Shown here piece by piece: positions 1 to 33,890 of a stretch of DNA of 33,890 bases. Under the pieces are notes generated by a model, which made no database searches, was not told the DNA's origin, and worked only from the letters and a program-made list of their open reading frames with translations. Source of the stretch: Methanobacteriota archaeon (GTDB lineage: Archaea > Thermoplasmatota > Thermoplasmata > Methanomassiliicoccales > UBA472); the NCBI GenBank assembly GCA_012729095.1, contig JAAYDU010000068.1:1-33890 (forward strand), in the 5' to 3' direction. The translations under genes and the position numbers were made by a program. Within the stretch, counting starts at the first letter, position 1. Every line of letters starts with the position of its first letter.

Positions 1-2390
1 GCAGCCTTGGCCGTCCCGCTGGTCTCGGTGCCATCCTCCACATTCTTCTTAACGGTCTTCTTGGCAGCCGGTTTCTTGGCCGTCTTCTTAACGGTCTTCT
101 TCGCAGCGGGCTTCTTTCCCCCCTCATCCTCTTTCTTGGCCCTCTTTCCGGTGGGGCAGTCCATGTTGGCACAGAACTGCCAGCCTCCGCGCCCCTTTAT
201 CCTAAGCACGGGAGCGCCGCACTCCGGGCATTTCTCATCAAGGAACTCCAGGGTTCCGAACTGCGGCAGAGGATATGTCCGCTTGCACTCGGGATAGCCA
301 GAGCAGCCTATGAAACGCTTGCCCGCTCTGGAGTAGAGCACGCGCAGTTCCTTGCCGCACTCAGGGCAGGTTCCGGCGGAATCCTTGCCCTGATTGCTCT
401 GGCAATCAGGATCTATGCACTGGACCTTCACCGGGAAGCCGCGGCGTATGACCTTGACCATGGGAAGTCCACAGGCCTCGCACACCTCCTCGCTTGGCTG
501 CACCAGGGCGCCGCCTGGCTTGGGATAGGTGACGTCGCAGTCCGGATAACCGGAACAGCCGATGAACTCGCTCCCCTTGCGTGAACGGACGATATGCAGG
601 TCCTTGCCGCACTTCGGGCACTTGCCGATGAAGCGCTGTTCCTGCAAGGCGCTCCTTATCTCGTCCCCTATCTCCTTGCGGTTCTTGGTCATGACCTCCA
701 CTATGTTCAGCAGCATGGCCTGGGATTCCTCGACAACTTCCGCCAGGGAAGATTCGCCGTTGGCTATGGAGTCCATGTCCTTTTCCAGCTGGGCGGTCAT
801 CCTGCTTTCCGTTACGATCTTGGCGTGCCTCTCCAGGGCGTTCACCACGGCCAGGCCGCTGAGGGTGGGGACCAGGTCGTTGCCGTTCACGTACTTGCGG
901 TCGTACAGCTTCTGGATGATGTCATGCCTGGTGCTCTTGGTCCCCAGGCCGAGCCTTTCCATCTGCTGGAGCAGCGATCCCTGGGAGTATCTCGAGGGCG
1001 GTCTCGTCTCGTTCCTGTCGTTGCGCACCTCCCTGACATCCAACGCGTCCCCGTTGGACAGCTCGGGCAGGATCACCTCGTTCACCCTCCAGTAAGGGTA
1101 GTACTTGCGCCAGCCCGGCGAAAGCAGGCGATAGCCCTCGGCCCGGAACGGCTCCCCTCCCAGTTCCAGGTCGCATCTTGTGGATTCCGAACGGGCGGAC
1201 GGCGCCAGCGTGGCGAGGAAGCGCCTGGTCACCAGCTCGTAGATGGTCCACTTGTTTCCCTTCAGGTTCTTCTTGGTGGCCGCCTCCGTGGGGTAGATAG
1301 GAGGATGGTCAGTGGTCTCCACGCGTCCGCGCGACGGCCGGATGTGCTCCTGTGACAGGACCTCCTCCGCCTCCTTTCCCAGGTCCGACTTCCTAAGCTT
1401 CTCCAGTATGTTCTTCAGTCCCAAGGACCGCGGATAGACGGTATTGTCCGTCCTGGGGTAGGATATGTAACCGGAGGTGTACAGGTCCTCGGCCACTTTC
1501 ATGGCCAGGGACGGTGACAGGCCGAGCTTGTTGGCCTCGCTCAGCATGGTTGTGGTATTGAACGGTGCGGGGGGATACTCGTCCTTCTCCTTGCGTTCCA
1601 TTCCCATGACCTTGCCCTTGCCACAATCGGCCCTCTTGCGCACGGCCTCGGCCTTCGCCTCATCCTTGAACGGGTTGGCGATGTGGTTTCCGAAGAACTC
1701 CTGCCCCTTCTCCATCTTGGCCGTGACGGTCCAGTAGGGTTCAGGGACGAACTCCACGATCTCCTTGTGCCTGTCCACTATAAGCGTCAAAGTGGGGCTC
1801 TGCACCCTCCCCACGGAAAGGAAGTTGTTGCCCATCTGTCCGCTGGCCAGGGATATGAAGCGGGTGAGCACCGCTCCCCAGGCCAGGTCCACGACCTGCC
1901 TGGTCTCGGCCGATTCCGCCAACCGGTGGTCAGGATCGGTCAGCTCCTGGAAGGCCCTCTCTATCTCGTACTTGGTAAGGGCGCTGAAGCGCACCCTTCT
2001 CACGGAACGTGGCGTTTTGTCCAGAAGTGACACGGTCTCCAGCCCGATAAGCTCCCCTTCCCGGTCGAAGTCGGTGGCGATTATCACCTCTTCGCATTCC
2101 GCGGCTATTTCGCTGAGCGTGTTCAGGATGTTGAGGGCCGTAACCCTCTTGGCCGGTTGGGTCTTGACCAGATCGACCGGGTCCACCTTGGACCAGTCGT
2201 TCAGCTCCGGGGGATAGTCCAGCTCTATGATGTGGCCACGAAGGCCCACCACGAAGTATTCGTCCCCGTCCCTCTCGAAATTGAACACCTGAACCCCGCG
2301 AACGCTCTTGCGCTTGGCCCCGCCGTCGGAAAGTATGACGGCCACTCGCGCCGCGGCATTGGACTTCTCGGAGATGACCAGTCTCTTCAT
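1..2390 (-). CDS. topA: DNA topoisomerase I (type IA), C-terminus cut by the window edge
   Basis: Relaxes negatively supercoiled DNA by cutting one strand through a covalent 5'-phosphotyrosine. The frame is open from the ATG at 2390 to the window edge (796 codons visible). The N-terminal TOPRIM part begins MKRLVISEKSNAA and carries the acidic motif ATDFDREGE near residues 100-110. The active-site tyrosine lies in SYPRTDN near residue 310. Four CxxC zinc-ribbon modules follow at about residues 585-742 (for example CPKCGKDL, CPECGKEL, GCSGYPDC). The visible C-terminus is a low-complexity Lys/Ala tail with KKPAAKKTVKK-like repeats, probably binding DNA. The start is supported by a TATA-like box 26 nt upstream, which implies a leaderless mRNA. 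The gene is transcribed away from nikR. Confidence 0.95.
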   Translation of the reverse strand, partial: MKRLVISEKSNAAARVAVILSDGGAKRKSVRGVQVFNFERDGDEYFVVGLRGHIIELDYPPELNDWSKVDPVDLVKTQPAKRVTALNILNTLSEIAAECEEVIIATDFDREGELIGLETVSLLDKTPRSVRRVRFSALTKYEIERAFQELTDPDHRLAESAETRQVVDLAWGAVLTRFISLASGQMGNNFLSVGRVQSPTLTLIVDRHKEIVEFVPEPYWTVTAKMEKGQEFFGNHIANPFKDEAKAEAVRKRADCGKGKVMGMERKEKDEYPPAPFNTTTMLSEANKLGLSPSLAMKVAEDLYTSGYISYPRTDNTVYPRSLGLKNILEKLRKSDLGKEAEEVLSQEHIRPSRGRVETTDHPPIYPTEAATKKNLKGNKWTIYELVTRRFLATLAPSARSESTRCDLELGGEPFRAEGYRLLSPGWRKYYPYWRVNEVILPELSNGDALDVREVRNDRNETRPPSRYSQGSLLQQMERLGLGTKSTRHDIIQKLYDRKYVNGNDLVPTLSGLAVVNALERHAKIVTESRMTAQLEKDMDSIANGESSLAEVVEESQAMLLNIVEVMTKNRKEIGDEIRSALQEQRFIGKCPKCGKDLHIVRSRKGSEFIGCSGYPDCDVTYPKPGGALVQPSEEVCEACGLPMVKVIRRGFPVKVQCIDPDCQSNQGKDSAGTCPECGKELRVLYSRAGKRFIGCSGYPECKRTYPLPQFGTLEFLDEKCPECGAPVLRIKGRGGWQFCANMDCPTGKRAKKEDEGGKKPAAKKTVKKTAKKPAAKKTVKKNVEDGTETSGTAKA

Positions 2391-2412
2391 CGGAGGGCAT
2401 CAAGAGTTAGCC

Positions 2413-2420
2413 TTTAAAAA
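2413..2420 (-). promoter_or_regulatory. Probable TATA box of topA
   Basis: The minus strand reads TTTTTAAA, centred about 26 nt before the topA ATG. That is the usual archaeal TATA-to-start-site distance, so transcription would begin at or next to the start codon. No Shine-Dalgarno sequence is visible between the box and the ATG. Confidence 0.55.
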
Positions 2421-2454
2421 GGTTATCTGCCCCCGCTCGCATAGGGACCGCCCA

Positions 2455-2904
2455 TCAATCATCGTGTATGTGGGCATGGACCGAATCCTCGCCCAGGCTC
2501 ACTGGCGTCCGGTGCAGGGTGCGATGCGTCACGCCCTTGACGCTGCCAAGTTCGTCAGACAATTGTCTGACCTCCTTTACCGTGCCGTTCACTATGAGCA
2601 CCTCCAAACACTGTTCTATGTCCAGGTGCACGTGTATCGAGGATAGGATATGCTTGTGATGCTGATGCTGAATGTCCATAAGGTGCTCCTTCACCCCTCC
2701 CTTGTGATGGCTGTAGAAGAGGGTGATGGTGCCGAACACGATGGCGTTCTCGTCCTCCTTGAGTATCTCCTTGGCAAGGGCGCTGCGGATCAGGTCCCTG
2801 ATAGCCTCGGAGCGGGTGATGTACCCCTTTCGGTCTATCAGCTTATCGAAGTCCTCTAAAAGGTCCGGTTCCAGTGAGACGCCTATCCTGGTGACATTGT
2901 CCAT
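2455..2904 (-). CDS. nikR: Nickel-responsive transcriptional regulator NikR
   Basis: Ribbon-helix-helix DNA-binding protein with a C-terminal ACT-like nickel-sensing domain; in this family it represses nickel uptake genes when nickel is abundant. The RHH domain spans about residues 3-45 (RIGVSLEPDLLEDFD, TRSEAIRDLIR). The nickel ligands of E. coli NikR (His76, His87, His89, Cys95) match here in spacing: His80, His91, His93 and Cys99 in HVHLDIEQCLEVL. The 149 residues are slightly longer than usual because of a His-rich end (HAHIHDD). No nickel transporter is adjacent, but hypA-hypD lie about 3 kb away. An AT-rich stretch at about 2917-2940 upstream may hold its promoter and that of the divergent asparagine-synthase-domain gene. 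Confidence 0.93.
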   Translation of the reverse strand: MDNVTRIGVSLEPDLLEDFDKLIDRKGYITRSEAIRDLIRSALAKEILKEDENAIVFGTITLFYSHHKGGVKEHLMDIQHQHHKHILSSIHVHLDIEQCLEVLIVNGTVKEVRQLSDELGSVKGVTHRTLHRTPVSLGEDSVHAHIHDD

Positions 2905-2971
2905 AAGCTCCGCTTGGTATTAACCTAATGATTATTAATGCTATTCAGCGATTCGATGGACCATCAGGGAG

Positions 2972-3754
2972 TTGGCCATTCTGAAGGATGAAACGAACGG
3001 GACCGGGCTTCTCAAAGCATTGAACGACAGCTTCAGGGACCTGTCCGGAGGCAGAACGGCGGTGCTCTTCTCCGGGGGCCTGGACAGCTCCCTCCTCGCG
3101 GCATTGGCCAGGCCTTTCTCCGATCTGCGCCTGTACACGGTGGGGTATCCCGGTTCCCATGACATCGAGGCCGGAAGCAGCGGTGCAAGGGAGCTCGGAC
3201 TTCCCTGGGAACCCATCTTTTTGGACGATGACGCCCTTCGTTCCGCCGTCTCCTGTCTGCGCGACCGTTTCGGCATGAACGACCCGGTCTCCACGTCCTT
3301 CGAGGTCCCTCTGTACATTGCATGCACGAGTATAGCGGAGGCGGTCCTGCTGAGCGGCCAGGGTGCCGATGAGCTGTTCGGCGGCTACGCCCGCTACTCG
3401 CCCCTGTCCATTTCTGAACTGGGCGAGGCTAGGGAGAAGGACCTACGCCGGCTTCTGTCCGAGGGCCTTCCCCGCGAGGAAACGATCGCCAGGGACATGG
3501 GCAAGAAGCTATCGTGCCCGTATCTGCATCCCGGGGTCGTGGAGGTCGCGCTTTCAATACCGCCCGGGGAGCTTATCGGCGAGCTTGGCAACAAGCAACC
3601 CCTGCGTAGCTTGGCCCTGGGACTGGGACTGAGCTCGGCCAGGGCTCCCAAGAAGGCCGCCCAGTACGGGTCAGGGACCATGAAGGCCATGAAGCGCCTG
3701 GCCGCAGAGCGGGGAATGAGGGTCGGAACGTGGGCGATGGAGGTCAAGGGATGA
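2972..3754 (+). CDS. Stand-alone asparagine synthase-like ATP-pyrophosphatase domain
   Basis: A 260-residue protein matching only the C-terminal synthetase domain of asparagine synthase B. It contains the PP-loop SGGLDS (residues 34-39), which binds ATP to adenylate a substrate carboxylate, and the family motif SGQGADELFGGY (128-139). The N-terminal Ntn glutaminase domain of classical AsnB (usually 500 residues or more in total) is absent, so ammonia must come from solution or a partner, or the substrate is not aspartate. The start is uncertain: TTG at 2972 is the best in-frame codon, because an in-frame stop lies at 2936-2938 and no in-frame ATG occurs early. The stop overlaps the folC start (ATGA), so the two are probably co-transcribed and translationally coupled. 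Confidence 0.8.
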   Translation: MAILKDETNGTGLLKALNDSFRDLSGGRTAVLFSGGLDSSLLAALARPFSDLRLYTVGYPGSHDIEAGSSGARELGLPWEPIFLDDDALRSAVSCLRDRFGMNDPVSTSFEVPLYIACTSIAEAVLLSGQGADELFGGYARYSPLSISELGEAREKDLRRLLSEGLPREETIARDMGKKLSCPYLHPGVVEVALSIPPGELIGELGNKQPLRSLALGLGLSSARAPKKAAQYGSGTMKAMKRLAAERGMRVGTWAMEVKG

Positions 3755-5037
3755 GCTCCGCCCTGCAGCAGGACCTGGACTGGCTCTACTCGCTGGAAAG
3801 CACGGGCATTAAGCTGGGGCTGTCCAACGTCCGCCTGCTCCTGGGAATGCTGGGGGATCCCCAGGAACGCTTCGGCACGGTCCACGTCGCCGGTTCCAAC
3901 GGCAAGGGTTCCGTATCGGCCATGGGCGCCTCCATATTCCGCCGCGCCGGTTTCCGCACCGGGCTGTACACCTCTCCCCACCTGGTCCGTTTCACGGAGA
4001 GGATGACCGTGGACGGCAGGGAGATCTCCGAACGATGCCTAGGTAGGTACGTGTCGGAGATGCGCGAGCTTTACGATGCTGGACCCTTCCCCAGGCCGCT
4101 GACGTTCTTCGAGATCACCACAGCCATGGCCTTCCTGCATTTCAGCGAGAGCGGGGTCGAGGAGGCCGTGATCGAGGTGGGTATGGGCGGCCGCTTGGAC
4201 GCCACGAACGTGGTCCGCCCCCGCTGCTGCGTCATCACCCCGGTAAGCATGGAGCACAGCTACTATCTAGGGGACACTCTCGGCAAGATAGCTTACGAGA
4301 AGGCGTCGATCATCAAGGAAGGCGTTCCCTCCATCTGCTCGCCCCAATCGCCGGAGGCGATGCGCGTCATATCCTGGATGGCCGATTGCAGGGACTCTGA
4401 CCTGAGATCCCTGGGAAGGGACTTTCGGGCCGAATGCGTCTCCAGGGACATGGAAGGGGTGACTTTGAGATCGAGCTCGCTGGGAGAGGACGTGCATCTG
4501 GGCATGCTGGGCGGGTACCAGTGCCAGAACGCCGCGGTGGCCGCCGAGATGGCGATGACCGTCGGGAAGACGATACCAATATCCAGGGAGAGCATACTGA
4601 AGGGGTTGGCCGATGCCAGGTGGCCGGGGCGGCTGGACCTGGTGCGCCGTTCGCCGCTCACGGTCATGGACGTCACCCACACACCGGAAGGGGCCAGGGC
4701 CGTAGCATCAGAGCTGGACGTGTTCCCGGGAAGCCCAAGGGTGTTGGTCGTGGGCATGCTGCGGGACAAGGACGCCCGTGGGGCAATGCGACATCTGGCG
4801 CCCCTGTTCGATCACGTTATATGCACCAGCCCGTCATCCCCCCGGGCATTGTCCTCCCGGGAGATGTGCGTCGCCGCTCACGACCATAACAGGGACTGCA
4901 GGGCGGTGGAAGGGGTGGGAGCGGCCATGGATACCGCTGCATCGTTGGCGGGAAGCGAAGGGTTCGTGATGGTCAGCGGCTCCCTGTACACCATTGGGGA
5001 AGCAATGAGGCATTTGAGGGTGAACGATGGACCTTAA
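3751..5037 (+). CDS. folC: Folylpolyglutamate synthase / dihydrofolate synthase family protein (Mur ligase fold)
   Basis: ATP-dependent amide ligase that adds glutamate to folate- or pterin-type substrates. Residues 45-54 carry the FolC P-loop (HVAGSNGKGS). The central domain has the family motif LGDTLGKIAYEKASIIK, whose lysine position is typically carbamylated. A C-terminal Rossmann domain includes VLVVGMLRDKD. The 428-residue length is normal for FolC. ATG 3751 is chosen over an upstream in-frame GTG at 3730 because a GGAGG site sits 7 nt before it and it forms an ATGA overlap with the previous gene. The 3' end overlaps nth by 11 nt. In methanogens the substrate could be a tetrahydromethanopterin-related compound rather than folate; the sequence does not decide this. 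Confidence 0.88.
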   Translation: MSSALQQDLDWLYSLESTGIKLGLSNVRLLLGMLGDPQERFGTVHVAGSNGKGSVSAMGASIFRRAGFRTGLYTSPHLVRFTERMTVDGREISERCLGRYVSEMRELYDAGPFPRPLTFFEITTAMAFLHFSESGVEEAVIEVGMGGRLDATNVVRPRCCVITPVSMEHSYYLGDTLGKIAYEKASIIKEGVPSICSPQSPEAMRVISWMADCRDSDLRSLGRDFRAECVSRDMEGVTLRSSSLGEDVHLGMLGGYQCQNAAVAAEMAMTVGKTIPISRESILKGLADARWPGRLDLVRRSPLTVMDVTHTPEGARAVASELDVFPGSPRVLVVGMLRDKDARGAMRHLAPLFDHVICTSPSSPRALSSREMCVAAHDHNRDCRAVEGVGAAMDTAASLAGSEGFVMVSGSLYTIGEAMRHLRVNDGP

Positions 5038-5665
5038 GTGGTTGTTGGACAGCATGCGCGGGTCGATCAAGGGCATGGCCTTCCCCGGCCTCATCGATGA
5101 GGAGGACACCTGGTGGGAGAAGGACCCCTTCCACATCATGGTGGCGACCGTGCTCTCCCAGAGGACGCGGGACCTGAACACCTTCCACGCCTCGTCCAAC
5201 CTGTTCCGCCGTTTCAACACCCCCGAGGATATGGCCGCGGCGGACATAGACGAGCTGGAATCCCTGGTGCGTCCGGTGGGCTTCTATCGCGCGAAGGCCA
5301 AGGCCATCAAGGAGATCGCCCGGTTGGTGGTGGAGAACGGAGGCGTTCCCCGGGACATAGACAAGATGACCGAGTGGCCAATGGTGGGACGGAAAACTGC
5401 GAACTGCGTAATGACCTACGCGTTCAAGGAACCGGCCATTTGCGTGGACACCCACGTGCACCGCATCAGCAATCGTCTCGGATTGGTCGATTGCGCCACC
5501 CCAGACGAGACGGAGATGGCTCTCAGGAAGGTGTTCCCGAGGACCTTGTGGTGCGAGATCAACGGGACCATGGTGCGCTTCGGGCAGAAGATATGCCTTC
5601 CCCGCAACCCTCGCTGCTCCCAGTGCCCGGTTAGGAACGAATGCGCCTATCCTGACAAGAAATGA
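5027..5665 (+). CDS. nth: Endonuclease III (DNA glycosylase/AP lyase)
   Basis: Base-excision repair enzyme that removes oxidised pyrimidines and nicks the abasic site. The 212 residues are the normal family length. The helix-hairpin-helix region (WPMVGRKTAN) carries the catalytic lysine Lys123, and VDTHVHR carries the catalytic aspartate Asp141. The C-terminal [4Fe-4S] loop has Cys190, Cys197, Cys200 and Cys206, the C-x6-C-x2-C-x5-C spacing of the family. The hairpin is slightly unusual (WPMVG where LPGVG is common). It is the last gene of the asparagine-synthase-domain/folC/nth operon, overlaps folC, and converges on the next gene with a 1-nt gap. Confidence 0.95.
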   Translation: MDLKWLLDSMRGSIKGMAFPGLIDEEDTWWEKDPFHIMVATVLSQRTRDLNTFHASSNLFRRFNTPEDMAAADIDELESLVRPVGFYRAKAKAIKEIARLVVENGGVPRDIDKMTEWPMVGRKTANCVMTYAFKEPAICVDTHVHRISNRLGLVDCATPDETEMALRKVFPRTLWCEINGTMVRFGQKICLPRNPRCSQCPVRNECAYPDKK

Positions 5666-5666
5666 A

Positions 5667-5948
5667 TCAGGTGCGCAACGTCTCATCGATCTTCTTGGAC
5701 ATCTCCCTTTCCAGCTGGATCTCCGCCTCCCACTGGTCAAGGCCGTCCATGGTCTCCTTCAAGGTCCTGAGGCAGTCAATGCATATCCACTTGCTACCGA
5801 CCAGCCTCATCGGGAGCTTCCTGTAGCCTATGGCCCCGCAAAGGGCGCAAACATGCATCTCCTTGGTGCGATGCTCCGCATAGGCCTCCATCTTCTTCCC
5901 TTCGATGATGGACTCGATAGCCTCATTGTGCGGACCTTCCTCTGGCAT
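5667..5948 (-). CDS. Small zinc-ribbon protein of unknown function
   Basis: A 93-residue protein that I do not recognise. It has two CxxC knuckles, CALC near residue 34 and CIDC near residue 56, spaced as in a rubredoxin-like or zinc-ribbon fold. They are flanked by charged helices at both ends, the C-terminal one (LDQWEAEIQLEREMSKKIDETL) likely amphipathic. A transcription, translation or protein-interaction adaptor role is possible but not shown. It converges on nth. Its upstream region overlaps the promoter region of hypA. Confidence 0.7.
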   Translation of the reverse strand: MPEEGPHNEAIESIIEGKKMEAYAEHRTKEMHVCALCGAIGYRKLPMRLVGSKWICIDCLRTLKETMDGLDQWEAEIQLEREMSKKIDETLRT

Positions 5949-6069
5949 GATGAACGGACTTCGTATTTCCCTAGGGCTATATCTAGGTTGCTTACTGCCA
6001 GCCTTCGTTCGTTGTCAGTGCCGTAAAGTAGGGATTGAATTAATATGGGTTGATGGATTGGCGTTAAGG

Positions 6070-6441
6070 ATGCATGAAGTTTCTGTCATGGCCGGCATAG
6101 TGGAGAAGGTGCTCGCCGAGCTGGAGAAGCACGATGTGCTGAAGGTGGAGGAGGTGCAGCTAACCTTGGGAGAGCTCACGTTCCTCGGGGAGGAGCAGCT
6201 GCAGTTCGCCTACGAGATCATCACAAGGGACACGGCGCTGGAAGGTTCCGTTCTCGTGATCGTGCCGGAGGAGACCGAGCTGCAATGCCTGTCATGCGGT
6301 TACGTGGGTAAGGCGGACACGATCGGCGAGGAGTATCACATGGCCATGCCCTCCCTTACCTGTCCCAAGTGCAAGGGAAAGGTAAAGGTCCTCAAGGGAC
6401 AATCATGCAGGGTTACGTCCATGAAGGTGATACAGGAATGA
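6070..6441 (+). CDS. hypA: Hydrogenase/urease nickel incorporation protein HypA
   Basis: Nickel metallochaperone that delivers Ni(II) to [NiFe]-hydrogenase precursors. The 123-residue protein begins MHEVSV; the N-terminal amine and His2 are the known nickel-binding site, which fixes the start at 6070. The zinc domain has Cys73/Cys76 (CLSC) and Cys98/Cys101 (CPKC). A TATA-like stretch (GAATTAATATG) lies about 28 nt upstream, consistent with a leaderless start; the frame remains open further upstream but those starts would bury His2. The stop overlaps the hypD ATG, so the two are an operon. hypB, hypC, hypE and hypF are not in the window. Confidence 0.93.
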   Translation: MHEVSVMAGIVEKVLAELEKHDVLKVEEVQLTLGELTFLGEEQLQFAYEIITRDTALEGSVLVIVPEETELQCLSCGYVGKADTIGEEYHMAMPSLTCPKCKGKVKVLKGQSCRVTSMKVIQE

Positions 6442-7511
6442 TGGACCTCAGGTTCCGTGACGAGAGTACGGCCAGCAAGGTAATCTCCAAGCTGAGGGAG
6501 ATGGACCTTGAGCTGCGCTTCATGCATGTTTGCGGCACGCACCAGGACACACTGGTGAAGTTCGGGCTGGAGAGGATGTTGAGCGAGGTGGGCATAACCA
6601 TAGGCCAAGGTCCCGGTTGCCCCGTATGCGTGACCACCACCAAGGAGGTGGTGGAGGCCATAACGCTGGCAAGGTCAGGGGTCACCATCACCGTCTTCGG
6701 CGATATGATGGCCGTGCCCACGCCCGTCGGCTCGCTCGCGGACATCAAGGCGGAAGGAGCGGACGTGCGCGTCGTCTACTCGGTGGAGGACGCCCTTAGA
6801 ATGAGCGCGGATGTGGAAAGAATGGTGTTCATGGCCATCGGGTTCGAGACCACCAGCCCTTCCACCGCCTACGCGCTTCTGAACGAACCGCCGAAGAACT
6901 TCAGCGTGCTGAGCTGCCACCGACTGCTGCCTCCCGCGCTCGTGGCGCTGTTCTCCATGGGTGAGGTGCGCATAGACGGTCTGATACAGCCTGGCCACGT
7001 GGCCACTATCACCGGTACCGAGATATTCGAACGCTTCGCCGGTCCGAAAGGCGTCCCCCAGGTGGTCACCGGCTTCGAGCCGCTGGACCTGCTCATGGGA
7101 GTGTACATGCTGGCCAAGCAGGTGAAGGAGGGCAGGAGCGAAGTGGAGAACGAGTACCCTCGCGTTGTCCGTCCGGAAGGGAATCCCAAGGCCAGGGAAC
7201 TGCTCTCCCGGGCGTTCCGTCCCGTGGACAGGGCATGGAGGGGCTTCCCCGTGCTGCCGCTCAGCGCCCTGGAGGTGGCGGACGATCTGGCGGACCACAA
7301 TGCCCGCCTGATATACGAGGACGTGCTGAGGGACGCACCCCAGGTCAAAGAGGACATGGGCGGCTGCCGCTGCGGCGAGGTTCTCCGTGGCATCATACGC
7401 TCGGAGGAATGCCCGGCGTTCGGCAAGGGCTGCTCGCCCAAGCGCCCCATGGGCCCCTGCATGGTGAGCCGCGAGGGGAGCTGCAACATCAGCTACCGTT
7501 ATCGGGAGTGA
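6438..7511 (+). CDS. hypD: [NiFe]-hydrogenase maturation protein HypD
   Basis: Iron-sulfur scaffold on which HypC/HypD assemble the Fe(CN)2CO unit of [NiFe] hydrogenases. The 357 residues match the family length. Visible motifs are FMHVCGTHQ (Cys32), GPGCPVC (Cys61 and Cys64), IGFETTSP, and a C-terminal cysteine-rich region (GCRCGEVLRG, CPAFGKGC, GPCMVSREGSC) that holds the [4Fe-4S] cluster. The start at 6438 forms an ATGA overlap with hypA; an extension back to 6369 in the same frame lies inside hypA and is not favoured. The 3' end overlaps the convergent DUF998 gene by 23 nt. Confidence 0.95.
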   Translation: MMDLRFRDESTASKVISKLREMDLELRFMHVCGTHQDTLVKFGLERMLSEVGITIGQGPGCPVCVTTTKEVVEAITLARSGVTITVFGDMMAVPTPVGSLADIKAEGADVRVVYSVEDALRMSADVERMVFMAIGFETTSPSTAYALLNEPPKNFSVLSCHRLLPPALVALFSMGEVRIDGLIQPGHVATITGTEIFERFAGPKGVPQVVTGFEPLDLLMGVYMLAKQVKEGRSEVENEYPRVVRPEGNPKARELLSRAFRPVDRAWRGFPVLPLSALEVADDLADHNARLIYEDVLRDAPQVKEDMGGCRCGEVLRGIIRSEECPAFGKGCSPKRPMGPCMVSREGSCNISYRYRE

Positions 7512-8112
7512 GCGGAAGGTCGTTCCTCCGCGATCTCTGGACCATGGAGATGGACATTGCGATTATCCATGCTCCAAGGGCGTAGACCACCACTACCTCG
7601 ACCAGATGGTGCTTTGCCAATCCCAGGCCGATCATAAACAGGCTGGACACGCTTAGGGCCACCGTGGCCAGGGTGGCGGCAAAGGCCAGTCGTGCTCTGT
7701 TCCAGTGAACGTACATCGGAATGGACATGGCCATCAGCCCGATCACGGTCAGGACGAAGAAGGCCCAGGCCAGCGCGTCGTGCAATGCCCGCTGCTCCAT
7801 GGTGAACACCCCCAGCAGGAAAAGGCAGGTGCAGCCCGCCACCAGAATGGCCACGGACAGCTTGCCGAAAAAGCTCCAGTACAGGAACCGGAGAAGGGAT
7901 AACGAGAAAGCGACGCCCATGGTCCCCATGACTATGACTGAAAGGTTGAAGAGCCAGGTATGAGGCGCGGTCGTCCCTAGCTCGCTCATAAGGTCCAGAC
8001 CGAAACGCCAATCCGGATGGACCAGCAGGGAGATGCTGAACAGCACCTGAAATGACAACACGCCGACGATGCCGGCGGATGCCCCTATCACGACCAGCCT
8101 CTCCTCGTCCAT
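7489..8112 (-). CDS. DUF998 family integral membrane protein
   Basis: A 207-residue polytopic membrane protein with about six hydrophobic segments. The sequence between the first two (HPDWRFGLDLMSELGTTAP, then WLFNLSVIVMG) is the hallmark of archaeal and bacterial DUF998 proteins, whose function is unknown. The start at 8112 is supported by an upstream AT-rich box (GTATAGATAAA at about 8136-8147), which places the transcript start at the ATG. It runs head-to-tail against hypD with a 23-nt overlap and is divergent from the ABC transporter operon. Confidence 0.85.
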   Translation of the reverse strand: MDEERLVVIGASAGIVGVLSFQVLFSISLLVHPDWRFGLDLMSELGTTAPHTWLFNLSVIVMGTMGVAFSLSLLRFLYWSFFGKLSVAILVAGCTCLFLLGVFTMEQRALHDALAWAFFVLTVIGLMAMSIPMYVHWNRARLAFAATLATVALSVSSLFMIGLGLAKHHLVEVVVVYALGAWIIAMSISMVQRSRRNDLPLTPDNGS

Positions 8113-8224
8113 GCCTTTTGAATACCGTTGGGGTTTATCTATACTTCATCGGGCCTTGCGTTTTATGAGGTACAGCGCATAATTCTTCTATGTGTAATCA
8201 TTAACTGCAAAGGGGAAGCGAACC

Positions 8225-8944
8225 ATGTATGCCATAGAGGTCAAGGACCTTATCAAGAACTACGGCTCCTTCCAGGCGCTGAAGGGCATATCCTTCAACG
8301 TGAAGGAGGGCGAGGTCTACGGGCTGATAGGCCCCAACGGGGCCGGCAAGACCACTGCGTTGCGAATACTGTCCACGTTGCTGGAGGTTACCAGCGGAAG
8401 CATACGCATACAGGGAATAGACCTCAGAGAGAGACCGGAGGAGGTGCGCCGGGTGATCAGCTACCTGCCGGAGGACGCCGGTGCCTACAAGCATCTGAAG
8501 GGACGGGAGTACCTGAAGTTCATAGCACAGTTCTTCGCCGATGGCGAGGGGGCCAAGGTACTGGTCGACCGGGGCCTGGAGATAGCCAACCTGGGCGAGA
8601 GGATAGACGATAAGGTGGAAACGTACAGCAAGGGAATGGCCAGGAGATTGCTGGTCGCCCGGGCGCTGATGATCAGGCCCAAGCTGGCCATACTTGACGA
8701 GCTGACCTCCGGGTTGGACGTGCTGAACGCCCAGGAGATCAGGAAGACCGTCAAAAGTTACGCCGGCCAGGGGACCACGGTGCTCCTGTCCTCTCACAAC
8801 ATGCTCGAGGTGGAGCTGCTCTGCGACCGCATCGCCCTAGTGAACGACGGGCTAATCGTCGCCGAGGGAACGCCCTCCGACCTCAAGCATAGGTACGAGG
8901 CGCAGAACGTGGAAGAGGTCTTCGTCAAGGTGGTGCAGCGATGA
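8225..8944 (+). CDS. ABC transporter ATP-binding protein (NatA/CcmA type)
   Basis: ATPase subunit of an ABC-2-type exporter. The 239 residues carry Walker A GPNGAGKTT (36-44), the Q-loop region YLPEDAG (80-86), a degenerate signature YSKGMARR (134-141), Walker B LAILDE (154-159), the D-loop SGLD (162-165) and the switch His191. The YSKGM signature in place of LSGGQ is common in NatA-like exporters. A weak ribosome site (AGGGGA) precedes the ATG. The stop overlaps the permease start by the ATGA arrangement, so the two form a complete two-gene exporter. The substrate is unknown; family members export ions, antibiotics or lipids. Confidence 0.93.
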   Translation: MYAIEVKDLIKNYGSFQALKGISFNVKEGEVYGLIGPNGAGKTTALRILSTLLEVTSGSIRIQGIDLRERPEEVRRVISYLPEDAGAYKHLKGREYLKFIAQFFADGEGAKVLVDRGLEIANLGERIDDKVETYSKGMARRLLVARALMIRPKLAILDELTSGLDVLNAQEIRKTVKSYAGQGTTVLLSSHNMLEVELLCDRIALVNDGLIVAEGTPSDLKHRYEAQNVEEVFVKVVQR

Positions 8945-10245
8945 GCAGCCTTTCCAAGATAATCAGGAAGGAGGTCAAGGAGCTGCTGACCCCGGCCACG
9001 CTCATCCCCATCATAGTCATCGCCGTGCTGTTCGGGTCCCTGGGCGGCGTGTTCGGGGGCATCGACGAGGCCATGGAGGAGGCTCCCAGGGTGGCCATTA
9101 TCGATCAGGATGGGGGCTTGATGTCCCAGGTGGCCGTGGCGGTCATCAACTTCAGCGCGGAGATCGTCTACGACGGGGACGACGTGCAGGAGGCACTCAA
9201 CGCCTTGGATGAGCAGGACGGGGTTTCCCTGTTCATCATTCCCAGCAACTTCACCGCCGATATAATGAGCGACAGGCCTGGAACCATCGAGGCGGTTTGG
9301 ATCATGAAGGGGGCGGGAATAATGGACTCCTTGCCTGGCGCCTCGGTGGAATCCGTACTCATGGGAGTGGACCATGCCATATCGTTCGCGCTCATAGAGA
9401 ACAACATAACCGACAACGCCTCGCTCATACTCGGCCCGACCCAGCTGACCGAATCCACGGTGTTCAAGGGCAAGACCATGGAGGGGATCTCCCCGATCCT
9501 CATCTCCAGCATGATGTCCTCCCAGTCTTTCGTCATGCCCCTGATAGTGATGATGGTGATCATCTACGCCGGCAGCATAGTGATATCCTCCATGGGCACG
9601 GAGAAGGAGAACAAGACCCTGGAAACGCTGCTCACCATGCCTGTGAGCCGGACCTCCATAGTGTTCGGCAAGCTGGTCGGAGCGGCCATAGTCGGGCTGC
9701 TCATGGCCGTCATATACATGTTGGGCATGAGCTACTACATGGACTCCCTCATGGGCACCGCGTCCTTCGACATGGAGCAGTACGGCCTGGCCCTGGGCAT
9801 CACCGATTACGCGCTGGTCGGCATCTCGCTCTTCGCCGCCCTGGTGTTCGCCCTGGCCCTGTGCATGATACTGGGCATATTCACCAAGAACTACAAGGCC
9901 GCCCAGACCATGACCATGCCTGTCACGTTTTTGGCCATGATACCCATGTTCGTGACCATGTTCACCGACTTCGACACGCTGCCGATGGCGGCCAAGGTAA
10001 TGGTGTTCGCCATCCCGTTCTCGCACCCTATGATCGCCATGCGCGCGCTGATGTTCGACGATTACGTGCTGGTGCTCTCCGGGATAGCCTACTCTTCCGT
10101 CGCCGCCCTGCTGGTCATGTTCGCCGCGGTCACGCTGTTCAAGAAGGATATCTTGCTTACGGGCAAGGTGTCCAACTCGGACAGGAAGAGCAAGGTCCCG
10201 CTCGTGGCACTGCTTCAGACCATCGCCAGGAAGCGCAGGAAGTGA
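8941..10245 (+). CDS. ABC-2 type transporter permease (NatB-like)
   Basis: A 434-residue membrane subunit pairing with the preceding ATPase. It has one N-terminal transmembrane segment (about residues 20-40), a large extracytoplasmic domain (about 40-185) that includes VAIIDQDGGL, and a C-terminal bundle of about five membrane helices. The segment EKENKTLETLLTMPVSRTSIVFGKLVGA between membrane helices is the conserved coupling region of NatB/ABC-2 permeases. The C-terminus is basic (ARKRRK). A pyrimidine-rich, T-ended stretch directly after the stop probably terminates the operon. Confidence 0.92.
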   Translation: MSSLSKIIRKEVKELLTPATLIPIIVIAVLFGSLGGVFGGIDEAMEEAPRVAIIDQDGGLMSQVAVAVINFSAEIVYDGDDVQEALNALDEQDGVSLFIIPSNFTADIMSDRPGTIEAVWIMKGAGIMDSLPGASVESVLMGVDHAISFALIENNITDNASLILGPTQLTESTVFKGKTMEGISPILISSMMSSQSFVMPLIVMMVIIYAGSIVISSMGTEKENKTLETLLTMPVSRTSIVFGKLVGAAIVGLLMAVIYMLGMSYYMDSLMGTASFDMEQYGLALGITDYALVGISLFAALVFALALCMILGIFTKNYKAAQTMTMPVTFLAMIPMFVTMFTDFDTLPMAAKVMVFAIPFSHPMIAMRALMFDDYVLVLSGIAYSSVAALLVMFAAVTLFKKDILLTGKVSNSDRKSKVPLVALLQTIARKRRK

Positions 10246-10273
10246 AAACCCCTTACCCGCCCCCATTTTTTTC
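10246..10273 (+). terminator. Pyrimidine-rich terminator after the ABC exporter operon
   Basis: The gap between the permease stop and the convergent helicase gene reads as a C-rich stretch ending in seven T (10266-10272). Archaeal RNA polymerase terminates on T runs without needing a hairpin, and no strong stem is visible. Confidence 0.5.
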
Positions 10274-10296
10274 GACAGGGAACGAAAAGCCCCCGC

Positions 10297-11730
10297 TCAC
10301 TGCATGGATATGGGCGGAAGCTCCCGGTGGACTATCTCCACCTTCAGCTTCTTGTCCCCGGCCCTGAGCGTCTTCAGCTCCATCAGCACCTTCTTGGCCG
10401 CGTCCTTGTGGATCTCGAACTCCGTGCGATCATCGAACATGTTGATATTCCCAATGGCGAGCTCGGGCACCCTCATCTTGCGGTTGAGAAGCTCCAGCAG
10501 GGTGGATCGCTCCACAGGTTCCGAGTCCCCGGCCACCACCTTGAAGAGCACCATGCCGAACAGGTCCGCCTGGTCCTCGAAGTCCATCACCCTGCGGATG
10601 ATGTCCTTGCGGCCGCTCTCCGGAACGTCCTCCTTGGATATCTCGGTCACACCGAACTCGTTGATCTTCTTGAGCAGGTGCACCTCCTTGGAGGTGATGA
10701 ACGTGATGGCTATGCCTTCCTTGCCGGCGCGCCCGGTCCTGCCTATGCGGTGCACGTACACCTCTGGGTCCTCGGGGATATCATAGTTGATGACGTGAGT
10801 GACGCCATCGATATCCAGTCCGCGGGCGGCCACGTCGGTGGCTATGAGCACGTCCGTCTTTCCCGAACGGAATTCGTTCAGCACCTTCTCGCGCTTGGCC
10901 TGCGTGAGGTCCCCGTGCAGCTCCCCCACCCGGTATCCGTAGGACGCCAGCCTCTTGGTGATTATGTCCACCATCACCTTGGTCTGCACGAACACCATTG
11001 CCTTGGGCCTGTAGGCGTCCAGTACGCGGCACAGGGCCCATATCTTGTTCTTGCGCTCGATGTTGAAGTAGACCTGCTTGGTGGTGGGGAGCACTATCTG
11101 CTCCTCCCCTATCATTATGGTCTCCGGGTCCACCATGTGGCGGGAGGCGATCTCCTTTATCGCTTCCGGTATCGTCGCCGAGAACAGAAGGGTCTGCCTC
11201 TGCTTCTTGACCTTGGACACTATGTACTCTATGTCCTCGATGAACCCCATGTCCAGCATGCGGTCCGCCTCGTCCAGCACCAGCACCTCTATCTCGCTCA
11301 GGGACAGCGTTCCGCGGCGCAGGTGATCGATGACGCGCCCGGGCGTTCCTACCACTATGTCCACACCCTTGCGGAAGGCGTCTATCTGATCGTCGATGGA
11401 CTTACCGCCGTATACCGGAAGAACACGGACGTCGTCCATGTAGTATGAGAGCTTCTTCAGCTCGTTAGAGACCTGCGCCCCCAGTTCCCTGGTGGGAACG
11501 AGGATGAGCGAGAATGGCTTGACACCCTTCGTGAGGGATTCCAGTATAGGTATGCCGAAGGCGGCCGTCTTGCCGGTGCCGGTCTGCGCCTGGGCTATGA
11601 CGTCCTTGCCCTTCATGGTAAGAGGTAATGTCTCCACCTGCACCGGGGTAGGTTCCAGGAACCCCATGCGCTCGATGGCTTTCATGATCTCCTCCCTGAG
11701 ACCAAAATCTTGGAAACTTGACATCTTCAT
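10297..11730 (-). CDS. DEAD-box ATP-dependent RNA helicase with C-terminal DbpA-like RNA-binding domain
   Basis: RNA helicase of the DeaD/DbpA type, likely unwinding structured RNA or assisting ribosome assembly. The 477-residue protein has the Q motif (about 24-31), Walker A AQTGTGKT (47-54), PTRELG (79-84), DEAD (153-156), SAT (184-186), RGLDID and HRIGRTGR (327-334). The segment from about residue 400 to the end matches the RRM-like DbpA RNA-binding fold (DRTEFEIHKDAAKKVL). The start is ATG 11730 (MKMSS) or ATG 11724; the codon before, at 11733, is GTG. It follows ppk2 in the same direction after 37 nt, and TATA-like sequence overlaps the ppk2 stop, so it may have its own promoter. Confidence 0.93.
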   Translation of the reverse strand: MKMSSFQDFGLREEIMKAIERMGFLEPTPVQVETLPLTMKGKDVIAQAQTGTGKTAAFGIPILESLTKGVKPFSLILVPTRELGAQVSNELKKLSYYMDDVRVLPVYGGKSIDDQIDAFRKGVDIVVGTPGRVIDHLRRGTLSLSEIEVLVLDEADRMLDMGFIEDIEYIVSKVKKQRQTLLFSATIPEAIKEIASRHMVDPETIMIGEEQIVLPTTKQVYFNIERKNKIWALCRVLDAYRPKAMVFVQTKVMVDIITKRLASYGYRVGELHGDLTQAKREKVLNEFRSGKTDVLIATDVAARGLDIDGVTHVINYDIPEDPEVYVHRIGRTGRAGKEGIAITFITSKEVHLLKKINEFGVTEISKEDVPESGRKDIIRRVMDFEDQADLFGMVLFKVVAGDSEPVERSTLLELLNRKMRVPELAIGNINMFDDRTEFEIHKDAAKKVLMELKTLRAGDKKLKVEIVHRELPPISMQ

Positions 11731-11767
11731 CACTTCAGTTGAATGGGCATAGCCCTTGTTGTATTAA

Positions 11768-13261
11768 TCATTTGGAATCCTTCTTCGAAAGCTTGGACTC
11801 CATGGCCTGCACTATGGTCTCCAGGGTCTTCACCCGGGAGTAGTACTTGTCGTTGCTCTCCACTATGGTCCAAGGCGCGGCCTTGGTGCTGGTGCGGAAA
11901 AGCATCTCGTCCACCGCCCGCCCGTAGAAGTCCCACTTGTCCCGGTTCCGCCAATCGTCCTCGGTTATCTTCCACTGCTTCATGGGATCGATGTCCCTTT
12001 CCTGGAAGCGCTTCAGCTGCATATCCTTGTCGATCTCCAGCCATATCTTGACCAGCACGGTGCCGTTGTCCACCAGCATCTCTTCGAAGGCGTTGATCTC
12101 GTTGTACGCCCTCTTCCACTCCTCGGTGGAGCAGAAACCCTCGATGCGCTCTACGAGCACCCTTCCGTACCAGGAACGGTCGAATATGCGCATGTGCCCG
12201 GCCGGTGGGAGCTTCTGGTAGAAGCGCCAGAGGTAATGTCTTTCCTTCTCGTCGGACGTTGGGACGCCTATGGGAACGACCTCGTAGCCCCGGGGGTTGA
12301 GCTCGGCCGTCAGCCGCTGTATGGCCCCTCCCTTCCCTGCCGCGTCCCATCCCTCGAAGAGCACTATGGTAGGGATGTTCATCAGATTGAAGGTGCATTG
12401 CAGCTCTCCGACCCTCTTCTGTAACTTGTCCAGCTTGGACCTGTACTCGGACGTGGAAAGCTTCTTGCCGAGGTCCACGCCGCCGCGGGAGGAGTTGAAC
12501 ATCTGCCCCCCCTTGATGAGGGGATTGCTGTCCATGAACGTCTGGTTCCTCCCGCCCATCTTCATGAGGCCGTACTCCAGCATGCGGACGCTTGTGGTGA
12601 GTATCTTGGCGGAGGCGAACTTGTTGTCCTCCGCCTCCACTATGGTCCATGGCGCGTGCTCCCGGTCCGTGCTCTCTATCATCTCTTCGATCAGAGGCAC
12701 CATCTTGTCGTACTTTCGGAAGAACTCCACGTCGGCTGTGCTTATGGCGCAGCGGTCCAGGTCCTGGTCACGGTATTTCTCCAGGCGTTTCTTGTGCTCC
12801 TTCTTGCCGATGTGCAGGAAGAACTTCATGATAAGGTAGCCGTCGTCGGAGAGCATCTCCTCGAACTCGGCTATCTCCCTCCAGGCCAGGCGGGCGTCGT
12901 CCTCCTTGCTCTCTACGGCCCTCGCCAATGATCTGAAGTACCAGGATCGGTCGAACACCGCGATACGTCCCCTGGCCGGTATGCGGACCATGAACCTCCA
13001 GAGGAAAGGCCTGAGCCTCTCCTCCTGGGTGGGAGCGGTTATTGGGTGTATCTGGAACCCTCTGGGGTCCAAGGGCAGGATGAACTTGTTGACCAGCTCG
13101 CTCATGCCTACGGTGTCCCATCCCTCGAAAACCACGATGATCGGCATTCCGGCGTCACGGGCCCGTCTCTGCAGCTCGCCCAAGCCCTCCTTGAGCTCCG
13201 GAACCACCCTGTCGTACTCCTTCTGGTTCAGCTTCTTTCCAGGGTCAACGTGCTCGAACAT
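11768..13261 (-). CDS. Polyphosphate:AMP phosphotransferase (two-domain PPK2)
   Basis: Transfers phosphate from polyphosphate to a nucleotide. The 497 residues contain two PPK2 domains in tandem, typical of class II PPK2 (PAP) enzymes that convert AMP to ADP. The C-terminal domain has an intact P-loop FEGWDAAGKGGA (302-313) and DRSWY (361-365). The N-terminal domain has the related FEGWDTVGMSEL (45-56) and DRSWY (104-108) but lacks the P-loop lysine, as expected if only the second domain is catalytic. The gene is divergent from the SelB-like gene. A phosphate transporter gene pair lies about 1.7 kb away, which fits a phosphate-storage role by context. Confidence 0.9.
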   Translation of the reverse strand: MFEHVDPGKKLNQKEYDRVVPELKEGLGELQRRARDAGMPIIVVFEGWDTVGMSELVNKFILPLDPRGFQIHPITAPTQEERLRPFLWRFMVRIPARGRIAVFDRSWYFRSLARAVESKEDDARLAWREIAEFEEMLSDDGYLIMKFFLHIGKKEHKKRLEKYRDQDLDRCAISTADVEFFRKYDKMVPLIEEMIESTDREHAPWTIVEAEDNKFASAKILTTSVRMLEYGLMKMGGRNQTFMDSNPLIKGGQMFNSSRGGVDLGKKLSTSEYRSKLDKLQKRVGELQCTFNLMNIPTIVLFEGWDAAGKGGAIQRLTAELNPRGYEVVPIGVPTSDEKERHYLWRFYQKLPPAGHMRIFDRSWYGRVLVERIEGFCSTEEWKRAYNEINAFEEMLVDNGTVLVKIWLEIDKDMQLKRFQERDIDPMKQWKITEDDWRNRDKWDFYGRAVDEMLFRTSTKAAPWTIVESNDKYYSRVKTLETIVQAMESKLSKKDSK

Positions 13262-13316
13262 CTCCTTTGGGGAATGGCAAAGGGGGATAGATAACGCTTG
13301 GCTCGGCGAAAGGCAT

Positions 13317-14291
13317 ATGAGCGTTCAGGGCTTGACTCCGTACATGGGCAACCTGAACGTGGCGGCGGTGGGCACCTTGGGGTACGCCAAGGACCTTGGG
13401 AAGAAAGGTACCGTCAGCGACATCACCATCTACGACATCAAGAAGGGCCAGGACACCGTCAGCATCCTGGAGCCCAGCAAGTACCCGGAGCGCATAAACT
13501 CCCTCTACTTCTGTGTGAACCTGGCGGAGATGGCCGTCGTGGTCGTGGACGAGATCAATGCCGCCTTCGGGGAGACGCTGCTCATGCTCGACAGCGCCAA
13601 CGTCAAGCGCGGCGTGTTCATACTGAGGAACTACCTCACGCCCGACCTCATCGCCCCCCTGATCAAGGACACGGTCCTGGTGAACTACACTTACATGGCC
13701 GACGACCCCATACAGCTGCGGGAGTTCCTGCTGGGCGAGGCTTCGAAGGTAGAGGCGCAGGGCGAGGGAAAGGGAATAGTTCCCATAGACCACCACTTCA
13801 ACGTAAAGGGCGTTGGCACGGTCATACTCGGTTACGTTGCGAAAGGCATCGTCAACCGCCACGACAGCCTGAAGGTGCTGCCGACCGAGCGCACCGCGCT
13901 GGTCCGTTCCATACAGAAGCACGACGACGATTTCGACGTCGCCTGCAAGGGCGACCGGGTAGGCCTGGCCCTGAAAGGTGTCGATGCCGAGGACCTGGAC
14001 CGCGGTTACGTCCTGACCAACGACCCGGAGATGAAGGTGGTGTCCGAACTCAACGTCCGTCTGGACCTGGTCAAGTACTGGCAATCCCCGATCAAGGAGG
14101 GCATGGTCATGCACCTGGGTCACTGGATGCAGTTCCTTCCCTGCCGGGTGACGGCCGTGAGCGGCGACGCCCGTTCCCCCACGGTCGCCCTTTCCCTGGA
14201 GAAGCCCCTCATAACCGGCCCTGGCTCAAGGGCCGTCATGCACTACCTGGAGGGCGGCAAGCTGCGCATCGTGGGCACGGTGGACCTCTAA
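13317..14291 (+). CDS. Archaeal SelB-like / EF-Tu-family protein with degenerate G domain
   Basis: A 324-residue protein related to translational GTPases. The N-terminal part (about 1-155) keeps the outline of a G domain but shows no GxxxxGK P-loop, no DxxG and no NKxD. The C-terminal half has the beta-barrel domains 2 and 3 of EF-Tu/SelB (FNVKGVGTVILGYVAKGIVNRHD, then GLALKGVDAEDLDRGYVL). This matches the described archaeal SelB-like family (aSelBL) of factors that have probably lost GTPase activity; the family assignment is from memory of its features. ATG 13317 is chosen because a TATA-like GGATAGATAA lies about 26 nt upstream; the frame is open further back through the ppk2 promoter. The end overlaps the convergent DUF47 gene by 4 nt. 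Confidence 0.8.
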   Translation: MSVQGLTPYMGNLNVAAVGTLGYAKDLGKKGTVSDITIYDIKKGQDTVSILEPSKYPERINSLYFCVNLAEMAVVVVDEINAAFGETLLMLDSANVKRGVFILRNYLTPDLIAPLIKDTVLVNYTYMADDPIQLREFLLGEASKVEAQGEGKGIVPIDHHFNVKGVGTVILGYVAKGIVNRHDSLKVLPTERTALVRSIQKHDDDFDVACKGDRVGLALKGVDAEDLDRGYVLTNDPEMKVVSELNVRLDLVKYWQSPIKEGMVMHLGHWMQFLPCRVTAVSGDARSPTVALSLEKPLITGPGSRAVMHYLEGGKLRIVGTVDL

Positions 14292-14914
14292 CCCATGCCG
14301 AAAGCCGCCCGGTGCAGGATGTCCGCCGTGGCGCTCAGGGCCCTCCCGGCATCCTTCAGGTGATGGTATATCTCCCTCTTCTTCAGCACCATCATGTGGT
14401 CCGGGAGCAGGAACACCTCCTTCATTCCGAGCACGTACGTTTCCTCTATACTGTTCTCCTCCTCCCGCATCCTTTCAATGAGACTGTCGGTCCTCTCCAG
14501 CCCCTTGCCGAGGGCCTTGACCCCTTCCACCACCTCTCGGGTCCCTATCAGCAGGTGCTCGGCCATGTCCAGCATGCAGCGGTCCGGCTCGACGCCGAAG
14601 GCGTCCATTTCCAGCAACGTCGTCCTGGCGAAGTTCAAGACAGTTTCCAGCTGCCTCGACATTGTGTACATGTCCTGCCGGTCGAAGGGAGTGGAGAACG
14701 CCTCCCCCAGCTTCCTCTCCATATCGTGGCGGAACACGTCCGTGCGCCGGTCAAGGTCGGTAAGCGAGCTCAGGTGATGGTCCCTCTCCCCCTGCATGGC
14801 GGCTCGCAGCAGCCCCACCCCTTCGGCGGTCATCTCGGCCTGATGCACGAGCATGGCGTTGAGGTCGTACCTCGGGGGGAACAATCCATCCAGCAGACCC
14901 TTCTTCTCTTTCAT
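14288..14914 (-). CDS. DUF47 family protein, PhoU-like partner of the phosphate transporter
   Basis: A 208-residue all-helical protein of the DUF47/PhoU-like superfamily, which typically accompanies PiT transporters and regulates or couples phosphate uptake. Helices alternate acidic and basic residues (LTDLDRRTDVFRHDMERKL, IERMREEENSIEETYVLGMKEVFL). It starts 1 nt after the transporter stop, with a strong GGAGGT ribosome site inside the transporter's last codons (14921-14926), so the pair is one operon. The stop codon is TAG, overlapping the convergent SelB-like gene's TAA. Confidence 0.87.
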   Translation of the reverse strand: MKEKKGLLDGLFPPRYDLNAMLVHQAEMTAEGVGLLRAAMQGERDHHLSSLTDLDRRTDVFRHDMERKLGEAFSTPFDRQDMYTMSRQLETVLNFARTTLLEMDAFGVEPDRCMLDMAEHLLIGTREVVEGVKALGKGLERTDSLIERMREEENSIEETYVLGMKEVFLLPDHMMVLKKREIYHHLKDAGRALSATADILHRAAFGMG

Positions 14915-14915
14915 A

Positions 14916-15944
14916 TCATACCTCCAACATGGCTCTGAGCAGTACCACCATAAGCGCGGACAGCAGCGCGGCCGCGGGTATGGTCAGGAACCACGATACG
15001 ATAAGGTCCTTGCCCACCCTCCAGTGCACGAGCCGGTGGTTCTCGGCGGTGCCCACTCCCATCACCCCGGCCGTTACCACCTGGGTGGATGACACCGGAG
15101 CGCCCAGGAAGGTGGCGAAGATCACCGTCAGGGAGGAGTTGGCCTGGGCCACCAGGGCATGCACCGGACCTATCTTGAAGATCTTGCGCCCGACCGTCCT
15201 CATTATACGATACCCGCCCCCCAGCGTCCCCATGGCCATGGCCGCGGCGCAGGCCGCCCGCACCCAAAGGGGCACTTCAAAGGTGGGGGATCCCATGGCC
15301 ACCAGCAGCAGCGCCACCAGGGCCATCTGCTTCTGCGCGTCATTGGCGCCGTGGGCAAGCGTCTGCACCCCGGTGGTGAACCACTGCAACCTGTTCATGG
15401 ACCGGTTCACGCTGACCGATGCCCTGCGCAACAGCAGCCTGGCCAGCTTCATGAGTATGAACGATCCGCCGAATCCCAGAATCACCGAGGCCAGCAGGAA
15501 GGCCAGGACCTTGGCCACCCCTGTCAAATGCCCGCATAGGAGCTCCCCCCATCCCCAGTTAACCCCGGGCATCCCTTGGAAGGCGATGCCGACCCCGACA
15601 AGCCCGCCTATCAGGGCGTGTGTGGAGGAGGAGGGTATGCCGTAGTACCAGGTGATGGCGTTCCAGAGGTTGGCCGCGGCCACCGCGGAGAATATGGACA
15701 TCCCCACAGGGCTGGCCACGTCGCTGCTGAGCACCCCCTGCAGCGTCAGCACGACCGCGCTGCCCCCTATCATGGCCCCTATGAAATTGCTGGTGGCCGC
15801 GGTGAGCAGCGCACCCTTCACAGAGGCGGCGCCCGACGATACAATGGTGGCCACGTCAGCCCCCGCGTCGTTGTACCCGTTGGTGAAGGCGAAGAGCAGG
15901 GACAGCACGATCCCGCCGATGGCCACGATGGACAGGGCGTCCAT
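14916..15944 (-). CDS. pit: PiT family inorganic phosphate transporter
   Basis: Cation-coupled phosphate permease with about ten membrane segments over 342 residues. Both halves of the inverted PiT repeat show signature motifs: FTNGYNDAGADVATIV and GIPSSSTHALIGGLVG in the first, LAHGANDAQKQMAL and VSSTQVVTAGVMGVG in the second. The start at 15944 (MDALSIVAIGG) is 4 nt after the stop of a CorA-like remnant; no other good start exists. It forms an operon with the DUF47 gene downstream. Confidence 0.93.
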   Translation of the reverse strand: MDALSIVAIGGIVLSLLFAFTNGYNDAGADVATIVSSGAASVKGALLTAATSNFIGAMIGGSAVVLTLQGVLSSDVASPVGMSIFSAVAAANLWNAITWYYGIPSSSTHALIGGLVGVGIAFQGMPGVNWGWGELLCGHLTGVAKVLAFLLASVILGFGGSFILMKLARLLLRRASVSVNRSMNRLQWFTTGVQTLAHGANDAQKQMALVALLLVAMGSPTFEVPLWVRAACAAAMAMGTLGGGYRIMRTVGRKIFKIGPVHALVAQANSSLTVIFATFLGAPVSSTQVVTAGVMGVGTAENHRLVHWRVGKDLIVSWFLTIPAAALLSALMVVLLRAMLEV

Positions 15945-15948
15945 GGCC

Positions 15949-16236
15949 TCAGAGCCATCCCCTGCGGCGGAAGTGCAGCCGCACGGTTCCGGTGGCTATC
16001 ATGGTCAGCGTCTTCAATATACCGTCCACGCGGTCGCTGACCGTTGACATGCAGGCGTCGGCAGGTTCGGACAGCATATCGGCGTACGTCGCCGCAACAC
16101 ACGCTTCGGTGCGGTCCATCGGCGATAGGGAGGTGGAGAACGGGCCTCCGTCGCTGACGTAGGCTATGGGGCCGGGCGGCATGCCTGCCCTCTTGGCGTG
16201 ACGCCTCTTCGTGAAGCGATCGCTGGACATCTCCAT
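15949..16236 (-). pseudogene. Decayed CorA magnesium-transporter remnant
   Basis: A 95-codon open frame whose parts resemble separated pieces of CorA. Residues about 9-24 (KRRHAKRAGMPPGPIAYV) resemble the CorA N-terminus, usually R.SKKAGLPPGTLVHVG. Residues about 52-83 (YADMLSEPADACMSTVSDRVDGILKTLTMIAT) resemble the coiled segment leading into the first membrane helix, usually YRDMLSGLLDAYLSTVSNRMNEVMKVLTIIAT. About 200 residues of the soluble domain and the whole membrane domain with its GMN motif are missing. It therefore looks like an internal deletion plus a C-terminal truncation next to pit. A short functional protein cannot be excluded because the frame is still open. Confidence 0.55.
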
Positions 16237-16240
16237 TGGC

Positions 16241-16633
16241 TCACTTTTTAGGCCTGAGGCTTAGCGAGGCGGAGTTGATGCAGTAACGGAGACCGGTCGG
16301 CTTCGGGCCATCCTCGAACACGTGGCCCAGATGTCCTCCGCAATCCGGGCAAAGCACTTCCGTGCGCAACATGCCGTGGCTGCGGTCCGACCGCTCCTCT
16401 AGCTCACCGGCGGACCGGCTGAAGCTTGGCCACCCGGAACCGGAATCGAACTTGTCGTCCGAGAGGAAAAGCTCCTTCCCACAGCCCGCGCAGACATAGG
16501 TCCCGGGGTCCTTGCATCCATTATACTTCCCGGTGAAGGGGGCCTCGGTGCCCTTTTCCCTGAGCACGCGGTACCGCTCAGGGTCCAGCTCCTTTCTCCA
16601 TTCCTCATCGCTCTTGACGACCTTTCTTACCAT
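16241..16633 (-). CDS. msrB: Peptide-methionine (R)-S-oxide reductase MsrB
   Basis: Repairs oxidised methionine (R-sulfoxide) in proteins. The 130-residue protein has both zinc-binding CxxC pairs, Cys48/Cys51 (CAGC) and Cys95/Cys98 (CPDC), and the catalytic Cys118 in RYCINSASL. The resolving-cysteine position of some homologues is a serine here ([10 protein letters not shown]), so recycling must use another thiol; Cys40 is the only other cysteine. The frame is open up to 16726, but ATG 16633 gives the normal family length and follows a GGGGTT stretch. It is divergent from the DUF6141-like gene. Confidence 0.92.
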
Positions 16634-16642
16634 GGGAACCCC

Positions 16643-16702
16643 GCCGATATATTGTCGGCCATGTTTATTTCCCTTGCTGCCTGGATAAAATAATATTCCA
16701 GG
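16643..16702. promoter_or_regulatory. Divergent promoter region with two small inverted repeats
   Basis: Between msrB and the DUF6141-like gene there are two dyads: GCCGA-N7-TCGGC at 16643-16659, next to the msrB start, and CCTGGA-N11-TCCAGG at 16680-16702, whose AT-only spacer (TAAAATAATAT) looks like a TATA element. They could be operators for a shared regulator; this is inference from position and symmetry only. Confidence 0.35.
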
Positions 16703-17268
16703 TGAGCATTGGATGCGACGTGTCATCGTACGCCGCCTTCAGGGAGACCCAGTACCTGCGCGCCTGGTGGTTCGTCCTGCTGATCTCGTCTATAACCGTT
16801 CTGCCCTGGTGGGGAGCGATATCCCAACTGGTGCTCGGTGAACCATGGGGGAACAACCCGGCATCCGACGGTTTCATGCTATTCTTCCTGGTGCTGTTCG
16901 GGGTTCTATTCCCGGCCTTCCTGTTCTACATCCATCTGACAGTAGAGGTCTCAGACGCCGTGTACATACGCTTCACGCCCTTCATGCTCAAGCCCCGGAC
17001 CATCCGCCCTCAGGACATATTCTCCCACCGCGCCGAGGAGTACGACCCCCTGGGGGAGTACGGCGGATGGGGCATCAAGGGATTCTCCTCCAATCGCGCC
17101 TACAACGTCAGCGGCAGAAAGGGCGTGCGCCTGGTGCTCCGGGACGGCAAAATGGTCATGATCGGTTCCCAGAGGGCAGAGGAGCTGAGCTCGGCCATCT
17201 CCGCCCTGGTCCGCACGTCGCCGCGGTCATGGACCCCGGTGCAGCGGATCTCCATGGAGGACCGGTGA
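16702..17268 (+). CDS. DUF6141-like membrane protein
   Basis: A 188-residue protein with two membrane helices (about residues 22-45 and 57-83) and a C-terminal soluble domain. The motifs [11 protein letters not shown] at the start, and [21 protein letters not shown] and [10 protein letters not shown] later, match DUF6141-type proteins, whose C-terminal half resembles a small PH-like membrane-associated domain. The function is unknown. The start is a GTG: either 16702 or the in-frame GTG at 16720. The latter lies about 30 nt after the AT-rich TAAAATAATAT and would suit a leaderless transcript. It is divergent from msrB. Confidence 0.72.
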
Positions 17269-17290
17269 CCGGGCGGCATCCCGCATCGCT

Positions 17291-18226
17291 CTATTCGTTC
17301 CATTCCGCGTCTATGTTTATGGTTCCCACGTCGACCTCCAGGAACAGCTCTATGCTCCAGGCGTCCGGGTGGTTGTCGCTCATCAGGTGAACGTCCATGC
17401 CGCTGAAGCCCAGCAGCTCCGTCTCGACTTCACCAACGCCTGCATGCGAGGTGATCTCCGCGGAAACGTTCCCCGAGATGGTCAGCGTGAGGTACACGCT
17501 TCCCACGTCGGCGAAGCATTCAAAGGTCATGTTGCCATCGGGCGGGGAGGACTGCAACAGGTCCAGATGTATGCTTCCCGTGCCGGTCTCCGCGCTCACC
17601 ACGACGCCCTCGCCGAATACGGCGGACCGGCCGTTCAGGTCTATCGAGCCCACGTCGGACACCAGGTCCAGGTCATCCATCACCATCGCCCCCTTTTCCA
17701 GGTGCATTTGCAGGCCGCCCACGTCGCTGCGTATCACCGCTCCTTTCAAAGAGGCGTTACCAGGCACGGTGACCACCACATCGCCCACGTCCACATCTAT
17801 GTCCAGGTACGTCGGGACGGAACGGTCTATGGTCACCACGATGTTCGAATCGTCATAGATGACCGTCGGTCCGGTGGTCATATCCAGGGTAACGGTGACG
17901 GTGAGGTCGCCCCCGTCCATGTTGGTGCTCACCCCGTACCTGATGTCCGGGTACCCGGCAAGATACCCTGACCTGCCGTCCATGTTCAAGCTGACATCGA
18001 CGCACCGGCCGTCCAGATCATCGAAGGACACCTCCACCTCGCATACCTCGGCCACCACCACCAGCTTCAAACCTTCCACGGCATCGTCGTCCTCGTAGCT
18101 CCATTCGTTCTCCCTTGAGAAATCTTCGAGCGGGGCGAAGGCCATCACAGCCACTACCACGGCGATGATGAGCACGATCCCCACCATGAGGACAACGGGG
18201 CCATCCTTGTCCTTCCAAAGGCTCAT
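17291..18226 (-). CDS. Membrane-anchored beta-rich protein with DUF4097-like repeats
   Basis: A 311-residue protein with one N-terminal membrane anchor (about residues 9-31, VVLMVGIVLIIAVVVAVMAF) and a long exported region rich in short beta strands. Recurrent phrases such as VDVGDVVVTVPG, RSDVGGLQMHLE, SDVGSIDLNG and ADVGSVYLTL recall the DUF4097/adhesin-like solenoid found in putative surface or cell-envelope stress proteins. I do not recognise an exact family. Its upstream TATA-like box (GGTTTATATC, about 18249-18258) is centred 27 nt before the ATG, implying a leaderless mRNA. The stop codon is TAG. Confidence 0.7.
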   Translation of the reverse strand: MSLWKDKDGPVVLMVGIVLIIAVVVAVMAFAPLEDFSRENEWSYEDDDAVEGLKLVVVAEVCEVEVSFDDLDGRCVDVSLNMDGRSGYLAGYPDIRYGVSTNMDGGDLTVTVTLDMTTGPTVIYDDSNIVVTIDRSVPTYLDIDVDVGDVVVTVPGNASLKGAVIRSDVGGLQMHLEKGAMVMDDLDLVSDVGSIDLNGRSAVFGEGVVVSAETGTGSIHLDLLQSSPPDGNMTFECFADVGSVYLTLTISGNVSAEITSHAGVGEVETELLGFSGMDVHLMSDNHPDAWSIELFLEVDVGTINIDAEWNE

Positions 18227-18266
18227 ACGATCTCTATTTCCGTGGGTGATATAAACCGGTTGCCGC

Positions 18267-19094
18267 TCAGGCCTTGGTCACGTCCACCAGGGGGTCCAGC
18301 ATCTCCACGGTGCGCTCCAGGAAGTCCATGTCCTCCAGGTGCAGGGTTATGGCCCTCTCCGGGCAGATATGGGCGCAGCGGGCGCATCCCTTGCACATGT
18401 CCTGGTCTATGCAGGCCTTCCCCTCCTTCAGGGATATGGCACTGACGTAGCATCCCTCCAGGCACTCTCCGCATCCGTTGCACTTGTCATGGTCCACCGT
18501 CAGATGCACCCCCGGCAGCCTCTTCATCTTGCCGGATATGCCCGGGTCAAGCTGGGGGAGCATCTTCCACAGGCAGCAGCAAGGGCAACAGTTGCAGATG
18601 GTCATCAGATCCTCCTTCGGCTTACCCGATGTCCACATGCTGTCCAGCTTGTTGCGCCCGATGAGATGCACGAGGCCGGCCTGCTCGCAACGGTCCAAAT
18701 GGGCCAGGGCCTCCTCCTTGCTGACCGATCTCCCCAGGCGGGGATCTATGTTCAGGACGGCCTTGCCGAGGAAGATGCATCCCAGCTCCCGAGGGTAGTC
18801 CTGGCAGTGGGCGGAGGTGCGACAGATGCAGTAGTTCATGATGAAACGATGCCTGGACCTCTCGATGAAGTGCCGGATGATCTCCGATGGAAGGACGGTG
18901 TCCTCCCTTTCCGGGGCGGGAAGGTCCAGCGGTATGTCCCGCACCTTGAGGGAGGATTCCTTGGGAAGAACGTATATGTCGTCGCCGTCGAAGAAGGTCC
19001 TGTCCATGATCCGGCCGAGCAGAGGCCACCTGGTGAGCTTAGCGAGCGAGAAGCGGTAAGGGAAACCGCTCCTTATGACCCTGACGTACAGCAT
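18267..19094 (-). CDS. Cysteine-rich iron-sulfur protein with C-terminal 2[4Fe-4S] ferredoxin domain
   Basis: A 275-residue protein likely to move electrons or hold several clusters. The C-terminus has two classical ferredoxin motifs, Cys205/208/211/215 and Cys234/237/240/244. Upstream are two further clusters of cysteines: Cys89, Cys91, Cys97 and Cys106 (NYCICRTSAHCQDYPRELGC), and an unusually dense CNCCPCCC at 167-174. Such dense motifs occur in a group of uncharacterised archaeal and bacterial ferredoxin-like oxidoreductases; no catalytic activity can be assigned. ATG 19094 is preferred over TTG 19109. It is divergent from an ArsR-type regulator, which may control it. Confidence 0.78.
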   Translation of the reverse strand: MLYVRVIRSGFPYRFSLAKLTRWPLLGRIMDRTFFDGDDIYVLPKESSLKVRDIPLDLPAPEREDTVLPSEIIRHFIERSRHRFIMNYCICRTSAHCQDYPRELGCIFLGKAVLNIDPRLGRSVSKEEALAHLDRCEQAGLVHLIGRNKLDSMWTSGKPKEDLMTICNCCPCCCLWKMLPQLDPGISGKMKRLPGVHLTVDHDKCNGCGECLEGCYVSAISLKEGKACIDQDMCKGCARCAHICPERAITLHLEDMDFLERTVEMLDPLVDVTKA

Positions 19095-19151
19095 AGTAAG
19101 GCGCCCCAATGTACGACCTCGCTGCGGGAAAGGAGTTATCCATTATTCAAC

Positions 19152-19168
19152 GCTTCGGCGCCTGAAGC
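19152..19168. promoter_or_regulatory. Inverted repeat between the ferredoxin-like gene and the ArsR-type gene
   Basis: The 17-nt dyad is GCTTC-GGCGCCT-GAAGC, lying between the two divergent genes. ArsR-family regulators commonly bind imperfect dyads of this size over their own promoters. A TATA-like ATTAATAA at about 19179-19186 sits 28 nt before the regulator's ATG, so the dyad lies just upstream of the regulator's core promoter. Confidence 0.4.
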
Positions 19169-19210
19169 CCTATCAAGCATTAATAACTGGAAAGGCCATG
19201 CCTGAACGAC

Positions 19211-19498
19211 ATGGAGATTGGTGAAGTCGCCAAGGCGCTGTCATCGGACACCCGCCTGAAGATACTGAAGCTCCTCGCCGAAGGGGAAGCCTCCGCGATC
19301 CACGTCTATAAGTTGTACAACGAGCAGTTCAGCGACCGGCGGGAAAGGGCCACTATCTATCGGGAGCTGGAAGTGCTCTACAAGGCCAACTTCCTGGTCA
19401 AGACCTATAGGGAGGAGAGCAAGGAGATAGTCTACAGGCTTGCTGCAAGGTCCATCAAGCTCGATCTAGTGATGCAGACCGCCTCGGCCGGTCCGTGA
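19211..19498 (+). CDS. ArsR-like winged helix-turn-helix regulator
   Basis: A 95-residue DNA-binding protein. IGEVAKALSSDTRLKILKLLAEGEA is the typical first part of an ArsR winged helix. The recognition helix region follows at about residues 45-60 (RERATIYRELEVLYKA), then the wing (LVKTYREESKEIVYRLA). No obvious metal-binding cysteine pair is present, so the signal is not a classical ArsR metal site. It is divergent from the cysteine-rich ferredoxin-like gene and directly precedes the three tandem small genes; either is a plausible target. Confidence 0.8.
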   Translation: MEIGEVAKALSSDTRLKILKLLAEGEASAIHVYKLYNEQFSDRRERATIYRELEVLYKANFLVKTYREESKEIVYRLAARSIKLDLVMQTASAGP

Positions 19499-19551
19499 CC
19501 ACCACGCACATACCATCTCGTTGCACGATGTGACAACCCGATACGTTCTGG

Positions 19552-19568
19552 CGTAACAAGTCATTATA
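19552..19568 (+). promoter_or_regulatory. Promoter block of small-protein copy 1
   Basis: The sequence CGTAACAA-N4-TTATA recurs, with the same 4-nt spacing, before all three small-protein genes. TTATA would be the TATA element and the AACAA segment could be a BRE or an operator. The predicted transcript start, about 25 nt downstream, falls just before the stem-loop at 19597. Confidence 0.6.
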
Positions 19569-19596
19569 CCTTATGAAAGAAATCTCACGTTCATCG

Positions 19597-19616
19597 GTAG
19601 CGGCTCGTTCCGCTAC
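19597..19616 (+). other. 5'-leader stem-loop of small-protein copy 1
   Basis: A perfect 7-bp stem, GTAGCGG/CCGCTAC, with a 6-nt loop. It ends 3 nt before the GGAGG ribosome site (19620-19624) and lies at the predicted 5' end of the mRNA. The other two copies have a stem in the same place with different sequence. Confidence 0.55.
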
Positions 19617-19631
19617 TCTGGAGGAAAAAAC

Positions 19632-19841
19632 ATGGTCGATGTGGAACTGACCTTCGGTGTCCCGGAAAAGGTCGCTGCCGAGGTGAAGAAGAAGTTCAAG
19701 AACGAGAAGGACGCGCTGCGCGTCTGCAAGGCGAACCCATCGTTCCCGCCTTACTACTCCGTCGGAGACCCCAGGGCCAAGCCCGAGAAGATCAAGGTCG
19801 ACGGAAAGGAGTACTGGGTCTACCGCTGCTTCAAAGGTTGA
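19632..19841 (+). CDS. Small conserved protein, tandem copy 1
   Basis: A 69-residue soluble protein of unknown function and the first of three tandem paralogues. It has an acidic/basic helical N-terminal half (VEVKKKFKNEKDAL-type pattern), then NPSFPPYYSVGDPRAKPE and a C-terminal VDGKEYWVYRCFKG. Two cysteines (34 and 67) could form a disulfide or bind metal, but no CxxC is present. It has a strong GGAGG site and its own promoter block and leader stem-loop, suggesting high expression. Compared with copies 2 and 3 it differs at several positions (for example PEKVAAEV against PDKVADEV), so it is the most diverged copy. Confidence 0.85.
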   Translation: MVDVELTFGVPEKVAAEVKKKFKNEKDALRVCKANPSFPPYYSVGDPRAKPEKIKVDGKEYWVYRCFKG

Positions 19842-19860
19842 TCCATCCGTTCTTAGGCAT

Positions 19861-19873
19861 CAAACCCCTTCCC
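19861..19873 (+). terminator. Shared 3' motif after copy 1
   Basis: CAAACCCCTTCCC, identical to a motif after copy 3 (20726-20738). It is followed by a short AT-rich stretch ending in TTTT. It probably marks the transcript end, although pyrimidine-rich terminators of this kind are also seen elsewhere in the window. Confidence 0.4.
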
Positions 19874-19980
19874 ATCCATAATTTTCAGAAAATTGTCAGA
19901 AACGAAACTTCGTGTCCGAACGGGATCCGTTGCACGCCAGGAGAACGGGTATCGCCCGCATGCAACTGGTTACACAGGCG

Positions 19981-19997
19981 CGTAACAAAGCCTTATG
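19981..19997 (+). promoter_or_regulatory. Promoter block of small-protein copy 2
   Basis: CGTAACAA-N4-TTATG, the second instance of the shared block. It is preceded at 19966-19974 by CTGGTTACA, which has a counterpart (CTGGATACA) before copy 3, so copies 2 and 3 share a longer upstream region than copy 1. Confidence 0.6.
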
Positions 19998-20023
19998 CTC
20001 CTATCGACTGTTAAATCGTTCAA

Positions 20024-20037
20024 GCGGCGAGAGCCGC
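20024..20037 (+). other. 5'-leader stem-loop of small-protein copy 2
   Basis: A perfect 5-bp stem, GCGGC/GCCGC, closed by GAGA, a GNRA-type tetraloop. It ends 5 nt before the GGAGG site at 20043-20047 and begins 31 nt after the first base of the TTATG box, near the predicted transcript 5' end. Confidence 0.55.
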
Positions 20038-20054
20038 GGCAAGGAGGAAAAAAC

Positions 20055-20267
20055 ATGGTCGATGTGGAACTGACCTTCGGCGTCCCGGACAAGGTAGCCG
20101 ATGAGGTAAAGAAGAAGTTCAAGGATGAGAAGGACGCGCTGCGCGTCTGCAAGGCGAACCCATCGTTCCCGCCTTACTACTCCGTCGGAGACCCCAGGGC
20201 CAAGCCCGAGGAGATATCCGTCGACGGAAAGAAGTACTGGGTATACCGCTGCTACAAGGGCGACTGA
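20055..20267 (+). CDS. Small conserved protein, tandem copy 2
   Basis: A 70-residue paralogue of the preceding gene, ending YRCYKGD. Cysteines are kept at positions 34 and 67. The central coding stretch (residues about 35-55) is identical in protein and nearly identical in DNA to both other copies, pointing to recent duplication or gene conversion. The ATG at 20055 follows GGAGGAAAAAA; the frame stays open upstream to about 19995, but that would include the promoter and leader hairpin. Confidence 0.85.
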   Translation: MVDVELTFGVPDKVADEVKKKFKDEKDALRVCKANPSFPPYYSVGDPRAKPEEISVDGKKYWVYRCYKGD

Positions 20268-20284
20268 GCCCCTCGTGACGCTTG

Positions 20285-20310
20285 ACCCTTTAAACCTTTT
20301 CCTTTTTTCA
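20285..20310 (+). terminator. T-rich terminator after copy 2
   Basis: A pyrimidine-rich stretch with TTTT and TTTTTT runs (20297-20308) shortly after the stop, consistent with archaeal intrinsic termination. It replaces the CAAACCCCTTCCC motif seen after copies 1 and 3. Confidence 0.45.
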
Positions 20311-20419
20311 TCCTCATCGGACCGCCCGGGCGCGCCCTCGATATTTTGGACCGGCGTCCATGTGCGCGTCTCTAAAATGATGGACGCGATTCCGATGCGG
20401 GAATCTGGATACAGTTCCA

Positions 20420-20436
20420 CGTAACAAACCCTTATA
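20420..20436 (+). promoter_or_regulatory. Promoter block of small-protein copy 3
   Basis: CGTAACAA-N4-TTATA, the third instance of the shared block. The predicted transcript start is about 20460, exactly where the leader stem-loop begins. Confidence 0.6.
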
Positions 20437-20459
20437 CACCCGGACGGTCTCTCAGGGTC

Positions 20460-20477
20460 TGGTGGATCAACCCACCA
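20460..20477 (+). other. 5'-leader stem-loop of small-protein copy 3
   Basis: A perfect 6-bp stem, TGGTGG/CCACCA, with the loop ATCAAC. It ends 3 nt before GGAGG at 20481-20485. The stem sequence is unrelated to those of copies 1 and 2, while its position and pairing are kept. Confidence 0.55.
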
Positions 20478-20492
20478 AACGGAGGAAAATAC

Positions 20493-20702
20493 ATGGTTGA
20501 TGTAGAACTGACCTTCGGCGTCCCGGACAAGGTAGCCGATGAGGTAAAGAAGAAGTTCAAGGATGAGAAGGACGCGCTGCGCGTGACCAAGGCGAACCCA
20601 TCGTTCCCGCCTTACTACTCCGTCGGAGACCCCAGGGCCAAGCCCGAAGAGGTCACCGTCGACGGAAAGAAGTACTGGGTCTACCGCTGCTTCAAGGGCT
20701 GA
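20493..20702 (+). CDS. Small conserved protein, tandem copy 3
   Basis: A 69-residue paralogue. The first 33 residues are identical to copy 2, but Cys34 is replaced by threonine (RVTKANPS), leaving only Cys67. If the two cysteines form a functional pair in copies 1 and 2, this copy has lost it. It has its own promoter block, leader stem-loop and GGAGG site. The function is not recognised; conservation of the YYSVGDPRAKPE and YWVYRC segments suggests they are the functional core. Confidence 0.85.
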   Translation: MVDVELTFGVPDKVADEVKKKFKDEKDALRVTKANPSFPPYYSVGDPRAKPEEVTVDGKKYWVYRCFKG

Positions 20703-20725
20703 AAGGTCCGCAACATTCTTTCTAC

Positions 20726-20738
20726 CAAACCCCTTCCC
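20726..20738 (+). terminator. Shared 3' motif after copy 3
   Basis: CAAACCCCTTCCC, the same 13 nt as after copy 1, 24 nt after the stop codon (20 nt for copy 1). It is a likely terminator or 3'-processing signal of the small transcripts. Confidence 0.4.
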
Positions 20739-20817
20739 CTTGCATGTTCTCCTTAGAATCCCTGATACGGGATTATCATTTTAATAATCCCCAACCTAGA
20801 CCGGCTGAGAGTCGCAC

Positions 20818-21792
20818 ATGATATCACAATATGTCTTCGGCCCGGTCCCCTCCCGCCGCTTCGGCAGGTCTCTGGGCGTCAATCCGTTACCTCGCAAGAC
20901 CTGCAACTATTCCTGCATCTACTGCCAGCTGGGGCGCACGCAACGCCTGCAGAGGGAAAGAAAGGTGTTCTTCCCGACCGATCTGGTGGTGGAGGACGTC
21001 AGGAAGGTGGTTGAGGACGAGGGCGACGGTATAGACTACATAACCTTCATGGGCGATGGGGAACCGACACTGGCAGCCAACCTGGGGGAGATGGCCGAAG
21101 GCGTGCGCACCTTCTGGAAAGGCAAGATGGCCCTGATCACGAACGGTTCCCTGTTCCACGATGAGGATGTGCGCCGTGCCGCCATGTTCTTCGACGTGGT
21201 GTCCCCGACCATCTCCGCGGGGGACGAACGCACATTCCGCCAGATGCATCGCCCGCTCCGCTCGTTGACCTTCGACAAGGTGATGGAGGGATTGGAGAAG
21301 CTCAGGAAGGAGTACAGTGGGGAGATCTGGGCGGAACTGATGCTGGTGGAAGGCGTGAACGATTCCCTCGCCTCCCTCCTCAACATAAGGAAGGTTCTGA
21401 GGGATGTCAGCCCGGACCGCCTTTACGTGGGGGTTCCCACCCGTCCCCCTGCCGAGAGCTGGGCGCTGCCCCCGTCCCGCTCCTCGCTGCGACAGGTGTT
21501 CGACGTGTTCCCGGAGGCGATCGACATGACCGAGCCGGAGGAAGGTCCTTTCCTGCGTAACGAGGAGGAGAGGGAGGCCGAGCTGATCGAGATAGCCAAG
21601 AACCACCCTCTGCGGGAGGACCAGGCCTTCGAGCTGCTCTCCCTGTCCCTGGGCCTGGAGGGGGCCAGGGATTCCATTCTGAGAATGGTTCAGGAGGGAA
21701 GGCTCGTATCCGTGGATTACGGCGGCACGACCTTCTACCGGGTGCCAATCGAGAGGAAGGAAGGTAACGAAGAGAACGGCGCCATCGATTGA
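20818..21792 (+). CDS. Radical SAM protein (COG0731-like Fe-S oxidoreductase)
   Basis: A 324-residue radical SAM enzyme. The CxxxCxxC motif that binds the [4Fe-4S] cluster is Cys29, Cys33, Cys36 (CNYSCIYCQLGRT). The preceding FGPVPSRRFGRSLGVN and the following YITFMGDGEPTLA and ITNGSL motifs are typical of the COG0731 group, related to but distinct from the wyosine enzyme TYW1. The C-terminal region (about 240-310) looks like a small winged-helix-like domain (RLVSVDYGGTTFYRV). The substrate is unknown. The stop codon lies inside the left arm of the inverted repeat upstream of the GNAT gene. Confidence 0.87.
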   Translation: MISQYVFGPVPSRRFGRSLGVNPLPRKTCNYSCIYCQLGRTQRLQRERKVFFPTDLVVEDVRKVVEDEGDGIDYITFMGDGEPTLAANLGEMAEGVRTFWKGKMALITNGSLFHDEDVRRAAMFFDVVSPTISAGDERTFRQMHRPLRSLTFDKVMEGLEKLRKEYSGEIWAELMLVEGVNDSLASLLNIRKVLRDVSPDRLYVGVPTRPPAESWALPPSRSSLRQVFDVFPEAIDMTEPEEGPFLRNEEEREAELIEIAKNHPLREDQAFELLSLSLGLEGARDSILRMVQEGRLVSVDYGGTTFYRVPIERKEGNEENGAID

Positions 21793-21817
21793 ATAGATTT
21801 TTAACGTTCTATTCAAT
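21788..21817. promoter_or_regulatory. Perfect 10-bp inverted repeat flanking the GNAT gene's TATA box
   Basis: The arms ATTGAATAGA (21788-21797) and TCTATTCAAT (21808-21817) are exact reverse complements. The 10-nt spacer TTTTTAACGT holds a TATA-like TTTTTAA centred about 26 nt before the GNAT ATG (21827). The arm centres are 20 bp apart, two helical turns, as expected for a dimeric repressor covering the core promoter. It could also work as a hairpin terminator for the radical SAM gene, whose stop codon it includes. Confidence 0.55.
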
Positions 21818-21826
21818 GTCAATCGC

Positions 21827-22300
21827 ATGGTGGAGGTCCGTCTGGTCCCCATGAACAGGGCCGAGTTCGAAGCCTTGAGGGCCGCCGGCGTCAAGAGGTA
21901 CGCGGAGGAGAACGTCAAGGTCGGTTACTGGAGGCCCGGAGAGGCCCTGAAGCGTTCCGAGGCCACCCACGCCAACCTTCTTCCGGACGGGCTGCGCACG
22001 GAAGGGCATCACTTCTACAAGGCGGTGGACGCGGAGACCGAAGCACAGGTGGGCCACGTCTGGCTGAAGGTGGAACCGGGCGAGGAGCGCAAGGGTTTCA
22101 TCTACGACGTTCTGATCGAGGAAGGGCAAAGGGGCAAAGGGTACGGAAAGGCCATGATGATCGCCCTGGAGGCTAGGGCCAGGCGCATGAAGGTCGGATC
22201 ACTGGCACTTCACGTGTTCGCCTACAACGACGTGGCCAGGCGCCTCTACGATTCTTTGGGATACGAGATCAAGAGCCTTAACATGATGAAACGGGTCTGA
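21827..22300 (+). CDS. GNAT family N-acetyltransferase
   Basis: A 157-residue acetyltransferase using acetyl-CoA. The CoA-binding motif A is visible as IYDVLIEEGQRGKGYGKAMM (about residues 90-109), and motif B as ALHVFAYNDVARRLYDSLGYE near the end. The N-terminal part with SEATHANLLPDG resembles GNATs of the RimI/YhfR-like group; the acceptor is unknown. It probably has a leaderless transcript, starting from a promoter set inside a perfect inverted repeat, so its expression is likely under dedicated control. Confidence 0.87.
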   Translation: MVEVRLVPMNRAEFEALRAAGVKRYAEENVKVGYWRPGEALKRSEATHANLLPDGLRTEGHHFYKAVDAETEAQVGHVWLKVEPGEERKGFIYDVLIEEGQRGKGYGKAMMIALEARARRMKVGSLALHVFAYNDVARRLYDSLGYEIKSLNMMKRV

Positions 22301-22303
22301 GCC

Positions 22304-22588
22304 TCAAACTGGTTTCAGGTCCTTGAACTGCCACCCCATTATGGTCACGAACTCGTTCCACATGTCCTTGGAGCGGTCCTTGTAACTGGTGCCGAACATT
22401 CTCTGGCAATCGAAGTCCTTGGAATCGTCTATCATGGCCACGTGATCGTACCTCCAGCTCTCCATGAGCAGGTAGGAGATGAAGGCCGCGTACGGGTGGG
22501 TGGTGGGGTCGGCCCCGTCCACCGGAAGCGCTTCAGGTATCACATACTCCTTCTTGGTGTGGTTGAAAAGACCGTATCTAACTCCCAT
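22304..22588 (-). CDS. Hypothetical protein
   Basis: A 94-residue soluble protein that I do not recognise. It is rich in aromatic residues (RYGLFNHTKKEYV, MESWRYDHVAMI, MWNEFVTIMGWQF) and has one cysteine. It may be a small single-domain protein with a beta N-terminus and alpha C-terminus. ATG 22588 is chosen over longer in-frame starts because a GGAGGG ribosome site lies 7 nt upstream. It converges on the GNAT gene with a 3-nt gap and is divergent from the YkgJ-type gene. Confidence 0.68.
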   Translation of the reverse strand: MGVRYGLFNHTKKEYVIPEALPVDGADPTTHPYAAFISYLLMESWRYDHVAMIDDSKDFDCQRMFGTSYKDRSKDMWNEFVTIMGWQFKDLKPV

Positions 22589-22679
22589 GGTTCTACCCTC
22601 CTTTGCCAATATCTCCTTCGTACCGTAAATACCATGGGCTACCTCAGTGTTAAATCCACCCCGGAACATGCTCAGTGCG

Positions 22680-23084
22680 ATGCGCTGCACCCACTGCACA
22701 AAATGCTGCCAGGACACCCGCATGGAGCTGAGCGCGGCGGACATCGCCCGTCTGGTCCGCAGGGGATACGTTGACGGAAGCTTCTACCGGGTCGACCATG
22801 ACGGCATCCCCCGCCTGGTGAACGTGGACGGATACTGCTTCTTCTTCGACCTGGGAAAGGGCCGTTGCCGGGAGTACGCTTCCAGACCGCTGGGGTGCGT
22901 CATTTACCCGATCAATCTGACCGAGGACGGGGAGGCGGTCATCGATGACGTGTGCCCGGAAGGAGAGAGCATTTCCCATGAAGAGCTGGTCGAAAAGGCG
23001 GCGCGCCTGCGAAAGCTCCTGCGAACCATCGATGCCGAGGCGGCAGTTCGGCGGCGATCCCGTGGGGGGCATCGCCTCTGTTAG
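22680..23084 (+). CDS. YkgJ-type cysteine-cluster protein
   Basis: A 134-residue protein of the YkgJ/UPF0153 group, which binds zinc or an Fe-S cluster through spaced cysteines. The motif RCTHCTKCCQDTRMELS lies at the N-terminus; further conserved cysteines are in VDGYCFFFDLGKGRCREYASRPLGC and near DDVCPEGE. ATG 22680 is favoured because a TATA-like GTTAAAT lies about 28 nt upstream; ATG 22668 is also in frame. The stop is TAG, and a strong hairpin follows. The function of the family is not settled. Confidence 0.8.
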   Translation: MRCTHCTKCCQDTRMELSAADIARLVRRGYVDGSFYRVDHDGIPRLVNVDGYCFFFDLGKGRCREYASRPLGCVIYPINLTEDGEAVIDDVCPEGESISHEELVEKAARLRKLLRTIDAEAAVRRRSRGGHRLC

Positions 23085-23100
23085 GCGCGATCAAAAAGTG

Positions 23101-23137
23101 CCCGGCACGCCCCATCGCATTCGATGGGCATGCCGGG
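23101..23137. terminator. Two-part hairpin between convergent genes
   Basis: The outer stem is CCCGGCA/TGCCGGG and the inner stem is CCCATCG/CGATGGG with the loop CATT, joined by a small internal loop (CGC against CA). It lies between the YkgJ-type gene and the convergent DUF5320 gene and reads equally well on both strands. It may be a bidirectional terminator or an RNA-stabilising element. The A5 run at 23093-23097 becomes a U tract for the minus-strand transcript. Confidence 0.5.
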
Positions 23138-23168
23138 TATCGGTAGTTACGCGGAGCGGGTCGACCCC

Positions 23169-23489
23169 TCACTCCGTATCTTCCTCTTCAAGCTGTTTCA
23201 TGCGCTTCCTCAGGTCCTCAAGCTCTAGCTCCAGGTCCTTGGCGCATTGCTCCAGGAAGCGGCGCTCCTCGGCGGGGTCCGGGCGGGGAGCGTACATCGG
23301 GGCTGGGACCATGGGTGCCGGCACGTATGCGGGATAGCCCCGTCCCCATCCGCGGCCCCATCCCCGTCCATAGCCCATTCCCGGGCCAGGGTTGACAAAG
23401 CCCGGCGCGTCGTATCCGGCGCAGTATCCTCTCCTCCTTCCAGTCAAAGGCCCCCATCCCGAGGGCCCCATTCCATCTCCTCTTGGCAT
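23169..23489 (-). CDS. DUF5320 family glycine-rich protein with C-terminal coiled coil
   Basis: A 106-residue protein starting with MPRGDGMGPSGWGPLTGR, the signature of DUF5320 proteins, followed by a Gly/Tyr/Arg-rich region (GMGYGRGWGRGWGRG) and a coiled-coil C-terminus (LEQCAKDLELELEDLRKRMKQLEEE). In other genomes such proteins lie beside DUF134 regulators and dinitrogenase iron-molybdenum-cofactor-like proteins; their role is unknown but metal-cluster handling is suspected. A good ribosome site (GGAGTGAT) precedes the ATG. It is the second DUF5320 gene of this cluster. Confidence 0.8.
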   Translation of the reverse strand: MPRGDGMGPSGWGPLTGRRRGYCAGYDAPGFVNPGPGMGYGRGWGRGWGRGYPAYVPAPMVPAPMYAPRPDPAEERRFLEQCAKDLELELEDLRKRMKQLEEEDTE

Positions 23490-23512
23490 TGTTGATCACT
23501 CCTTGTTTCTGC

Positions 23513-23788
23513 TCAATAGCGTCGGTACGGGTCAGGTTCGCAGTACTGGTCGATATAGGGATCGCCCCATGCACGGCCGCGCCCCCAGCCTCTTCCGAAA
23601 CCCATTCTCATTCCTATTCCCATTCCGCGGCCGTATCTCAGGCCCCTTCCGAAGCCGAATCCGCGCCCGCGGCCTAGACCAAGGCCCCGGCCCATGAAAC
23701 CGGGTGCGTTGAACCCGGCGCAGTAGCCCAGCCTTCGTCCGGTCATGGGCCCCCATCCTGAGGGCCCCATTCCATCTCCTCTTGGCAT
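23513..23788 (-). CDS. DUF5320 family glycine/arginine-rich protein
   Basis: A 91-residue paralogue of the neighbouring protein, sharing MPRGDGMGPSGWGP.TGRR.GYCAG at the N-terminus with near-identical DNA. It lacks the coiled coil. Instead it has an extended Gly/Arg/Phe-rich stretch (GRGLGLGRGRGFGFGRG) and a short aromatic/acidic end with DPYIDQYCEPDPYRRY. The longer frame to 23827 is not favoured because ATG 23788 matches the family start. It sits between the DUF134 regulator and the other DUF5320 gene, all on the same strand. Confidence 0.78.
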   Translation of the reverse strand: MPRGDGMGPSGWGPMTGRRLGYCAGFNAPGFMGRGLGLGRGRGFGFGRGLRYGRGMGIGMRMGFGRGWGRGRAWGDPYIDQYCEPDPYRRY

Positions 23789-23826
23789 ATGCCATCGCTC
23801 CATTCTCGTGTTCGATGGTCCTCTCA

Positions 23827-24153
23827 TTACCGGTACTTGCCGATGTAGGTGGTGTGCTCACCCGATTCTATACGGATGGGCCTTCCGTTCACCAAGGCAG
23901 TGGCAACCTTGACCCTGGCCGATCGCAGGTCGCTCCAGAACGTCCTTCTGGATATGCCCATGCGGGCCGAGGCCTCCTCCTGGGACAGACCTTCTAGGTC
24001 CACCAGCCTAATGGCCTCCAGTTCGGCGTAGCTCAGCACCACCGGCGCGCTTGGGCCGTTGGCGGTGCCATGCGGACCAAAGTACGTCGCGGAGGGTACG
24101 TTCTCCACCCAACGGGGGCCTCTGCCTCTGCCTCTTCCCGGTGACGGGACCAT
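23827..24153 (-). CDS. DUF134/UPF0251 family DNA-binding protein
   Basis: A 108-residue predicted DNA-binding protein. The N-terminus is basic and Gly/Arg-rich (GRGRGRGPRWVENVP). The centre has a sigma-70-region-4-like helix-turn-helix: LSYAELEAIRLVDLEGLSQEEASARMGISRRTFWSDLRSA is diagnostic of UPF0251. ATG 24153 is favoured over 24177 because the TATA-like ATTTATATA is centred 28 nt upstream of 24153. It probably controls itself and the two DUF5320 genes downstream, whose promoter it shares. An inverted repeat ATTGCTC/GAGCAAT flanks the TATA box. Confidence 0.85.
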   Translation of the reverse strand: MVPSPGRGRGRGPRWVENVPSATYFGPHGTANGPSAPVVLSYAELEAIRLVDLEGLSQEEASARMGISRRTFWSDLRSARVKVATALVNGRPIRIESGEHTTYIGKYR

Positions 24154-24157
24154 CAAT

Positions 24158-24207
24158 ATTGCTCTAGGTCGCAACATATATAAATAATATTTGCAAAACT
24201 GAGCAAT
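24158..24207. promoter_or_regulatory. Promoter of the DUF134-DUF5320 operon with flanking 7-bp dyad
   Basis: ATTGCTC at 24158-24164 and GAGCAAT at 24201-24207 are exact reverse complements, 36 nt apart, one on each side of the TATA-like ATATATAAAT (24176-24185). If the DUF134 protein is autoregulatory, these are candidate binding sites; this is inference. Confidence 0.4.
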
Positions 24208-24312
24208 TTACCATCCCGCAAAACCCCTCCAACAGTCAGGCGTATCGAAGAAGCCCCCGTCGATCGACCTCCTGTCCGCGGCAAGGATGGGGGCTGTACG
24301 ATCCCCGCCGGT

Positions 24313-24717
24313 TCACAGGTCCTTGATGGCCGCCCTGATGACCCTGGAGGCCAGGGCAGCGCAGTGCTCGCTCTCCAGCGGCAACCCGCCCAAGGCGCTT
24401 AGCACATCGTTCTGCCCGATCAGGGACGCCTCTTCCAGGGTCTTTCCGGTGACCATTACAGTGGCCATGCTGGCCGATGCTATGCTGGTGCCGCAGCCGT
24501 CAGTGGTGAAGCTCGCCTTCTCTATTATACCGTCCTTCACCCTGATCCACATGTTCATGGTATCCCCGCAGGGTCCGGTGACCGTACCGAAGCCGTCGGC
24601 GTCCTCCATCGGCCCGTGGTTCCGGGGGTTCATGAAGAAGTCTATGGTCGTCTCGGAGTACTCCTTGCGAGCGTCCTTCAGCACCAGGTCCTGAATGTCG
24701 TCGAACCTCGATGTCAT
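24313..24717 (-). CDS. IscU/NifU-type iron-sulfur cluster scaffold protein
   Basis: Scaffold on which [2Fe-2S] or [4Fe-4S] clusters are assembled. The 134-residue protein has the three ligand cysteines in family context: Cys50 (GPCGDT), Cys75 (DGCGTSIASAS) and Cys119 (SEHCAALA), with the conserved Asp52. FFMNPRNHGPMEDADGFG is the typical N-terminal segment. ATG 24717 is preferred over 24771 because GGAGG lies 8 nt upstream. No IscS/NifS desulfurase is adjacent. Confidence 0.9.
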   Translation of the reverse strand: MTSRFDDIQDLVLKDARKEYSETTIDFFMNPRNHGPMEDADGFGTVTGPCGDTMNMWIRVKDGIIEKASFTTDGCGTSIASASMATVMVTGKTLEEASLIGQNDVLSALGGLPLESEHCAALASRVIRAAIKDL

Positions 24718-24882
24718 GCTGATGTCCTCCAGCCTGCTTTCATGATGCCTCGGGTCCGAAGATGGTCGCAATGTGAATAAACTTAACGCCTTTAACCTTC
24801 GTCGCTCTCACTGGGCGCACGGACCGATGCCCGCGCTTCAGGGAATGGACGCCCGCCTTTGTGTCACACCCTTCGGCGGCCA

Positions 24883-26025
24883 CTATCGTTTCCCATCATC
24901 TTTCGGATCTCGGCCCCTGTTCAATTCTCGGACCTTGTCCAGCTCGGACCATGCATCGTCCGTGCGCGTCGCGATGTCGCTCATGCTCGCCAACGCCTTT
25001 CTAAGTGCCAGCGTTCCATCTTCCTGGGGCAGTCCATCGGCGAGCTCAATGGCAGTGGCCACCGCCACCTTCATCTGATCTCTGAGCGCGGACAGTAGGT
25101 CCAGCTTGCCCTCCACCTGCCGATGGACCTTTTCATCCATGGCACGCTGCACCACCTGATCGGAAACGTCGCAGGCGAACAGCAACAGGAACTCAAGGGT
25201 GCCGTTGGAGTCGGTTATCGTGCCGATATGGCTGCTCGACCAGACCTGGGTCCCGTCCGGCCTGATGAAGGCGTGCTGTCTCGAATATGTCCGGGCGAAA
25301 CCTTTCAGGATGCTGTCAATGGCGCCTGTGAAGGCCGCGCGGTCCTCCTTGTTGAGGGTCTCCGGAAGATATTTGAACACAAGGTCCTCGTCCGTAACGC
25401 CGAGCATCCTGCAAAGCTCGAAGTTGGCGAAACGGAATCTGAGCTTGGGGCCGAGTATGCCGATGCCCAGCGAGTCGGTCTCGAACACCTTCCGGAAGCG
25501 CTCCTCGCTCTTCTTCAAGGCCTCGTCCAGGGCCTTGCGGTTGAGGAGCTCCTGCTCCATGTCCATGACCTTCTTCTCCAGCTTGCGGCACAGGATCTCG
25601 TTGTACTCCTGCAGGACCTTGACATCGGTGACCTCTATGCAACTGCCCTTGTCCTTCTTCTTCTGCAGCACCTCCTTGAGGGAGATCACCAGGTCATCCG
25701 GCATCATCGGCTTTGTAAGGAAGCGGTCCGCTCCCAGGCCCAGTGCGAAATCCTCGTCATGGGAATGGGTCTAGGTGGCGGTGTAGAACACGAAAGGTAT
25801 CTTGGATAGTTCCTCATCGCACATCCATATCTGGCACAGCTTGAAGCCGTCCATCACCGGCATCAGGATGTCCGACACGATTATGTCGGGGCGTTCCCTG
25901 CGGGCAACGTCCAGGGCATCCTGCCCGTTCGAAGCCTCAATGACCTCGAAATCATAGGCTTTCAGAACAACCTCCAGCATGTACAGGTTCTGTGGGTTGT
26001 CATCAACGATCAGCACTTTGGTCAT
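24883..26025 (-). CDS. Response-regulator receiver-PAS protein interrupted by an in-frame TAG
   Basis: One continuous frame of 381 codons, broken by TAG at 25771-25773 (codon 85). Before it is the first two thirds of a REC domain: acidic pair Asp8/Asp9, phospho-acceptor Asp52 (IIVSDILMPVMDG), then IPFVFYTAT. Directly after the TAG, THSHDEDFALGLGADRFLTKP completes the REC domain with the conserved Lys105. A linker coiled coil and a PAS domain follow (about 145-270, RFRKVFETDSLGIGILG). Homologues often have Tyr at the TAG position (FYTATYT.), so it is one base change from TAC or TAT. It may be a nonsense mutation, suppressed readthrough, or a pyrrolysine codon. The final stop is also TAG. It overlaps the upstream regulator by ATGA. 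Confidence 0.75.
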
Positions 26026-26417
26026 CGATCATCATCCTCTTTCTGGGTGGGTTCGAACCATTCCCGTATCTCATCGGCGAAGGAACGGGGATCGATCGGT
26101 TTCTCGATATACCCGTTGCATCCAGCTGCCATGGCCTTCTCCCGGTCCCCCGGCATGGCGTACGAGGTAAGGGCGACTATGGGGGTGCGCTGCGTCAACG
26201 ACCTCTGCCGCAACTCCTTGGCCGTGGCATAGCCGTCCATCACCGGCAGCTGTATGTCCATGAGTATCATGTCCGGACGAACGGTCTCCGCCATCTCCAG
26301 ACCTTCACGGCCATCCACGGCCCTTATCACCGAGTACCCTTTGGCCTTCAGGATGAAATCGACCAGATAGAAGTTCTGATCGTTGTCCTCGATGTACAAG
26401 ATCTTCGTCGGCCTCAT
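26022..26417 (-). CDS. Stand-alone response regulator receiver protein
   Basis: A 131-residue CheY-like receiver domain without output domain. Phosphorylation site motifs are ILYIEDND (acidic pair), MILMDIQLPVMDGY (phospho-Asp near residue 56), ALTSYA and IEKPI (conserved Lys). Resemblance to the DivK group (ILYIEDNDQN, AGCNGYIEKPID) suggests it relays phosphate within the pathway. ATG 26417 has the GGAGAG ribosome site; the longer frame to 26483 overlaps the kinase end and is not favoured. The stop overlaps the next gene's ATG. Confidence 0.9.
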   Translation of the reverse strand: MRPTKILYIEDNDQNFYLVDFILKAKGYSVIRAVDGREGLEMAETVRPDMILMDIQLPVMDGYATAKELRQRSLTQRTPIVALTSYAMPGDREKAMAAGCNGYIEKPIDPRSFADEIREWFEPTQKEDDDR

Positions 26418-26451
26418 GGGAACTCTCTCCTTCCACGATTTTGTTTTGACA

Positions 26452-28399
26452 TCATAAAGCATCCCCTTCCTTTTCAGGTTCAAACAAGGGAAGGAGGACG
26501 ATGAACTCCGAACCCTCTCCCAGAACGCTTCTCACGGATATGCTGCCGTCCATCAGCTCCACCAGGCGTTTGCTGATGGAGAGTCCCAGCCCCGTGCCCT
26601 CGTACTTCCTGGTCAATCCGGTGTCCAGCTGGCTGAAGGGTTTGAACAGCTTATCGAACTCCGAGACCTTTATGCCGATGCCGGTGTCGGCCACCCTGAT
26701 CCTCACGTTAGGCCCTTCGAGCAAGCATTCCACCAAGACACCCCCCTCATCGGTGAACTTGATGGCGTTTGACAGGAGGTTCAGCATCACCTGCTCGAAG
26801 CGCCTGGCATCTCCGTTCACCGCGGCGTCGCAGATCTCGACGGATTCTTTCAGGTACAGCCCCTTGCTCTCGGCAAGGGGGCGCACCGTTCCCAACACCT
26901 TCTTTATGGAGTCCCGGGGGCTGAACGGAACCTTGTGCAGGGTAAGCTGCCCGGACTCTATCTTGGAAATATCAAGCACGTCGTTGATGAGGGCGAGCAG
27001 GTGCTCGGAACTTGCCTGGACCATGCTCAACTGCTTCTTCTGCTCCTCGTTGAGGGGGCCAGCAAGCCCCTGCAGCAGTATCCCCGAGAACCCGATTATC
27101 GAGTTGAGGGGAGTGCGCAGCTCGTGCGACATGGTGGCCAGGAACGCCGATTTCGTGCGGTCGGCGGACTCCGCCTGTTCCTTGGCCACCTCCAGTTCCA
27201 CGGTCCTCTCCTGCACGAGCTCCTCGAGATGGTCTCGATACCTGACCAGTTCCTCCAAGGCCCTTTCCCGTGCCTGGCGATCCTCCTCGATCCTCTCCAT
27301 CATGGACTCCATGGAATTGTTCAGGGTCCCTATCTCCCCCTTTATTGTATTGTCGATATCGATGTCCAGGTTTCCGTCCTCCGCGACCTTCAGGGCCGTG
27401 GAGCTCAGATCCCTTATCGGCTTGACCACCGTGTAATGGACGGTAACGATGGATACCATTGACAGAAGGACGATGACCAGGGCGTACAATCCCGTGGAGG
27501 TCGTGGCAGCTTCCGCTATCTCGGCGGCGATGTAAGAATCGGGAACGAAGGTGCCTATCTTCCATCCCATGTGCGAGGAGGTGACAAAGATAAGATGCTC
27601 GTCTCCCACATGGACCATTCCCTGCTCCTGGGACAGGAAAGCGTCAACGTTCCCCCCCCATCATCTCGCTGACGTTGGTGAACAGGAGCCCCGTGTCCCT
27701 GAACGCCAGAACAGTGCCCACCTCGTCGGTCAGTATCATGTCCCGCCCGCTCACCTTTCCGGCCTCTATCATGTAGCTAGTGAGGCCCACCAGGGTAACG
27801 TCCGCGCCGACCACCCCGTAGACGGTACCATTGTCCATCAGGGCGATGGTGATCCCGATGTTCATATCGTCAGTGGTCACCGACCGGTAGGGATCGGTCA
27901 CCACGACCATCCCTGGGGATCCAAGGGCCTGCTGGTACCATGGCCTGTCCCTGGGATCGTACTGGGTCGGACTAGCTCGTGGAAATGCCCTGACGAACGC
28001 CCCGTTCTCCCTGCCCATATAACACGAGTTCACGTAGGGGTGGGAGACCTGAAAGTCCTTCAGAACATCTATGATGGCCTGCTCCTCGGGGGTGATGTTG
28101 TACACGAACGTTTCCTCGGTGGCGTTGAGGAAATTCGTGAAGTTGGAATCGTCAGGATATCTAACGCGTTCGTCCATGGAGAGCTGTTCCACGTCACGAC
28201 CCGCTTCGTCTATCATGTAGGTAAGGGCGAAATCTATGTGCTCCAGCTGGGTGATGGATTCTTTCTTTATGGAATCCCGCTCCTGTTCCTCCAGGTTGGG
28301 GTAGGTGAGGGCCCCTGTCAGCAGGAGGATGGTCAGTCCCACCAAGATAAATCTCAGTAGGATCCGGGTCTGGAGGCGCATGAAATCAAGAACCGCCAT
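26452..28399 (-). CDS. Sensor histidine kinase (dCache-HAMP-HisKA-HATPase), frameshifted at a G8 tract
   Basis: Membrane sensor kinase split in two frames (28399-27644 and 27618-26452). The first frame encodes a membrane helix (about residues 11-30), most of an extracytoplasmic dCache domain ([35 protein letters not shown]) and stops after MMGGER. The second continues it ([25 protein letters not shown]), then a second membrane helix, HAMP (VVKPIRDLS), a coiled coil, HisKA ([16 protein letters not shown]) and HATPase ([22 protein letters not shown]). Removing one G from the eight at 27652-27659 restores a single 648-residue protein with [11 protein letters not shown] across the junction. The start is 28399, or 28381 (MRLQTRILL), which fits a leaderless transcript from GATTATTATG. 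Confidence 0.8.
27652..27659 (-). other. G8 homopolymer at the kinase frameshift
   Basis: Eight consecutive G on the coding strand (C8 on the plus strand) at the exact point where the two kinase frames must join. Seven G would give an intact gene. It may be a sequencing error, a slippage-prone contingency tract or a fixed mutation. Confidence 0.7.
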
Positions 28400-28578
28400 G
28401 TATCATAATAATCGTTCCGATGGCGAGGTCGCCTGCGTTACCGGATGCGAACCCCCGCAAGATCACGCCCTCAAGGACCCTGGCTAAAAAACGCCTTTCG
28501 ACCGTCCCGACGGATACTGATTTATTCGAACATGACGATCACCCGAGGGTACGGCTCGACGGCCAAGGTGATGCACCC

Positions 28579-28782
28579 ATGCCCAATTACGAATACACCA
28601 TCAACTGGAACGGTCAGACCTTCAAGGACTCTTTTGAATGCGCCGGGAACGAGGACTCCAAGCGCGAGACCATGAGCAGGCTCAAGAACCTGGGCATACC
28701 GGCCGGTAAGTACGTCTTCGTGGACATAGTCCGTCTGGATGACAGCAAGACCATAATCGAGGAAGAGCTCTGGCGGGTCTGA
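28579..28782 (+). CDS. Small hypothetical protein
   Basis: A 67-residue soluble protein that I do not recognise. The pattern is beta (YEYTINWNGQTFKDSFEC), a helix (NEDSKRETMSRLKNLG) and another beta region (KYVFVDIVRLDDSKTIIEEELWRV). The start at 28579 follows a short GGTGAT; upstream in-frame sequence is low in coding character. It is divergent from the kinase operon. It stands alone. Confidence 0.6.
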   Translation: MPNYEYTINWNGQTFKDSFECAGNEDSKRETMSRLKNLGIPAGKYVFVDIVRLDDSKTIIEEELWRV

Positions 28783-29075
28783 GCGCCGGGGGGTCCTCTC
28801 CCAGGGACATTTTTTTCTGGACGCGGGTTTTAGCGCGATCGACCGCATTTAACGCACAAGGAGCTCGTGAACGCGTCAGCGATACGCGCGGCCATGAGTA
28901 CTGGCGGTCGCTACCGGGGTTCGGTCGAGCGCGTCTCTCTATGATGCACCGTCGATGCTGTTTCAATGATTAATATCAGAATCGATTATTATTCAATGGC
29001 TCTTTGTATATATAATAATGATAATAATAACTGGATATCTCATTTTTAAGTTATTTCTTTATAGAATATACCTTC
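28783..29075. other. Intergenic region and promoter of the large surface protein
   Basis: The first half is GC-rich with no open frame or convincing RNA gene. The second half (from about 28970) is strongly AT-rich, with TATATATAATAATGATAATAATAA at 29006-29029 and a TATA-like ATTTTTAAG at 29042-29050, centred 30 nt before the ATG at 29076. The latter would give a leaderless transcript. Confidence 0.4.
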
Positions 29076-32000
29076 ATGGTATTCCAAATCGAGGGGAGGG
29101 TCCATTTGAATTTCAATAGAATATCCTGTAGAGCACTTACGATGCTCGTCATCACCTGCATGTTGACAGCTCTTTTCATTCCCGGGTTCGTATCGACGGT
29201 CCAGGCTGCCGAATATACCGCGCACGGAACGATCCGTATCGACGGCGAGGCCGATCTGGCCTCTTGGATTGCCAACAACGGCACCGGTTCAGGCACGGAG
29301 AGCGATCCGTACGTCATACAGGGACTGAACATCACCGGCAGCGATGGAATATGCATATACGTAGGGAACACCACCTCCCACTTGGTGGTCAGGGATAACT
29401 TCCTGCATGGTGCGAGCTCCTACGTCTCCGAGTACGCTACAGGCGCCGGGATAGCCCTCTTCAACGTCATAAACACCGTGATCGACAGCAACAACTGCAC
29501 AGACAACGTCGAGGGCATACGGCTAATTTACCATTCCAATCAAAACACGATCTCGAACAATACCGTCGACGGCAACACCGAATACGGCATACATCTCAAC
29601 AGTTCGACGGACAACACCATATCGAACAACCTAGGAAACGACACCGGGGACGGGATCTACCTGTACTCCTCCGGCAGCAACATGCTGTACGAAAACGTTT
29701 TAACGAACAACACGAACGGCATCCATCTGGAGTATAGCGCCTATTGTACCATCTCGAACAACACCTGCGGCAACAACGAAAACGGGATACTCCTGGATTC
29801 CACAAAGGCATTGAACAACCTGGGCCACAGCGTGGTGGGCAACAACTGCAGTTCGAACCATTACGGCATACTGATGCACCTGGGCATGACCAGCACGTTC
29901 TCGAACAACACCTGCAACGACAACATCTACGGCCTACGCCTGGATACAAGCACCAACAGCCGCATCGTCGCCAATGAAATGATCGGGAACAGCTTTGGGA
30001 TCAGTATCGATCTGTCGTATGACGTCGATGTTCTCAACAACCTTTGCATCGGCGGCATCAGCGATGGCATAAGTCTCCAGAGCAGCCATGACAACGTCAT
30101 ATCCGGAAATCTACTTGGTAGCAACATGTACGGGGCGAGGCTGCATGGTTCGCCCGGTAATGTGCTTTCTTTCAACGACTGCCTGGATTGCATTGACGGT
30201 CTGCGGGTCGCATACTCCGACGACAACACTATCCACGGCAACAACTGCAGCTGGAATACTAACGGCATACATGTGGACCATTCCTCGAACGCCACACTGT
30301 ACGAGAACAACTGCACCAACAACGATTACGGCATATTTGTGGGAGATTCCTCGAACACCACGGTCCACGACAACAATTGCAGCGAAAACGGCGATGGCAT
30401 CCGCCTGAGATCTTCCGATAACAGCTCACTGTCGCAGAACTGGTGCCATGGCAACTCGAACAGCAACATATACCTGCAGGACAGCAATGACAATTCGGTA
30501 TCCGACAACGACTGCAGCGATAGCGACTTGTACGGAATTTATCTGGTACATTCCGCCTCGAACCACGTCGAGAACAACAAGGCTTCCCGTAACCAGCACG
30601 GGATCCTACTAGTGTGGGAGCATACCAAAGACAATCTGGTGGCGAACAACACCTGCGCCATGAACGACGAACACGGCATATTCCTGAACTTTTATAGCCA
30701 CGATAACGTCATCAGCAACAACTCGATCTCCAGCAACGGGAACAGCGGCATAAGGTTGGGAAGCGATGTGAACAATAATCATGTCCATGACAACGATTGC
30801 GACCTGAACGCTCGCAACGGTCTCTCAACCTATTCAGCGCGCAACAACAACATCACAAGGAACTCCTTCTCCGGGAACCTGCAGCACGGGATCAGTTTGG
30901 AATCCTCCGCGGACAATATGGTCTACGGCAACACTCTGATCGACAACAACGGCGCGACCTCCATATGGAACCTGACGCACGCCCAGGCCTATGATGATGG
31001 CACCAACAGCTGGAACACCACGGCGTACGGCAACGAATGGAGCGACTGGCAGTCACCCGACGACCTGGAGCCGTTCGGGATAGTTGATTCGCCATACGTC
31101 TTGGCCGGTGGCCAAGATCACAGACCGCTTGCGAGCGCCTCATTCAACATTACATCTCCGCCAGACGGGGCGTTCATGACGCAACCGAACGCCACCGTCT
31201 CCGGCACGGCGCGTTCGTTCCAGATCGTTTCGATCGTCTGGCACAACGTGGCGGACGGGTCATATGGCAACTTCACCGTGGCCAGTGATTGGTCCGGCAC
31301 GGTCCCTGTGGTACCCGGGTACAACGAGATAACCGTCACCATGACCGATGGTGCCGGAAGAACGCTCAGTGACAGCGTGACGCTGGTATTCGACATCCTC
31401 GAGCCGTTCCTGGATATACTGTCACCGGAGAACGGCTCCTACAATAACAACGGCAGCGTCACGGTGGTCTGGACGGGAAGCGACGAGGATACCGGGATCG
31501 ATCACTACGCGGTATCCGCCGACGGCGAGTCCTGGACGAATGTCAGCGCCACGCAGGAAACGTTCCTGCTTCCCGAAGGTACGCATGTTCTGCTGGTGCG
31601 CGCCTACGACCTGACTGGCAACTTCAACGAGAGCGGGGTGACCGTCATCGTGGACATGACATCTCCATCCCTGGAGATACTGTCCCCGGAGGACGGTTCC
31701 TATAACAGCACCGGCAACGTTACGGTCACGTGGGTGGCGGAAGATGCCACCGCCGGGATCGATCGCAGCGAGGTGAGCGTGGACGGCGGGGATTGGACGA
31801 CGGCCAACGGAACCTCGTATGCGCTGAGCGAACTGGATGAGGGTTCGCATACCGTGCAGGTCCGAACCTGTGACCTGGCGGGCAACTTCAACGGGAGCAG
31901 TGTCAGTTTCACCGTGGACATCACGGCGCCGTCGCTGGAGATAACATCCCCGGAGAACGGCTCCTACAATAACAACGGCAGCGTCACGGTGGTCTGGACA

Positions 32001-33332
32001 GGAAGCGATGGACTTTCCGGCATCAGCGGTTACGAGGTCAGCCTTGACGGGGCGGCATGGGCCGAGGCCGCCGGAACACAGCACACGTTCGAACTCACCG
32101 ACGGCGTGCACACCATCCACGTTCGGGCGCATGACCTGGCAGGCAACTCCGTGGGAAGCAATGTGACGTTGACCGTTGACACGGTCTCGCCTCTGCTGAA
32201 TATCCTTTCGCCCAATGATGGTTCGTACAACAGCACCGGGAACGTGACCGTGGCGTGGGTTGCGGAAGACGCCACCTCCGGAACGGATGTCTGCGAGGTA
32301 AGCTGCGACGGCGTGAACTGGACGGCGGTCGAGGATGGGCAGCACACGTTCGAACTCACCGACGGCGTTCACACCATCCACGTTCGCGTTTACGACCTGG
32401 CAGGCAACTTCAATGTGAGCAACGTGACCTTCATCGTGGACACGATCGATCCCACCGCGGAGATAACGCCGACCGGTGAGAACGCTGGTATCGGGGATCC
32501 TATCATGGTCCACTTCTCCGAGGAGATGGATTGGAGTGGCCTAACGGTATCCGTTAACGGATCGCTGGCGACCTTCACGATCGGTCATGGCAATGTGACG
32601 TTGATCGATCAGGAGCTGGACCACTGCACGGAGTACACGGTGATCGTGTCAGGGGCAGACTTGGCCGGTAATCAGCTGTTCCTGTCCCACACCTTCCGCA
32701 CGACATGCATGGGGAGCATCGACGGACTTCTGGTCGATGAACAGGGCGCTTTCATGTCCGGTGTCACCGTCTATCTGGGCGACGCTATCACCACGGAGAC
32801 CACAGAGAGCGGTGAGTTCATTTTCTCCAACATCCCCATCGGTGACTACACCCTGGCCGTCGAGCTGGAGGGCTACGAGACCCTGACGGCGGAGGTGACC
32901 GTAGTGGTCGGCCATACCCACATGGGCGTTCTGACCCTGTACTACGCGGGGGTTTCCGTGATCGGCGTCCTGATCAACGAGGACGGCGATGCCCTGGGAG
33001 ATGTCATCTTGGAACTGAGCGGTGTGGGCACCCAGGTGACCGACGGATCGGGAAACTTCCAGTTCCTCAACGTTAACGAGGGGGAACACGTCCTCAGCGT
33101 CCAAGCGGACGGTTTCGACACGCTGACCGAGAACGTGGTCGTTGGAGAGGACGATGTCGATCTGGGCCAGTTGACCCTGGTGGCTTCGGACGGAGGGAAT
33201 GGCGGCGATGATGAGGATGACAATGATGATGACGGAGGCGCTGACAACACGCTTCTGATGATCGGCGCCATCGTTGCCGCGGTCATCGTCGCGGGCGTGG
33301 TCGGTTACGTCGTCTACACCAAAAGGAAGTGA
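29076..33332 (+). CDS. Large surface protein: beta-helix, Ig-like repeats, C-terminal membrane anchor
   Basis: A 1418-residue exported protein. Residues about 18-45 form a signal peptide ending near VQAA. About residues 75-640 are a right-handed parallel beta-helix with NosD/PbH1-type repeats of about 22-24 residues (N.ISNN..., YGI.L..S). Four Ig-like modules follow (about 779-1127). Next is a SbsA/Big_5-type Ig domain (about 1128-1210, HFSEEMD), then two carboxypeptidase-regulatory-like modules (GSIDGLLVDEQGAFMSGV and VSVIGVLINEDGDALGDV). An acidic linker (GGDDEDDNDDDGG) and a C-terminal membrane helix with a YTKRK tail end the protein. Many N-x-S/T sequons suggest heavy glycosylation. The role is probably adhesion or glycan binding; no catalytic motif is seen. 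Confidence 0.9.
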   Translation: MVFQIEGRVHLNFNRISCRALTMLVITCMLTALFIPGFVSTVQAAEYTAHGTIRIDGEADLASWIANNGTGSGTESDPYVIQGLNITGSDGICIYVGNTTSHLVVRDNFLHGASSYVSEYATGAGIALFNVINTVIDSNNCTDNVEGIRLIYHSNQNTISNNTVDGNTEYGIHLNSSTDNTISNNLGNDTGDGIYLYSSGSNMLYENVLTNNTNGIHLEYSAYCTISNNTCGNNENGILLDSTKALNNLGHSVVGNNCSSNHYGILMHLGMTSTFSNNTCNDNIYGLRLDTSTNSRIVANEMIGNSFGISIDLSYDVDVLNNLCIGGISDGISLQSSHDNVISGNLLGSNMYGARLHGSPGNVLSFNDCLDCIDGLRVAYSDDNTIHGNNCSWNTNGIHVDHSSNATLYENNCTNNDYGIFVGDSSNTTVHDNNCSENGDGIRLRSSDNSSLSQNWCHGNSNSNIYLQDSNDNSVSDNDCSDSDLYGIYLVHSASNHVENNKASRNQHGILLVWEHTKDNLVANNTCAMNDEHGIFLNFYSHDNVISNNSISSNGNSGIRLGSDVNNNHVHDNDCDLNARNGLSTYSARNNNITRNSFSGNLQHGISLESSADNMVYGNTLIDNNGATSIWNLTHAQAYDDGTNSWNTTAYGNEWSDWQSPDDLEPFGIVDSPYVLAGGQDHRPLASASFNITSPPDGAFMTQPNATVSGTARSFQIVSIVWHNVADGSYGNFTVASDWSGTVPVVPGYNEITVTMTDGAGRTLSDSVTLVFDILEPFLDILSPENGSYNNNGSVTVVWTGSDEDTGIDHYAVSADGESWTNVSATQETFLLPEGTHVLLVRAYDLTGNFNESGVTVIVDMTSPSLEILSPEDGSYNSTGNVTVTWVAEDATAGIDRSEVSVDGGDWTTANGTSYALSELDEGSHTVQVRTCDLAGNFNGSSVSFTVDITAPSLEITSPENGSYNNNGSVTVVWTGSDGLSGISGYEVSLDGAAWAEAAGTQHTFELTDGVHTIHVRAHDLAGNSVGSNVTLTVDTVSPLLNILSPNDGSYNSTGNVTVAWVAEDATSGTDVCEVSCDGVNWTAVEDGQHTFELTDGVHTIHVRVYDLAGNFNVSNVTFIVDTIDPTAEITPTGENAGIGDPIMVHFSEEMDWSGLTVSVNGSLATFTIGHGNVTLIDQELDHCTEYTVIVSGADLAGNQLFLSHTFRTTCMGSIDGLLVDEQGAFMSGVTVYLGDAITTETTESGEFIFSNIPIGDYTLAVELEGYETLTAEVTVVVGHTHMGVLTLYYAGVSVIGVLINEDGDALGDVILELSGVGTQVTDGSGNFQFLNVNEGEHVLSVQADGFDTLTENVVVGEDDVDLGQLTLVASDGGNGGDDEDDNDDDGGADNTLLMIGAIVAAVIVAGVVGYVVYTKRK
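31410..32457 (+). repeat. Four tandem Ig-like modules in an alternating A-B-A-B pattern
   Basis: Modules start at 31410, 31671, 31935 and 32196 (units of 261, 264, 261 and about 261 bp). Modules 1 and 3 share NNNGSVTVVWTGSD, with 50 identical bp at 31425-31474 and 31950-31999. Modules 2 and 4 share NSTGNVTV.WVAEDAT. Modules 3 and 4 also share HTFELTDGVHTIHVR in DNA (from 32079 and 32340). This points to duplication of a two-module unit and later conversion. Confidence 0.8.
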
Positions 33333-33349
33333 ACGCCCGCAATAAACCC

Positions 33350-33364
33350 TTTTTTTCCTTTTTT
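33350..33364 (+). terminator. T-rich terminator after the surface protein gene
   Basis: T runs interrupted by CC about 18 nt after the stop codon, typical of an archaeal intrinsic terminator. No hairpin is needed or visible. Confidence 0.55.
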
Positions 33365-33458
33365 ACAGGGCCAGCATCGGTCCGAAATGAACGATGGAAA
33401 ATAGAACGGTAAAAGGTTGGCAGGGCTTTCGCCCCGAAAAGGTTTGAAGCTTGCCTGA

Positions 33459-33644
33459 TTAGAACCTATCCTTGGGCTTGTGCTTCTGGAAGCAATCCCT
33501 GCAATAAACAGGCCTGCCCTCGGTCGGCTTGAAAGGAACCTGACACGCTGCTCCGCAGTCGGAGCAAACTACATCGTGCATCTCTCGGGGTCCGTCGTTC
33601 CTGGGACGGTTGTATCCGCCCGAATTACCTCTGTTTCCGTACAT
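33459..33644 (-). CDS. Small zinc-ribbon protein, CxxC-x17-CxxC type
   Basis: A 61-residue protein with a Gly/Asn/Arg-rich N-terminus (MYGNRGNSGGYNRPRN) and one zinc ribbon: CSDC, 17 residues, then CRDC, including VPFKPTEGRPVYCRDCF. This is the CxxC-x17-CxxC family seen in many archaea and bacteria, probably nucleic-acid-associated given the basic, Gly/Arg-rich flank; the function is unproven. It is transcribed toward the surface protein gene. Confidence 0.82.
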   Translation of the reverse strand: MYGNRGNSGGYNRPRNDGPREMHDVVCSDCGAACQVPFKPTEGRPVYCRDCFQKHKPKDRF

Positions 33645-33890
33645 TACTAAACTACCTACTGTTGTTATATCCCGCTTCCTTGCGGTTACGAGATAATACT
33701 GCCATAATCCCCATACTATTTAAGCGGATGCTATCAAATCATTTTCGTTCAATTATTATTATGTGAGCTGTTCGAAGACATCTTTCCGAAGCTCGTCCAG
33801 ATAAGCTTGGGAAAGAGGTCTTGAAAAGTCTCAGAAATCTGTAAGGGTGGATGCGTTCATTCTTTTGTTTGGAGACACAAAAATGAGCGC
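33645..33890. other. Gene-free right end
   Basis: AT-rich region upstream of the zinc-ribbon gene with TATA-like sequence at about 33665-33671 and 33716-33724. No open frame or RNA fold is convincing; it probably holds the promoter of the zinc-ribbon gene and of a gene beyond the window. Confidence 0.3.

What the first reader, a model, noticed from the sequence alone, without database searches (positions are those of the whole stretch)
19597..20477. Position-conserved, sequence-divergent stem-loops at the 5' end of all three small-gene transcripts
Each leader has a perfect stem directly before GGAGG: GTAGCGG/CCGCTAC (19597-19616), GCGGC/GCCGC with a GAGA loop (20024-20037), and TGGTGG/CCACCA (20460-20477). 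The stems are unrelated in sequence, yet all begin about 28-33 nt after the TATA-like box, i.e. at the predicted transcript start, and end 3-5 nt before the ribosome site. Kept structure with changed sequence argues for selection on pairing, for mRNA stability or translational control. The likely leaderless transcripts elsewhere in the window make this leader design stand out.
Basis: partly seen in the sequence, partly recalled or inferred. Interest (0 to 1): 0.75.

Follow-up and report, generated by a model that had tools for sequence, protein, structure and literature searches.

The report
Structure-conserved hairpins in archaeal mRNA leaders
Three neighbouring copies of a small unknown gene in a methane-producing archaeon each begin their predicted messenger RNA with a short hairpin just before the ribosome site; relatives keep the hairpin while its letters change, so it is probably a real RNA element, most likely a protective 5' end structure, though its function is untested.

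Summary
Observation confirmed. The window is from a Methanomassiliicoccales genome. Three tandem 69-70 aa genes (no Pfam, NCBIfam, PDB or fold match) each have a 5-8 bp hairpin about 25-31 nt after the TATA centre and 3-5 nt before GGAGG. Among 27 intergenic leaders with TATA and ribosome site in about 507 kb of this genome, only these three have a strong stem there (0 of 24 others). All 10 genomes of the genus keep a hairpin in this slot, with both-sided changes (C-G, U-A, U-G, A-U at the closing pair) and G-U pairs, which favour RNA over DNA pairing. Most relatives from other genera, including another family, have an unrelated stem in the same slot. In this genome the coding parts are 89-95% identical while the leaders match no better than chance. 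Two corrections: stems 1 and 2 share a core in register (only stem 3 is unrelated here), and SD openness is not predicted consistently. Best reading: a 5'-terminal hairpin protecting the transcript end, about 50% likely; translation control is the main rival. The promoters also carry an inverted repeat unique to these three genes, next to a conserved regulator gene. No transcript data were available.

The parts
19540..19559 (+). Inverted-repeat operator candidate GATAC-N8-GTAAC plus AA, gene 1 promoter, overlapping the BRE position
   Evidence: Exact pattern hits in the whole genome only at the three promoters of this family; conserved in genus alignment A2
19563..19569 (+). TATA-like box of gene 1 (ATTATAC)
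   Evidence: Conserved position in A2; 30.5 nt before stem
19597..19616 (+). Leader hairpin 1, GTAGCGG/CCGCTAC, 6-nt loop
   Evidence: 49/49 cells paired in c1-type leaders, two pairs with both-sided changes
19620..19624 (+). Shine-Dalgarno GGAGG of gene 1
   Evidence: invariant in A2
19632..19841 (+). Gene 1, 69 aa, lineage-restricted small protein of unknown function
19969..19988 (+). Operator candidate GTTAC-N8-GTAAC plus AA, gene 2 promoter
19992..19997 (+). TATA-like box of gene 2 (CTTATG)
20024..20037 (+). Leader hairpin 2, GCGGC-GAGA-GCCGC (GNRA loop)
   Evidence: covariation in c2-type leaders, 0/500 shuffles reach the score
20043..20047 (+). Shine-Dalgarno GGAGG of gene 2
20055..20267 (+). 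Gene 2, 70 aa paralog
20408..20427 (+). Operator candidate GATAC-N8-GTAAC plus AA, gene 3 promoter
20431..20436 (+). TATA-like box of gene 3 (CTTATA)
20460..20477 (+). Leader hairpin 3, TGGTGG/CCACCA, unrelated in sequence to hairpins 1 and 2
20481..20485 (+). Shine-Dalgarno GGAGG of gene 3
20493..20702 (+). Gene 3, 69 aa paralog; coding part 95% identical to gene 2, leader identity at shuffled level
19211..19498 (+). Winged-helix regulator (ArsR/Fur-like), candidate binder of the operator
   Evidence: PF01475 and NF033788 matches; found next to the family in the genus loci with enough flank and in a second family (L033, L036)

Best explanation
Each of the three mRNAs starts with a short hairpin that fills almost the whole leader between the predicted start and the Shine-Dalgarno site. 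Selection keeps the pairing and position, not the letters. Most likely the paired 5' end shields the transcript from 5'-end-dependent decay, as 5'-terminal stem-loops do in bacteria. Shown: the hairpins, their position, their persistence with changed sequence in relatives, their rarity in this genome, and a KH-less aCPSF-type beta-CASP nuclease in the genome. Inferred: the transcript start, folding in the cell, the stabilising role, and which nuclease is held off.
For: Stem in the slot in all 17 full-length genus leaders, with one mismatch in G006. c1-type: 49/49 cells paired. c2-type: closing pair CG:3 UA:3 UG:3 AU:1, covariation score not reached in 500 shuffles. Unrelated stems in the same slot outside the genus: GGGG/CCCC, GGCG/CGCC, TAGGACA/TGTCCTA, AGGGC/GCCCT, CTTGGGAC/GTCCTGAG. 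G-U pairs in the stems, which an RNA helix tolerates. 0 of 24 comparable leaders of the genome have such a stem. Coding 89-95% identical between paralogs while leaders are at shuffled-level identity yet all hold a stem. Stem starts 27.3 +/- 3.0 nt after the TATA centre in 12 representatives. Beta-CASP nucleases present: aCPSF1 and a 414-aa KH-less relative; archaeal aCPSF2 does 5'-3' decay (PMC3792030), and 5'-terminal stem-loops counter decay in bacteria (PMC3792030, PMC7509114).
Against: No transcript start is mapped. The stem-to-SD distance is about as constant as the TATA-to-stem distance (standard deviation 3.0 nt each), so anchoring at the 5' end is not separated from anchoring at the SD. 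c1-type leaders would have about 4 unpaired nt at the 5' end if the start is at the usual spacing. c1-type covariation alone is not better than shuffles (126/500). Some outgroup stems are weak or absent (G013, G014b, G014a, G146a). In Methanosarcina acetivorans, changing a hairpin stem upstream of the RBS of PmcrB_mm had little effect on expression (PMC11409679).
Confidence: 0.5

Rival explanations
1. Translation control: the hairpin tunes ribosome access, either by keeping the leader from pairing with the SD or as a site for a protein or ribosome standby that regulates initiation.
For: In the genus the stem ends 3-6 nt before an invariant GGAGG; GNRA loops (GAAA/GAGA) recur in c2-type leaders, a possible binding feature. 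Local early-codon pairing with the SD is often predicted.
Against: Stems differ wholly in sequence and loop between lineages, so a sequence-specific RNA binder is unlikely. The SD is outside the stem, and predicted SD openness varies from 0 to 0.9 among members with no clear departure from synonymous shuffles.
Confidence: 0.28
2. A DNA-level inverted repeat: an operator for a DNA-binding protein at the transcript start, not an RNA structure.
For: The same promoters carry another inverted repeat, GNTAC-N8-GTAAC, next to a conserved winged-helix regulator gene.
Against: Stems contain many G-U pairs (UG:3, GU:2, GU:2, UG:4 and UG:3 at five pairs of 17 sequences) that break DNA symmetry, and half-site sequence is not kept across lineages, unlike the true operator candidate.
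Confidence: 0.07
3. Coincidence of composition: GC-rich leaders pair by chance and inherited stems only look conserved.
For: Stems 2 and 3 alone are p about 0.1 against dinucleotide shuffles; about 6% of intergenic SD leaders reach the same stem score; the stems in the genus share ancestry.
Against: Three of three in this genome against 0 of 24 comparable leaders, both-sided changes, and unrelated stems in the same slot in other genera and another family.
Confidence: 0.07
4. Transcription attenuation or early termination hairpin.
For: It is a hairpin just after the promoter.
Against: No T run follows; GGAGG and A-rich sequence follow instead. Archaeal terminators are mostly T-rich without hairpins (general knowledge).
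Confidence: 0.03

Closest known systems
5'-terminal stem-loop mRNA stabilisers of bacteria (E. coli ompA, papA; B. subtilis aprE; cited in PMC7509114 and PMC3997798)
   Same: Short hairpin at or next to the predicted 5' end, followed by a strong SD; sequence of the stem appears free.
   Different: Archaeal host with beta-CASP nucleases; leader is only the hairpin plus SD; stability effect not measured here.
Archaeal 5' UTR structures in methanogens (Methanolobus psychrophilus, PMC5378194)
   Same: Predicted leader structure in a methanogen.
   Different: There the predicted stem-loop buries the ribosome site and comes with cold-dependent alternative starts; here the stem lies before the SD and leaves it outside.
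PmcrB_mm leader hairpin upstream of the RBS in Methanosarcina (PMC11409679)
   Same: Hairpin upstream of GGAGG in a methanogen leader.
   Different: Changing that stem had little effect; no comparison of relatives with kept pairing was seen in the passages read.

Membership tests
5'-terminal stabilising stem-loop (ompA type) | Stem at or within a few nt of the mRNA 5' end | tested here: inconclusive
   TATA spacing puts the start at or 0-5 nt before the stem; no mapped start
5'-terminal stabilising stem-loop (ompA type) | Pairing, not sequence, is kept | tested here: met
5'-terminal stabilising stem-loop (ompA type) | Strong SD downstream, outside the stem | tested here: met
   GGAGG 3-6 nt after stem in genus
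5'-terminal stabilising stem-loop (ompA type) | Longer mRNA half-life with the stem | not testable with these tools
   Needs half-life measurement of stem mutants
Known Rfam cis-regulatory element | Match at gathering score | tested here: not met
   No Rfam match in the whole window
RNA thermometer or SD-sequestering stem | SD inside the stem | tested here: not met
   GGAGG lies after the stem in all genus members; alternative pairing with early codons is not consistent

The most novel reading that the evidence does not exclude
A lineage of archaea has evolved a structural 5' cap: a sequence-free hairpin that occupies the whole leader of one small-gene family, turned over repeatedly in sequence while pairing was kept, and that protects these mRNAs from a beta-CASP 5'-3' nuclease.
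Probability: 0.3. Interest if true: 0.62.

Novelty: new variant of a known kind. Interest (0 to 1): 0.45.

Why it matters
Little is known of how archaeal mRNAs are protected from the 5' end. A natural set of about 25 leaders in which the pairing is kept and the sequence replaced is a ready-made test: the same reporter with different natural stems should behave alike if structure is all that counts. The paralogs in one genome, with near-identical coding parts and independent leaders, are also a clean natural control.

Tried and rejected
Rfam scan of the window: nothing. Function of the 69-aa protein: Pfam, NCBIfam, PHROGs, PADLOC, PDB by profile, plasmids, viral contigs, and AlphaFold2 (pLDDT 79.6) plus Foldseek against PDB and BFVD gave no significant match. 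A sampled phylum-wide profile search (390 genomes) found the family only in the window's own order, Methanomassiliicoccales by its named relatives. Anchoring test (TATA-to-stem against stem-to-SD constancy) did not discriminate. SD sequestration by early codons: tested with synonymous shuffles, no consistent signal. Papers on transcription starts in Methanomassiliicoccales: none held.

Full report
WHAT IS THERE. The window is contig C64 of an archaeal genome whose closest named relatives are Methanomassiliicoccales metagenome assemblies. Three tandem genes at 19632-19841, 20055-20267 and 20493-20702 code for 69-70 aa paralogs. Each has its own promoter (TATA-like box), a leader of about 35 nt, GGAGG and ATG. 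The stem ends 3, 5 and 3 nt before GGAGG and starts 30.5, 28.5 and 25.5 nt after the TATA centre.

IS IT MORE THAN CHANCE. One at a time, only stem 1 clearly beats dinucleotide shuffles (stem-score p = 0.002; stems 2 and 3 about 0.10 and 0.12). Taken by position, the picture changes. In about 507 kb sampled from the same genome, 27 intergenic leaders have both a TATA-like box and an SD; three have a stem of score 13 or more ending within 8 nt of the SD, and these are the three genes in question (0 of 24 others). Among all 102 intergenic SD leaders, 6 of the 99 others reach it; the gene starts there were called from sequence alone and some are likely wrong.

RELATIVES. All 10 genomes of the genus (own genome included) carry the gene, with 1 to 3 copies, and so do 10 further genomes of the order; a profile search over a sample of 390 genomes of the phylum found it nowhere else. 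In an alignment made without structure (A2), all 17 full genus leaders have the hairpin in register, one of them (G006) with a mismatch. They fall into two types. In the c1 type (window gene 1) 49 of 49 cells pair, with C-G/U-G/U-A and G-C/G-U/A-U changes, although with seven sequences this does not beat shuffles (126/500). In the c2 type (window gene 2) the pair closing the tetraloop is C-G, U-A, U-G or A-U in different species, the loop is GAAA, GAGA or GAAG, and no shuffle reaches the covariation score (0/500). On all 17 the score is reached by 6 of 500 shuffles, and sliding the partner breaks pairing (80.9% down to 26-63%). Related sequences inflate such counts, as the tool warns. Stem 3 of the window is unrelated to both.

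Outside the genus the sequence is wholly different, yet a stem sits in the slot in most cases: G137 GGCG/CGCC, G145 GGGG/CCCC, G146b TGGG/CCCA, G142 CTTGGGAC/GTCCTGAG, G143 a longer imperfect one, and in another family G015 TAGGACA/TGTCCTA and G016 AGGGC/GCCCT. G013 and G014b have none, G014a and G146a only weak ones. Outgroup stems and TATA boxes were marked by eye, so that table leans towards the claim.

A natural control lies in the window itself. The coding parts of the three paralogs are 89-95% identical and cluster together in a tree of the genus (100/97 support), which points to duplication with homogenisation, while the leaders match each other no better than shuffled sequence (0.42-0.53 against 0.46-0.49). 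Each leader still holds a stem.

RNA OR DNA. The stems hold many G-U pairs, which an RNA helix tolerates and a DNA palindrome does not. A second inverted repeat in the same promoters, GNTAC-N8-GTAAC, overlaps the position of the BRE, keeps its letters, and has exact matches in the whole genome only at these three promoters. It is a good operator candidate. A winged-helix gene (ArsR/Fur-like) lies directly upstream in this genome and next to the family in the genus loci with enough flank, and also in two genomes of another family where the other neighbours were not found. That it binds the repeat is inferred from neighbourhood.

HOW IT MAY WORK. With an archaeal start about 26-27 nt after the TATA centre (general knowledge), transcripts would begin at the stem or up to about 5 nt before it. 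The leader then is a hairpin plus SD and nothing else. In bacteria a 5'-terminal stem-loop counters decay (stated in PMC3792030; examples in PMC7509114 and PMC3997798). The genome has aCPSF1 and a 414-aa KH-less relative; the Sulfolobus enzyme aCPSF2 works 5' to 3' on mRNAs (PMC3792030). The best-supported mechanism is therefore protection of the 5' end, at about 0.5. Translation control is the main rival (0.28). Neither the TATA-to-stem nor the stem-to-SD distance is clearly the more constant, so sequence does not decide between them. A caution: in Methanosarcina acetivorans changing a hairpin upstream of the RBS of one promoter had little effect (PMC11409679).

THE PROTEIN. No family, structure or fold match was found. 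The AlphaFold2 model (pLDDT 79.6) shows one helix and four strands. Function stays open and does not help to choose a mechanism.

VERDICT. A real, conserved RNA-level leader hairpin (about 0.88 by my judgement), of a kind known from bacteria, here with repeated replacement of the sequence in an archaeal gene family. Function is inferred.

Noticed in passing
window 19540-19559, 19969-19988, 20408-20427: Inverted repeat GNTAC-N8-GTAAC just upstream of the TATA boxes, unique in the genome to these three promoters, next to a conserved winged-helix regulator gene (19211-19498): a likely dedicated operator and regulator.
   Followed up: partly
window 19594-19685: In gene 1 the 5' arm of the stem can pair instead with its own codons about 40-50 nt into the gene in a long helix that also hides the SD (predicted MFE -42 kcal/mol for 102 nt); in the orthologs folded (G001a, G002a) the MFE keeps a leader stem instead.
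   Followed up: partly
window 19632-20702 and relatives: Concerted evolution: the three coding parts of this genome cluster together while promoters and leaders group by copy type across species.
   Followed up: partly
window 23169-24177: DUF134 regulator and Gly/Arg/Met-rich DUF5320-type proteins on the minus strand.
   Followed up: no
window 29076-33332: 1418-aa protein with NosD/beta-helix and Ig-like domains, probably a surface protein.
   Followed up: no
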